49,098 nucleotides of DNA from a virus, in the IMG/VR virus record IMGVR_UViG_3300025789_000007, positions 1 to 49,098 of that record; one strand, 5' to 3'. Positions 1-49,098 of the stretch are shown piece after piece; position 1 is the first letter of the stretch; every line of letters begins with the position of its first letter. The notes under the pieces are model-generated. The model worked only from the letters and a program-made list of their open reading frames with translations, was not told where the DNA came from and did no database searches. Both the position numbers and the translations under genes were made by a program.

Positions 1-87
1 ATTCCCTGCGATTGTGAAGATTGCAAGTTGAATATCAAAGAATTGGCTGCCAAGAAAGCATCTTTTATGAAGGAAATGCTGAAGTAG
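1..87 (+). CDS. 3' end of the small gene that starts at 48816 (wraps the circle)
   Basis: Bases 1-87 encode the last 28 residues and the TAG stop of the 80-residue protein that is complete at 48816-49058. The fragment is here only because the two contig ends overlap and should not be counted as a second gene. Confidence 0.9.
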   Translation: MPCDCEDCKLNIKELAAKKASFMKEMLK

Positions 88-120
88 CAAAAATGCAACA
101 ACCCTAAAAAAGTTGTTGCA
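87..120 (+). promoter_or_regulatory. Inverted repeat and GCAAAAATGCAACA box upstream of an early promoter
   Basis: TGCAACAAC at 94-102 pairs perfectly with GTTGTTGCA at 112-120 around a 9-nt A-rich loop. The right arm overlaps the -35 of the next promoter. The left part (87-100, GCAAAAATGCAACA) recurs near other early promoters at 36320-36334 (minus), 38752-38766 and 48312-48324. It could end the 48816 transcript, but no U-run follows, so an operator or activator site is at least as likely. Confidence 0.5.
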
Positions 121-143
121 TTAATACTAAATAGGTATATACT
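116..143 (+). promoter_or_regulatory. Sigma70-like promoter for gene 178-510
   Basis: The -35 TTGCAT (116-121), a 16-bp spacer and the -10 TATACT (138-143) lie just before the leader GTAGTAATTAACCACGAAAGG (about 150-170). The same promoter-leader arrangement occurs at 795-852 and 48341-48400. Confidence 0.6.
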
Positions 144-177
144 GAAAGTGTAGTAATTAACCACGAAAGGAAAAATT

Positions 178-510
178 ATGAAAGAAGTTGAAATCTGGGC
201 TGGCAAAAAAGTCATGGCATACCAGGATGCTGACTTGGTCGAGAAAATGCCCTACATCAAAGCTGCTGAATCTGTCTGGTATCAAAGCTGGTTGGACAAT
301 GGCGGTGAGGATGTCGGTAGCTGCTGCGGTGGCAAAGCGATTCGGATTTACTACTTGGGCAAAGGCAAAAGAAATGTTGTAGAAAAAAGCATTGTGCCTT
401 GCAGCTTTGTCCAGGGAAATGTGGCTGCTGCGAAATCAGTTGCCCCTGCTTTGGAATTTTTGGCTGCTCATGGGATTGTCGGTGAGTATTACGATGGTTG
501 GATGGATTGA
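178..510 (+). CDS. Hypothetical early protein, 110 aa
   Basis: This gene has its own promoter and a strong ribosome site (CACGAAAGGA, 8 nt before ATG). I do not recognise the product. It is soluble-looking, with a Cys pair (SCCGG, about residues 48-52), an aromatic-rich N-terminal half and an Ala-rich helical segment near 82-96. It lies first in the rightward early cluster ahead of the LPD29-like and alarmone hydrolase genes. A second reading frame beginning at 188 is a shadow without a ribosome site. Confidence 0.8.
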   Translation: MKEVEIWAGKKVMAYQDADLVEKMPYIKAAESVWYQSWLDNGGEDVGSCCGGKAIRIYYLGKGKRNVVEKSIVPCSFVQGNVAAAKSVAPALEFLAAHGIVGEYYDGWMD

Positions 511-515
511 TTAAT

Positions 516-529
516 GCCCCTTCGGGGGC
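516..529 (+). terminator. GC hairpin with UUCG tetraloop before an early gene
   Basis: GCCCC-TTCG-GGGGC forms a 5-bp stem closed by the very stable cUUCGg tetraloop. It sits 7 nt after the stop at 510 and directly before the TACGAAAGGA ribosome site of the next gene. The identical 14-mer stands in the same place on the minus strand at 38352-38365. No U-run follows here, so it is probably a weak terminator, an RNA-processing barrier or a translation-start insulator. Confidence 0.55.
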
Positions 530-546
530 TTACGAAAGGAATCAAA

Positions 547-798
547 ATGGCAATGCCTTATAAAGATTTGGTTGTGTTTGCAAGATATGTTTACAGCTTC
601 TATGGCGATGGCGGTATTTATGACATGGGAGTGCCTTATGAAATCATTAAGCAAGCTATCCGCTTTTTGCAATCTAAGGATGGTCGCAAGTATCGCTGCG
701 GTATTCCTGTGTGTGGCGATTCTGTAGACCGAGAGCACATTCGCATGATCTTGGAAGAAGAATATGGATATTGTGAAAAAAAGCTACAAGCTGCTTGA
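547..798 (+). CDS. Hypothetical early protein, 83 aa
   Basis: The start is placed at 547 because CGAAAGGA lies 7 nt upstream. An in-frame ATG at 514 would run through the UUCG hairpin and the ribosome site. The product is unrecognised. It has two likely helices (residues 5-17 and 27-42) and a Cys-containing C-terminal half (CGIPVCG, then EYGYCEKK). Its stop overlaps the -35 of the next promoter. Confidence 0.78.
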   Translation: MAMPYKDLVVFARYVYSFYGDGGIYDMGVPYEIIKQAIRFLQSKDGRKYRCGIPVCGDSVDREHIRMILEEEYGYCEKKLQAA

Positions 799-822
799 CA
801 TTATCCCAAATTAGTATATTAT
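795..822 (+). promoter_or_regulatory. Sigma70-like promoter for genes 861-2082
   Basis: A consensus -35 TTGACA (795-800), 16-bp spacer and -10 TATTAT (817-822) are followed by GTAGTTTCAATTAATCACG (about 829-848), the shared early leader. It drives the LPD29-like gene and, by overlap, the hydrolase and HTH genes. It may also feed into the head operon, since I see no terminator before 2878. Confidence 0.7.
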
Positions 823-860
823 TAAGTTGTAGTTTCAATTAATCACGAAAGGAAATTGAG

Positions 861-1349
861 ATGGAAAAGCAAGTTAGTCGTCATGCTGGTGCTGCCAAAA
901 TGATTCGGGCTTACATGAAAGCCAAAGGAATCCCTGGTAGTGTTCGCAGCAAAAGTTATTCAATGGGTAGTAGTGTTCATGTGGATGTTGTCGATTTGCC
1001 ACCAGCCCAGTATGAAGATTTGAGAAAGTATGTTGCTCAGTTTGAATATGGTCATTTTGATGGAATGATTGACTACTATGAAATGGACAATGTGAGAGAT
1101 GACATTCCCCAGGTCAAGTATGCCTTTGTTAACAACAAAATGAGTGATGAGTTGGGCGAGAAGATTTACCAATTCATGAAAGGCTATTACTCTGGTATGG
1201 AAGGTGCTCCAGATAGTTTCAAAGATGCTCATAGTTTCTTCAATATGAGTTTCAATGGGTATGCCAGCCACTTGGTTTACAAGTTGTTTGCTGGTGGTTA
1301 TATGCAAAACCAGTACTATGAGTTTGTAGAAGGACAGAAAGCAGCATAA
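861..1349 (+). CDS. LPD29-like domain protein, 162 aa
   Basis: The N-terminal two thirds resemble the LPD29 domain (large polyvalent-protein-associated domain 29): an Arg-rich start helix, then GSVRSKSYSMGSSVHVDVVD (residues 26-45), then an acidic-aromatic stretch DGMIDYYEMDN (69-79). LPD29 proteins occur in phages and conjugative elements and have no established function; the assignment is from memory of the pattern. The stop codon overlaps the ATG of the alarmone hydrolase gene by one base (TAATG), so the two are probably translationally coupled. Confidence 0.6.
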   Translation: MEKQVSRHAGAAKMIRAYMKAKGIPGSVRSKSYSMGSSVHVDVVDLPPAQYEDLRKYVAQFEYGHFDGMIDYYEMDNVRDDIPQVKYAFVNNKMSDELGEKIYQFMKGYYSGMEGAPDSFKDAHSFFNMSFNGYASHLVYKLFAGGYMQNQYYEFVEGQKAA

Positions 1350-1876
1350 TGAATATAGATATTATTTTGGATGCCATATCTTTTGCTATTGATAAGCATG
1401 GAAAGCAGGTTCGGAAAGATGCTGAAGAATCTGCCTACATTAGACACCCAATCGAGGTGGCTCAATTGTTGATTATGGCTGGTGTTGTTGATGAGGATGT
1501 GATCGCTGCTGCGGTCTTGCATGATGTAGTAGAAGATTGTGGGGTTTCGGTGGCTGACATTTCTGCTCGCTTTAATCCTAGAATTGGATTGATTGTGCAA
1601 GAGGTTAGCGATGATCCTGCTTTAAGTGGCATGGCTCGTAAAGATGCCCAGGTAGTCAAAGTTGGCATGATTAGTCCAGAAGGTAAATTAATCAAAGTAG
1701 CGGATAAAATCTGTAACTTGCAAGATGTTTTGTATAGACCCCCTGTAACTTGGGATGATGCTAAAAAGGCTGCCTATTTTGATTTTGCAGAAAGAGTTTT
1801 TAATGCTGCCAATATTAAAAACCCTTATTTGATTGAGTGCTTCAATGATTTAATGGAAAAAAGAATTGTAATTTAA
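1349..1876 (+). CDS. MESH1/SpoT-type HD-domain (p)ppGpp pyrophosphohydrolase
   Basis: This 175-residue protein has the length and layout of a small alarmone hydrolase. Visible motifs are RHP (H33), VLHDVVED (H58, D59, E62, D63) and KVADKICNL (D119, N123). They correspond to the Mn ligands H35, H61, D62 and D122 and the catalytic ED pair of human MESH1. The family removes the 3'-pyrophosphate of ppGpp/pppGpp (and (p)ppApp in some members). No synthetase, TGS or ACT region is attached. It is coupled to the LPD29-like gene upstream and overlaps the HTH gene downstream. It may blunt the stringent response during infection or counter the RelA/SpoT-like domain on the portal. The fold is well supported; the substrate is inferred. 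Confidence 0.85.
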   Translation: MNIDIILDAISFAIDKHGKQVRKDAEESAYIRHPIEVAQLLIMAGVVDEDVIAAAVLHDVVEDCGVSVADISARFNPRIGLIVQEVSDDPALSGMARKDAQVVKVGMISPEGKLIKVADKICNLQDVLYRPPVTWDDAKKAAYFDFAERVFNAANIKNPYLIECFNDLMEKRIVI

Positions 1877-2082
1877 TGAATAAAAGAAATCGGGGTACTG
1901 CTGGTGTAGTGCCTAATACAACTGAAATTATTGCAGCCAGGGGTGATTTATCACAATCCAAAGCAGCATCTTTAATATATACTACCCAAGCTAGGTGGAG
2001 TAATTACGAAACTGGAAAGAGTCGTATGCACCCTGCTTCTTGGGAACTTTTTATATTAAAGACTAAGCATGACATTTTATGA
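1876..2082 (+). CDS. Small Cro/XRE-like HTH regulator, 68 aa
   Basis: This is a single helix-turn-helix domain: ARGDLSQSKAASLIYTTQ (about 21-38), then a recognition-helix region ARWSNYETGKSRMHP and a C-terminal WELF. The RGDLSQ...W..YE.GK.RMHP.WELF pattern is typical of small phage and plasmid Cro-like proteins. It starts on the stop of the hydrolase gene (TAATG) and overlaps the next gene by 14 bases. Candidate operators are the palindromes at 43277-43286 and 41661-41681, but the link is inference. Confidence 0.75.
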   Translation: MNKRNRGTAGVVPNTTEIIAARGDLSQSKAASLIYTTQARWSNYETGKSRMHPASWELFILKTKHDIL

Positions 2083-2869
2083 AGTCTTAACTGCTGCCAT
2101 CAATGACTTTATCGAGCATGGTTTCGATTCCCAAAGTCGAGTAGATTCCTGGCTAAAGAAAATCAAAGAAGCTGCGGAAAAGGCTTTAATTTCTGATGAG
2201 CAAATGCAAAGAGAAATGGAAAAGGCTTTAAATGCAGCCTTCTCCAGACTAGTAACCAAAGGCGGTTTAGTTAACAAAGATGTCAGTAAATATGACATTG
2301 AGAAACTCAAGCCTAAACTTCGGGCTGAATTAGATCGCAGAATAATGGCTTCTGCCAATCTGATTAAATACAACCGAGAGCAAAGTATTACAGATGTCCT
2401 CAGAAGGTTTGAAGGATGGGCTACATCCATTCCTAAAGGCGGTTCACTCGCAGTAGATCGCAACAAAGAAAAACAAAATATCAAGAAATCTTTAGCAAAG
2501 ATGCCTTTTAATCAAAGGCGAGTTGTAATAGATCAAACCCATAAACTCATTGCTAACATTAATGACATTGTCGCTATTGATAATGGCGCAATTGCTGGTA
2601 AATGGCACTCTCATTGGAAGCAGATTAATTATGATTACCGCAAGGATCATAAAGAGAGAGATGAAAAAGTTTATGTCATCCGAGGTAATTGGGCTTCGGA
2701 AAAGGGTTACATTAAAGCAATTAATGGATATACTGATGACATTACCTCACCAGGTGAGGAAGTGTATTGTCGGTGTAACTACAAGTATATTTACAGCTTG
2801 CGAAAAATGCCTAAAGAAATGCTGACAAAAAAGGGTGAACTAGCGGTACAATCGTCAAAAATATTGTAG
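2069..2869 (+). CDS. Mu F-like minor head (head morphogenesis) protein
   Basis: This 266-residue protein is helical in its N-terminal 170 residues. It ends in a pattern usual for the Mu gpF/SPP1 gp7 group: KWHSHW (near 180), a middle GYTDDITSPGEEVYCRCNY, then YIYSLRKMP. The YCRC motif near the C-terminus is the hallmark. Family members sit inside the prohead or at the portal and are often ejected. It lies next to the scaffold and capsid genes but is separated from the portal gene by the accessory island. No fused toxin domain is present, unlike many MuF proteins. Confidence 0.75.
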   Translation: MTFYEVLTAAINDFIEHGFDSQSRVDSWLKKIKEAAEKALISDEQMQREMEKALNAAFSRLVTKGGLVNKDVSKYDIEKLKPKLRAELDRRIMASANLIKYNREQSITDVLRRFEGWATSIPKGGSLAVDRNKEKQNIKKSLAKMPFNQRRVVIDQTHKLIANINDIVAIDNGAIAGKWHSHWKQINYDYRKDHKERDEKVYVIRGNWASEKGYIKAINGYTDDITSPGEEVYCRCNYKYIYSLRKMPKEMLTKKGELAVQSSKIL

Positions 2870-2877
2870 GGTAGTTT

Positions 2878-5082
2878 ATGCCATTTGAATCCGAAGCACA
2901 AAGAAAAGCTATGTATGCTGCTTTAGCAGGGCATAGCAATATCGGAATTCCTAAAGAAGTGGCTAAAAAATTCATCAAACATAGTGAAGATGAAGTCCCA
3001 GAAGAACCTACTCTTTTATCTACCCCAGAAGAAGAAATCCAAGTTCGCAATGGTAGAAAAGAAGAAATTAAAAAATTTAAAGGTGATTTGGCTGATGTAG
3101 CCAGAATCATTCAAGGTCTTAAAGATCAATCTCAGGTTGTACCTCGCTTTGGTCAAGATGCCGATCCTTGTTGGGAAGGCTACAAACAAGTTGGCATGAA
3201 AGAAAAAGATGGCAAAGAAGTGCCAAATTGTGTGCCAGATGCTGCTGATCTAGTAGCCAAAACTCCAGAAGTAGTTATGCCAGTTGCTAATAATGCAGGT
3301 GCAGCAGGTCGGGCTTCTGGAATCATGTTTGTTACTGGTGAAGGTCATACCCTATTAATTCGCAGGGGCGCAGGTGGTGGAGATTACCCTAGTACCTGGT
3401 GTGTGCCTGGCGGTCATCAAAAAGAAGGCGAAACCCTAGAAGAAGCTGCTCGCAGAGAAACCAAGGAAGAAACTGGTATTGAGTACAAGGGTAAGCTAGA
3501 AGTATTACATGATGATGGACAATTCTGCACCTACATTGCTAGAAATGTAGAAAAAGTCGATGTCAAACTCAATTATGAGTCTACTGGCTATGATTGGTGC
3601 GATCCATTAAATCCACCATTGCCATTGCATCCTGGTTTAGAAGTTGCTTTTAAGATTGCATCTGCTAAGACTGAAACCGATGTAGCACAATTAATGGCTG
3701 ATGACTTATTACCAAGTCCTCAGATGTATGCAAATATTGGTCTTTTTGCTATTCGCATTACTGGTACTGGCTTGGCTTATCGGTCAAGCATTGGCGAGAA
3801 TGTATGGCGAGATCCATCCCTTTATTTGAATGAAGAATTCTTAAAGAGATGTAATGGCTTGATGGTAATCATGGATCACCCAGAGACTGCGGTTTTGACT
3901 TCTAAGGAATTTAAAGATCGAGCAGTCGGAAGTATTATGCTTCCCTACATCAAAGGTGATGAAGTCTGGGGCATTGCAAAAATCTATGACCAAGATGCTG
4001 TCGATGAAATTTGTGAGGGAGAGATTTCTACCTCACCTTCAGTAGTATTTGACAATACTGCTGGAAACACTACACTAACTACTGAGAATGGCGAGCCACT
4101 CTTAATAGAAGGTGTCCCATTCCTTTTAGATCATATAGCTATTGTTACAAAAGCTAGAGGATCTAAGGGTGTATGGGATAAGGGTGGCGATGCCACAGGA
4201 GTTCTTTTAAATAACCAAGAGGTGTCTGATATGAATGACAATACTATTGCACCAAAGGCAGATGCCCAAGGTGATAAGTTGGATGCTGTACTCGCTATGC
4301 TAGGCGATTTGGCTGCAAGAATGGATGCGATGGAGAAGGAATTACCTGCTCCACCATTAGTTACTGCTGCTGATAAAAAAGCAAAAAAAGATGATGATAT
4401 GAAGAAACATCGTAAAGATGACGATGAAGAAGCATATTCTGATGACGAAGAAGAAGCTAAGAAGGATGACGATGAGTCTGAAGGCGAAGCTAAAAAAGAA
4501 ATGATGCGTAAAGTGGATGCTAAGAAAAAGCACCGCAAAGATGCAGAAGGCTCTGATCCTAAAGAGCATGACAAAGGTGAAATTAAGCCAGATGATGAAG
4601 GCGAAGTTGAGCACCCAGGTCACATGGAATTCAAAAAAGATGATGACGAAGAAGAAGAAGCAATGCGTAAAGATGAAGAAGAAGCTGCAATGTGTGATGC
4701 ACAAGCTAAAGCTGACTCTGTATTCGCTTCCTTTGGCAAGTCTGCATCTCGCCCATTAAAAGGCGAAGGTTTAATGTCTTATCGCAAGCGTCTGCTTCGT
4801 GGCTTACAAGCCTATTCTGACAGCTACAAGTCAGTAAACTTGGCTTCCATCAAAGATGCTCAATTGTTGAATATCGCTGAAAAGCAGATTTTCAATGATG
4901 CTTTAATGGCTGCTAAATCCCCAAGTATGTTCGCTGCTGACCAACTCATTGAAATGAATGAGAAGGATCGTGCTGGTCGTACTATTACGAAGTTCAAAGG
5001 CTCAATGGAAGCATGGTTAGGTGACTTTAAAGTACCTTCTATGCGAGTTAAAGAATTTCATCTTTTCAACAACAAGCGATAA
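2878..5082 (+). CDS. Nudix hydrolase - DUF2213 prohead protease - acidic scaffold fusion, 734 aa
   Basis: Domains in order: an N-terminal MPFESEAQRKAMYA helix (1-20); a DPCWEGYKQVGMK...VPNCVP motif (96-120) common in phage head proteins; a Nudix domain (about 145-260) with an intact Nudix box (G179, E185, R193, E194, E197, E198, G200); a DUF2213-type protease/scaffold domain (about 290-432, with the MDHPE motif near 332); a helical spacer with MLGDLAARMDAMEKE (474-488); and a Lys/Asp/Glu tract (about 500-610) ending in a helical tail. DUF2213 normally supplies the prohead protease next to scaffold. A Nudix enzyme inside it is unusual. No internal start or frameshift is seen, so it should be made as one chain, perhaps later cleaved. 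The Nudix substrate is unknown. Confidence 0.8.
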   Translation: MPFESEAQRKAMYAALAGHSNIGIPKEVAKKFIKHSEDEVPEEPTLLSTPEEEIQVRNGRKEEIKKFKGDLADVARIIQGLKDQSQVVPRFGQDADPCWEGYKQVGMKEKDGKEVPNCVPDAADLVAKTPEVVMPVANNAGAAGRASGIMFVTGEGHTLLIRRGAGGGDYPSTWCVPGGHQKEGETLEEAARRETKEETGIEYKGKLEVLHDDGQFCTYIARNVEKVDVKLNYESTGYDWCDPLNPPLPLHPGLEVAFKIASAKTETDVAQLMADDLLPSPQMYANIGLFAIRITGTGLAYRSSIGENVWRDPSLYLNEEFLKRCNGLMVIMDHPETAVLTSKEFKDRAVGSIMLPYIKGDEVWGIAKIYDQDAVDEICEGEISTSPSVVFDNTAGNTTLTTENGEPLLIEGVPFLLDHIAIVTKARGSKGVWDKGGDATGVLLNNQEVSDMNDNTIAPKADAQGDKLDAVLAMLGDLAARMDAMEKELPAPPLVTAADKKAKKDDDMKKHRKDDDEEAYSDDEEEAKKDDDESEGEAKKEMMRKVDAKKKHRKDAEGSDPKEHDKGEIKPDDEGEVEHPGHMEFKKDDDEEEEAMRKDEEEAAMCDAQAKADSVFASFGKSASRPLKGEGLMSYRKRLLRGLQAYSDSYKSVNLASIKDAQLLNIAEKQIFNDALMAAKSPSMFAADQLIEMNEKDRAGRTITKFKGSMEAWLGDFKVPSMRVKEFHLFNNKR

Positions 5083-5092
5083 GGAATAAGCC

Positions 5093-5728
5093 ATGACAGC
5101 GCAAATCTCTTTACAGCCAATGGTAACAACTGTAGCTGGTGGTTTATTTAACACCAATAGCAATGGTTTTACTCAAGGCGATGCACTCGATGATCCAGCA
5201 GTTAAGTTTGCTTTAGCATCTGGTACTCTTTCAACTTCTGCAACAACTCCTTTGTGGGGCGGTGTTCCAATTACTGAGTTCATCCCAACTCTGCAAAATG
5301 GTTACTATTCGCAGCCACAACCAGGTACTGATACATTAGGTGGTACAGTTGCTCAAGCTACTGTATCTTCTGCTCCTACTGGTATTGCTGTATACAACCA
5401 AGCATTTGGTGGTATTACAACTCCTCAGTCCACAGCACCTTTGTTCTCACCTGGTATGTCTGTAAACTTCTACCGCTTCGGTAGTAATGCTCGTATTCCA
5501 TTGCCTTGCGATACTTCTATCGTAGCTTTGGATGGTTCATCCATTACTGAGACTGTATACTGGGACACTACCAACCTACTCTTGACTACAACTGCTACTA
5601 GCAACTTTGCTGTACCTTGCAAGATTCTTCGCACAAGTACTGCTAATAACAAGTTAGTATCATATTCAAGCGTAACTGGTAATGCTAACTGGACTTCAAC
5701 TGGCTATATTGCAGTTGTTCAAATCTAA
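5093..5728 (+). CDS. Probable head decoration protein
   Basis: This 211-residue, Gly/Thr/Ser-rich, beta-looking protein lies between the scaffold/protease and the major capsid gene, the usual place for a decoration or cement protein. I do not recognise a named family. It has no charged coiled coils and no signal peptide. A good AAGGAATAA ribosome site precedes the ATG. The function is inferred from position only. Confidence 0.6.
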   Translation: MTAQISLQPMVTTVAGGLFNTNSNGFTQGDALDDPAVKFALASGTLSTSATTPLWGGVPITEFIPTLQNGYYSQPQPGTDTLGGTVAQATVSSAPTGIAVYNQAFGGITTPQSTAPLFSPGMSVNFYRFGSNARIPLPCDTSIVALDGSSITETVYWDTTNLLLTTTATSNFAVPCKILRTSTANNKLVSYSSVTGNANWTSTGYIAVVQI

Positions 5729-5743
5729 CAAAGGAAAAATATT

Positions 5744-6769
5744 ATGTCAGGTTTTGCTCCTTCATTTGTAACAGTAAATCCGCACTACATGATGCCTGAG
5801 TTGATTATGCAATACAGCTTGGCTTCAGGTGCTTTTACAACCCTTGCTACAGAAAATCCAATGCCTCGCCTTGGCGAAGCGGATTTGTATGTTTATGCTA
5901 AAAAGATTCAGTTGACAACTCAGGTTGCAGCTAATCAATCTACAGCTAACCAACTGCCTAGCGCATCTGTAATCCCTTCAATGATCTCTACAGCGACTTA
6001 TCGCTTGCAAACTCGTGCTCAGTATGACAACTTCGATGAAGCTGCTACTGGTGCATGGGGCTATGCGCTGCCACAAGCAATGCGCCTGGCTGCTCGCCAA
6101 GGTATCGCCCAACAACTTCGCAATGCTTTGTTGTATGGCTATAACCCTGCTAATGGCGAAGGTCTAGTAAACACCAATGGTGCTACCCATCAAGTTTTGG
6201 GTTCAGACACCAATGGCAATACTGGCTACAGCACATGGGATAGCGGTCAACTTGCTCAGTATTTGCTGAACATGATTGGCAGCTTGAAAGTGTCTACTTT
6301 GCAAATCGGTCAACCTTTGCGCTTAGTTTTCCTTGCTCCACAGCGATTCATTAGCCAAATCTCCTACTCTGGTGTAGTGTCCTTGACACAATTCCAGCGC
6401 ATTGGTGCTGGTGTTGAAACTGCTGCTGGCTTGGTTGAGACTGTCGCACAATGGGCAGGTGGCGATGATGTTTCATTCGCTGCTGATGACACTTTGATTG
6501 GTCAAGGTGCTGGTGGTACAGATTTGATCCTTTTGATTGCTCCAGAATTAAAGATTCCTAAAGCAAATGCTCAAATCAATACCAACATTTTTGCAACATT
6601 GACACCTAATCAGACTGCAACTTCATTGATGTTGACTGATGTGTCTGCTCCTACTGAAATCCCTACTCCTATTGCTGATGGTGGTATTACTACCCTCTAC
6701 ACTATGCGTAGCACTTCAGGTTGGGGTATTCGCCCAGAAGCAATCAGCCTTTTGTCTGCTGCTTACTAA
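5744..6769 (+). CDS. Major capsid protein (DUF2184-like, HK97 fold expected)
   Basis: This 341-residue protein lies at the end of the head operon, just before a strong terminator, with ribosome site AAAGGAAAA. Its sequence (MPELIMQYSLASGAF near the N-terminus, then a helical RLAARQGIAQQLRNALLYGY) and length fit the DUF2184 capsid group, which often accompanies DUF2213 proteases. About 340 residues is a normal size for a mature HK97-fold shell protein. The family name comes from sequence pattern and context. Confidence 0.8.
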   Translation: MSGFAPSFVTVNPHYMMPELIMQYSLASGAFTTLATENPMPRLGEADLYVYAKKIQLTTQVAANQSTANQLPSASVIPSMISTATYRLQTRAQYDNFDEAATGAWGYALPQAMRLAARQGIAQQLRNALLYGYNPANGEGLVNTNGATHQVLGSDTNGNTGYSTWDSGQLAQYLLNMIGSLKVSTLQIGQPLRLVFLAPQRFISQISYSGVVSLTQFQRIGAGVETAAGLVETVAQWAGGDDVSFAADDTLIGQGAGGTDLILLIAPELKIPKANAQINTNIFATLTPNQTATSLMLTDVSAPTEIPTPIADGGITTLYTMRSTSGWGIRPEAISLLSAAY

Positions 6770-6787
6770 GCAAACTAGCCTTATCAG

Positions 6788-6814
6788 AAAGCCCCACTTT
6801 GGTGGGGTTTTTTG
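6788..6814 (+). terminator. Intrinsic terminator after the major capsid gene
   Basis: CCCCAC (6792-6797) pairs with GTGGGG (6802-6807) around TTTG, followed by six T residues (6808-6813). It ends the head operon 20 nt after the capsid stop. Confidence 0.85.
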
Positions 6815-6829
6815 TTATCATATTTAGAC

Positions 6830-6903
6830 CTCGTGTGATGCCGAGATGCCTTATATGGGGGGCAGGGAATCCTTAAAGAAGATTCCGCATCATCTGTCCC
6901 CCA
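6830..6903 (+). ncRNA. Structured, possibly pseudoknotted leader RNA before the connector/tail operon
   Basis: Hairpin 1 is CTCG (6830-6833) with CGAG (6842-6845) around an 8-nt loop. Hairpin 2 has a 10-bp outer helix, 6856-6865 with 6894-6903 (one G-U pair), and a 6-bp inner helix, GGAATC (6866-6871) with GATTCC (6881-6886). The 7-nt bulge on its 3' side contains GCATCA (6887-6892), the exact complement of TGATGC (6836-6841) in the loop of hairpin 1, which gives a loop-bulge pseudoknot. The element begins 16 nt after the capsid terminator and ends 18 nt before the next ATG. I cannot match it to a known riboswitch. Confidence 0.6.
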
Positions 6904-6921
6904 CCCTTTTGGGAGAATTAA

Positions 6922-7425
6922 ATGAAACTTTATGTAGCTAATTGCTCAAAGCAAGATTTCAACTTCACTTATATGTTGTTGGAAAATCCTCGCCCATTTA
7001 GCCACCGCATCAGGGCTGGTGGACAATGGGAAATTAATGGTAGTTTGGATGAAATCGACCATATTATTAAGCAGCACTCAATTTATGGAATGATGGAAGC
7101 CAGCAAGGTCAAAAAAGGCTTTGGCGGTATTGCCTATCGCATTGATAAACCAATCAATGTAGAAGCGATTGAAGCTGGACTTAGCCAAAGCGAACAAGAA
7201 GCGATTGACCGAGCACAACAAGCTAGAAATGTCACCGCAGCAGCAGCCGATCAAATCCTCTCTAATAAAGCTCAAGAAATGGGTCTGAAACAAAAATCAG
7301 GTCTTGAGATAGAAGTAGTGGAAGAAAAGCGAAATGCAGGTGATAATAGTGAAAAATTCGAGCAAACTATCGAAGTAGTTCGAGAAGGTGTTCAGCCTAT
7401 CAAGAGTCGTGGAAGAAAGAAATAA
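6922..7425 (+). CDS. Hypothetical virion-associated protein after the capsid gene
   Basis: This 167-residue protein is the first gene after the structured leader, with ribosome site GGGAG 6 nt before ATG. The N-terminal half (about 1-75) is a compact mixed domain (LYVANCSKQDFNFTYMLLE). The C-terminal half is charged and helical (SQSEQEAIDRAQQAR, then a Lys/Glu-rich tail ending SRGRKK). It may bind DNA or the head interior, but no family is recognised. Confidence 0.7.
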   Translation: MKLYVANCSKQDFNFTYMLLENPRPFSHRIRAGGQWEINGSLDEIDHIIKQHSIYGMMEASKVKKGFGGIAYRIDKPINVEAIEAGLSQSEQEAIDRAQQARNVTAAAADQILSNKAQEMGLKQKSGLEIEVVEEKRNAGDNSEKFEQTIEVVREGVQPIKSRGRKK

Positions 7426-7428
7426 GTC

Positions 7429-7884
7429 ATGAGTGATCCCATTACAAACCCTTCATTAGCTGGATTCATTGCTTGGACAAGGGCTGTAATGGGCATCCCC
7501 ACTACTGCTATCGCTGATAATGATGTTGGTTATCAGTATGCTTACCAAGTAGCATTAGACTTAGTCCCACTCGATTTTTCAGTCACTTCCCCAGATATAT
7601 ATACCCTTGCTATATACAATCTGGGTGGTAGCAATCTATTACAATGGCAGCAAGACCAGCCAGGTCAAACCTTCTTTGCAGATGCAAGATTGGCTTATGG
7701 CATGAATAACTTTGTGGCTGGTGTCATTAGCAATGCAGGGGATGTCTCTACCAATGAATCTTTGGCAGTCGGTCTTGGGCTACAAAACTTAGACCTGATT
7801 TCCTTACAAGCGATTAAAAACCCCTATGGCAGACAAGCGATGGCATTTTTGCAATCTCTTGGTACTCTCTGGGGACTGACTTGA
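7429..7884 (+). CDS. Probable head-tail connector protein
   Basis: This 151-residue protein lies 3 nt after the previous stop. It is helical, with buried aromatics (AYQVALDLVP, LAIYNLGGSNLLQW). Position and size match an adaptor or connector that binds the portal. No motif identifies the family, so the call rests on gene order. Confidence 0.55.
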   Translation: MSDPITNPSLAGFIAWTRAVMGIPTTAIADNDVGYQYAYQVALDLVPLDFSVTSPDIYTLAIYNLGGSNLLQWQQDQPGQTFFADARLAYGMNNFVAGVISNAGDVSTNESLAVGLGLQNLDLISLQAIKNPYGRQAMAFLQSLGTLWGLT

Positions 7885-8339
7885 TTCTCCACCTTGGGGT
7901 TATTGATGTCCCAGAGCCTGAAGGGAATACCACCTATGGGGTGGCTACTGCATTAGAAGAAAAATATGAATTGTTTTCGGTATTCGCTAAAGTCTATGAG
8001 ACAAAAATAGTCGATAGCCTTACAGAAAGCATGGCAGGGGCTTTGGAAACTCTCATGCAAGGGGGTAGTGTCAAAAATCCTTACAGCGATGCTACAAGCG
8101 AAATAGAAGCCAATTTCAAGCACTTTTTAAGTAGCCAAGAAGTTGAGCAACAAGGTATTCCTGGAGTGCCAACTAAAGCTGCTTTGGAAGGCAGAAGTAT
8201 TCGCTTTAAGAATAGATTGACAGCCAAGGGCTATGTCAAAGGAAAAAGGGCTGGATTTACCAGAGTTACTGGACTTCGCAGACCTTCTTTCATAGATTCA
8301 GGTGTATTACAAGCATCTTTTAAATCATGGGTTGATTAA
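7881..8339 (+). CDS. Probable head-tail joining / tail completion protein
   Basis: This 152-residue frame opens with TTG at 7881, overlapping the previous stop (TTGA). No ATG fits near the start, so coupled TTG initiation is likely. The C-terminal half is basic with an Arg/Lys-rich loop (KNRLTAKGYVKGKRAG) and ends GVLQASFKSW, like small neck or tail-completion proteins. Its stop overlaps the next ATG (TAATG). Function is by position. Confidence 0.55.
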   Translation: MILHLGVIDVPEPEGNTTYGVATALEEKYELFSVFAKVYETKIVDSLTESMAGALETLMQGGSVKNPYSDATSEIEANFKHFLSSQEVEQQGIPGVPTKAALEGRSIRFKNRLTAKGYVKGKRAGFTRVTGLRRPSFIDSGVLQASFKSWVD

Positions 8340-9361
8340 TGGCTAATGTATTTGAAACTTCAGGCGCAAAACCGCAACTCGCTTCTGGATTAGCAGAAGG
8401 AGTCAATACCCTATCAGGTAATGAACAAGTCACCTTTACTTTGTATGTCAAGCTGGTTTTGCCTTTGGATGGCTATGTTTTCTGGGTTAATGCAGCCCTT
8501 TTAACTGATACTGCTATCTATAATGCAGCGCAATATGATCGCTTGCTTTATGACAACTACAATGGCGCAGTACCATCCAGGTCGATTACTGCCCAGGGAT
8601 CATTCCACTTAGCCCAAGAATTGCATCAATTGGATGATAGGACTACTGCCTACAACCATATCATTTTTACCTCTTTGCGACCCATCCAGGATTTCAACCT
8701 AGTCAATCCTCAATTGATCTATGTTGCAAGCTATCAGGGTGTCAAGTTTGCCTTCAGTCGCAAGGACAATTATTACAAGCAAGCTGATCTTTATCACTAT
8801 CGAGGTGATGCTTTGTACTCCATTATGGATACTCAGCTTATCGACTCAATGACCGACTTTGATAGTTCAAGTGTCATTGTCTCTAATAGCCTTCCTATTT
8901 GGCTTGCTTTAAACCAGTATTTCCCAATGTATCCATCCTATTTGGTGGAGCAAAATTTACCCCCACCTTATGCTTCGGTAGACATTGTTGGCTCTAGTAC
9001 TGAAGCGATTGGTCAATTCCCAATAGTTAATAATATTGTGCCTACAAGTGGCGATCCAGTATCCTCAACAATCAATCAATTAGCGACTGATACTGTCAAG
9101 ATTAGCATCTATGGAATCCGCAACAATGAGGCTTTAAACTTTGCCAATTATGTGTTTCAATACAGCTTAGATACTGATAATATTGGTATTCAGAATATGC
9201 CTATAATGCAAGATGAGAAAGTCACTCAGCCTGAATTTGGCATTATTGCAATGAAGAAAAGTATTACCTTCAAGGTCAGTTACTATCAAAATACTGTCAA
9301 TGAAGTGGCTTTAAAATTAATTAAATCTTGTTTTATCAGTTACAACCCAACATCACCCTAG
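8339..9361 (+). CDS. Hypothetical structural protein of the neck/tail region, 340 aa
   Basis: This is a well-formed 340-residue protein translationally coupled to its upstream neighbour. It is rich in beta-type and aromatic segments (VTFTLYVKLVLPLDGYVFW, SVDIVG, FKVSYYQNTVNEVALK) and has no signal peptide. It lies between the neck genes and the sheath. I do not recognise the family. A large tail-terminator or collar protein is possible. Confidence 0.6.
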   Translation: MANVFETSGAKPQLASGLAEGVNTLSGNEQVTFTLYVKLVLPLDGYVFWVNAALLTDTAIYNAAQYDRLLYDNYNGAVPSRSITAQGSFHLAQELHQLDDRTTAYNHIIFTSLRPIQDFNLVNPQLIYVASYQGVKFAFSRKDNYYKQADLYHYRGDALYSIMDTQLIDSMTDFDSSSVIVSNSLPIWLALNQYFPMYPSYLVEQNLPPPYASVDIVGSSTEAIGQFPIVNNIVPTSGDPVSSTINQLATDTVKISIYGIRNNEALNFANYVFQYSLDTDNIGIQNMPIMQDEKVTQPEFGIIAMKKSITFKVSYYQNTVNEVALKLIKSCFISYNPTSP

Positions 9362-9379
9362 TGTAAAAAGGAGTTTCAA

Positions 9380-9694
9380 ATGGCAATTACTTCAAATCCA
9401 GCAGTCATCAATGGCGCAGCTATTACTGCTCAAGGTATCAATTCTTTCCTCAATATTTCTGCTGCTACAGCAGTTAAGTCCACCAAAGGTCGCATTGTTA
9501 AAGTCAATGTCACTACTGCTGGTTCTACAAATGGCGCAATTTATGACCATGCTACTACCTCTGGTACTGGAGCAGCTAATCTAGTTGCTTCTATCCCTGA
9601 TGTTGTGGGTTCTTACACTATTGATTTCCCATGCGCTACTGGTATTGTTGTTGTTCCTGGTACTGGAATGGTTGTTTCTGTCAGCTTTAATTAA
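9380..9694 (+). CDS. Small beta-rich virion protein
   Basis: This 104-residue Ala/Thr/Val/Gly-rich protein has a good ribosome site (AAAAGGAG). The pattern (KGRIVKVNVTTAG...GAIYDHATTSG...IVVVPGTGMVVSVSF) resembles small phage beta-sandwich accessory proteins. It is placed just before the sheath gene. No function can be assigned. Confidence 0.6.
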   Translation: MAITSNPAVINGAAITAQGINSFLNISAATAVKSTKGRIVKVNVTTAGSTNGAIYDHATTSGTGAANLVASIPDVVGSYTIDFPCATGIVVVPGTGMVVSVSFN

Positions 9695-9707
9695 TTAGGG
9701 GTCTAAT

Positions 9708-11021
9708 ATGACAACTCAAATTGTTACAGTTAATGTAACTCAAACCCTTGCTCCAGCACCCAATACTCTGCAAAGAACTGGTGCTTTGGTTAGCCAAGGT
9801 GCGACTACATTAGCTACTGGTTCTTCCCAACTCTTAACTCAGTTTGCTGATTTAAGTTCTATTTTGACAGGTGCGGTTGCTATTAGTTCAATGGTAACTA
9901 GTGGTACAGCACCAAGTGTGACAGTTACTGTAACTACAGCTACTGCTCATGGTATCCCTACAGGCGATACTATTTTGGGCATCATTGCTGGTGTTACTCC
10001 ATCTGCATACAATGGTACTTTCCAAATCACTTCTACTGGTACTAATACCTTTACATACCCATTGACAGTAAATCCTGGTGCAGTAACTATTCAGGGTGTT
10101 TTTACCAATGAATCAGTACAAGACTTGGTCGCTATGGCAACCACTTATTTTGCACAAGGTTCAGCAAATGGTATCTATGTTCTTGAATTAGGTGCTGGTA
10201 CAGGCGCACAAGGTGTTACAGCTTTAGGCAATTACATTGTTGCTAACCCACTTGAGTATTATGCTTATTGTGTAACTACTGAAATGTCTAGCGAAACATC
10301 AATGGTGACATTGGCTAGAAACAATGATTCCACTACTGCTCAAGTGTATTTCTGGGTGACTGAAACTATTGCTTCTTATGGCGCATTTAAAGGCATCAAG
10401 TCTGTAATCTCAATGGTTCAAGACAACAATGCTCCAGTTACCGAATGGTCAATTGCAGCGATGATGTACAATGCGCTGAATTACAACCCAAGCGACACTA
10501 ATAAAGTTGCTCCAATGGCTTTCCAATATGTTGTTGGTGTAACTCCATTTAGCGGTACTAATGCACAATGCCAGTTGTTAAAGACTGCCAATGTGAACTA
10601 CATCGGTACTGGTGCTGAAGGTGGTATCAGCAATACTCTGGTTCTCTGGGGTGTTAATGCTGATGGCAATGACTACACTTACTGGTATTCAGTAGATTGG
10701 GTTCAGATCAACATTAACTTGTTTATCTCTAATGCAATCATTAATGGTTCTAACAACCCAATTAATCCTTTGTATTACAACCAAGCTGGTATTAATCGAC
10801 TGCAAAAAGTTGCACAAGGTGTCATGAATAGCGGTATTGCTTATGGGTTAGTTCTTGCGCCTGTAACTGTCAATGCAGTTAATTTTGTTACCTATGTAAC
10901 CAATAATCCAAGCGACTATGCAATTGGTAAATATGCAGGTCTTTCAGTATCTTACACACCAGCTAGAGGCTTCATACAGATCATATTTAATGTGAATGTA
11001 TCCAGCTTCGCTTTGGTATAA
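9708..11021 (+). CDS. Contractile tail sheath protein (DUF3383-like)
   Basis: This 437-residue protein is followed by the tube gene, the normal sheath-tube order. The C-terminal region (INRLQKVAQGVMNSGIAYG ... GLSVSYTPARGFIQI) matches the DUF3383 sheath pattern. Residues about 57-130 look like a small inserted beta domain (TAHGIPTGDTILGI ... YNGTFQITSTGTNTFTY). A similar insert occurs in the baseplate J protein. The protein shows that the phage is a myovirus. Confidence 0.8.
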   Translation: MTTQIVTVNVTQTLAPAPNTLQRTGALVSQGATTLATGSSQLLTQFADLSSILTGAVAISSMVTSGTAPSVTVTVTTATAHGIPTGDTILGIIAGVTPSAYNGTFQITSTGTNTFTYPLTVNPGAVTIQGVFTNESVQDLVAMATTYFAQGSANGIYVLELGAGTGAQGVTALGNYIVANPLEYYAYCVTTEMSSETSMVTLARNNDSTTAQVYFWVTETIASYGAFKGIKSVISMVQDNNAPVTEWSIAAMMYNALNYNPSDTNKVAPMAFQYVVGVTPFSGTNAQCQLLKTANVNYIGTGAEGGISNTLVLWGVNADGNDYTYWYSVDWVQININLFISNAIINGSNNPINPLYYNQAGINRLQKVAQGVMNSGIAYGLVLAPVTVNAVNFVTYVTNNPSDYAIGKYAGLSVSYTPARGFIQIIFNVNVSSFALV

Positions 11022-11032
11022 AGGAATAAATC

Positions 11033-11473
11033 ATGGCAGCCCCATTAATTCAACAAGGTACTCTTAATAGACTAAGAGGATCGGTAGTTTATGCTACTAA
11101 TGCAACACTTAATGTAACCGCACCATACTTGGCTAGGGAAGCTATTAGCATCGCTTTTGAAGGCGATGCAGGTATGCTCATCCCAACCCTTACTGGTGGT
11201 GTTACTTCCCCAGAACCCTATCAAATGGCAACTGTAACCATCAATTTGCTTAAAAGCCAGGCACTAGCTAATGCTTATAAGACACAAATTGAAACCAATG
11301 TGAATGTAGGCGATATTTCGGTTATTGCTGATTCGGCAACTTTGTCGGATTATCAAATCGGAAATTGTGTTCTCAAAGGTATTCGGGATGTTACCTATGA
11401 TGGTAATGTACCTGGCTTTGTAGTTACCTTAACTGGTGTCTACCAAGTCAACTCAGCACTTTGGAGTCTATAA
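11033..11473 (+). CDS. Tail tube protein
   Basis: This 146-residue protein directly follows the sheath, with ribosome site AAGGAATAA. Its pattern (GTLNRLRGSVVYA, then MATVTINLLKSQALANAYKTQ, ending GFVVTLTGVYQVN) fits the short tube proteins that accompany DUF3383 sheaths (DUF3277 group). Size and position are typical. Confidence 0.75.
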   Translation: MAAPLIQQGTLNRLRGSVVYATNATLNVTAPYLAREAISIAFEGDAGMLIPTLTGGVTSPEPYQMATVTINLLKSQALANAYKTQIETNVNVGDISVIADSATLSDYQIGNCVLKGIRDVTYDGNVPGFVVTLTGVYQVNSALWSL

Positions 11474-11477
11474 CTAG

Positions 11478-12050
11478 ATGAAAATTAATCGAGCCTTGAA
11501 CTTAGTAATTCCGATTGAATCGGAAAAAGGACAGCTATATGTTCACAGCACCCCAATCTCAAGAGAGATTTTTGAGCAGTATTTCTTGGTAATCTCCAAG
11601 ACTTTTGCTTCAATCTTCTCTCAAGGGCTTGGGGCGATTTGCGGATCAAGAATAGCCTATCTAATGCTTAAGCAAACCGCAGAAGATATGGGTATTTGGA
11701 ATGGAGTTTCTGGGGTCAAGGCTGGATTAGTGAATGAAATAGTTAGACTTTCCAATGTAATGATGCCATCCGATAAAGGCTGGAAAAGTATTCCTCTTTA
11801 CACCGCTATAGAAAAAGGTGATTTAGATAGCGAAACAATCGCAGAGATCGAAGGCGAACTCATTTTTTTTACTTGTGTGTCTATGATAAACAAGAAGAAT
11901 CAAATCCAATCAATCATGGACACAGTCAATGGCTTATGGGGTTCGCAAACAACATCATTAGATTCTATGGAGTTTCAGAATTCCTTGATGACATCGACAG
12001 AGGGCGAGAGTTCTGGAGAGATGGAGACCACCTCATCTCTGCCTGTCTAG
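11478..12050 (+). CDS. Tail assembly chaperone, zero-frame product (G-like), 190 aa
   Basis: This gene lies between tube and tape measure, where tail assembly chaperones with frameshift products are encoded. The first 131 residues are a helical, well-formed domain. After the run of eight T at 11863-11870 the zero frame becomes Ser/Thr-rich and less protein-like. The -1 frame stays open for 101 more codons, so two products are expected. Confidence 0.75.
   Translation: MKINRALNLVIPIESEKGQLYVHSTPISREIFEQYFLVISKTFASIFSQGLGAICGSRIAYLMLKQTAEDMGIWNGVSGVKAGLVNEIVRLSNVMMPSDKGWKSIPLYTAIEKGDLDSETIAEIEGELIFFTCVSMINKKNQIQSIMDTVNGLWGSQTTSLDSMEFQNSLMTSTEGESSGEMETTSSLPV
11864..11870 (+). promoter_or_regulatory. 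-1 ribosomal frameshift slippery site T TTT TTT
   Basis: In the chaperone frame the codons are TTT (11865-11867) and TTT (11868-11870), preceded by T at 11864. That is a perfect X XXY YYZ heptamer in which both tRNAs re-pair fully after slipping back one base. Slippage joins residue 131 to the open -1 frame that begins with TAC at 11870. Confidence 0.75.
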
Positions 12051-12175
12051 ACTATGTAGCTGGTGAGGGATTTTCCAAGTTTTTTGAGGATATACATATA
12101 GAATATAAGTCAAGCGCACATGAGTTTCGCCAAAGACATATTTTGAGAGCATTAGAAAGAAGCAATGGCTACTAA
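11864..12175 (+). CDS. Frameshift extension of the tail assembly chaperone (GT-like)
   Basis: The -1 frame runs from the slippery site to the stop at 12173-12175. It would give a 232-residue fusion (131 + 101). The extension looks like real protein (FYGVSEFLDDIDRGREFWRD, FSKFFEDIHIEYK) and has no good start of its own; the first available start codon is TTG at 11873 without a ribosome site. It overlaps the tape-measure start by 11 bases. By analogy with lambda gpGT, the extension should bind the tape measure. Confidence 0.72.
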   Translation, partial: FFYLCVYDKQEESNPINHGHSQWLMGFANNIIRFYGVSEFLDDIDRGREFWRDGDHLISACLDYVAGEGFSKFFEDIHIEYKSSAHEFRQRHILRALERSNGY

Positions 12176-13931
12176 AAGTGTAATTGACATTGATATTAAT
12201 GATGAGAAATTCAAAGAGTTTCAAAGACTCTTTGAAAAGTATCAATCATCCCTGGGCAAAATGCCTAATCAATGGGGAAAAATCAATAAAGAAGTAAACT
12301 CTTTGCAAGGCAACTTTAATCGAGTGCAACACGCACTCGATACTATTGCTGGTCGATTAGACAAAAATTACAAGACTTTACAAAATACTGACCAAGTAGT
12401 TAATAAGACTGAAAAGCATTTCCAAGGCATTGGAAAGACTGCTGCATCTATTAGCAAAAATGTGGCAGCAACCACCTTCAATTTATTAAAGTGGGGTAGT
12501 GTTGGGGCTGCTTTAGGTCTTTTAGGTAGCGCAGGTGGCTTATTTGGTTTAGGCTCATTATCTGGTGCTGCAAGCGATACCAGAAGGCAAGCACAAGGTC
12601 TTGGAGTTACCGCAGGTGAACTCAAGGCTGCTCAAGTCAATTTCCAAAGAGTGACCGATGTTAACTCAGTATTAGGCACAATCGCTTCAGCACAAACCGA
12701 CATTACAAAACAATATGCTTTTGGAGCAGCGCAGGTCAATCCAAATCAAAGTGCAGCCCAACTTCTTCCGCAGCTTCTTAAAAGGGCTGGAGAAGTCTAT
12801 AAAGCTGGTTCTCCAGCTACTGCACAACAAAGACTAGAAGTAAGTGGACTATCTGCCCTGGGCATTGATGTCGAGACTGCTCGAAGAATGGCATCTTTGC
12901 GAAAAGGGGAAATGGATGACCTTGAGAAAAAGTATGCAGCCGATACCAAAACTCTAGCCCTTACCGATGCTTTATTAAAAAGATGGCAAGACCTTGATGT
13001 GCAATTAAGTCGATCTAAACAAAAGATTGAAAATGTGTTTATTTCTGGTCTTGAAGGGCTTGTAACTCCATTAGAAAACCTATCAGATTCTTTTTCTAAT
13101 GCAGTTAAGACTTTCCTAGAAAGCCCTAAGTTAAAAGAATGGATTGGTACTTTAGGTGTCAAATTAGAAGAATTTGCTAAATACCTTGAAAAACCAGATT
13201 TTAAAAATGATGTAGAAAACTTCTTAACCAATGTTGGAAAAATTGGAGAAGCAGCCCTAGATTTGGCTGAAGCGATTATTTGGCTTGCAGGTATTGTCAA
13301 AAATCCTTTGAATCCAGGAAATCTTGGAATTCTTCAAAAAGGGATGCCAGAAGGAAAAGCAGAATTTGATCCTTCCAGAGAAGGCATGAAAAAAGGATTT
13401 AAGGCTTGGTGGAATAATTTAAGTGGTGTAAACCCTGAATTAGCCAATGCAGTACAAGCTGCTGGTTTGCCTGTCATTAGTGGCAAAAGAGATGAAAATT
13501 GGGCTAAAGAGCATGGAATTTTAAATCCTGCTGATGGCAAATATTACACAAAACCCAATGGTCAAGGCAATCCAGTTGCTATGGAAAATAGCAAACACCT
13601 TACTGGAGAAGCAGTTGATATTGCAAATCCAGAAAAATATTCTGATGAATATTTAGCGCAATATGGTCTTTATAGAAGATTGGGTGCTAAAGACCCAGGG
13701 CATATTGAACTTAAGAAAAAACTAGAGGGCGAATCTACTAATAATAAGGGTTCAGGAGTGCCACAATCTTCAAGTGCTCCTACTGCTGGCTATGCTGCTA
13801 ATTTAGGATCGCTTAATTGGAATCCAACCCCAATTGCTTTAAGTATTCAAACTACTAAAATACCAGGTCAAGACACCAATATTGATATGTTAAAAGCTGG
13901 TGGATATTACACAGGTATAGGAATTAGATAA
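12165..13931 (+). CDS. Tape measure protein with M15 peptidase domain
   Basis: This 588-residue protein has an N-terminal coiled coil (about 14-100), a hydrophobic Gly/Ala/Leu stretch (105-135) like tape-measure membrane segments, a helical middle, and an M15-type peptidase domain near 425-520. Zinc ligands are visible as H478-x6-D485 (SKHLTGEAVD) and H513 in DPGHIEL. D510, three residues before H513, fits the catalytic Asp of L-Ala-D-Glu peptidases such as T5 endolysin. It would cut peptidoglycan during genome entry. It is short for a tape measure, so the tail should be short, roughly 80-90 nm at 0.15 nm per residue. Confidence 0.8.
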   Translation: MATKSVIDIDINDEKFKEFQRLFEKYQSSLGKMPNQWGKINKEVNSLQGNFNRVQHALDTIAGRLDKNYKTLQNTDQVVNKTEKHFQGIGKTAASISKNVAATTFNLLKWGSVGAALGLLGSAGGLFGLGSLSGAASDTRRQAQGLGVTAGELKAAQVNFQRVTDVNSVLGTIASAQTDITKQYAFGAAQVNPNQSAAQLLPQLLKRAGEVYKAGSPATAQQRLEVSGLSALGIDVETARRMASLRKGEMDDLEKKYAADTKTLALTDALLKRWQDLDVQLSRSKQKIENVFISGLEGLVTPLENLSDSFSNAVKTFLESPKLKEWIGTLGVKLEEFAKYLEKPDFKNDVENFLTNVGKIGEAALDLAEAIIWLAGIVKNPLNPGNLGILQKGMPEGKAEFDPSREGMKKGFKAWWNNLSGVNPELANAVQAAGLPVISGKRDENWAKEHGILNPADGKYYTKPNGQGNPVAMENSKHLTGEAVDIANPEKYSDEYLAQYGLYRRLGAKDPGHIELKKKLEGESTNNKGSGVPQSSSAPTAGYAANLGSLNWNPTPIALSIQTTKIPGQDTNIDMLKAGGYYTGIGIR

Positions 13932-14536
13932 TGTCAAGTATCGGTAAATCAATCTATCAGATAGCCTATGAAATCTCGCCAATCATTTTGTCGAATGGAT
14001 TAGCAAAGGTTGTACCAGGTGGTCTATTGCCAATCATTGCAATTACTGAAGCTGCCAACTTTGGATTTTCTCTTTTAAATGGCAAAAATCCCTTAGATTT
14101 AAACAATTTCTTTGGGCATTTCAGACCTTTGCCTGGTGCTACTTTAGTAGACAATGACATTGCAATGTATCCTTTTGCAAACCAATCTTATGCTGCTAAT
14201 GCGATTATTGCCAAGCCATTAAAGATTTCTATGCTGATGAATTGCCCTGCCAATGTCAATGGTGGATATGTATCAAAAATGATTACCTTTACTGCCCTAC
14301 AAGCAGCCTTGCAATCCCATGTCCAATCAGGTGGCACTTTTGTAGTCGCAACTCCTTCTTATGTCTATCTTAATTGCATCCTTACCAATCTGACAGATGT
14401 ATCAAGACCTGATAGTCAACAACCTCAAAATGCCTGGCAATTTGATTTTGTGCAACCTTTGTTATCTCAATCCCCTCAAAGTACATTGGGCGCATTGATG
14501 AGTTCTTTTCAATCTGGCACTCCATTAGCAGGTTAA
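13931..14536 (+). CDS. Probable baseplate/tail-tip protein downstream of tape measure
   Basis: This 201-residue protein overlaps the tape-measure stop (TAATG). It has a hydrophobic N-terminal half (IILSNGLAKVVPGGLLPIIAI) and a beta-type C-terminal half (FVVATPSYVYLNCILTNLTD, WQFDFVQPLL). It occupies the place of the gp53/LysM-like baseplate connectors of other myophages, but no LysM is visible. Family not recognised. Confidence 0.6.
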   Translation: MSSIGKSIYQIAYEISPIILSNGLAKVVPGGLLPIIAITEAANFGFSLLNGKNPLDLNNFFGHFRPLPGATLVDNDIAMYPFANQSYAANAIIAKPLKISMLMNCPANVNGGYVSKMITFTALQAALQSHVQSGGTFVVATPSYVYLNCILTNLTDVSRPDSQQPQNAWQFDFVQPLLSQSPQSTLGALMSSFQSGTPLAG

Positions 14537-14537
14537 T

Positions 14538-14942
14538 ATGTCAAATAATTTATGGTCAGGAATTAATAGTGTCATTGGAAATAATAATTCCATTACTACC
14601 CCTTTGTATGGTGGGTCTGTAAATACCCAGGGCGCAGCTTCTACCTATAGCACCAATCAAAATATCGCTGCCAATGTCACCGATATTATTCGCTTTACCC
14701 CATCGACCACTTCTAATTTCCAATTCCAAGTGACTTTAGATGGCTCTCAATACAATGTCATTGTTAATTGGAATATCTATGGTCAAAGATATTATGTCAA
14801 TATTTATGATGTAAACAATACTTTGGTAGTTTGTTTGCCTTTAATTGGTTCACCATTAAATTACAACATTTCATTGACTGCTGGATACTTCAAGACTCAA
14901 TTAGTCTATCGAGTGCAAAATTCTCAATTTGAGGTTATCTAA
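14538..14942 (+). CDS. Baseplate plug protein (Pam3 gp18-like)
   Basis: This 134-residue protein has the pattern IIRFTPS ... FQVTLDGSQYNVIVNWNIYG ... YYVNIYD ... PLIGSPLNYNISLTAGYF ... LVYRVQNSQFEV. This is characteristic of the phage baseplate plug family (Pam3 gp18-like). It is predicted to close the tube at the centre of the baseplate. The stop overlaps the next ATG. Confidence 0.7.
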   Translation: MSNNLWSGINSVIGNNNSITTPLYGGSVNTQGAASTYSTNQNIAANVTDIIRFTPSTTSNFQFQVTLDGSQYNVIVNWNIYGQRYYVNIYDVNNTLVVCLPLIGSPLNYNISLTAGYFKTQLVYRVQNSQFEVI

Positions 14943-16003
14943 TGAGAAGGTATGAAATTACCATTACCGATCAAGATGGTAATCCCAAGGTGGTTCGAGG
15001 ATCAAATGGAGAAGTGCTATTTAATGGCACTTTTACTAGTTATGGGACTAATGGAAGTATATTCGGTGCATTTACAGGGGTTAAGAGCACCATTCCAGGG
15101 GCTTTGAATGTCGAGTGGGATCTACCCATCTCAGTCTATAACTCACCCCTTGGTGGCTCATCTTTAAGGGTTTATGGAGTAGGACTTCCCTTACTAGCCC
15201 AGGCTGCAAACTTTAATCCAAGTCCAGATGGCAAAAAATATTGCAACATCAAGATTTCTGGTGGTATGGCACAAGGACTTCCTTTAGCTAACCCAGAGCA
15301 ATATGGAGTTTTAATGAATTCCAGAATTCAACAAGCCTTTGGTAATTGGCAGGGAACTTCACAAACCCTTGATTTTATTATGGTTTTACCTGCTGGATCT
15401 AGGGAAAGCCCTTATAACTTTAGCTTTACTTGCGACAAAGATGCACCTTTAGCGCCCTCTATTCAGACTACATTGCAAAATGTATTTCCTAATGCTTCTG
15501 CGGTCAATGTCAATATCAGCCCTAATTTGGTAGCACCAGAGCCACTCTATCAGCAAAACTTTACTTTGACTGATTTTGCTAAATACTTAAATGAGAAAAG
15601 CAGAAGTATTATAGGTGGAACTACTTATCCAGGAATTCAAATTTCTTATGTAGACAACATTATTAGTGTCTATGACTATTCTGTCCCATCACTAGCGCAG
15701 CCTATCAAAATTGCTTTTACTGATTTAATTGGTCAGCCCACTTGGATTGCACCCTATACCTTGACTTTTAAGACTGTCATGCGATATGACATCAAAGTTG
15801 GGGGTCAAGTCACCATGCCACAAAAATCAGCTACTAGTGGATTGATTCTGACTTTGCCTTCTTCTCAATCTCAATATAAAGAAGTAGTTAATTTTCAAGG
15901 TACATTTTATGTACAAAATGTTCGACATCTTGGAATATTTAGGCAGCCAGATGCAAATAGTTGGGTTACAGTTGTGCAAGCCTATAACCAGCCTTTAAGT
16001 TAA
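14942..16003 (+). CDS. Baseplate hub protein (gp27/Mu gp44-like)
   Basis: This 353-residue beta-rich protein lies between the plug and the spike, where the trimeric hub is encoded. It begins RRYEITITDQDGNP and has several paired beta segments. No single diagnostic motif was found, so the call relies on gene order and size (hubs are about 330-390 residues). Confidence 0.65.
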   Translation: MRRYEITITDQDGNPKVVRGSNGEVLFNGTFTSYGTNGSIFGAFTGVKSTIPGALNVEWDLPISVYNSPLGGSSLRVYGVGLPLLAQAANFNPSPDGKKYCNIKISGGMAQGLPLANPEQYGVLMNSRIQQAFGNWQGTSQTLDFIMVLPAGSRESPYNFSFTCDKDAPLAPSIQTTLQNVFPNASAVNVNISPNLVAPEPLYQQNFTLTDFAKYLNEKSRSIIGGTTYPGIQISYVDNIISVYDYSVPSLAQPIKIAFTDLIGQPTWIAPYTLTFKTVMRYDIKVGGQVTMPQKSATSGLILTLPSSQSQYKEVVNFQGTFYVQNVRHLGIFRQPDANSWVTVVQAYNQPLS

Positions 16004-16005
16004 AA

Positions 16006-16746
16006 ATGTCAGATATAGATCAAAAAATTCCCTTTTCGCAGTCGATTAATCTTTTTGCAGATAGAAAGATTGCTGATGCTTTACAGTCTTATGGGCAGTC
16101 TTATCCTTGCTATGTAACTTCGGTTAATGGCTCTATTGTGACTGTCAAGTTCGATGTGGCTGTCCCTGAAGGAATAACCCTTCCTGAAGTGACCTGCCCT
16201 ATAGCTGGATCTGAATATATTCGCTACCCTATTCAACCTGGCTGCAAGGGCTATTGTATCCCTGCCAATGTCAGTCTTAGAAAGGCTTCTGGTCTAGGTA
16301 CTGGAACTCCTGACATTTTTGAGCCTGGCAATTTGACTGCTTTGGTATTTTTCCCTTTTGGCAATACCAGCTTCTTTGCAGTTAATGGTCAATACCTATT
16401 TATGTATGGTGAAACTGGTGTAGAAATAACCACCAAAAACCAAGATTGCACCTTAACTTTAACTTCTTCAGGAATTACAATTAACCTAAATGGTGGCAAT
16501 CTAATTGTCAATAATGGTAATACAACTATGAATGGCAACCTGACAGTCAATGGACTGATTACAGGTACTAATGGCTTTGCTATTAGCGGTGGAACTGGTG
16601 GAACTATGAGTGTAACTGGAGATATTAGTCAAACTGGTAATTTTGCCAATACTGGAACTCTTACCAACAATGGAAAAGCTGTGGGAAGCACTCATACTCA
16701 TGGCGGTGTACAAACTGGCGGTGGAACTACAGGAACTCCAACATGA
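16006..16746 (+). CDS. Baseplate spike protein with OB-fold, beta-helix and apex HxH motif (gpV-like)
   Basis: This 246-residue protein has an OB-like domain (about 30-140), a repetitive Asn/Gly/Thr beta-helix (about 145-225) and an apex THTHGGVQTGGGTTGTP in which H230 and H232 form the HxH iron-binding motif known from P2 gpV and phi92 gp138. The protein would puncture the outer membrane. It overlaps the gp25-like gene by 4 bases (ATGA). Confidence 0.85.
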   Translation: MSDIDQKIPFSQSINLFADRKIADALQSYGQSYPCYVTSVNGSIVTVKFDVAVPEGITLPEVTCPIAGSEYIRYPIQPGCKGYCIPANVSLRKASGLGTGTPDIFEPGNLTALVFFPFGNTSFFAVNGQYLFMYGETGVEITTKNQDCTLTLTSSGITINLNGGNLIVNNGNTTMNGNLTVNGLITGTNGFAISGGTGGTMSVTGDISQTGNFANTGTLTNNGKAVGSTHTHGGVQTGGGTTGTPT

Positions 16747-17087
16747 GAACTTATGGCAGAGTAACCAATTCGGCTGGAGATTTAGTTTGGGTAGAAATAG
16801 ACCAAGATCCTTCTGGCAACTTTGAGTATGGATATGCAACCACTCTTATTCAAGTTTTAAAATTAAGTTTAGGTGAATCACCTTTTTATGCTAATTATGG
16901 TATTCCAGCACAAAGGTCAGTTATTCAACAAGTATTCCCAGATTACTATGTGACAGTCACTCAGCAACAATTCTCACCATTTTTTGCAAGTTTGACTATT
17001 ACTAAGGCAGAATCAACTACCCCAACTTATAATGTGGACATTGTGACAACCCAGGGAACTAAAATTCAACAACAGGTGGCAGTATGA
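16743..17087 (+). CDS. Baseplate wedge protein (GpW/gp25-like)
   Basis: This 114-residue protein contains the gp25 signature GESPFYANYGIPAQRSVIQQ (44-63), here in a tail-protein setting between spike and baseplate J. In T4, gp25 starts sheath polymerisation. Start and stop overlap both neighbours by 4 bases, giving a tightly coupled baseplate block. Confidence 0.8.
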   Translation: MRTYGRVTNSAGDLVWVEIDQDPSGNFEYGYATTLIQVLKLSLGESPFYANYGIPAQRSVIQQVFPDYYVTVTQQQFSPFFASLTITKAESTTPTYNVDIVTTQGTKIQQQVAV

Positions 17088-18490
17088 CAATTACTACAGA
17101 CATTAATTCTTCGGGGTTGCAACCAACTTCGCCAACAACTCTGCAATCAGAGTTAATTGCGCTGGTTTCTTCTACAAACCCTGGCTATACCGCCAATCTT
17201 CCTGGTTCATTGATTGAAGATATTAGTTCTACCGATGTAGGTGCTCTAGCCCTTATCGACTCTGCTAGAGTGGATCTTTACAATAGTATTACACCTTATA
17301 CTGCAAACTCCTATTTATTGAACCAATTGGGTCAGATTTATGGGGTTCAGCAAGGTGTCGGATCAAATACTTCAGTCTATGTAACCTTCCTTGGAAGCCC
17401 TGGTTTTTTAATTCCAAAGGGCTTTGTGGTATCTGATGGCTCTCATCAATATACTGTCCAAGATGGTGGCATTATTGCTTCTACAGGTCAAAGCGCAGAA
17501 TTATATTGCTTGGCAGTTAATCAAGGATCTTGGGCTGTCCCAGTAGGTACTGTCACTTCCATTGTGACTTCAATTCCTTCTGGAGTCATTTTATCTTGTA
17601 TTAACCAGGTGGCAGGTTTACCTGGTGCTGCTGCTCAATCTTTAGAAGATTATCAAGCACAAGTCATTCAAGCTGGTCTGGCAGTTGCTTCAGGTATGCC
17701 AACATTCCTAAAAACCCAATTGCAAAAAGTATCAGGTGTTCAAGCCAGACTTATTGCGGTCAGACAATCTGGCACAAATTGGGAAGTTATTGTCGGTGGT
17801 GGAGATCCTTATGAAGTAGCTAATGCTATTTTTACTGGTCTTTTTGATATTTCAAATCTTGTCGGATCTACTCTTACTGCAACCAATATTACCAATGCTA
17901 CTAATGGTGTAGTCACAACCAACTTAAATCATGGGTTTTCTACTGGTCAAGTCATTGCGATTACAGGCGCAACTCCTTCAGCTTTTAATACTACCTATAC
18001 TATTACAGTATTGACACAAACTACATTTCAATTAAATGTCAATACTTCAAGTTTTGGTTCATATACTGGTGGTGGAATAATCAGTCCTAATCTTAGAAAT
18101 ATTATTGTTTCTATTAATGATTATCCCGATTCCTACAATATTGAATTTGTAAACCCACCGCAACAAGCTGTAGGTGTGGCAGTTACCTGGAATACTACTT
18201 CTACGAACTATGTATCTCCGACTGCGGTAGCTGCCCTGGGTCAACCAGCGATTGCCAATTACATCAATAGCATCTATGTTGGGCAACCAATCAATGTGTT
18301 TGAATTGCAAAATGTATTCCAACAAGCAATTTCACCCATTATCCCTGCTCCATTGCTATCCAGAATGATATTTACAGTCACTATCAATGGATATGTTGTA
18401 GCACCTACCTCTGGTACAGGATTGATTAATGGAGATCCTGAAAGCTATTTTGAAACCAATAATGCCTCTATTGTAATTACTCAGGGATAA
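17084..18490 (+). CDS. Baseplate J-like protein with inserted beta domain
   Basis: This 468-residue protein shows baseplate J (gp6/gp47-like) features: an early SLIEDISSTDVGALALIDSA (46-65), GAAAQSLEDYQAQVIQAGL (near 183-201) and a conserved-looking C-terminal region with NYINSIYVGQPINVFEL. Residues about 265-330 hold an extra module (HGFSTGQVIAITGATP ... TFQLNVNTSSFGSYTGGG) resembling the FCCH-like beta domain. A related module is in the sheath. It forms the baseplate wedge ring. Confidence 0.82.
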   Translation: MTITTDINSSGLQPTSPTTLQSELIALVSSTNPGYTANLPGSLIEDISSTDVGALALIDSARVDLYNSITPYTANSYLLNQLGQIYGVQQGVGSNTSVYVTFLGSPGFLIPKGFVVSDGSHQYTVQDGGIIASTGQSAELYCLAVNQGSWAVPVGTVTSIVTSIPSGVILSCINQVAGLPGAAAQSLEDYQAQVIQAGLAVASGMPTFLKTQLQKVSGVQARLIAVRQSGTNWEVIVGGGDPYEVANAIFTGLFDISNLVGSTLTATNITNATNGVVTTNLNHGFSTGQVIAITGATPSAFNTTYTITVLTQTTFQLNVNTSSFGSYTGGGIISPNLRNIIVSINDYPDSYNIEFVNPPQQAVGVAVTWNTTSTNYVSPTAVAALGQPAIANYINSIYVGQPINVFELQNVFQQAISPIIPAPLLSRMIFTVTINGYVVAPTSGTGLINGDPESYFETNNASIVITQG

Positions 18491-18491
18491 T

Positions 18492-19184
18492 ATGCTTACC
18501 CAAATTATCCCTAGCTACCTTTATCAGCAATATTATGATGATGCTGACCTTCAGGCTTTTGTATCTGCCTATAATACATTAGCCCAAGAATACTTAGATT
18601 GGTTCAATAACCTCAATTTGCCTATCTATACAAAACAATCTGGAGCTTCTTTGGATTGGGTAGCGCAAGGAATTTATGGTTTGAAAAGACCAGTACTTCC
18701 AGAGGGCGGTTATACCTATAAGGGTGTTTATAACACTCCTCAATTAGATGAATTGCCATTCAACCAAAATGTCAAAATTGCTCCACAAAACTTTTACATC
18801 ACTACCGATGATATTTTCCAAAGATGTATTACTTGGAATTTCTATAAAGGCGATGGATACCAATTTAATACTAGTTGGTTAAAAAGAAGGGTGGCTAGAT
18901 TTTTAGCTGGAGTACATGGTACAGATCCTCAATTGGGTGAAACCTATCAAATAAGTGTGACTTTTGCTGCCAATAATGTAGTCAACATTCATATTTACCC
19001 TGGTGTATCAATTCAAAAGGGTGGCTCATTATTAGATACTTTTGACCTTGATACTGTCACCTTCAATGCTGAAACTATTTTTGCTGCTTTGATACCTACA
19101 ACACTTGCTCCTATTTTGCAATCAGCCTTAAATGCAGGTGTTTTAGAGACACCTTTCCAGTATACTTTCAATGTAACCTATTAA
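18492..19184 (+). CDS. DUF2612-like baseplate protein (Mu gp48 / tail protein I-like)
   Basis: This 230-residue protein starts 1 nt after the baseplate J stop. The pattern SGASLDWVAQGIYGLKRPVL (50-69) and ITWNFYKGDGYQF (near 112-124) fits the DUF2612 group, which links the wedge to the tail fibres. It precedes the fibre genes, as expected. Confidence 0.7.
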   Translation: MLTQIIPSYLYQQYYDDADLQAFVSAYNTLAQEYLDWFNNLNLPIYTKQSGASLDWVAQGIYGLKRPVLPEGGYTYKGVYNTPQLDELPFNQNVKIAPQNFYITTDDIFQRCITWNFYKGDGYQFNTSWLKRRVARFLAGVHGTDPQLGETYQISVTFAANNVVNIHIYPGVSIQKGGSLLDTFDLDTVTFNAETIFAALIPTTLAPILQSALNAGVLETPFQYTFNVTY

Positions 19185-19194
19185 GAGATTTGCT

Positions 19195-20664
19195 ATGACA
19201 ATCTTACTTTTTGCCAATAATGCTAGAACTACTTTAGCAGCCCCCATTTCTAGTACTGCTACGACTGCTACATTGGCTTCGGGGACAGGTTCGCTATTTC
19301 CAAGCCCAAGTACAGGTCAAGCATTTAAGCTGACTTTCACCGATGCTGCGACAGGTCTCTTAAATGAGATTGTCCTTTGTACTGCCAGATCAGGCGATAC
19401 AGTCACCATTGTTCGAGGTCAAGAAGGCACAACTGCTCAATCTTGGTTAGCCAATGACTTAGCAGGAATGTATTTTACTGCTGGAACTATTAACAACAAT
19501 ATCCAGATAGATCAGTCCCAGATTGGGACATATAATACTGCGACTGCGACAGGGACTGCCAATGCTTTGACAGCTACAATACCTTCCAATCTAAATTACA
19601 TTCCTACTAATTTTACATTTACATTACAAGCTGCTGCTGCCAATACTGGTGCTGCCACCTTAAATTTAACTATTGGATCAACTTTAACTGGTGCAAAGCC
19701 AATTGTTAAATCTAATAATCAGCCTTTAATTGCAGGTGATATTGCCAATGCTGGCTATCCAATGTGGCTGGCTTGGAGTCCTGTCTATGGTGCTTATGTA
19801 TTGATGAACCCTGGTACTGGGGAATCTACTGCGCTTAGTCCAGCACAACTCCAGCAACAATACTATACCTATGCTGTAGCTACAGGTGGTTCAGATACTA
19901 TTGCGGTCACCATTCCATCTTCTTTAACTACTTTGACAGATGGTTTGCAATTTAGCTTTAGATCAGCCTACAACAATGGTACTTCTACTCCTAACTTGAC
20001 ATTAACTTTAGGGTCTACTGCAACACCTACCAAAACCATTGTTAAGGGAAACAATCAACCTTTGACAGTAGGCGATATTCCTGGTTCTGGATCAGTATGC
20101 GAAGTAATTTATAGCAGCCTTTATGGAGCATGGATTTTGTTGAATCCTTATGCTAATACTCCTGCTGGATCAGTAGTTCAAACTCAATTTACTCAAAGTA
20201 CTACTGGTCAATATATTACTGGTGGAAGTCCTACTACCGCTTTAAGTTTAACTTTTACCCCTAAATATGCCACTAGCAAAATCCTAGTTCAGATGGTTTG
20301 CCCTGCTTTGGTTAATGGCGAAGGTACTTTAGGTGCTTATATGCAAATTGCCAGGGGATCTACACCACTTACTACATCTATGATGGGTTCTGGTTTTAAC
20401 AATTCTTCTGGTACTGGTACTGGAAATGATACTGCGATTCCTAATGCTTCTTGTATGACTTCTCAACTTTTGGATAGCCCAAATACTGCTTCCCCAGTTA
20501 CCTACAATATGCTTGTAGGAGTTTTGCAAGATGAGCCATTAACTCCAGATACTGAGTACTACACAGTCTACATTGGAGATGCAGTCATTAGTCAATGGGG
20601 TGATACCAATCTTGGCTATCCAACTTGCAACTACAGCATTATGATTCAAGAAATCAAACAATAA
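19195..20664 (+). CDS. Tail fibre protein 1
   Basis: This 489-residue protein has an N-terminal attachment domain (1-100; ILLFANNARTTL, TIVRGQEGTTAQSW) shared with the proteins at 20967 and 21603. Two repeated middle units follow (ATLNLTIGSTLTGAKPIVKS and NLTLTLGSTATPTKTIVKG, near 155-300), then a C-terminal head (about 325-489) with LSLTFTPKYATSKILVQMV. That head resembles the C-terminus of the fibre at 30640. It probably binds the host surface. Confidence 0.75.
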   Translation: MTILLFANNARTTLAAPISSTATTATLASGTGSLFPSPSTGQAFKLTFTDAATGLLNEIVLCTARSGDTVTIVRGQEGTTAQSWLANDLAGMYFTAGTINNNIQIDQSQIGTYNTATATGTANALTATIPSNLNYIPTNFTFTLQAAAANTGAATLNLTIGSTLTGAKPIVKSNNQPLIAGDIANAGYPMWLAWSPVYGAYVLMNPGTGESTALSPAQLQQQYYTYAVATGGSDTIAVTIPSSLTTLTDGLQFSFRSAYNNGTSTPNLTLTLGSTATPTKTIVKGNNQPLTVGDIPGSGSVCEVIYSSLYGAWILLNPYANTPAGSVVQTQFTQSTTGQYITGGSPTTALSLTFTPKYATSKILVQMVCPALVNGEGTLGAYMQIARGSTPLTTSMMGSGFNNSSGTGTGNDTAIPNASCMTSQLLDSPNTASPVTYNMLVGVLQDEPLTPDTEYYTVYIGDAVISQWGDTNLGYPTCNYSIMIQEIKQ

Positions 20665-20675
20665 AGGATTAGATT

Positions 20676-20954
20676 ATGTCATACAACTATGGAAGTCCAA
20701 TTAAAGGCACTCTTACTACTACAACCGCAGTAGTCCCTGTACCAGTTACCGCAGCACTTTACCCAGTAAGTCTTGTTTTAAATTCTGCTGCTGGTGGTAG
20801 AGCAATTCAATTCTCATTTGATAATGGAGCAACTTACTATGCAGCAGTTACTCCTACTTATAGCGAAACTTCTCAAATTGTTTATGTTTTGAATTTCCCT
20901 GTAACTACTGTAAAATTCACAGGTGCAGCAGCCGATACTTATAGCATTTTGTAA
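20676..20954 (+). CDS. Small fibre-associated beta protein
   Basis: This 92-residue protein is beta-rich (VVPVPVTAALYPVSLVLN, GGRAIQFSFDNGATYY, FPVTTVKFTGAAADTY) and set between two fibre genes with ribosome site AAAGGA. It may be a tip or cement subunit. No family is assigned. Confidence 0.6.
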   Translation: MSYNYGSPIKGTLTTTTAVVPVPVTAALYPVSLVLNSAAGGRAIQFSFDNGATYYAAVTPTYSETSQIVYVLNFPVTTVKFTGAAADTYSIL

Positions 20955-20966
20955 AAAGGAGTTTGT

Positions 20967-21602
20967 ATGACAATCTTGCTTTTTGCTAATAATGCACAAA
21001 CAACTCTGGCTTCAGGAATATCGGCAAGTGCTACTACTTGTACATTAGCTACAGGTACTGGAACTAAATTCCCAAGTCCATCAGCAGGTCAAGCATTTAA
21101 GATGACCTTTACTGATGCAGCTTCTGGAACTTTGAATGAAATTGTTCTTTGTACTGCTAGAACATCTGATGTTTGTACTATTGTGCGAGCACAAGAGGGA
21201 ACTACAGCTAGATCCTGGATTGCAGGAGATATAGCATCCAACTACTTTACTGCTGGTGCTGCTGCTTCTTTTGCTCAAATTTCTACCAATACACCGACTG
21301 TAACTACAGTCACTAGTGCTTTTTATACACAAACCACTAGCGATACTACTTTAATTATTAATACTGCATTTGATGTGGTATTAACACTTTTAAACCCTGC
21401 TTCTTATTATGGAAATTTCCTTTGGATCAAAAATCCAAATGGGGTCAATATTTCTAGCGCATCATCCAATGTAGTGCCTTCAGGTTCTCTATCGGCAGGG
21501 ACTTCTATTTTAGAAAATGTAGTTGGTACTTCTTGCTTACTTCAATCTGATGGAACTAATTGGAATGTAATTTCTACATCTTTTCAGCCAAGTGGGTTCT
21601 AA
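20967..21602 (+). CDS. Short tail fibre paralogue 2
   Basis: This 211-residue protein repeats the N-terminal attachment domain of the first fibre (ILLFANNAQTTLASG, TIVRAQEGTTARSW). A single C-terminal beta domain follows (about 110-211). It is immediately followed by the ATG of the giant fibre. It may be a baseplate adaptor or a reduced fibre. Confidence 0.7.
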   Translation: MTILLFANNAQTTLASGISASATTCTLATGTGTKFPSPSAGQAFKMTFTDAASGTLNEIVLCTARTSDVCTIVRAQEGTTARSWIAGDIASNYFTAGAAASFAQISTNTPTVTTVTSAFYTQTTSDTTLIINTAFDVVLTLLNPASYYGNFLWIKNPNGVNISSASSNVVPSGSLSAGTSILENVVGTSCLLQSDGTNWNVISTSFQPSGF

Positions 21603-24600
21603 ATGGGCATCCTATTATTTGCTAATCAGGCTCAAACAACTCTTGCTTTACCTGTAGCAAGTACCGATACCACCATTTATGTCGCTGCTGGAACTGGAGC
21701 ATACTTTCCTTCTCCTTCAGCGAATCAGTCAGTAACTCTTACCCTTGTTAACTCTACCAATAATTTAATTGTTGAGATTATTTCTTGCACCCATATTGTT
21801 GGCGATGCGCTGACAGTAGTTCGAGGTCAAGAAGGAACTATTCCTAGAGCCTGGCAGCGAGGTGACTTTGTTACCAATCTTATGACTGCTGGTACTGCAA
21901 GTGCCTTTACACAAATCTATGGCATGAATAATGCCTTATATTCTCCGCACTTTGTCAATACTCTCACCGACTCTGGACAAGTTACTGCTGTCCCTGTCAA
22001 TCCTACTGACTTGGTTAATAAGCAATATGCTGATTCCATTTCTACAGGCGCAGCAAAATATGAATGTCAATGTGCCACTACTGGCAATATTACCCTTTCT
22101 GGGCTACAAACTATTGATGGATATACCACTTTAGCTGGTGATCGAGTTGTAGTCAGGGCGCAAGATAATGCTGCTTACAATGGTATCTGGGTTGCTTCTA
22201 CAACTGCTTGGGTTAGAGCAGCCGACATGGAAGCCTGGGTACAAATCCCAGGTGCAACTACCTTTGTACAAAATGGCACTTTATATGCCAAAACTGGTTG
22301 GGTAGCGATTGTCCCTGAAACTGGCACAATTAATGTCACTCCTATTACTTGGACTCAAATTTCTGGTGCTGGCACTTATACTGCTGGTACAGGGTTAACC
22401 CTTACTGGTACTCAATTTAGTATCACCAATACTGGTGTTACCGCAGGATCTTATGGTACTGCTGCTTATGTACCAGCTTTAGTTTTAAATGCCCAAGGTC
22501 AAGTTACTAGCGCAACCAATACTCCAATCAGTATTGCGCCTAGCCAGATTAATACGACTATCCCAAATTCAGGGCTTACTAATTCATCAATCACTATTGG
22601 TACTACAAATGTAGCATTAGGGTCTACCCTGACTACTTTGACAGGTACTTCAATTAGTGGTGCGACCAATACTTTAACTGCTATTCCTAATAGCGCATTA
22701 GTTAACAATTCCATTACTATTAATGGTAATGCAGTTGCATTGGGGGGTAGCACTACTGTCACCGCAGTTACTCCTTATGCTTTAACTATTGGTACAGGGC
22801 TATCTGGTGGCTCATTTAATGGCTCTAGCGCAGTTACTATTGCCTTGGCTAATACCGCAGTCACCGCAGGTTCTTATGGCTCTGCTGGCTCTGTAGCAAC
22901 CTTTACTGTCAATGCCCAGGGACAACTTACCGCAGCCACTACAACCTCTATTGCGATTACCAATACTCAGGTTTCTGGTCTTGGAACTATGTCTACCCAA
23001 AATGCCAATAGTGTGGCTATAACTGGTGGAACAATCTCTGGTGTATCTCTGACCTTAGATAGTTTAGATAACACTCCTATAGGCTCTACAACCCCTTCTA
23101 CTGGCAAATTTACAACCCTTTCTGCCAATAGTACTGTCACCCTAGGAAACTATACTGGCTATGTTTATGCCAATGGTGCTGGTGCGATTACTGCATCAAC
23201 TACTATTCCGACTATTGCACTTAGTGGCACTATCAGCTTAACCACTCAGGTAAGTGGAATCCTGCCTATTGTCAATGGCGGTACTGGATTAAGCACCCTT
23301 CCGACCAATGGTCAAATTGATATTGGTAATGGAACTGGCTTTACTAGAACAACTCTGACTGCTGGTACTGGTATTGCCATTACTAATGCTGCTGGATCAA
23401 TTACCATTGCAGTCGATGGAAGTGGTGAAGTTACTTCATTTAGAACTTCTTTATCAGGCTTAACTCCTAGCACCGCAACTGGTGGCAATATTGTTTTAGC
23501 TGGAACTTTGGGAGCAGCTTCAGGTGGTACTGGTGCGACTACATTGACAGGCTATGTCTATGGAAATGGTACTGGAGCAATGACCGCTTCTACTACCATC
23601 CCAAATACTGCAATTACTGGCTTGGGTACAATGAGTACTCAAAATGCCAATGCAGTAGCAATTACTGGTGGCACAATTTCTGGAGTTGCTTTAACTCTAG
23701 ATAGCTTAAATAGCACTCCTATTGGATCGACTTCTGCTTCTACTGGTAAATTTACCACCCTGGAAGCTACTGGCAATTTGACCTTTGATAGCTATACTGG
23801 TTACATTTATGGCAATGCAAGTGGCTTGGTTACTGCTTCTGCAACCATTCCGACTACTGCTTTAAGTGGCACTATCACTAATGCCCAATTAGCCAATAGT
23901 TCAGTTACCTACAATGGTGTGACAGTATCTTTAGGTGGCTCTGGCACAATTACTGCCAACACCACCAACTCGCTGACCTTTAATACAAGTGGTACTGGTG
24001 ATGCTTCTCCAGTAGTCTTTAATGGCTCGACTGCTCATACCATCTCTTATAACTCAATTGGGGCTAGTCCTTTAGCTGGATCAACCAGCTTGACCACTAC
24101 TGGTACTGTCACTACTGGTACTTGGTCTGCTCTTTTCGGTGCTGTATCAGGTGCAAATTTAACCAATTTAACTGCTGCCAATCTTACTGGTACAACCCTA
24201 CCTTCTTCAATTGTTAACTCAAGTCTGACAAGTGTAGGCACAATTGGAACTGGTGTATGGCATGGTACTGCTATTACCCCTGCTTATGGTGGAACTGGTG
24301 CATCAACCTTAACTGGTTATGTGTATGGCAATGGTACAAGCACCATGACTGCTTCTACCACTATCCCTACTACCGCACTTAGTGGGACAGTCACCAATGC
24401 TCAACTTGCCAATAGTTCAGTTACAGTCGGTGGTACTGCAATTAGCCTGGGTGGATCAGGCAGCTTCCCATTAGAAAACTTAACTGATGTGGCAGTAGCT
24501 GATGCTACAGTTGGACAGCTTTTAGGCTGGAATGGTTCTTCTTGGGTCAATGTAAATAACACTCCAAGTGGTAGTGCAGGTCAAGGTGTTTCCTTTTGGA

Positions 24601-27332
24601 ACTCAACTCCTTTAATTACTGGTACAGGTACAAACAATGTCCTGCCAATTATTACTCTTGCAACAACTCCAGTAACCGCAGGTGGAACTCAAACCGCATC
24701 ATCTAATCCTAACAACAATACTATTGCTGCAATTGGTCTGCAATCAGGAGTATTGGGTAGAACTATTCTTGATGCTGGTCAATGGACTTTTGATATTTAT
24801 ATTGGTGTTAACTCTACTGCTGGTGGTAGAACTACTACTTTCACTAGAAATACTTATCAAATCATTCCATCCACCGCTACAAGTGTTACTTTAACAACAA
24901 CTGGTACTGGAACTTCTAGGACTGTAACCGCTTCTGCATCTTTCTTTAGCACCGCAGTAGCTTCAGCAACAAATACTGTAGCGGATTATTTAGAAACCCC
25001 ACAAGGTCTTTATCAGATTACTGCTAAGGCATCTGCCACTTCTGTAACTATTACTGTCCCTAGTACTTATGCTAATGAAACATCTGTAAATGGTAGTCTT
25101 TGGCATAATTTATTTGGAGTAACTTCTCCAAATATTACCAACATTACACCGAATTATGGTCTTTATGTAGTACAAACTACACAACCAGCATTTAATATTA
25201 ATGTAACTGATTCTTTGGGTGGCATTGGATTCACCACTTCTACCGCAAATACTACTGTAACTGCTGCCTACAATGGCACTCAGTATGCTTCTAATGTGCT
25301 GACTCCATTAGTTACTTTGCATGATGGATTGGGTGGCTTGCAGGGTGGTTCAGCGAACCAGTATTACCACTTAACCAATACTGAATATACTGGTACTGGA
25401 TCAGGTAATTTTGTAAGACAAAGCAATCCTTCTTTAATTGCACCTAATTTAGATACACCTACTTCTCTTACTTTAACCAATGCTACAGGGCTTCCTTTAA
25501 CTACAGGTGTTACTGGAACTTTGCCAGTAAGTAATGGCGGTTCAGGTGCAACCACTTTAACTGGCTATTTGATTGGTAATGGTACAAGTGCATTTACAGC
25601 TTCTTCTACCATCCCCACTACTGCATTGTCTGGAACAATTACCAATGCTCAATTGGCTAATTCGACTATTTCTGGAGTAGCTTTAGGTTCTAACTTATTT
25701 GCTTTGACTTTGGGAACTGGACTTTCTGGTACTTCCTACAATGGCTCTGCTGCGATTACTGCTGCAATTGCCAATACTACTGTCACCGCAGGAAGTTATA
25801 CCCTAGGCAACTTTACTGTCAATGCTCAAGGTCAATTGACTGCTGCATCCTCTACCTCTACAACTGGTAGCGGATTGGTTGTTTTAGCCAATAGTCCTAC
25901 TTTAGTGACCCCAGTATTGGGTGCTGCCAGCGCAACATCCTTGACTCTAACTAATGCCTTGGCAGTAGCTTATGGCGGTACTGGAGCATCTACCGCAGGT
26001 ATTACTGCCTTTAACAATATTACTGGCTATAGTGCTTCAGGTGCTACTGGCACTACTTCTAGCAGCCTAGTATTTTCTAATAGCCCAACTTTGGTAACTC
26101 CAGTATTGGGAGTGGCTACTGGTACTTCTTTACAAGTCACTAATGGTTTTTATTCTACTGGCACTTATGGCGGTACTTATACTGATGGCATTGTCATTGA
26201 CTACTCTACTGGCAATGGTCGCATTAGTGTAGGTGGCGCAGATGGCATTAGCTTCTACAATGGTGGTGTTGCTACTACCTTATTGGGCGCAGTCAATTCT
26301 TCTGGTGTATGGACTTTACCAACCCTCAATCTAACTAATGCTTTAGGCATTGCTTATGGTGGTACTGGTTTAACTTCTACACCTACCAATGGTCAAATCG
26401 ACATCGGAAATGGTACTGGATTTACCAGGACTACATTAACTGCTGGTACTGGAATCTCGATTACCAATGGTGCAGGTTCGATCACTATTGCCATTAATGG
26501 TACTGGTGAAGTAACTAGCTTCCAGACTAGCCTATCAGGGTTAACCCCTAGTACTGCTACAGGTGGCGCAGTAACCCTGGCTGGTACTTTAGGGGCTGCA
26601 TCTGGTGGTACTGGAGCAACTACCCTTACTGGATATGTATATGGTAATGGCACTTCAGCGATGACTGCCAGTACCACTATTCCAACTACTGCGCTATCAG
26701 GCACTATTACCAATGCTCAATTAGCAAATTCTTCCATCACTATTAATGGTACTTCTACCAGCTTGGGTGGATCAATTTCAGTCGGTACTGTCACTTCAAT
26801 TACTGCTGGTACTGGTTTATCAGGTGGCACTATTACCACTACTGGAACTATTGCTCTTGCTAATACTACTGTAACTGCTGGCTCTTATACCAATGCAAGC
26901 ATTACTGTCAATGCACAAGGTCAGATTACCGCAGCTTCAAGTGGTGCAGCGACTGTCACTTCTTTCCAGACTTCTTTATCTGGTTTAACTCCTAATACAT
27001 CTACTACTGGTGCAGTCACTTTGGCTGGTACTTTGGGTGTAGCAAGTGGTGGTACTGGAGTTACAACTCTGACAGGTCTGGCTTATGGCAATGGTACTTC
27101 TGCCTTTACCGCAGCTACCGCAGCGCAAGTAGTTTCAGTCATTGGAACTACCGCAGTAACCAATGCGACTAATGCAGCCAATGTGAATTTGGCAGCAGGA
27201 TCAGGTGCTACCAACTATCTAGTGTTCGCTGCTAGTGCTACTGGTAATACCGCAGAATATACCAATACTGCCCTGACATACAATTACACCAATAATGCTA
27301 TAACTGGTGGTATCAATGGTGGCAGTTTTTAA
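21603..27332 (+). CDS. Giant repetitive tail fibre, 1909 aa
   Basis: Residues 1-100 form the shared attachment domain. Residues about 140-270 form a familiar fibre module (NPTDLVNKQYADS ... GDRVVVRAQDNAAYNGIWV). Most of the remainder consists of imperfect Thr/Gly/Ser repeats around the cores SGGTGATTLTGYVYGNGT, AMTASTTIPTTALSGTITNA and FTVNAQGQLTAA. Residues about 960-1260 contain a less repetitive globular block. At more than 12% of the genome it is the longest gene. It is open throughout with no frameshift. Repeat number is likely to vary by recombination. Confidence 0.85.
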   Translation: MGILLFANQAQTTLALPVASTDTTIYVAAGTGAYFPSPSANQSVTLTLVNSTNNLIVEIISCTHIVGDALTVVRGQEGTIPRAWQRGDFVTNLMTAGTASAFTQIYGMNNALYSPHFVNTLTDSGQVTAVPVNPTDLVNKQYADSISTGAAKYECQCATTGNITLSGLQTIDGYTTLAGDRVVVRAQDNAAYNGIWVASTTAWVRAADMEAWVQIPGATTFVQNGTLYAKTGWVAIVPETGTINVTPITWTQISGAGTYTAGTGLTLTGTQFSITNTGVTAGSYGTAAYVPALVLNAQGQVTSATNTPISIAPSQINTTIPNSGLTNSSITIGTTNVALGSTLTTLTGTSISGATNTLTAIPNSALVNNSITINGNAVALGGSTTVTAVTPYALTIGTGLSGGSFNGSSAVTIALANTAVTAGSYGSAGSVATFTVNAQGQLTAATTTSIAITNTQVSGLGTMSTQNANSVAITGGTISGVSLTLDSLDNTPIGSTTPSTGKFTTLSANSTVTLGNYTGYVYANGAGAITASTTIPTIALSGTISLTTQVSGILPIVNGGTGLSTLPTNGQIDIGNGTGFTRTTLTAGTGIAITNAAGSITIAVDGSGEVTSFRTSLSGLTPSTATGGNIVLAGTLGAASGGTGATTLTGYVYGNGTGAMTASTTIPNTAITGLGTMSTQNANAVAITGGTISGVALTLDSLNSTPIGSTSASTGKFTTLEATGNLTFDSYTGYIYGNASGLVTASATIPTTALSGTITNAQLANSSVTYNGVTVSLGGSGTITANTTNSLTFNTSGTGDASPVVFNGSTAHTISYNSIGASPLAGSTSLTTTGTVTTGTWSALFGAVSGANLTNLTAANLTGTTLPSSIVNSSLTSVGTIGTGVWHGTAITPAYGGTGASTLTGYVYGNGTSTMTASTTIPTTALSGTVTNAQLANSSVTVGGTAISLGGSGSFPLENLTDVAVADATVGQLLGWNGSSWVNVNNTPSGSAGQGVSFWNSTPLITGTGTNNVLPIITLATTPVTAGGTQTASSNPNNNTIAAIGLQSGVLGRTILDAGQWTFDIYIGVNSTAGGRTTTFTRNTYQIIPSTATSVTLTTTGTGTSRTVTASASFFSTAVASATNTVADYLETPQGLYQITAKASATSVTITVPSTYANETSVNGSLWHNLFGVTSPNITNITPNYGLYVVQTTQPAFNINVTDSLGGIGFTTSTANTTVTAAYNGTQYASNVLTPLVTLHDGLGGLQGGSANQYYHLTNTEYTGTGSGNFVRQSNPSLIAPNLDTPTSLTLTNATGLPLTTGVTGTLPVSNGGSGATTLTGYLIGNGTSAFTASSTIPTTALSGTITNAQLANSTISGVALGSNLFALTLGTGLSGTSYNGSAAITAAIANTTVTAGSYTLGNFTVNAQGQLTAASSTSTTGSGLVVLANSPTLVTPVLGAASATSLTLTNALAVAYGGTGASTAGITAFNNITGYSASGATGTTSSSLVFSNSPTLVTPVLGVATGTSLQVTNGFYSTGTYGGTYTDGIVIDYSTGNGRISVGGADGISFYNGGVATTLLGAVNSSGVWTLPTLNLTNALGIAYGGTGLTSTPTNGQIDIGNGTGFTRTTLTAGTGISITNGAGSITIAINGTGEVTSFQTSLSGLTPSTATGGAVTLAGTLGAASGGTGATTLTGYVYGNGTSAMTASTTIPTTALSGTITNAQLANSSITINGTSTSLGGSISVGTVTSITAGTGLSGGTITTTGTIALANTTVTAGSYTNASITVNAQGQITAASSGAATVTSFQTSLSGLTPNTSTTGAVTLAGTLGVASGGTGVTTLTGLAYGNGTSAFTAATAAQVVSVIGTTAVTNATNAANVNLAAGSGATNYLVFAASATGNTAEYTNTALTYNYTNNAITGGINGGSF
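23301..23608 (+). repeat. Long repeat unit in the giant fibre, copy 1
   Basis: This roughly 100-codon unit, from TNGQIDIGNGTGFTRTTLTA to AMTASTTIP, is nearly the same as the protein encoded at 26381-26683. Differences are scattered conservative changes (for example VDGSGEV against INGTGEV). Shorter relatives occur near 23.8, 24.3 and 25.5 kb. Confidence 0.7.
26381..26683 (+). repeat. Long repeat unit in the giant fibre, copy 2
   Basis: This is the second copy of the unit at 23301-23608, in the same reading frame about 3.1 kb downstream. The pair could recombine and remove roughly 1,000 residues of the shaft without a frameshift. Confidence 0.7.
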
Positions 27333-27357
27333 ATATAATGGCTAAAAGGAAATAACT

Positions 27358-27669
27358 ATGGCGGCATCAGGCTTCACTCCAATTCTTCTCTATGCTAGTG
27401 GCACTACTGGTAATACTCCATCTGCGAGTAATTTAACTAGTGGTGCTAATGGTGCTGAATTAGCATTGAACTATACCGATGGCAAATTATTTTATAAAGA
27501 TAATGCTGGTGTAGTTCAATTACTTGCATCAAAAGCTATCGCAGGGCTTACACTACCAGTATCAGTAGCCAATGGCGGTACAGGCGCTACTACAGTTAGT
27601 GGAGCACAAACCAATTTACAAGTTGACCCGAGTGGAACTGCGGTTAGTATGGCAATAGCTTTGGGATAA
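27358..27669 (+). CDS. Short fibre module protein, 103 aa
   Basis: The sequence LLYASGTTGNTPSASNLTSG, followed by GAELALNYTDGKLFYKD, is a module widely found at the ends of phage fibres. VANGGTGATTVSGAQTNL follows, like the giant fibre repeats. It ends soon afterwards, 2 nt before the homing endonuclease gene. It could be a free fibre tip or a fibre shortened by the endonuclease insertion. Confidence 0.65.
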   Translation: MAASGFTPILLYASGTTGNTPSASNLTSGANGAELALNYTDGKLFYKDNAGVVQLLASKAIAGLTLPVSVANGGTGATTVSGAQTNLQVDPSGTAVSMAIALG

Positions 27670-27671
27670 TT

Positions 27672-28304
27672 ATGAATAGCGGAATCTATCTTATTACCAA
27701 TACTGAAACTGGCAAGCAATATGTCGGTCAAAGTTCTGGTATTAAAAAAAGATTCAATCGCCATATCAGAGCATCCAGAATACAGCACCCCAGAGAATCT
27801 TTTTATCTGCATAAATCTATGGCAAAACATGGTGTAGATAAATTTAAATTTGAAGTTTTAATTTATGCTAAAGATTCAGAATACTTAAATTTAATGGAGC
27901 AAAAATGTATTGAATCATATAATACATTATCTCCAAATGGTTATAACCTTGATACTGGTGGCGGTGTAGATAGAAAAGCTGCTGAAAATTCTAAATCAAA
28001 AAAATTAGGAAAACCAGCTTGGAATAAAGGAATACCGCAAAGTGAAGAAGCTAAAAGAAAGCAATCTTTAGCTATGATGGGAAAACCATCCCCACAAAAA
28101 GGAAAACCCCAATCTGCTGAAGCAAAAGCAAAGCAATCTGCTGCTATGAAAGGCAGACCAGCTTGGAATAAGGGAATTAAAATGTCCGAAGATCAAAAAG
28201 AAAAAATGCGATTGGTGGATAAATCTTATACAAAGACTTTAGAATATAGATTAAAGATGAGTGCTGCGGTAAAAAAAGCCAAAGCCAAACAAAAAGGAAA
28301 TTAA
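27672..28304 (+). CDS. GIY-YIG homing endonuclease with NUMOD3 repeats
   Basis: In this 210-residue protein the GIY-YIG core is GIYLITNTETGKQYVGQS (4-21), with a downstream Arg/His region and a catalytic Glu in LMEQKCIESYN. Three NUMOD3-type DNA-binding repeats follow (GKPAWNKGIPQSEEAKRKQS; GKPSPQKGKPQSAEAKAKQS; GRPAWNKGIKMSEDQKEKM). Lys-rich, A-rich codon use contrasts with the Thr/Gly-rich fibre neighbours, which suggests a mobile gene inserted between fibre genes. No intron or intein boundary is evident. Confidence 0.9.
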   Translation: MNSGIYLITNTETGKQYVGQSSGIKKRFNRHIRASRIQHPRESFYLHKSMAKHGVDKFKFEVLIYAKDSEYLNLMEQKCIESYNTLSPNGYNLDTGGGVDRKAAENSKSKKLGKPAWNKGIPQSEEAKRKQSLAMMGKPSPQKGKPQSAEAKAKQSAAMKGRPAWNKGIKMSEDQKEKMRLVDKSYTKTLEYRLKMSAAVKKAKAKQKGN

Positions 28305-28306
28305 AG

Positions 28307-28636
28307 ATGGCAACTAATACATTTACTCGATATGTGTCTACTGGTGTAGGCACAACCCCTGTAGTCCTGGTGACTGCTGCATCTGCTACCCAGACTACTG
28401 TCATCGGTCTTACATTGGCTAATACTACTACTAGCCCAATTATTGTAAGTGCCTATATTACTGCTTCAACCACAAACTATTATGTGGTTAAAAATGCGAC
28501 TGTACCTGTAGGTGGCTCTTTAGCCCTATTTGGCGCAGATGGCAAAATTGTACTTAATACTGGAGATGCCTTTACTGTAGTTTCATCTACTGCAACTTCA
28601 GCAGATGCAATCCTTTCTTGCCTACAAATTAGTTAA
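28307..28636 (+). CDS. Small fibre-associated beta-sandwich protein, 109 aa
   Basis: The pattern VIGLTLANTTTSPIIVSAYI, then VVKNATVPVGGSLALFG, then KIVLNTGDAFTVVSSTATSA is a common small phage protein found beside fibres and baseplates. Its role is not established. The ribosome site is AAAAGGAAATT. Confidence 0.65.
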   Translation: MATNTFTRYVSTGVGTTPVVLVTAASATQTTVIGLTLANTTTSPIIVSAYITASTTNYYVVKNATVPVGGSLALFGADGKIVLNTGDAFTVVSSTATSADAILSCLQIS

Positions 28637-28644
28637 GGATAACT

Positions 28645-30000
28645 ATGTCCTATATTGGCTCAACCCCAACTACCCAGAGTTTTACCTCTGGGACTGATTA
28701 CTTTAATGGTACTGGTTCGCAGACTGCTTTTACCCTATCTCGGACTGTCAACTCAGTTAATGATGTAGAAGTGCTGGTAAACAATGTGGAGCAGCAACCT
28801 AATAGTACTTATACCATTAGCGGTACAACTCTGACTTTTACTACTGCTCCCTCAAGTGGCACAAATAATATCTATGTTAGATATTTATCGACTGTCACCC
28901 AGAGCATTGCTCCTAGCCAAAATACTGTCCAATATTCTTCTTTGAATAGCGATAATCAAAGCAAGTTGGGCATTATGTACAAGAATCGCATCATAAATTC
29001 CAATATGGTTATTGACCAAAGAAATGGTGGCGCAGCAGTATCAAGTTCTTATTTTGGGTATGTTGTTGATAGATGGAATTTGTCTCAAAGTACAACTGGT
29101 AAATTAATTGCTCAACAAAATGCTGGATCTATAACTCCACCAGCAGGATTTAGTAATTATCTTGGAGTAACATCACAATCTGCTTTTTCTATTGGAAGTG
29201 GCGATTATTATACTTGGAATCAACCAATTGAAGGTTTTAATACTGCTGATTTAGCATGGGGAACTGCTAATGCTAAAACTGTCACTTTGTCATTTTGGGT
29301 TTATTCAAGCCTTACAGGAACTTTTGGCGGTTCTTTAATGAATTCCGCTACAACATATTCTTATCCCTTTTCATACTCAATCCCAACTGCAAATACTTGG
29401 ACACAAATCAGTATTACTATAACTGGTGCAACAAGCGGAACATGGGTTGGAGCAACCAATGGAATTGGTATTAATTTAATTTTTGGTATGGGAGTAGGAT
29501 CTGGGTATAGTGGAACTGCTGGAGCATGGGCTTCAGGAAACTATAAATCAGCCACAGGCGCAACAAGTGTTGTTGGTACTTCAGGAGCAACTTTCTACAT
29601 TACTGGTGTTCAACTAGAAGTAGGCACACAAGCAACTCAATTTACTACTGCTGGTGGTTCTTATGGTGCTGAATTGGCTTTGTGTCAGCGTTATTTTGAA
29701 GTTGTGTCTATGAATGGTTTAGGTGGTTCATCATCAACTACTGCAGTTGGATTTGGGTGTTCTTATAAAGTGCAAAAAAGAGCAACCCCTACTGTTGTTA
29801 ATGCAAGTTCAACTGCGGCATTATATTCGTTTTATCGCCCTGGATTAGGTTCTGGTGACCCAAGCTCTGTATCAATTTCGTCTGATTTAGGTGATGCTTA
29901 TAATTTTAATATAACATTAGCAAATTTTACAGGATTATCTAATAACCAAGCATGGGTTGGTAGATATAGCGGTTTATTTAATGCTTCTGCGGAGTTATGA
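28645..30000 (+). CDS. Tail fibre / receptor-binding protein, 451 aa
   Basis: The N-terminal 85 residues ([20 protein letters not shown] ... [19 protein letters not shown]) form an attachment domain shared with the protein at 30640. The linker [18 protein letters not shown] (about 112-129) leads into a carbohydrate-binding-like jelly roll with VDRWNLSQ and [17 protein letters not shown], a combination typical of receptor-binding proteins. The N-terminus probably docks to the baseplate or another fibre. Confidence 0.75.
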
Positions 30001-30002
30001 TT

Positions 30003-30173
30003 ATGTATCAATTAGTTAAAGATTGGGATGGAATAGTAACAAGAATTCGCAGACTTTCTGATGGGGCAATGATTCCCCTAGACCCTGACAACACAGATTA
30101 CCAAGCCTACCTTGCATGGGTAGCTGAAGGCAATACTCCAGAACCTGCTGACACTACTCAAGGAGAAGCATAA
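30003..30173 (+). CDS. Small tail-fibre-associated protein, 56 aa
   Basis: ATG lies 2 nt after the fibre stop, and the TAA overlaps the next ATG. The sequence contains [20 protein letters not shown] (20-39) followed by [11 protein letters not shown], a recognisable ending of many small phage proteins encoded beside fibres, possibly chaperones. It is shorter than 60 residues and easily missed. Confidence 0.7.
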
Positions 30174-30640
30174 TGGCTTTAAGTTTAATTAATGCAGCTT
30201 CCCAGGGTGGAGTACCAGCTTTTAGTGCCTATCAAAGTTCTGCACAAACATTAACATCAGGTTCAAATATTCTTTTGCAATTTCAAACAAAAGAATTTGA
30301 TACTGCTTCAGCATTTAATAATACTGGATCAACTGTAGGCGGTATTCCAGCTTATGCTTTTCAACCTACTGTAGCTGGTTACTATCAAGTAAGCGGTGGA
30401 TTCGCTGTAACTGCAACATTACAATGGATTAATACATTTATTTTTAAAAATGGATCATTGTTTAAAATTGTTTATAACAGCTATACCGCTTCTGTAAATG
30501 CTGGTTATGGTTCTGCTTTAGTGTACTTAAATGGTACTACTGACTATATTCAACTTTATGCACAAGTAGGTACTGGTGCTGCTCTTGATGCAAGATCAAT
30601 AGCGACTTATTTTCAAGCAGTTTTAGTGAGGTCTGCATAA
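30173..30640 (+). CDS. C1q/TNF-like adhesin 1
   Basis: This 155-residue jelly-roll-like protein has PAFSAYQSSAQTLTSG near the N-terminus, a central FQPTVAGYYQVSGGF and a C-terminal YFQAVLVRSA. This is the C1q/TNF-like pattern used by phages and bacteria as trimeric heads. It has no shaft of its own and overlaps both neighbours. Close relatives are at 31839 and 32300. Confidence 0.7.
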   Translation: MALSLINAASQGGVPAFSAYQSSAQTLTSGSNILLQFQTKEFDTASAFNNTGSTVGGIPAYAFQPTVAGYYQVSGGFAVTATLQWINTFIFKNGSLFKIVYNSYTASVNAGYGSALVYLNGTTDYIQLYAQVGTGAALDARSIATYFQAVLVRSA

Positions 30641-31587
30641 TGTCCTATATCGGTAATCCCATAACAACCCAGGCATTTGTTACTGACCAATTTAATGGAT
30701 CAGGTTCACAAGTTACCTATACCATGTCGGTTGCACCTGCTAATACTGCTTCAGTATTGGTATCAGTATCTGGTGTATTGCAAGACCCATCCACTTATTC
30801 AGTAAGTGGTACTACTCTGACATTCTCTGCTGCTCCCCCTGCTGGTACTGGAAATATCTCTTGCCGATACCTTGGTATTCCTGCTACTGGTATTACTAAT
30901 ACTGCTTATCGGACTGTCACCGAATTTACTGCTACTGCTGGTCAGACAGGATTTACAGTCCCAAGCTATACCATCGGATTCTTAAATGTCTATCGCAATG
31001 GAATCTTATTAGGCTCTGCTGACTATACTGCTAATAATGGAGTAACTATTACTTTATCTGCTGGTTGTAATGCTGGTGATACTTTGACTACTGAATCATT
31101 CCAGGTATCTTCAGTACTTAATGCTATTCCTAATGGTATTAAATCAATAAGCAATACTAACTTACCAGTAGGTAGTGTGTTGCAAGTGGTTCAAGGAAGT
31201 ACAACTACATCAACCAGCACAACAAGTACAAATTTTACAGCAACATCTTTAAGTGCATCAATTACCCCATATTTCTCTACAAGTAAAATTTTAGTAATTA
31301 CTTCATCAATGCACCAAATTATTAATACTCCTGGTGCTGCTGGTCTTGGTTTAGCAATTTATAGAAATGGTTCATCAATATATTCAGACCCATTTCCTTA
31401 TGCTTCTATGTATATGGGTCAATTAGCTGCAAATCCAAGAACCAGATTAACATTGAATTATTTAGATAGTCCTGCTTCTACTTCTTCAACAAACTATACT
31501 TTGTATTTTAATGCTTTTAATGGTCAAACTTCATCTATGAATATTGATGGACAAACATCATTTATTACTCTTATGGAGATTGCATAA
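30640..31587 (+). CDS. Tail fibre with paralogous N-terminus, 315 aa
   Basis: Residues 1-80 (DQFNGSGSQVTYTMSVAP ... YSVSGTTLTFSAAPPAGTGN) match the N-terminus of the fibre at 28645. A second small domain (about 95-155) follows. The C-terminal beta head (about 175-315; ITPYFSTSKILVITSSM) resembles the head of the fibre at 19195. It looks like a mosaic made of exchangeable modules. Confidence 0.72.
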   Translation: MSYIGNPITTQAFVTDQFNGSGSQVTYTMSVAPANTASVLVSVSGVLQDPSTYSVSGTTLTFSAAPPAGTGNISCRYLGIPATGITNTAYRTVTEFTATAGQTGFTVPSYTIGFLNVYRNGILLGSADYTANNGVTITLSAGCNAGDTLTTESFQVSSVLNAIPNGIKSISNTNLPVGSVLQVVQGSTTTSTSTTSTNFTATSLSASITPYFSTSKILVITSSMHQIINTPGAAGLGLAIYRNGSSIYSDPFPYASMYMGQLAANPRTRLTLNYLDSPASTSSTNYTLYFNAFNGQTSSMNIDGQTSFITLMEIA

Positions 31588-31835
31588 TGATTAATATTCA
31601 CCAAGCTATCTATGCGCTTAACTCTGAAATTATTACCATCCGAGGTGAAGTAGCCTATGACAAAGATGAACAAGAAGTAGCCTATAATCTTGAAGCTGCT
31701 CAAGCTAAACTAGCTGAACTCGAAGCTGCTGAAGTCGCTGCTCAAGAAGCCCAAGCAAAAGCAAAGGCTTCTGCCCTTGCTAAACTAACTGCTCTTGGCT
31801 TAACTGCTGATGAAGTAACTGCCCTATTAGGATAA
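31587..31835 (+). CDS. Coiled-coil fibre-cluster protein, 82 aa
   Basis: A short N-terminal domain is followed by an Ala/Glu/Lys coiled coil (about 34-66) and the C-terminal KLTALGLTADEVTALLG, a motif common in small phage proteins near fibres. It may act as a fibre chaperone. Overlapping TAATG joins it to the previous gene. Confidence 0.6.
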   Translation: MINIHQAIYALNSEIITIRGEVAYDKDEQEVAYNLEAAQAKLAELEAAEVAAQEAQAKAKASALAKLTALGLTADEVTALLG

Positions 31836-31838
31836 ATT

Positions 31839-32300
31839 ATGACAAATGCTGCAACAATATCAGGTTTTAGTTCAGTACCAGCTTTTAGTGCTTATGCAAG
31901 TGCTGGTCAAACTTTATCTGCAAATACTTGGACAAAAGTTCAATTTAATACAAAAGAATTTGATACAAACAACAATTATGATGCAACTACAAACTATCGC
32001 TTTACACCAACAGTAGCTGGCTATTATCAAGTTAATGCTTATTTAGGATTTAATACTACAAATTCAGGACAAAGCAATTTAGTTGGCATATATAAAAATG
32101 GTGTTTTATCAAGGCAAGGAAGTGTAATACCAGGTCAATCATCAAGTTATGCTTATGCTGGAATTGCAGCATTAGTATATTTTAATGGCTCAACTGATTA
32201 CATTGAATGTTTTGCTTATTCCACAGGCGGTTCAATTCCAACATCTTCTGGAAATAGTGCTTTATGCTATTTCCAAGCAGCTTTAGTAAGGAGTGCATAA
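31839..32300 (+). CDS. C1q/TNF-like adhesin 2
   Basis: This 153-residue protein contains PAFSAYASAGQTLSANTW, KEFDTNNNYD, FTPTVAGYYQVNAYL and YFQAALVRSA, closely parallel to the protein at 30173. It stops on the ATG of the third copy. Probably an alternative or additional receptor-binding tip. Confidence 0.7.
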   Translation: MTNAATISGFSSVPAFSAYASAGQTLSANTWTKVQFNTKEFDTNNNYDATTNYRFTPTVAGYYQVNAYLGFNTTNSGQSNLVGIYKNGVLSRQGSVIPGQSSSYAYAGIAALVYFNGSTDYIECFAYSTGGSIPTSSGNSALCYFQAALVRSA

Positions 32301-32785
32301 TGGCTTTAACTCAAGTACAAGTAGGTCTAGGTGGAAATAGTAATGCTCCAGCATTTTGTATTAATTTAAGTGCTAATCCTTCAATACCAAACAATGTAAA
32401 TACAATAATACCTTTTAATGTTAAGGTTTTTGATACCGCATCAGCATTTAACAATACAGGTTCAACTGTAGGTACTGCTCCACCATATTCATTTAATCCA
32501 CAAGTTGCTGGTTATTATCAAATTAATGCTCAATGTCGAGATGGGTCTGGTTCAGGTAGTGGACAAAACAACACCATTCTTTATAAAAATGGTTATGCTT
32601 TTACCCAATGTGTTTTAGTGGCTAGTGGAAATGGAACTTGTCCAGCAATAAGTAATGTTATTTATATGAATGGATCTACAGATTATTTGCAAATTTACTA
32701 TTTTCAAAATAGTGGTGGTACTGAAATTGTAAATTCAAACTCTTTGTATTCATTTTTTTCAGGTTGTCTACTAAGAGCAGCATAA
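32300..32785 (+). CDS. C1q/TNF-like adhesin 3
   Basis: The start is set at 32300 (ribosome site AAGGAG at 32288-32293) rather than an upstream in-frame ATG at 32264 inside the previous gene. The 161-residue protein shares KVFDTASAFNNTGSTVGTAP and FNPQVAGYYQINAQC with adhesin 1 but has a diverged surface region. It ends the fibre cluster. Confidence 0.7.
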   Translation: MALTQVQVGLGGNSNAPAFCINLSANPSIPNNVNTIIPFNVKVFDTASAFNNTGSTVGTAPPYSFNPQVAGYYQINAQCRDGSGSGSGQNNTILYKNGYAFTQCVLVASGNGTCPAISNVIYMNGSTDYLQIYYFQNSGGTEIVNSNSLYSFFSGCLLRAA

Positions 32786-32831
32786 TTGTTATAATAATTT
32801 TGGCAATGATGCCCAATTTTTTAAAGGAAAA

Positions 32832-32999
32832 ATGATGCAACCAATCACACTTACTCTTGACCTTGTAAACCAAATCCTTGGTTATTTAGGTAGCAAAACT
32901 TATGCTGAAGTCTATCAAATTGTTGCTGAAATCAACAAACAAGCACTTCCGCAAGTAACCCCAGTAGAAGCTGATGCTCCTGCTGAAACTGCTGAATAA
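32832..32999 (+). CDS. Small phage protein at the start of the lysis cluster, 55 aa
   Basis: ATGATG with AAAGGAAAA just upstream opens this frame. The helical sequence LDLVNQILGYLGSKTYAEVY (10-29) followed by QIVAEINKQA is common in small phage proteins before lysis genes; its function is unknown. The C-terminal 15 residues are acidic and Ala/Pro-rich. It stops 3 nt before the next ATG. Confidence 0.7.
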   Translation: MMQPITLTLDLVNQILGYLGSKTYAEVYQIVAEINKQALPQVTPVEADAPAETAE

Positions 33000-33002
33000 A
33001 TC

Positions 33003-33269
33003 ATGTCCTGGGAAGCTATCTTCGCAGGGCTAACTCTGGTCTACTTTATTGGTGGTGGTGTTATTAGCTATTGGGTTAATAGCATCTCCAAGAGTCAAGA
33101 TAATTTGTCTAAAAGTCAAACTATCTTGGCTAGAGACCTTAAAAGTCTTGAAGTGATGCTTCCCAATGATTATGTTAAAAAAGCGGATTTGGACTATAGG
33201 CTATCTAGAATTGAGCACATATTAGACCAAATTATGACAAAACTTGATACCAAAATGGATAAATCATAA
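33003..33269 (+). CDS. Membrane-anchored coiled-coil protein of the lysis cluster, 88 aa
   Basis: One N-terminal transmembrane segment (about 5-25, AIFAGLTLVYFIGGGVISYW) is followed by a coiled coil to the end (DYRLSRIEHILDQIMTKLDT). This is the layout of holin-accessory proteins such as XhlA-like proteins. The TAATG overlap couples it to the next gene. Confidence 0.65.
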   Translation: MSWEAIFAGLTLVYFIGGGVISYWVNSISKSQDNLSKSQTILARDLKSLEVMLPNDYVKKADLDYRLSRIEHILDQIMTKLDTKMDKS

Positions 33270-33475
33270 TGTTTAAAATGATCTGCGCTTTACTCAAAAA
33301 GAAACCTAAACATCCTGACTTCCCTGTCAAAGAAGAAGTCAAAGAAAAGCAGGTTAAAAAACCTACTCTTAAAAAAGCGACTACTCGCAAGCCTTTAGAA
33401 ACTCATTTTGCTCCTGCTAAAAAGAAAGCAGTCAAAAAGGCTAATAAGCGATTAGTCAAACTCTCTGAAAAATGA
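33269..33475 (+). CDS. Lysine-rich small protein, 68 aa
   Basis: Roughly a third of the residues are Lys or Arg (for example KKPKHPDFPVKEEVKEK and APAKKKAVKKANKR). There is no transmembrane segment. It may bind nucleic acid or membrane phosphates. It sits between the putative holin accessory and the holin, overlapping both. Function unknown. Confidence 0.6.
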   Translation: MFKMICALLKKKPKHPDFPVKEEVKEKQVKKPTLKKATTRKPLETHFAPAKKKAVKKANKRLVKLSEK

Positions 33476-33708
33476 AAAAGTTTTTTGTCGACTTGTTGAC
33501 TCAAAATGACAATGAAACCTGGTGCATAGCCAGATTTGGTGTATTTCTGGGAATTATTTCTATAGTTTCCCTAGGTTTTCTCCATACTATCTACAATCAC
33601 AACATTGATTTTTCTGGATTTGGTATGGGTTTAGGCGCAATTCTTGGCGGTGGTGGTGTTTATGTAGGCTCACAAGCTGCCACAATGAAAGATGGAAATG
33701 CAGCCTAA
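33472..33708 (+). CDS. Putative holin, 78 aa
   Basis: Two hydrophobic segments are visible (about 21-41, RFGVFLGIISIVSLGFLHTI, and 48-67, GFGMGLGAILGGGGVYVGSQ) with a short connecting loop, which fits a class II-type holin. It lies directly before Rz and the endolysin. The endolysin has no signal peptide and therefore needs a holin. Confidence 0.65.
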   Translation: MKKFFVDLLTQNDNETWCIARFGVFLGIISIVSLGFLHTIYNHNIDFSGFGMGLGAILGGGGVYVGSQAATMKDGNAA

Positions 33709-34099
33709 TGTTTGGTTCAAAGTTCTCTTTGTTACTTTCGGTCTACTTATTAGCTTTTGTAGTGGGTGTTATGTATATCATCTTAAGCTGGTGGCTTACC
33801 AAGAAAAAGTAGAAGCTGAAGGTAAAGTGCAAGAGCAGCATAATAAAGACCTTATAGTTCAACAACAACTTATTACCAAGCAGGTGTCCAATGATTATGA
33901 GAATAAGCTATCTCGCCTTAAGTCTTATTATGGTGGGATGCACTACCCCAGTAGCAGTAAATTGTCCAGCACCAGCGCAAGTACCCCAGGAGTTGATGGC
34001 ACTCCCACCGACCCACAATTTGTTGAAAAATGCGCTGCAACAACCCAACAACTCGAATCCTTAATTGACTTTGTTAACCAGCAGTCAGGCTTGAAATGA
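33692..34099 (+). CDS. Rz: Rz-like inner-membrane spanin
   Basis: This 135-residue protein has one N-terminal membrane anchor (about 9-29), a periplasmic coiled coil (about 33-72) and a C-terminal CAATTQQLESLIDFVNQQSG like Rz proteins. A nested +1-frame lipoprotein gene (33891-34064) completes the spanin pair. It overlaps the endolysin start by 4 bases. Confidence 0.75.
   Translation: MEMQPNVWFKVLFVTFGLLISFCSGCYVYHLKLVAYQEKVEAEGKVQEQHNKDLIVQQQLITKQVSNDYENKLSRLKSYYGGMHYPSSSKLSSTSASTPGVDGTPTDPQFVEKCAATTQQLESLIDFVNQQSGLK
33891..34064 (+). CDS. Rz1: Rz1-like outer-membrane lipoprotein nested inside Rz
   Basis: A 57-residue frame lies entirely within the Rz gene, in +1 relative to it, as in lambda. 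It begins MIMRISYLALSLIMVGC: a basic start, hydrophobic core and lipobox-like MVGC with the lipidated Cys at 17. The mature part is Pro-rich (VNCPAPAQVPQELMALPPT). AGGTG at 33882-33886 could serve ATG 33891 or the better-spaced ATG 33897. It is too short for a 60-residue ORF cut-off. Confidence 0.78.
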   Translation: MIMRISYLALSLIMVGCTTPVAVNCPAPAQVPQELMALPPTHNLLKNALQQPNNSNP

Positions 34100-34545
34100 C
34101 CAATAATGAAGTCGCTTTACTCAAGACCCTAGGCTTCTCGGAGATTGGCAGGGACTTATTAGCCCATTCTGATGATGGTTACAATGTCCTTTATGGTGGC
34201 ACTCTCTTTCAAAGCTACAAAGACCATCCTAGAAAGCATATTACCGCAGCAGGAATTACCTCTACCGCAGCAGGTAAATATCAAATCCTAGAGAGAAATT
34301 ATGATTTCTACAAGGCTCAATTAAACTTGCCTGACTTCTCCCCTCACTCCCAAGATTGCATCGCCCTGGAGTTGCTTAAAGAAGTCGGAGCAGATCAATT
34401 AATCAATCAGGGACATTTTGAAGAAGCCATCATTAAAGCCAATCGCATCTGGGCATCTTTACCCAATAGTCCCTATAAACAACATACCAATCTCATGGGC
34501 TATTTAAAAGCCTTCTATGAAAATGTAGGTGGAACTCTGGCATGA
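34096..34545 (+). CDS. Endolysin, lambda R-like transglycosylase
   Basis: This 149-residue protein aligns by eye with lambda R along its length: LGFSE (catalytic Glu 16), GYNVLYGGTLFQSYKDHPRK, AGKYQILERNYDFYK, FSPHSQD and IWASLPNSPY. Lambda-type enzymes cut the MurNAc-GlcNAc bond, forming an anhydro product. There is no signal or SAR sequence, so export depends on the holin. ATGA overlaps couple it to Rz and to the zinc-finger gene. Confidence 0.85.
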   Translation: MTNNEVALLKTLGFSEIGRDLLAHSDDGYNVLYGGTLFQSYKDHPRKHITAAGITSTAAGKYQILERNYDFYKAQLNLPDFSPHSQDCIALELLKEVGADQLINQGHFEEAIIKANRIWASLPNSPYKQHTNLMGYLKAFYENVGGTLA

Positions 34546-34748
34546 GTGATATTTTTGACGATGCCAGCGATACCGAACAACTTCATCGAGAAATGGCAAT
34601 CCAGGAAATCAGAAACAAAAAAAGGCATCCCTATACTGGGCATTGCCTTTGTTGTAATGAATTAATTCCAGAAGGAAGATTTTGCTCTGCTGAGTGCAGG
34701 GAAGATTGGGAACTAGAACAAAAAATCAAAAAGATTTCTGGTCGCTAG
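34542..34748 (+). CDS. Small C4 zinc-finger protein (TraR/DksA-type), 68 aa
   Basis: The motif GHCLCCNELIPEGRFCSAEC supplies four zinc Cys ligands in a pattern like TraR/DksA and small phage zinc fingers. The N-terminal half is an acidic helix (FDDASDTEQLHREMAIQE). It could bind RNA polymerase, but this is inference. The TAG stop shares CTAG with the stop of the convergent gene on the other strand. Confidence 0.7.
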   Translation: MSDIFDDASDTEQLHREMAIQEIRNKKRHPYTGHCLCCNELIPEGRFCSAECREDWELEQKIKKISGR

Positions 34749-34903
34749 AATTCCCAAGTCTTTTTAATCTCAATCCTGGTCTCACCATCTTGGACTGAAA
34801 AGTGCCAGATTTCCTCATCCCTTTTGGATAAATCAGCATGACCAGCAAAAGGAATGGGTTCTTTCTCAGCTTCTAGGCGATCTTCGGTGGTAAAGGTTGT
34901 CAC
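34745..34903 (-). CDS. Hypothetical early protein, 52 aa, GTG start
   Basis: A 52-codon frame begins with GTG overlapping the stop of the preceding minus-strand gene (GTGA) and ends at TAG within the CTAG that also ends the zinc-finger gene. The protein (TTFTTEDRLEAEKEPIPFAG, then EEIWHFSVQDGE) looks compact and acidic. It is coupled to its upstream gene. Family unknown. Confidence 0.65.
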   Translation of the reverse strand: MTTFTTEDRLEAEKEPIPFAGHADLSKRDEEIWHFSVQDGETRIEIKKTWEF

Positions 34904-35121
34904 TCCCCACCCCCAAAGTCTCTTTCATCCAGAATATGCTTGGTCAATGCTTCATTCATAAACTCGATGTAATGCTTGATTTCATCAATGTTTTGACCGC
35001 CAACTGTCGCAGCAGTATGACCTAGTGGCTTTCCGATCTCATTGTAGAAAACTTCTCGCATCTCAAAATAAACCTCATCAGGTTCATCGTACATCTTCAT
35101 TAACCGCACATTCCAAGTCAT
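34900..35121 (-). CDS. Hypothetical early protein, 73 aa
   Basis: This gene is preceded by the early leader box TCACGAAAGG (35128-35137 on the minus strand). It encodes an acidic, amphipathic protein (MYDEPDEVYFEMREVF, then DEIKHYIEFMNEALTKHI). Unrecognised. It forms a two-gene unit with the GTG-start gene that follows. Confidence 0.7.
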   Translation of the reverse strand: MTWNVRLMKMYDEPDEVYFEMREVFYNEIGKPLGHTAATVGGQNIDEIKHYIEFMNEALTKHILDERDFGGGE

Positions 35122-35148
35122 ATTTTACCTTTCGTGAAAAATTGTATT

Positions 35149-35316
35149 TTAAGCATAGTCAGCGACTTGCATAATAATATTTTGAACCAGTATGTCTAAT
35201 TCGACTGCGGTGTCATAAAGTTGTTGCTTTCCTACCAAAGCTGGATTGGCATTGAGCATCTCCAGGCGATTGATTAGCTTTCTTGCTTTGGTGATTTGCT
35301 CACTAATATCATTCAT
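35149..35316 (-). CDS. Hypothetical helical protein, 55 aa
   Basis: An ATG with AAGGACAGAG upstream opens a 55-codon frame: SEQITKARKLINRLEMLN, then PALVGKQQLYDTAVELDILV. It reads as two amphipathic helices. Function unknown. Confidence 0.65.
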   Translation of the reverse strand: MNDISEQITKARKLINRLEMLNANPALVGKQQLYDTAVELDILVQNIIMQVADYA

Positions 35317-35337
35317 TTTCTCTGTCCTTAAATTGAA

Positions 35338-35544
35338 TTATTTGATTCTGACTACTCTTGCCTTTTTCAAAGCAAGTTCATACTCGATCCTGGCATTGTC
35401 ATCCAGCTTTCGCAATGGAAGTTCTTGAAAGTACTTAAACTTGGCTTGGTACTCTGGCAACTCTGATGGTCTGACCCATCCATATTGCTTAATCCATCTT
35501 TCTTCGATATTTGTACCTGCTGCTGTCCAGACATATTCATTCAT
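35338..35544 (-). CDS. Hypothetical protein, 68 aa
   Basis: The start overlaps the stop of the upstream gene (ATGA), with GGAGCAATC providing the ribosome site. The protein is Trp/Tyr-rich at the N-terminus (YVWTAAGTNIEERWIKQYGW) and Lys/Arg/Leu-rich at the C-terminus. Unrecognised, and probably co-translated with the possible nuclease gene. Confidence 0.65.
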   Translation of the reverse strand: MNEYVWTAAGTNIEERWIKQYGWVRPSELPEYQAKFKYFQELPLRKLDDNARIEYELALKKARVVRIK

Positions 35545-35987
35545 GATTGCTCCTTGATATTGAGGTTTCTATAAACTACACCATCATCCCATTTCGCATC
35601 AATGGAGTTGTTATATAACTCTATGATCCTATTGGGAAAAACAAAGATCGGAACTGGCTCAGTCTGAAAACAAAAAGCATAGACCAGGGGCGCATCTTCC
35701 GAACTAAAACACTCTACCAATTTAGGCAATAACTCAAATTCCTTTTGCTTTAAATTGGCAGTACCCTTAACACACACTACAAAAGTCTTAGAACCTGCTT
35801 CTACAACATAGTCAGGAAGATTCCTTAATAAAGGATTAATCCTATAGAACTTACTTACAAATCCATTTTGCTCATCAAAGCCCAGGCGATTGAATGTATA
35901 GCCTTGTCTCTCGCAATACATCTCGAATAGATCCTCACCTATGTTGGATTGGATTCGCAGCGCATAGGGCTTTTCATTACCCTTCAT
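35541..35987 (-). CDS. Possible PD-(D/E)XK-like nuclease-fold protein, 148 aa
   Basis: The start is set at 35987, where ATGA overlaps the stop of the small membrane protein gene. An ATG 17 codons upstream would read through that gene. The sequence has GEDLFEMYCERQGY, then NLPDYVVEAGSKTFVVCVKG, which mimics a PD-(D/E)XK core (PD near 58, VxK near 73), but Cys stands where the second acidic residue is expected. It may be inactive or a different fold. Confidence 0.5.
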   Translation of the reverse strand: MKGNEKPYALRIQSNIGEDLFEMYCERQGYTFNRLGFDEQNGFVSKFYRINPLLRNLPDYVVEAGSKTFVVCVKGTANLKQKEFELLPKLVECFSSEDAPLVYAFCFQTEPVPIFVFPNRIIELYNNSIDAKWDDGVVYRNLNIKEQS

Positions 35988-36082
35988 AGGGCAAACATAC
36001 ATCCAAAGAGGATACCCATCGCAATGACTCCTACCCATTCAACCCAGGCTGGAACTTCTAAAGCATCAAAATATTTCAACAT
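35984..36082 (-). CDS. Tiny membrane protein, 32 aa
   Basis: A frame of 32 codons has the ribosome site AAAGGAAATAAAA, a single hydrophobic segment (GVIAMGILFGCMFAL at the C-terminus) and a stop overlapping the next ATG (ATGA). Coupling and ribosome site argue that it is translated. Function unknown. Confidence 0.5.
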   Translation of the reverse strand: MLKYFDALEVPAWVEWVGVIAMGILFGCMFAL

Positions 36083-36094
36083 TTTTATTTCCTT

Positions 36095-36256
36095 TCAAAA
36101 AGGTGCTGGTGCAAAGTTATAAGATTTAATTGGTTTCTTTTTGTTTTTAACAAAAACATAAGACCAACCACTTCTAATACTGACAAGCTGATTTGCTTCT
36201 GCCTTATGACGAACTTTTCGCATTAGCAATCCAGTTTCATCATAGACATAGTACAT
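36095..36256 (-). CDS. Small basic protein, 53 aa
   Basis: This gene is preceded by its own minus-strand promoter (36288-36315) and GCGAAAGGAAG. The protein begins MYYVYDETGLLMRKVRHKAE and ends with a Lys-rich loop (VKNKKKPIKSYNFAPAPF). It looks like a small beta-rich, positively charged protein, possibly nucleic-acid binding. Confidence 0.65.
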   Translation of the reverse strand: MYYVYDETGLLMRKVRHKAEANQLVSIRSGWSYVFVKNKKKPIKSYNFAPAPF

Positions 36257-36287
36257 ATTGACTTCCTTTCGCTAGACTTCAAAAGTA

Positions 36288-36315
36288 GTATTACATAAAT
36301 ATAATACATCTGCAA
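36288..36315 (-). promoter_or_regulatory. Sigma70-like promoter for leftward small genes
   Basis: On the minus strand: -35 TTGCAG (36310-36315), 16-bp spacer, -10 TAATAC (36288-36293). A TGCAAAAAAGCAACA box lies just upstream (36320-36334), matching boxes near other early promoters. Confidence 0.5.
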
Positions 36316-36340
36316 TAGGGTGTTGCTTTTTTGCAGGGGT

Positions 36341-36422
36341 GGAGTCCTTATCCCTCACGAAAGGTCTGGCATTGCACCAGAAGGTAATTTTTGGGTGTAC
36401 CACTCCCAGAAATAAGGACTCC
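36341..36422. ncRNA. Structured element with 11-bp closing helix downstream of ssb
   Basis: GGAGTCCTTAT (36341-36351) is the perfect reverse complement of ATAAGGACTCC (36412-36422). Inside are TCTGG (36365-36369) with CCAGA (36377-36381) and GGTA (36383-36386) with TACC (36398-36401), giving a three-way-junction-like fold. It begins 14 nt after the ssb stop on the minus strand. Read on the plus strand it contains a TCACGAAAGG box with no start codon after it. No U-run follows on either strand, so it is not a normal terminator. The strand transcribed is unknown. Confidence 0.5.
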
Positions 36423-36436
36423 AAGATCATTTTAGC

Positions 36437-36850
36437 TTAAAAAGGTATGTCACTATCTAAATCGGCTAAATTAACACCCTTTTGAGGGCTTTGAGAAGGT
36501 TTTGAATCTTCTGAAGGCTTACCCCCTAACATCTGCATTGTGCTGCCTATGACCTTTGTAGAGTACTTCTCCACTCCAGTATTTTTGTCGGTGTATTTTT
36601 CGGTCTTAAGTTTGCCTTCAACATAGACTGAACTGCCTTTTTTAAGGTAATCACCAGCAATTTCAGCCAGCTTTCCAAAAAAGACTACATTGACCCATTC
36701 GGTTACTTCTTTTTGCTCACCCTGCTTATCCTTGTATTTTTCGGTACAAGCTACAGAAATGTTACAAACTGGGCTGCCATCTGGAAAGCTGCGAAGTTCA
36801 GGGTCTTTACCCAGGTTGCCCACAATGATTACTTTATTTACTGATGCCAT
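36437..36850 (-). CDS. ssb: Single-stranded DNA-binding protein
   Basis: This 137-residue SSB has the N-terminal [16 protein letters not shown], a [20 protein letters not shown] core, an OB-fold of about 105 residues and the acidic C-terminal tip DLDSDIPF, which docks partner proteins. It lies directly downstream of the exonuclease and annealing genes, a typical phage recombination and replication set. Confidence 0.95.
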
Positions 36851-36863
36851 GATTTATCCTTGA

Positions 36864-37484
36864 TTAAATTTGCCGATTTAACATGAGTTCGGTTTCTCTT
36901 TCTACTTCTTCCAAAAACTTCTTTACTTCATCTTCCATGATGCCAATGAACTTGTCATCTCGGAAAACCCTTTTCACAAACAATTGACTTTTCTCAGGCA
37001 TCCTAGGATCGAATGAAATAAAGTCATTCCATTCCCTACCAGTACAAGCAATCTGGGCTTGCATCTGAATAAAATATTTATTGGGTGGCTCACCAGACTT
37101 TAGATATGACCAATGAGTTGCAGAATTGGGACACTTGATTTCACAAAGCCCATTAATATTAACCAGCCCATCAGGACTAGCACCAAAGCCTTTAATGGTG
37201 GAATGATCCACAAAAGGCACTTGCTCCACCAGGACATCATTAAACACCTCATAAGCCATTCTCGCTTTCGGTTCAGTTTCAGTCCCCCATGCCATAGCAG
37301 CATTAGTATAGGACTCCTCGATCTGACCTGTAACCCTCTGGATAGCCAATTCAACTAGGTAATTACCCCTACTTGCAGATACACCAGTTTTAGTCTTAGC
37401 CAGGATGTCAGCCACCCTGGAAGCAGTCACTTTACCTAGGCGAAGCTGATGCCACTCTGGAGTGCCTTGTAATATGTCGGTCAT
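36864..37484 (-). CDS. YqaJ/lambda-exonuclease-type recombination nuclease
   Basis: This 206-residue protein has GTPEWHQLRLGKVTASR (7-23) and the catalytic set D105 in GASPDGL and E115-x-K117 in CEIKCP, matching D119, E129 and K131 of lambda exonuclease, with a supporting Gln in IQMQAQ. It digests one strand of duplex ends 5' to 3'. It overlaps the annealing-protein gene by 4 bases, so the two work as a Red-like pair. Confidence 0.9.
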   Translation of the reverse strand: MTDILQGTPEWHQLRLGKVTASRVADILAKTKTGVSASRGNYLVELAIQRVTGQIEESYTNAAMAWGTETEPKARMAYEVFNDVLVEQVPFVDHSTIKGFGASPDGLVNINGLCEIKCPNSATHWSYLKSGEPPNKYFIQMQAQIACTGREWNDFISFDPRMPEKSQLFVKRVFRDDKFIGIMEDEVKKFLEEVERETELMLNRQI

Positions 37485-38014
37485 GATTGCTCCGCCACTA
37501 ATTCATTCTTGCGAATGTCTTTGACTTGCTCCAATTCTTTTAATGTGCCACAAGCCTTGACTGCTGCAATGTAGCTATTCTTTAACTCATCCATAGTCAA
37601 GGATTTCATAATATTGCTGATATATGGCGCAGTATCAACTGGCTCTTTTGCATCTTCTTGTGGCAAATCCTCTCCCGCATAAATGTATAGTCCAATTCCG
37701 AATAGACTGATACACTTTGTTAATGCTCTTTGCATAGCGGTATTGCAGTCCATAGCATTTGGATTAGGAATAGCTTTATTCTGATTATTGATAACTGGCA
37801 TCTGGCAGGTCATAGATTTGCCAAAAGCATTGACAGTACAAAAGACCATCAAAGTTTCATTAAAGTAAACTGGATCGCCAAAAGTCCAAGTAGCGGATGG
37901 ATCATTTTGTAATAGTTGATCTACAGCCCATGTCCAAGAAAGATAAGTAAAGCGACCTTTCTTTTCGGTGTGCTCATTGACATTGATCTTGCGAAGTTCA
38001 TTAAAAGTTTTCAT
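37481..38014 (-). CDS. Single-strand annealing protein (DUF1071/ERF-like)
   Basis: This 177-residue protein begins KTFNELRKINVNEHTEKKGR, then FTYLSWTWAVDQL and NPNAMDCNTAMQRALTKCIS, the pattern of the DUF1071 group related to Erf/Rad52-like annealing proteins. The neighbouring exonuclease and SSB support the role. The early leader box (CACGAAAGG) precedes the start. Confidence 0.8.
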   Translation of the reverse strand: MKTFNELRKINVNEHTEKKGRFTYLSWTWAVDQLLQNDPSATWTFGDPVYFNETLMVFCTVNAFGKSMTCQMPVINNQNKAIPNPNAMDCNTAMQRALTKCISLFGIGLYIYAGEDLPQEDAKEPVDTAPYISNIMKSLTMDELKNSYIAAVKACGTLKELEQVKDIRKNELVAEQS

Positions 38015-38029
38015 TATTACCTTTCGTGT

Positions 38030-38332
38030 TTAATCTAAATAACCGCTAGACAAATTTGCTTCTGCATGGCTGTTGGCATAGCCTTCCATATATTCATAAG
38101 CCATATCCCACAACTTTCGACCCAAGGCTTCAAAGTTAATATCTACTTGGGGTTTAGAAAGCATTTCCTCGATAATGACTCGATTCTTTTCATTAGCTTC
38201 ATAAATGCCTTCTGCAAAGTTGGAATACTTTTTGATGCTGTATTCATCTTCCATAAGTTCAGCAACTCGATCATTGATTCTATCTGAATCATTGTCATCT
38301 TCTGGTTCATAATAGCGATTGTTGTTATACAT
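38030..38332 (-). CDS. Hypothetical acidic protein, 100 aa
   Basis: The N-terminus is Asn/Asp/Glu-rich (YYEPEDDNDSDRINDRVAE). The C-terminal half is helical (NFEALGRKLWDMAYEYMEGY). It starts after a TCACGAAAGG box and the GC hairpin at 38352-38365. Function unknown; it lies first in the recombination group. Confidence 0.7.
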   Translation of the reverse strand: MYNNNRYYEPEDDNDSDRINDRVAELMEDEYSIKKYSNFAEGIYEANEKNRVIIEEMLSKPQVDINFEALGRKLWDMAYEYMEGYANSHAEANLSSGYLD

Positions 38333-38351
38333 AATTTACCTTTCGTGAAAA

Positions 38352-38365
38352 GCCCCCGAAGGGGC
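38352..38365 (-). terminator. GC hairpin with UUCG loop (minus copy)
   Basis: Read on the minus strand this is the identical 14-mer GCCCC-TTCG-GGGGC found at 516-529. Here it is followed by TTTT and then the CACGAAAGG ribosome site of the next gene. The U-run makes a weak intrinsic terminator plausible. Confidence 0.6.
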
Positions 38366-38370
38366 TATGT

Positions 38371-38676
38371 TTACAAGTCAATGATTAAAGATTTAAAGCT
38401 GATTGAATCTATGAAATTTTCTAAATTGACAGAATAATCGGAAATAATTTCAAGACCATCGTTAAAGAAATTCAATGAAATAAAACCATTGTTGTTATTG
38501 CCATCTAGCTCAAGTTCAACAAAGTCACAGTTAAAAGCATTTTTTAAAATCTTTTCAATACTTTTTGATGGTTTGCAAATAGTTTCACCATCTGCACTCA
38601 CTCCAACTTTATAACTTAAAGCTAAAGCTGTTTCTACAATTCTCTTGGTTACTGCTTTTTCTACAGTTGTAAGCAT
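38371..38676 (-). CDS. Hypothetical early protein, 101 aa
   Basis: This is the first gene of the leftward operon, just after its promoter and CACGAAAGG leader. The protein is mixed alpha/beta (TVEKAVTKRIVETALALSY, FVELELDGNNNNGFISLNFF). It resembles no family I recognise. Confidence 0.7.
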   Translation of the reverse strand: MLTTVEKAVTKRIVETALALSYKVGVSADGETICKPSKSIEKILKNAFNCDFVELELDGNNNNGFISLNFFNDGLEIISDYSVNLENFIDSISFKSLIIDL

Positions 38677-38713
38677 TTTGATTTCCTTTCGTGGGTTATC
38701 GAACTACACAAGT

Positions 38714-38742
38714 AGTATTACACAAAACTATTACACTTGCAA
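38714..38742 (-). promoter_or_regulatory. Sigma70-like promoter for the leftward recombination operon
   Basis: On the minus strand: -35 TTGCAA (38737-38742), 17-bp spacer, -10 AATACT (38714-38719), then GTAGTTCGATAACCCACG, the shared early leader. A TGCAAAAATGCAACA box lies upstream at 38752-38766. Confidence 0.6.
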
Positions 38743-38765
38743 GAAGTTATGTGCAAAAATGCAAC

Positions 38766-39128
38766 ATGACCGAATTAACCCTTATTCTGCCCCTTCCACC
38801 CTCAGTAAATAGCTACTGGGGTTTTGCTGGTTCTAGGCGGTTTTTAACTCTTGCAGCCAGAGAGTTTAAAAAAGAAGTGGCTCATATAGCGAGCCAGCAG
38901 CATATTAATTTTGGGGATAAAAGATTGTCCTTAACAGTAACTTTACATTTTAAAGATCGTAGGAAGTCTGACATTGACAATCGGATCAAGAGTTTACTGG
39001 ATGCTTTAGTGCAAGCTGGATTATTTGATGATGATTCACAAGTTGATGAACTTCATGTCTACAGAGGTGAAATTATTCGACAAGGGAAATCCCTCATAAA
39101 AATTTCTGAGTTAGAAATTAAAAAGTAG
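38766..39128 (+). CDS. rusA: RusA-like Holliday junction resolvase
   Basis: The start is set at 38766, giving 120 residues, the usual RusA length. An upstream in-frame start would read through the minus-strand promoter. N-terminal LPLPPSVNSYWG is typical. Catalytic residues D69, D71 (RKSDIDNRIK), K75 and D90 fit D70, D72, K76 and D91 of E. coli RusA. No ribosome site is visible before this ATG, which overlaps a TGCAACA box, so initiation may be leaderless or weak. Confidence 0.85.
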   Translation: MTELTLILPLPPSVNSYWGFAGSRRFLTLAAREFKKEVAHIASQQHINFGDKRLSLTVTLHFKDRRKSDIDNRIKSLLDALVQAGLFDDDSQVDELHVYRGEIIRQGKSLIKISELEIKK

Positions 39129-39223
39129 TATGATCTTTTCCTTGGGCTAGGTTCGCAACCGAAAAAGCATCTAGTCAATGCTCTGCCCAATCCCTTAATT
39201 TGACTACCTTGGACTGAAGGAAT

Positions 39224-40012
39224 ATGCACTACTACAAATTCAACATATCCGATTGGCATCTGGCAACCAGCCACTTGACTCTTGAGGAAGAAGCTGTCTA
39301 TTTCAAGTTAATTAATTTTTATTACGATTCAGAGCAACCAATCCCTAAAGAAACCCAATCGGTTATCAGAAGGTTACGACTCGTAAACCAAGAGAAAACC
39401 ATTCTCGCAATACTTAAAGAATTCTTCGATTTGAAGAAAGATGGATGGCATCACGAAAGATGCGACATCGAAATTGCAAAGTACCATGAGAAGGCTGAGA
39501 GGAATAAAACTGTGGGTAAATTGGGTGGTAGACCCAAGAAAATCAAGGACTTAGAGCATAACCCAGAAATAACCCAGATGGTTTCCAAAGAAAACCCACA
39601 AATAACCCTAACCACTAACCATAAACCACTAACCACTAACCATAAAAATACTACTCCAACTCCTGAAGGAGTTTCGTCTGATTTATGGAATGATTTTTTG
39701 GTTTATAGGAAAAGACTGAAAGCACCAGTTACAGACAGAATTGTGAATCGCCTAGTAACTGAAGCTGAAAAAGCCAAAATGCCATTGTCAGAAGTCATTG
39801 AGACAATCATGTTTAAGGGTTGGCGATCCTTTGAAGCTGCCTGGGTTACACAAGCACCCCTAAAATCGCAGGAATTGCCCCTAGGGACTGACAAACAAAT
39901 CGAGGAAGCCTACCGCATCGAATGTGGCGGTGATCCAGCCAAGGCTCGATTTAATAGCTATTTCGAGATGAAAAAATTTATTCTGGATGCCAGAGATAAA
40001 AAAAAGAAGTAA
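39224..40012 (+). CDS. DUF1376-type replication initiator-like protein
   Basis: This 262-residue protein has an N-terminal DUF1376 domain (MHYYKFNISDWHLATSHLTL, EEEAVYFKLINFYYDSEQP). A linker with repeated TTNHK units (about 128-143) follows, then a C-terminal helical region with WNDFLVYRKRLKAPVTDR and WRSFEAAWV. DUF1376 proteins sit where phage O-like replication proteins are encoded. The linker DNA contains iteron-like repeats, as in lambda O. Confidence 0.78.
   Translation: MHYYKFNISDWHLATSHLTLEEEAVYFKLINFYYDSEQPIPKETQSVIRRLRLVNQEKTILAILKEFFDLKKDGWHHERCDIEIAKYHEKAERNKTVGKLGGRPKKIKDLEHNPEITQMVSKENPQITLTTNHKPLTTNHKNTTPTPEGVSSDLWNDFLVYRKRLKAPVTDRIVNRLVTEAEKAKMPLSEVIETIMFKGWRSFEAAWVTQAPLKSQELPLGTDKQIEEAYRIECGGDPAKARFNSYFEMKKFILDARDKKKK
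39608..39646 (+). repeat. Iteron-like direct repeats within the replication gene
   Basis: The 18-mer CTAACCACTAACCATAAA occurs exactly twice (39608-39625 and 39629-39646), 21 bp start to start (two helical turns), within the linker of the DUF1376 gene. Related CCACTAACC half-units lie between. In lambda, origin iterons lie inside gene O, so this is a candidate origin. Confidence 0.6.
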
Positions 40013-40041
40013 GATTATTAACCTATTACAAGGAGTAGTTG

Positions 40042-40275
40042 ATGGAAAAGCAAGGTGCAGCATCTAAGGTCAGGGCAATATTCATTGAAGAACAAGCCCC
40101 TCTGACTTTGTATGACATTGCTGTAAAGACCGACCTCAAAGCCCCTCAAATTTCGATGGCTCTTTGCTATCTTCGCAGACAGCGATACCTAAGTAGAACT
40201 TTGGTCTGCAATCCCCATGCGAAGGGCAGAAAAGAAGTTTGGCAATATGAGTATCACCCAAGTCGAATTGCATAA
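40042..40275 (+). CDS. Small winged-helix DNA-binding protein, 77 aa
   Basis: ATG at 40042 is chosen because AAGGAG precedes it; a TTG one codon upstream is less likely. The protein has a winged-helix pattern: SKVRAIFIEEQAPLTLYDIA, VKTDLKAPQISMALCYLRRQ and a wing LVCNPHAKGRKEVWQYEY. It may act as a regulator or a replication loader accessory. Confidence 0.7.
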   Translation: MEKQGAASKVRAIFIEEQAPLTLYDIAVKTDLKAPQISMALCYLRRQRYLSRTLVCNPHAKGRKEVWQYEYHPSRIA

Positions 40276-40447
40276 ATTCCAATGTGCTGTAAGACAAATG
40301 CTTGCCTACCGCAAGGCTTGGGGTCTTAAAAAGTTTCAGGTTTACATTCGTGGTGAAAGGACAATCAAATTATGGATGAAATTGCAACAATCTTTCGTAG
40401 AGCAATGGTCGAAAGGGAATCGAGGAGAGTGGGGGACATGGAAATAA
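40247..40447 (+). CDS. Hypothetical basic protein, 66 aa
   Basis: The frame overlaps both neighbours. The start is uncertain: ATG at 40247 gives MSITQVELHKFQC, while ATG at 40217 adds ten residues that overlap the winged-helix gene. The body is basic and Trp-rich (RKAWGLKKFQVYIRGERTIK, then WMKLQQSFVEQW). Possibly nucleic-acid binding. Unrecognised. Confidence 0.55.
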   Translation: MSITQVELHKFQCAVRQMLAYRKAWGLKKFQVYIRGERTIKLWMKLQQSFVEQWSKGNRGEWGTWK

Positions 40448-40593
40448 ACAAACTCCAAGAAGAATTGAAGAAAGTCAAGATGGATGCTGACTATTGGCGA
40501 TTGGCTTATGACAAGCTGCTAAAGCATATTGAGCACCAGGACTCTTACATTCGACATTTGGAATCCCAAATCTGGGGTGGGAAAACCTTTTGA
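40372..40593 (+). CDS. Coiled-coil protein, 73 aa
   Basis: Most of the chain is a coiled coil (INKLQEELKKVKMDADYWRL, YDKLLKHIEHQDSYIRHLES). Ribosome site AAAGGA precedes ATG 40372. An alternative start at 40438 would give a 51-residue version with less overlap. Unrecognised. Confidence 0.6.
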   Translation: MDEIATIFRRAMVERESRRVGDMEINKLQEELKKVKMDADYWRLAYDKLLKHIEHQDSYIRHLESQIWGGKTF

Positions 40594-40736
40594 GTTCTAA
40601 TCTCATCATCCTTACTGGGCTGATATATGCCTATATTTGCGCTGAGAGTTGTTTGAAGGGCAATATGGGATTAGCTTGGATGTATTTTGGATATGCTGTA
40701 GCCAATTATGGTGCTTACCTTATTTCTATAAAATGA
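40590..40736 (+). CDS. Small two-segment membrane protein, 48 aa
   Basis: A TTG start overlaps the previous stop (TTGA), and the stop overlaps the NinB ATG (ATGA). The sequence has hydrophobic segments LIILTGLIYAYICAES and MYFGYAVANYGAYLIS with a Gly/Asn/Met turn, a layout common in small phage inner-membrane proteins. It is below 60 residues. Confidence 0.6.
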   Translation: MSSNLIILTGLIYAYICAESCLKGNMGLAWMYFGYAVANYGAYLISIK

Positions 40737-41122
40737 AGCAGCTTTTCTACCTTGCACATGATGTCGCTAGAAAAAATGCCCTAGAAGCTGTCAAAACCGC
40801 CCCAGAAGGCTACATCGTAGAGGTTAAGCTACCTACCCGCAGTCTAGAGCAAAATGCGCTTCTGCACTCGATTATGCAAGCCATATCCAAAAAGGTAGAA
40901 TGGGCAGGATCATATAGAGAAGTAGATACATGGAAAAGACTCCTTACTGCTGGTTGGCTAAGAGCCAGGGGTGAACCTATTGAGATTTTACCTTCGATTG
41001 ACAATCATGGAGTAGATATTGTTTTTCGTCATACTTCAACATTAACTATTGCAGAAATGTCAGAATTCCTAGAATATGTAATGGCATGGGCAGCCGAACA
41101 AGGAGTCGACATTGACCACTAA
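40733..41122 (+). CDS. ninB: NinB-like recombination protein
   Basis: The start is ATG 40733, overlapping the membrane-protein stop, which gives 129 residues. The sequence KLPTRSLEQNALLHSIMQAI, then WKRLLTAGWLRARGE and SEFLEYVMAWAAEQGV, is characteristic of the NinB family (lambda Orf-like recombination mediator). It overlaps the HNH-like gene. Confidence 0.85.
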   Translation: MKQLFYLAHDVARKNALEAVKTAPEGYIVEVKLPTRSLEQNALLHSIMQAISKKVEWAGSYREVDTWKRLLTAGWLRARGEPIEILPSIDNHGVDIVFRHTSTLTIAEMSEFLEYVMAWAAEQGVDIDH

Positions 41123-41435
41123 AAAAGAAAAAGAGCATTATGACAAACTTGCCAGATTTGGATGTGTCCTTTGTTTCTTCCTTGGATATGGTGAAGGGAC
41201 ACCATCCGAAATTCACCATATTCGAAGAAATCGACCAAGGAAAGATAGTCCTGCCATCCCTTTGTGTAGAGAGCACCATCGAGGAGATACTGGAATACAT
41301 GGGCTTGGGCGCAAAAGATTCGAATCAACCTATGACATAACTGAGGAAGAACTTCTAGAAATTGTCAATGAATCAATAGGTTATCATTGGGAGAATATTG
41401 CGCCTGGAATTGTTATGGGGAGTCTAATTCAATGA
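41112..41435 (+). CDS. HNH-like nuclease (DUF968/Ref-type), TTG start, 107 aa
   Basis: A TTG start with AAGGAG 7 nt upstream overlaps the NinB stop; no ATG is available. The motif set GCVLCFFLG (Cys pair), SEIHHIRRN, IPLCREHHRG, GIHGLGRKRFESTY matches phage HNH-type proteins of the DUF968/Ref group, which act with recombination genes such as ninB. Confidence 0.75.
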   Translation: MTTKKEKEHYDKLARFGCVLCFFLGYGEGTPSEIHHIRRNRPRKDSPAIPLCREHHRGDTGIHGLGRKRFESTYDITEEELLEIVNESIGYHWENIAPGIVMGSLIQ

Positions 41436-41500
41436 GTGAACAAGATGGAGTTGCTCTAGTTTTTTGTATGTTAATTGCCTTGCTAATTGTCTACTATTAA
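41432..41500 (+). CDS. Candidate 22-aa membrane peptide
   Basis: A 22-codon frame overlaps the previous stop (ATGA) and encodes a short start followed by one hydrophobic stretch (VALVFCMLIALLIVYY). Coupling supports translation, but the short length keeps this tentative. Confidence 0.35.
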   Translation: MSEQDGVALVFCMLIALLIVYY

Positions 41501-41586
41501 CAAATTTGTTATTTGTATAATAACTTTACAATCCTAAACCTAATACTTTACAAAAAATTTTAAAAACTTTACAAAAAAGTTTCCCT

Positions 41587-41661
41587 ATCGGGCAATTTGT
41601 AAGAAAAAGTGCATGAAATTTCAAAAAAATTACTGATCGGGTAATTTTGTAAGAAAAAGTG
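41587..41661. repeat. Direct repeat pair, 49-bp period
   Basis: ATCGGG-YAATTT(T)GTAAG-AAAAAGTG occurs at 41587-41611 and 41636-41661, differing by one substitution and one inserted T. Both copies sit in the AT-rich block. Confidence 0.75.
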
Positions 41662-41681
41662 TTAACACACTATATGTTAAC
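41661..41681. repeat. Perfect inverted repeat GTTAACA-N7-TGTTAAC
   Basis: GTTAACA (41661-41667) and TGTTAAC (41675-41681) flank CACTATA, forming an operator-like palindrome that directly abuts the second direct repeat. A further TGTTAA half-site lies near 41695. Confidence 0.7.
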
Positions 41682-41755
41682 AATAACAAAAGTATGTTAA
41701 ATGACTCATTAATAAGGCTTTATCCTATTTAAGGACTTTTTAATAAGTCACAAAA

Positions 41756-41782
41756 TGTATAAAATATTTTACAATTTATACA
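41756..41782. repeat. Perfect inverted repeat TGTATAAA / TTTATACA
   Basis: TGTATAAA (41756-41763) and TTTATACA (41775-41782) flank an 11-bp AT spacer, 32 bp from the end of the leftward Ntn hydrolase gene. It may be a weak terminator or an unwinding element. Confidence 0.6.
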
Positions 41783-41814
41783 TATAGGTATTAATATGTA
41801 TAGAAAATTGCTAC

Positions 41815-42234
41815 TTATAGGTTGTAAGTTTTAATGGGTTCATGACTTTTAAGGTCAACATTACAAGCCCATTTCACCGCTTCTTCTGCTGTCAGACCCA
41901 TTCGCATACATACTTCGGCTGCCATTGCTCCAGACCCTATAGCCATAAATGTCTTGGCTCTTTCCCATTCCAGGTCATCACCGCAATAAAAAAGACCATC
42001 TTTGGTCAATTTAATAAAAGAACTATCTGGCTTTAGCTTTGGTTTGACTTTGCTCTTTTTGTTAATATATTCAACAACTTTTTCGCAATCACTCCAATTA
42101 CCTGCAACTCCAAGCCAGCCACCATCTATTGCAACAATCTTTTCTTCAAAGTATTTGATACCAGTATCTTCATCAGAGAATTGACTATCTGAAACTAATA
42201 CTTTATTAATCCAATCGCCAACAATAGTAGTCAT
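41815..42234 (-). CDS. HslV/proteasome-like Ntn hydrolase, 139 aa
   Basis: ATG 42234 is preferred over ATG 42255 because it follows AAGGT and gives MTTIVGDW, so Met removal exposes the Thr nucleophile (HslV also starts TTIV). Other landmarks are VLVSDSQ (D16), LGVAGNWSDCEKV like the HslV strand-turn, and MAIGSGAMAAEVCMRMGLTA like the HslV AIGSG region. No HslU/ClpX-like ATPase is present, so it may work alone, use a host unfoldase or have another amide substrate. Its start lies just after the phosphoesterase stop (42237), so the pair is one operon. Confidence 0.75.
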   Translation of the reverse strand: MTTIVGDWINKVLVSDSQFSDEDTGIKYFEEKIVAIDGGWLGVAGNWSDCEKVVEYINKKSKVKPKLKPDSSFIKLTKDGLFYCGDDLEWERAKTFMAIGSGAMAAEVCMRMGLTAEEAVKWACNVDLKSHEPIKTYNL

Positions 42235-42236
42235 GT

Positions 42237-43235
42237 TTATACCTTGTTTATACATCCTCGGAATTCAAATTCATCCTCACCAGATACCATAACCAACTCT
42301 GGCATTAACATTCTGCCATTTTCCCATGACAGTAGGACAAACCCTGATCGCCAATCTACTGGCGCATCTTCTGTATAATGTACAAAGGCATCGGAATGAA
42401 TATCGGCTAGTGTTCCAGTTTGAACACCCCATCTAGTTCCCATGTTGAAGGCAGGGCTGAGATCGGTAATAGGAAATGCGGATAAATTGTGGGTATGCCC
42501 ACAGATATAATTGATGCCCGAATTCAGGGCATTGCTCCTAGTAGCACCGAAACCACCCTTCCATCGGTGTTTTATGCAAGTATCTTCATTGACCCAAAAA
42601 GACCAGCAAGATTTCCACATCGGAAAATGATCTTTCAGGCTAAAACCGAGAATACCTTCATAAGTCGCTGCGCCTGAATTTGACAGAAATGTTTCGAATC
42701 TAGCGTCATGGTTACCCAGACACCATATTAAAGGAGTATCTTTTCTGGCAGCATTTTCAATTCCTGTCATAAATTCCTGACAGGCTTCAAGTTCTTCTTT
42801 TACTGTAGGAGTTTGAGACCAATTGATTCTCTTATGTGCGCTATTTTGACTTCCATCGAACATATCGCCATTGGCTACAATCGCTTTAAGTTCACCTTTA
42901 AAAGCCTTAATCATGGCTAATAGTGCTTTATAAGCTGTAGTTACTTCGCCTGGCTGAAAGTGAGCATCACTAAAAACTATGACTCGACCTTTATCTGGAA
43001 TCTCAATACCCCTTCTAACATGACCAGAGGTTTGATCTATTTTTTTAATATTAGTCCGACCAGTAGCTTGTGGATTAAAGGTAGGTAACTCTATTTGATA
43101 CTTTAATTCCAAAGCCCTTCTTCTAGCATGGACTGATCGAATACCCATTTTCAATGCTCTTGATACTCTATCTGGACTACCCAATTCTTTCCAACATTCG
43201 ATGAATTGCTCATCAGTAGCAAGGTAATTAGACAT
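42237..43235 (-). CDS. Calcineurin-like metallophosphoesterase, 332 aa
   Basis: Metal-binding motifs are intact and in order: D90-A-H92, GD124-x2-D127, GN175-H176-D177 and GH247-T-H249. An N-terminal helix-turn-helix-like segment (SPDRVSRALKMGIRSVHARR, 20-39) could bind DNA. Such enzymes act on nucleic acids or nucleotides; related phage proteins are often annotated as DNA repair exonucleases. The substrate is not evident. It is transcribed leftward from a promoter back-to-back with that of the terminase operon. Confidence 0.85.
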   Translation of the reverse strand: MSNYLATDEQFIECWKELGSPDRVSRALKMGIRSVHARRRALELKYQIELPTFNPQATGRTNIKKIDQTSGHVRRGIEIPDKGRVIVFSDAHFQPGEVTTAYKALLAMIKAFKGELKAIVANGDMFDGSQNSAHKRINWSQTPTVKEELEACQEFMTGIENAARKDTPLIWCLGNHDARFETFLSNSGAATYEGILGFSLKDHFPMWKSCWSFWVNEDTCIKHRWKGGFGATRSNALNSGINYICGHTHNLSAFPITDLSPAFNMGTRWGVQTGTLADIHSDAFVHYTEDAPVDWRSGFVLLSWENGRMLMPELVMVSGEDEFEFRGCINKV

Positions 43236-43259
43236 AAGACTCCCTAAGTGAGTAAGCGA

Positions 43260-43287
43260 ATCTTAACTGAATTTAATGATTAATCAA
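43260..43287 (-). promoter_or_regulatory. Leftward promoter for phosphoesterase/Ntn hydrolase operon
   Basis: On the minus strand: -35 TTGATT (43282-43287), 16-bp spacer, -10 TAAGAT (43260-43265). The -35 overlaps the palindrome TGATTAATCA (43277-43286), which could be an operator. Confidence 0.5.
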
Positions 43288-43316
43288 TGACATAATTATT
43301 AACCCTATGCTAATAT
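43287..43316 (+). promoter_or_regulatory. Rightward promoter for the terminase operon
   Basis: -35 ATGACA (43287-43292), 18-bp spacer, -10 TAATAT (43311-43316). The expected start, about 7 nt downstream, falls at 43323, the first base of a long inverted repeat. The -35 touches the -35 of the leftward promoter. Confidence 0.6.
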
Positions 43317-43322
43317 GACATC

Positions 43323-43384
43323 GTCAGATAGGGTACAACTGTCCTTGTATGCCACAAATAGTCAAAAGCTATTTCCTATCTGAC
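43323..43384 (+). ncRNA. Three-way-junction leader RNA before the terminase genes (or packaging site)
   Basis: GTCAGATAGG (43323-43332) pairs perfectly with CCTATCTGAC (43375-43384). Inside are TACAA (43334-43338) with TTGTA (43345-43349) and AAATAG (43356-43361) with CTATTT (43369-43374). The predicted transcript would start at the first paired base. The position just before the small terminase gene also fits a cos or pac site. Confidence 0.5.
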
Positions 43385-43407
43385 ACTTTTAGTTAGATAT
43401 TATTGAT

Positions 43408-43836
43408 ATGGGTAGACCCTCAAGTTATTCCGAAGAACTAGCAGATGAGATTTGTTTAAGACTCTCTTATGGAGAGGGACTTGTCAAAATTTGCAAGGAT
43501 GAGCATATACCAGCGAGAAGTACTGTAATACTGTGGCTGTTAAAGAATAAGACTTTTTCGGACAAGTACGCACAGGCGAGAGAAGCCCAAGCAGATTTTC
43601 TCTTAGAAGAACTATTAGATATTGCTGATGCTACTGAGGGAGATATGCTTCTGGACAAAGATGGCAATCCTACTGGTAAAGTTAACCATGAGAATATTAA
43701 TAGATCCAGATTAAGGGTCGATACTCGTAAATGGGTTATAACAAAGTTAGCACCGAAGAAATATGGTGATCGAGTAGAAGAAGTCGCTAAAGAAGAACTA
43801 ACCATTCACAATGTCCCGACTAAAACAAAAAAGTGA
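43408..43836 (+). CDS. terS: Terminase small subunit
   Basis: This 142-residue protein begins GRPSSYSEELADEICLRLSY with a helix-turn-helix (GLVKICKDEHIPARSTVILW), then a coiled DFLLEELLDIAD and a C-terminal region with RLRVDTRKWVITKLAPKKYG, the common small terminase pattern. No clear ribosome site precedes the ATG. It overlaps the large subunit by 26 bases. Confidence 0.85.
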   Translation: MGRPSSYSEELADEICLRLSYGEGLVKICKDEHIPARSTVILWLLKNKTFSDKYAQAREAQADFLLEELLDIADATEGDMLLDKDGNPTGKVNHENINRSRLRVDTRKWVITKLAPKKYGDRVEEVAKEELTIHNVPTKTKK

Positions 43837-45112
43837 AGAAATCATAGAGTTGCAGCCATTCCATGATGGACAGCAAGCAGCCTATGATAATGAAAGCAGA
43901 TTCTTTGTAATCCGATGTGGAAGGCGATGGGGAAAAACCGCAATGATGCAAAATTTAGCGGTGACAGCAGCAGCCAATGGTGAAAAGGTAGGCTGGTTTG
44001 CTCCTGACTATAAAATTCAATCTGAAGCCTTTAGAGAGATCGTAGACCTATTAGCTCCTACCATTGTGTCATCTTCCAAGATTGATGGAATCATTACCAC
44101 TCAAAAGGGTGGGCGCATAGACTTTTGGACTCTGGAAAATGAGAGAGCAGGTCGATCCAGAAAGTACCATAAAGTCTTTATTGATGAAGCAGCCTTTACC
44201 AAGCCAAGTATGATGAAGGTCTGGCAAACTGCTATTAAGCCAGCATTGCTAGACTTCCAGGGTAGTTGTATTGCAGCATCCACTCCTAATGGGGTAGATA
44301 GCAGCAATTTCTTTTGGCAGGTATGCAATGAGCCTGAACATGGATTTACTGAATACCATGCCCCAACCCATACAAACCCATTCCTACCCCAAGAAGAATT
44401 AATCAAGCTGGAAAGGGAAAATCATCCCCTCGTCTATCGTCAAGAGTATTTGGCAGAATTTGTAGATTGGTCTGGTGAAGCCTTCTTTAGTGTAGACAAG
44501 CTGCTAGTCGATAATAAACCAGTTGCCTATCCTACTAAGTGCGATGGTGTCTATGCAGTCATTGATACCGCAGTTAAGGGTGGAAAAGAGAATGATGGTA
44601 CTGCGATTGTCTATGTGGCTGTCGATAAGTACACCCAAAATCCCTACAACTTGATTATTCTTGATTGGGATATTGTGCAGATTGATGGCGCAATGCTAGA
44701 AAATTGGATGCCAAGTGTATTTGCCAGATTGGAAGAACTAGCCAAAGTAACCAATGCCAGGAATGGAGTTGTCGGTACATTCATTGAAGATGCTGCTGCT
44801 GGTTCTATTCTTATACAACAAGGGCGCACTAGAGGATGGAATACATTTGCCATTGACTCTGGACTGACTTCAGTTGGTAAGGATGAAAGAGCCATTTCAG
44901 TATCAGGATACTTTCATCAGGGATTGATGAAGATCAGCGAGTTTGCTTTTGATAAAACTATGACATTCAAAAATGCAAGTCGCAATCATCTATTATCCCA
45001 AGTCACCAGTTTTAGGATTGGCGATAAGGAAGCATACAAAAGAGCAGATGACTTGCTTGATGCTTTTGTGTATAGTCTAGCCATTGGTGTTGGTGATAAA
45101 TATGGCTACTAA
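43811..45112 (+). CDS. terL: Terminase large subunit
   Basis: This 433-residue protein has an ATPase Walker A CGRRWGKT (36-43) and Walker B VFIDEA (122-127). The C-terminal RNase H-like nuclease is suggested by acidic residues in YAVIDTAVKGGKENDGTA, FIEDAAAGS and DDLLDAFVYS. It packages DNA into the prohead through the portal encoded next. Confidence 0.9.
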   Translation: MSRLKQKSEEIIELQPFHDGQQAAYDNESRFFVIRCGRRWGKTAMMQNLAVTAAANGEKVGWFAPDYKIQSEAFREIVDLLAPTIVSSSKIDGIITTQKGGRIDFWTLENERAGRSRKYHKVFIDEAAFTKPSMMKVWQTAIKPALLDFQGSCIAASTPNGVDSSNFFWQVCNEPEHGFTEYHAPTHTNPFLPQEELIKLERENHPLVYRQEYLAEFVDWSGEAFFSVDKLLVDNKPVAYPTKCDGVYAVIDTAVKGGKENDGTAIVYVAVDKYTQNPYNLIILDWDIVQIDGAMLENWMPSVFARLEELAKVTNARNGVVGTFIEDAAAGSILIQQGRTRGWNTFAIDSGLTSVGKDERAISVSGYFHQGLMKISEFAFDKTMTFKNASRNHLLSQVTSFRIGDKEAYKRADDLLDAFVYSLAIGVGDKYGY

Positions 45113-45121
45113 GGAAGAACT

Positions 45122-47395
45122 ATGTCAGATGTAATGATAAATAATACATATCTTGGCGGTGAGTTAATGTCATTGCTTAGTGCTGACAACATTCAACCAG
45201 GCTCACAAGCAGGTTATGAGTTATGTAAGCAAATCTGGACATATCATCCCCTTGGTGGCAAATTAGTAGAAAAGCCTGTAAAACTTGCGCTATCAAAGCC
45301 AAGAACTATTACAATTGATGCTCAACCAAAAGAAATGCTCGCTGAAGCATTTAATAAAGAATGGGAGAGATTGGGTGCTACTAATCATATTAGGGATGTT
45401 ATGTTTATTAATCGCACCTATGGTGCTGCTGGCATTGTTGTGGGGGCTGATAAGATTCCTACTACTGATCCCATTGACCCTTGGATGCTTCCTGATCTTA
45501 ATCTTTATTTTAATCAGCTAGATCCGCTTAATATGGCTGGTTCGATTGTGACGAATCAGAATCCCAATGCGCCTGACTTCCAAAAACCTTTGGCATATAC
45601 TACTGCTGCTGGTCAGCCCTATCATCCTAGCCGAAGTGTTGTTGTTTTTAATGGCACTCCTGTATATCTTCAATTTCAGTCTAGTGCCTTCGGTTTTACA
45701 GGTAGGTCAGTCTTTCAAAGGGCTTTATATCCATTAAAGTCTTTCATTCAGTCGATGATTACCGATGACCTGGTGACATTCAAATCAGGTTTAATCATTG
45801 CTAAACAAAAACCTGCTGGCTCGATTGTCAATCGCTTAATGCAAAATGCTGCTGGTATCAAGCGCACCTATTTGCAAGAAGGCGGTACTGGTAATGTGCT
45901 CTCCATTGATATTGATGAGGAAATCAACTCCATTGATTTGACCAATACCGCAACATCTATGACAACTGCCAGAGATAACATCATTGCTAATATCGCTGCT
46001 GCTTCTGATGTTCCTGCAATGCTGCTTAAAGATGAAGCCTTCACCCAGGGATTTGGTGAGGGTACTGAAGATGCTAAAGCCATTGTGCAATACATTGATG
46101 GCATCCGAGTTGACATGGAAAGCCTATTCGCTTTCTTTGACAAAATTGTCATGCACCGAGCCTGGAATAAAGAATTCTATGAAGCTGTCAAGAAATCCTA
46201 TCCAGAGATTTATCGCAAGATGTCTTATGAGCAAGCCTTCTATAGCTGGCAAAAGAACTTCAAAGCTGAGTGGGAATCCCTCATGGAAGAACCAGAGTCT
46301 GAAAAGGTCAAGGTTGCTGACATCAAGCTAAAAGGTATTACTGAAATTCTTCGGACTGTATTGCCAGTTGCAGATGGTCAAAATAGAGCCATTCTCATTC
46401 AATGGGCGCAAGATAATATCAATGAAATGCCTGATATGTTTCAAAGCAGCTTACAAATTGATACTGATGCCCTGGCTGAATATGAGCCACCGCAAGAGTC
46501 AATGCCAGAAGAAAAAATGCCAAGAGCAGATGGGGGGAAATGGGCTAACCCCATCCCAAAGGCTGATGCTTTCCTAGAAGCAGATCATCCAAGAGATGCT
46601 GATGGGAAATTTACTACTGGTTCAGGTGGTAGTGTTGCTACTGAACCTATGGGTAGACAGACCGCAGCGATTACTGCACCAGTAGCTAAGACTGCGCTGA
46701 TCGAAAAACCACAAGCACCAAAGGCTAAGACTGTCGAAAAGCCAAAAGCACCAACCGCTAATCGAGTGAAAGAGTTGTTATCAGGTAAGCTGCAACAAGC
46801 TGATGTAGAGAGATTGCCTGAAGAAAAGCAAAAAATCTTTACTGAAATGTATGAGAAGGCAGCCGAGAATAAAGATCACTTTGACAATACCAATACAAGG
46901 ATCGCTGAAGAACTAGGTGGTCGGGCTGCCATTGTGCCATTGAAGGGATCGCAAAGAGCAGTCGATAAGATTACTAAGTCTTATGACAATGATCCAACCA
47001 AGATTAAAGATTTACTTCGCACAACCATTGAGATTAAATCGCTAAAGGATGTCAATAGCGCAATTGATAAACTCAAAGCTGAATATGGTGAACCAGTAAA
47101 GCTAAGAAATTTACTTGATCCTAAGACTGACTCATTGGGTGGATCTGGCTATCGAGATGTCAATATGGTAGTTGAGGTAAATGGCTCTTATGCTGAAGTG
47201 CAGATTAATCTACCAGCAATGATGGAAGCCAAAGAAAAGGCACATGGTTACTATGAGGAAGTTCGCATCATTTTAGAAGATGCAGCACAAGCTGGTAAAC
47301 AACTTAATGTCTATGAAGAAGCTAAGGTCAAAAACCTAAATGATAAGATGAAGGCTCTTTATGATGCAGCCTGGGAATCCATCACTAAGGCTTGA
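45122..47395 (+). CDS. Portal protein (DUF1073-like) fused to a RelA/SpoT-synthetase-like domain, 757 aa
   Basis: Residues 1-455 form a portal of the DUF1073 type (FQRALYPLKSFIQSMITDDL, VPAMLLKDEAFTQGFGEGTE). A disordered linker (about 460-555) contains ADHPRDADGKFTTGSGG, a motif often found before extra domains on phage proteins, and Ala/Pro/Lys repeats. Residues about 575-757 look like a RelA/SpoT-type nucleotidyltransferase: KIKDLLRTTIE (D630, R633), SGYRDVNMVVEV (Y677) and AEVQINLPAMMEAKEKAHGY (E692, Q694). These correspond to the catalytic Asp, the guanine-stacking GYxSxH Tyr and the EIQ Glu of Rel synthetases. Possible activities are (p)ppGpp/(p)ppApp synthesis or tRNA pyrophosphorylation. 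The chain overlaps a convergent gene by 37 bases. Confidence 0.78.
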   Translation: MSDVMINNTYLGGELMSLLSADNIQPGSQAGYELCKQIWTYHPLGGKLVEKPVKLALSKPRTITIDAQPKEMLAEAFNKEWERLGATNHIRDVMFINRTYGAAGIVVGADKIPTTDPIDPWMLPDLNLYFNQLDPLNMAGSIVTNQNPNAPDFQKPLAYTTAAGQPYHPSRSVVVFNGTPVYLQFQSSAFGFTGRSVFQRALYPLKSFIQSMITDDLVTFKSGLIIAKQKPAGSIVNRLMQNAAGIKRTYLQEGGTGNVLSIDIDEEINSIDLTNTATSMTTARDNIIANIAAASDVPAMLLKDEAFTQGFGEGTEDAKAIVQYIDGIRVDMESLFAFFDKIVMHRAWNKEFYEAVKKSYPEIYRKMSYEQAFYSWQKNFKAEWESLMEEPESEKVKVADIKLKGITEILRTVLPVADGQNRAILIQWAQDNINEMPDMFQSSLQIDTDALAEYEPPQESMPEEKMPRADGGKWANPIPKADAFLEADHPRDADGKFTTGSGGSVATEPMGRQTAAITAPVAKTALIEKPQAPKAKTVEKPKAPTANRVKELLSGKLQQADVERLPEEKQKIFTEMYEKAAENKDHFDNTNTRIAEELGGRAAIVPLKGSQRAVDKITKSYDNDPTKIKDLLRTTIEIKSLKDVNSAIDKLKAEYGEPVKLRNLLDPKTDSLGGSGYRDVNMVVEVNGSYAEVQINLPAMMEAKEKAHGYYEEVRIILEDAAQAGKQLNVYEEAKVKNLNDKMKALYDAAWESITKA

Positions 47396-47577
47396 AATAC
47401 TTGAGCATTGCTAGGCAGCAGGAATTCTTCTTTGAGTGAAAATTCTTTTGGTTCACCTTTAATCCAGATAGCTACCATTGGTATATCTTTTCCAGCATTG
47501 ACTGATACTGGCAAACCATCTTCTGAAGTTACATAGAAGATAGCTGATGGACTGATTTCGTAATTACCAATTTTCAT
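47359..47577 (-). CDS. Hypothetical protein, 72 aa
   Basis: ATG 47577 is chosen because GAAAGGG precedes it. The protein is beta-rich: MKIGNYEISPSAIFYVTSED, then IPMVAIWIKGEPKEFSLKE. Its 3' end overlaps the end of the portal gene on the other strand. Unrecognised. Confidence 0.65.
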   Translation of the reverse strand: MKIGNYEISPSAIFYVTSEDGLPVSVNAGKDIPMVAIWIKGEPKEFSLKEEFLLPSNAQVFQALVMDSQAAS

Positions 47578-47608
47578 ATATTGCCCTTTCAATTCATTTT
47601 ATCATATA

Positions 47609-47632
47609 ACAAAAAGCCCTCAAAAGGGCTTG
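47609..47632 (-). terminator. Intrinsic terminator for leftward accessory genes
   Basis: On the minus strand AAGCCC pairs with GGGCTT around a short loop, followed by TTTTT. It lies 16 nt after the stop of the gene at 47648. On the plus strand no T-run follows. Confidence 0.7.
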
Positions 47633-47647
47633 TAATAATAGGAATTT

Positions 47648-47830
47648 TTACTCGTAGACCACTTCGACATCCGAGCACAATTCGCTAATATAGGCAGCAC
47701 ACTCTGGATTGTTATTGGAATCAAACTCAGAAATAGCATCTTCTTTTGAGAATCCGCTATAGAGAATGAAGTACTTCAAACAATCGTCATAATCAACTTC
47801 CGAACTTTCAATAAAATATTTGACTGACAT
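47648..47830 (-). CDS. Hypothetical acidic protein, 60 aa
   Basis: This acidic protein (SSEVDYDDCLKYFILYSGFS, KEDAISEFDSNNNPECAAYI) has pI clearly below neutral by composition. It starts after the ACCACGAAAGGG box and ends before the terminator. Function unknown; small acidic proteins of this sort sometimes inhibit host enzymes or defences. Confidence 0.7.
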   Translation of the reverse strand: MSVKYFIESSEVDYDDCLKYFILYSGFSKEDAISEFDSNNNPECAAYISELCSDVEVVYE

Positions 47831-47846
47831 GATTTCCCTTTCGTGG

Positions 47847-48077
47847 TTATCTTGGTACTTCCAAAATCATTTTGCCATCCATGATTTCAAACAAGATCGC
47901 TTTGGCTCTATTCAAACTCTGCCTGGCTCTCTCATTCGCACCCATCGCAATTTCTTCCTGGGCATCACTCATAAGACCAGCAACAACAATACCAGCCCCA
48001 CCCAACTTGTAGCTGGCTGATGATCTGATCTGCGCTATAAATTGCTCAATGTCGCAACCATACATTTCCTGACTCAT
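47847..48077 (-). CDS. Hypothetical helical protein, 76 aa
   Basis: The start overlaps the upstream stop (ATGA). The protein has a Gly-rich turn (KLGGAGIVVAGLMSDAQEEI) followed by an amphipathic helix (NERARQSLNRAKAILFEIMD). Unrecognised. It belongs to the leftward accessory operon. Confidence 0.65.
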   Translation of the reverse strand: MSQEMYGCDIEQFIAQIRSSASYKLGGAGIVVAGLMSDAQEEIAMGANERARQSLNRAKAILFEIMDGKMILEVPR

Positions 48078-48220
48078 GCTGCACCCCTTTCTTGAAATTG
48101 CTGGATAACTGCTCTAGCAGCAGCAGCCCTGCCCATCTGACCTTTTGCCAAAGCCAAGATCAAAATCCCCTGGGCTTGGGCAATACTGAAAACCTCATAT
48201 CCATACAAAGGCAAACTCAT
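48074..48220 (-). CDS. Small Ala-rich helical protein, 48 aa
   Basis: This is the first gene of the leftward accessory operon, after the TCACGAAAGGAG leader. Sequence: SLPLYGYEVFSIAQAQGILI, then an Ala/Arg helix GRAAAARAVIQQFQERG. It could be a DNA-mimic or helix-bundle protein; no family is recognised. Confidence 0.65.
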   Translation of the reverse strand: MSLPLYGYEVFSIAQAQGILILALAKGQMGRAAAARAVIQQFQERGAA

Positions 48221-48255
48221 TTCAAACTCCTTTCGTGATTAACTACTACACTTAC

Positions 48256-48284
48256 ATATTAATGCTTATTAGGTATAAGCACAA
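48256..48284 (-). promoter_or_regulatory. Leftward early promoter
   Basis: On the minus strand: -35 TTGTGC (48279-48284), 17-bp spacer, -10 TAATAT (48256-48261), then GTAGTAGTTAATCACGAAAG, the shared leader. It is divergent from the promoter at 48341. Confidence 0.6.
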
Positions 48285-48300
48285 GGACTATTTCACTATT

Positions 48301-48324
48301 TGTTGTATTTGTGCAAAAACAACA
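48301..48324. promoter_or_regulatory. Operator-like inverted repeat between divergent early promoters
   Basis: TGTTG (48301-48305) and CAACA (48320-48324) are inverted, and TGCAAAAACAACA (48312-48324) resembles the TGCAAAAATGCAACA box near other early promoters. It sits centrally between the two promoters. Confidence 0.45.
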
Positions 48325-48340
48325 CTTTAGGTAAATATAT

Positions 48341-48369
48341 TTGACACTTATACTAAATAGGAATAATAT
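48341..48369 (+). promoter_or_regulatory. Strong rightward early promoter
   Basis: Consensus -35 TTGACA (48341-48346), exactly 17 bp, -10 TAATAT (48364-48369), followed by GTAGTCTTAATTAACCACG. This is the closest match to the sigma70 consensus in the genome. Confidence 0.8.
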
Positions 48370-48408
48370 AAGAATGTAGTCTTAATTAACCACGAAAGGA
48401 AATTAAAA

Positions 48409-48582
48409 ATGCAGATCGACCAAGCCATTGCAATTATTGAGGAATATCGCCAGGACTATGGAATTGGGTTCTTGGAAGCCTTGATTGAAATTCGTCAGAA
48501 TCCAGAGGAATTTAGCGAGCAGCAATTGATCGCTTATCGGATTTTTATGAATGATGCTCGTCAGATGTTTCAACCAGCTTAA
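48409..48582 (+). CDS. Hypothetical early protein, 57 aa
   Basis: This is the first gene after the strongest early promoter, with CACGAAAGGA 9 nt before ATG. The helical acidic protein (MQIDQAIAIIEEYRQDYGIG, then LIEIRQNPEEFSEQQLIAYR) resembles other small phage proteins expressed immediately after infection. Function unknown. Confidence 0.75.
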   Translation: MQIDQAIAIIEEYRQDYGIGFLEALIEIRQNPEEFSEQQLIAYRIFMNDARQMFQPA

Positions 48583-48591
48583 GGGGGTTTT

Positions 48592-48789
48592 ATGAATTTA
48601 TTGATTGCTGAAAAAGTTGGCGGTTCTTTTCAAAAAATCGGTGTCATGAATGGCGATGAGTTGCTTGCAGATTGTTTGCTTGCTGTCGGTCTTGCCTACA
48701 ATGCCAAAAGGTTTTTTGAAGGAGATTCGGCAGCAGTTTTTCTGGATTATCAGTTAGAGGGTATTGAGTACAGAGTTTTAAAGTTTTAA
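48592..48789 (+). CDS. Hypothetical early protein, 65 aa
   Basis: AAGGGGG precedes the ATG. The mixed alpha/beta protein (MNLLIAEKVGGSFQKIGVMN, FLDYQLEGIEYRVLKF) is encoded 9 nt after the previous stop in the same rightward unit. Unrecognised. Confidence 0.65.
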   Translation: MNLLIAEKVGGSFQKIGVMNGDELLADCLLAVGLAYNAKRFFEGDSAAVFLDYQLEGIEYRVLKF

Positions 48790-48815
48790 GTAGTTCAACC
48801 ACGAAAGGAGTTGTT

Positions 48816-49058
48816 ATGAAATACCAATTAGATGTTAGTCGTGATGTAGATGCGGATGGCGATGCCTATATGCTCTGGCTGCCATTCGGCTTTAGATTTT
48901 CAGATGATTTAGTCCATGTCCGAGGTTTTGACACTATGGCTGAAATTCGACAAGCTGCCAAAAATGATGTTATTCCCTGCGATTGTGAAGATTGCAAGTT
49001 GAATATCAAAGAATTGGCTGCCAAGAAAGCATCTTTTATGAAGGAAATGCTGAAGTAG
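48816..49058 (+). CDS. Hypothetical early protein, 80 aa, with Cys pairs
   Basis: CACGAAAGGAG precedes the ATG. An N-terminal beta region (KYQLDVSRDVDADGDAYMLW) leads to CDCEDCK near 54-60, a close Cys cluster that could bind a metal, and a Lys-rich helical end. The last 28 codons are duplicated at 1-87 by the contig overlap. Confidence 0.75.
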   Translation: MKYQLDVSRDVDADGDAYMLWLPFGFRFSDDLVHVRGFDTMAEIRQAAKNDVIPCDCEDCKLNIKELAAKKASFMKEMLK

Positions 49059-49098
49059 CAAAAATGCAACAACCCTAAAAAAGTTGTTGCATTAATAC
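48972..49098. repeat. Terminal direct repeat, right copy
   Basis: Identical to bases 1-127. See the left copy. Remove one copy when circularising. Confidence 0.95.

Follow-up and report, generated by a model that had tools for sequence, protein, structure and literature searches.

The DNA just upstream of the terminase genes raises the question of what a small, tightly paired element is doing at the predicted start of the packaging-gene mRNA. The window, that is, the whole stretch of 49098 bases that was analysed, is a viral record with identical 127-nt ends (a repeat whose length could reflect assembler overlap). The original prediction held that the terminase transcript begins exactly at a perfect 10-bp helix enclosing two hairpins, that the fully paired 5' end could protect the mRNA or control it, and that a cos or pac site would lie in the same DNA. 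The features around the element are as follows.

42237-43235, minus strand: metallophosphoesterase gene, divergent, the upstream neighbour of the element
43287-43292, plus strand: weak -35-like ATGACA, from the promoter scan
43308-43316, plus strand: extended -10 box TGCTAATAT, with conserved spacing to P1
43323-43384, plus strand: three-way-junction leader RNA, predicted from fold, covariation and a covariance model
43323-43332 (GTCAGATAGG) with 43375-43384 (CCTATCTGAC), plus strand: P1, 10 Watson-Crick pairs
43333-43338 with 43345-43350, plus strand: P2, 6 bp (5 Watson-Crick and a basal G·U)
43339-43344, plus strand: invariant P2 loop, CUGUCC in the window
43351-43355, plus strand: junction
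43356-43362 with 43368-43374, plus strand: P3, 7 bp including a closing U·G, with its loop at 43363-43367
43385-43407, plus strand: A/T-rich stretch from the RNA to the terS start codon, with no evident Shine-Dalgarno sequence
43408-43836, plus strand: terS, Sf6-type small terminase (PF20901)
43811-45112, plus strand: terL, large terminase
45122-47395, plus strand: portal protein gene

The closing helix was found at 43323-43384 with the sequence proposed for it. The two enclosed hairpins are likewise present, with stems of 6 bp (P2, GUACAA CUGUCC UUGUAU) and 7 bp (P3, AAAUAGU CAAAA GCUAUUU) rather than the 5 and 6 bp originally given. The minimum free energy of the element is -20.3 kcal/mol (z = -3.85), and equal stability was reached by none of 200 dinucleotide shuffles and by none of 500 in a second set. 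A search for the exact P1 arms set 36-48 nt apart gave a single site in the window and none in 100 shuffles. When extended -10 boxes within the window were scanned, no second junction of comparable perfection was found, and some coding stretches were as stable as the element when folded. No Rfam covariance model matched in the window at gathering score; nearby there was only one unrelated match (E = 1.6).

Conservation analysis, which had been proposed as a check, revealed that the element is kept in relatives through matching (covarying) mutations. Relatives were gathered by a TerL search (55 viral contigs) and a TerS search (34 loci, partly on the same contigs), and a covariance model built from eight distinct sequences was run against 74 sources. 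The window and 25 of the 55 TerL-related contigs matched with E values of 2.8e-9 or better, upstream of the terminase genes. Two further strong matches were second extracts of the same contigs, and a pattern scan added one element-bearing contig (L120). No match was found in the remaining 30 contigs, at least eight of which end before or near the place where the element would lie (L015, L016, L018, L021, L022, L037, L039 and L056). In others, among them L033, L034, L036 and the L064/L065 group, an extended -10-like box is followed by a short leader without the junction RNA. Exactly one strong copy was present in 12 of the 13 records searched whole, one of these 12 having a weak extra match (E 0.72).

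Five helix types of the element occur; nine pairs differ on both sides among them, and the loop ACUGUCCU never varies. In the 8-row alignment, 94.1% of cells were paired against a shuffled mean of 83.8. Changes on both sides affected 9 of 17 pairs (shuffled mean 3.6) and 16 cells (4.6), and the covariation score was 0.414 (0.206); none of 500 shuffles was as high in any of these measures, counts that are not probabilities because the rows are related by descent. Slid-partner controls gave 0-2 pairs changed on both sides. A measure of further pair types gave 11, not above the shuffled mean of 12.1, and 459 of 500 shuffles were as high. P3 was misaligned by MAFFT and was excluded from the covariation count; it is rewritten between types, and a hairpin is formed in every one. 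All seven types that were folded gave the same three-way junction as the minimum free energy structure (z from -2.37 to -5.07), with 0, 0, 1, 5, 11, 0 and 0 of 500 shuffles as low.

The wobble pairs further indicate which strand is at work. Read on the plus strand, the helices of six representative sequences, as delimited by us, contain 121 Watson-Crick pairs, 11 G·U pairs, one mismatch and no A·C pair; some of the G·U wobbles are shared by descent, yet more than one position is involved. The base immediately flanking P1, a C opposite an A in 5 of 8 rows, was excluded from this count. A·C wobbles would be the expected sign were the opposite strand the RNA. With G·U wobbles on the plus strand and no A·C, it is most likely the sense RNA that functions, and readings as a DNA cruciform or a minus-strand product are disfavoured.

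The promoter adds a fixed point at the 5' side. The last base of TAATAT is 43316, which places the predicted canonical +1 at 43323, the first base of P1. In every type TGnTAATAT (TGATAAAAT in L027) lies 6 nt from P1, or 7 nt in types B and E, and the bases between the -10 box and P1 differ among types while the spacing stays at 6-7 nt. P1 would therefore begin at or within one base of the predicted start, the -10 spacing being what predicts a helix so close to the 5' end. The promoter scan is weak on its own merit (between 42000 and 45000 it gave 4 promoter-like sites, where 8.2 were expected); its weight comes from the -10 to P1 spacing kept in all types. The proposed coincidence of transcript start and helix thus agrees with the canonical +1 and with a spacing that is constant across types. 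Covariation, strand polarity and this constant spacing also lend support to a role of the paired 5' end in protection or control, and the junction RNA at the start of the packaging-gene mRNA looks like a real control element.

Comparison of the relatives argues that the RNA is linked to the promoter and not to terS. Between L012 and L013 the RNA differs by one base and TerS is only 45% identical, and between L012 and L024 TerS is 92% identical and both P2 and P3 are re-paired. A GIY-YIG gene (PF01541) directly follows the RNA in the L013 group, with terS shifted about half a kilobase downstream. This endonuclease gene (L013:3101-3577), which lies between leader RNA and terS, uses the same start-codon region. 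That the RNA is kept with its promoter despite GIY-YIG insertion or TerS replacement speaks against a packaging site read by TerS, and equally against a TerS operator. An inverted repeat in the DNA recognised by terminase would suit the symmetrical arms and the position adjoining terS. It would leave unexplained that the wobbles are G·U only, as fits an RNA of one strand, that RNA and TerS do not co-vary, and that the element is missing from close relatives whose promoter is of the same kind. A pac or cos site is accordingly held to be highly improbable, and this part of the original prediction is not supported.

Structure at a predicted transcript start is found a second time in these phages, after the capsid gene.

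5744-6769, plus strand: major capsid protein gene (phrog_264, major head protein), likely the last of the first late unit
6792-6813, plus strand: intrinsic terminator CCCCACTTTGGTGGGG followed by TTTTTT, after the capsid gene
6814-6906: TGTTATCAT, resembling a promoter box (several relatives have TGTTATAGT), and another conserved RNA

A scan of the late strand found one strong intrinsic terminator, immediately behind the major capsid gene, against 0-2 in each of eight Markov shuffles. At 10 of the 14 loci compared (L151-L160), this terminator is followed by a promoter-like box and the second structured RNA. The latter comprises a hairpin CUCG(UGUGAUGC)CGAG, a 10-bp stem UGGGGGGCAG/CUGUCCCCCA, an inner hairpin GGAAUC/GAUUCC and a pseudoknot of UGAUGC with GCAUCA, which covaries to UCAAGC with GCUUGA in L152 and L155. 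Its helices as delimited pair in all eight sequences examined, some of them from phages that lack the terminase leader RNA. It begins within about 1-3 nt of where the next late unit is predicted to start, has no Rfam family (terminator-like chance matches only) and found only short chance matches in isolate phages. The late region is therefore probably made up of two transcription units. A terminator-like hairpin after the capsid gene is also present in RNA-less relatives and a promoter-like box then follows; the terminator is thus no evidence that the leader must antiterminate.

From features read in the sequence (predicted structure, conservation, sense polarity, -10 spacing and independence from terS), we infer a start site, a protective effect and a partner for the loop. 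The reading preferred, tentatively and with somewhat less than an even chance, is that of a cis-acting 62-nt 5' leader of the late mRNA which shields the 5' end and docks a factor through its loop. The extended -10 promoter would start transcription at the first base of P1, and the 5' end would be buried once the leader is made. The paired end would most likely shield the long late mRNA, encoding packaging and head proteins, from 5'-end-dependent decay of the RppH/RNase E type. That both enzymes are hindered by 5' secondary structure is established in E. coli (PMC3997798). A covarying stem presents the invariant P2 loop ACUGUCCU, which would most likely dock a trans factor. This factor is probably of the host, because no phage gene convincingly tracking the RNA was identified; the gene content of 12 records or loci yielded no convincing candidate. 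NinB together with an SSB-like gene (recognised by eye) was present only in RNA-bearing records among the 12. This pair was set aside as not decisive, since several of the records are fragments and the products are DNA-recombination proteins.

Shielding of the 5' end would account for the fixed position of P1 at +1. Among the readings considered, 5' protection best predicts both this lock and the structured start of the second late unit, as would be expected if structured 5' ends typify the late mRNAs of this phage. It fits less well that a simple hairpin would suffice, which leaves the invariant loop and the three-way junction unaccounted for, and that RNA-less relatives manage with a short leader.

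The strongest rival, rated as somewhat unlikely, is an antiterminator like HK022 put: the folded RNA would bind the emerging RNA polymerase with the loop as the contact, and resistance to terminators in the late region would replace a Q protein. Gene order is suggestive here. Recombination genes (exonuclease and ssDNA-annealing protein) lie on the minus strand, RusA-like, primosomal/O-like, NinB and Ref-like nuclease genes run on the plus strand toward the late promoter, and in L012, L024, L026 and L032 a gene with a Ref-like start sequence ends just before it. This is the lambdoid order replication-RusA-NinB-Ref-[promoter and RNA]-terS, in which the late promoter takes the position of lambda pR', a place at which one would look for a Q gene. 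None of the Q families (PF06530, PF03589, PF06323) was above cut-off in 21 records, many of them fragments, the PF06323 search having no ringing control, and one weak match below cut-off was seen in G014; Q is present in a Rahnella prophage whose terL is related. The absence loses force in that the RNA-less relatives also have no Q matches. An invariant loop implies a specific partner, and a late region with one strong terminator inside it and with minus-strand ORFs (47359-48220) interrupting the head genes might call for antitermination. Nevertheless, the capsid terminator is present equally in RNA-less relatives with a promoter-like box at once after it, so that read-through may be unneeded. 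In position the leader matches putL, which PMC9378689 places just downstream of its promoter with a length of about 70 nt. By the same account HK022 put lies just downstream of PL and consists of two stem-loops. It binds the zinc-binding domain of RNA polymerase and suppresses termination, an activity that for the leader would be a proposal by analogy. Compared by description and not by put sequences, both are structured RNAs of about 60-70 nt directly after a phage promoter (the -10 box being 6-7 nt before P1), and a put-like leader would also act without a dedicated phage protein. In contrast, put has two long V-shaped stem-loops with a triplex and belongs to an early operon, whereas the leader is a predicted three-way junction in 7 of 7 types and belongs to the late operon. 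In a broader form, judged unlikely, the leader would be an RNA-only late switch that replaces Q by docking RNA polymerase or another host machine via ACUGUCCU, with the pseudoknotted RNA doing something comparable at the second promoter.

Two further possibilities place the action of the leader elsewhere. As a translational operator it would bind a protein or RNA and control the first gene or genes. This would suit the lack of an evident Shine-Dalgarno sequence before terS, which starts about 10-23 nt after P1. It would also suit the complementarity of the loop (ACUGUCC) to a GGACAGU that lies 9 nt ahead of the start of terL in several of the types carrying the RNA (for example, L008:3992-4001). 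However, the RNA is kept where the first gene is the GIY-YIG endonuclease and not terS, and GGACAGU is absent from the window and from L027 and is present in RNA-less L034 and L036, within the TerS coding sequence. Pairing of the loop with the terL start was rejected as a general mechanism on these grounds, and a translational operator is considered distinctly unlikely. A compact fold, an invariant loop and a variable distance to terS would also be in keeping with a small RNA, processed or acting in trans, by which a host factor is titrated or mimicked; the promoter would then serve both small RNA and operon. With no plus-strand terminator directly after the element, and a sole copy that always leads into the late operon, this was thought very unlikely.

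The preferred reading of a 5'-shielding leader has a parallel in known stabilisers. In the 5'-terminal mRNA-stabilising stem-loops of the papA and ompA type, pairing likewise reaches the first nucleotide or close to it, as is predicted for the leader, but they are described as hairpins, whereas here a three-way junction carries an invariant loop. The phi29 pRNA likewise has paired 5' and 3' ends, a three-way junction and a phage packaging context. Complementary loops link its copies into a ring, however, while the leader loops CUGUCC and CAAAA (GCAA in L028) are not complementary and the leader heads an mRNA. Lambda Q acts through qut at the late transcript start, and the leader occupies the same place in the gene order and would act, if at all, at the same step. 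Unlike qut, which is a protein-binding DNA site, the element is an RNA structure, and no Q family was found above cut-off.

The element is a new structured leader RNA of a general kind already known, with a distribution that is narrow so far. Isolate phages gave no DNA match to it beyond short chance ones, and the model matched neither four isolate relatives of terL nor 27 bacterial or MAG loci carrying terL relatives. Two exact-pattern scans of all viral contigs for a wider family returned the same phages and chance matches. When TerL relatives were scanned with a custom search for further closed junctions, the matches listed were all unconvincing and mostly coding. The terS leader of a Shewanella isolate has strong hairpins that are unlike the junction element. 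No description of the element was found in the open-licence literature searched.

RNA structure, as opposed to a protein, is known to control only few phage late operons. A small RNA at a predicted late start, with compensatory mutations and independent of the gene behind it, would allow a clean test of two ideas, namely structural capping of late mRNAs by phages, or the loading of an RNA onto RNA polymerase. Because these phages have another conserved RNA, unrelated to the first, at their next promoter-like site, a strategy seems more likely than an accident.

Other features of the window were also recorded. A minus-strand cassette of small ORFs (47359-48220) lies between the portal and head genes, with a terminator-like site near 47614 on its own strand. 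The 1909-aa ORF at 21603-27332 contains many diverged internal repeats and is perhaps tail-fibre-like. A repeated AATCACGAAAGGAAATT-like sequence occurs at 156-173, 818-863, 38674-38703, 48218-48263 and 48385-48408, on both strands and with inverted repeats. In places it stands just before a start codon, and it is perhaps a shared leader or operator.
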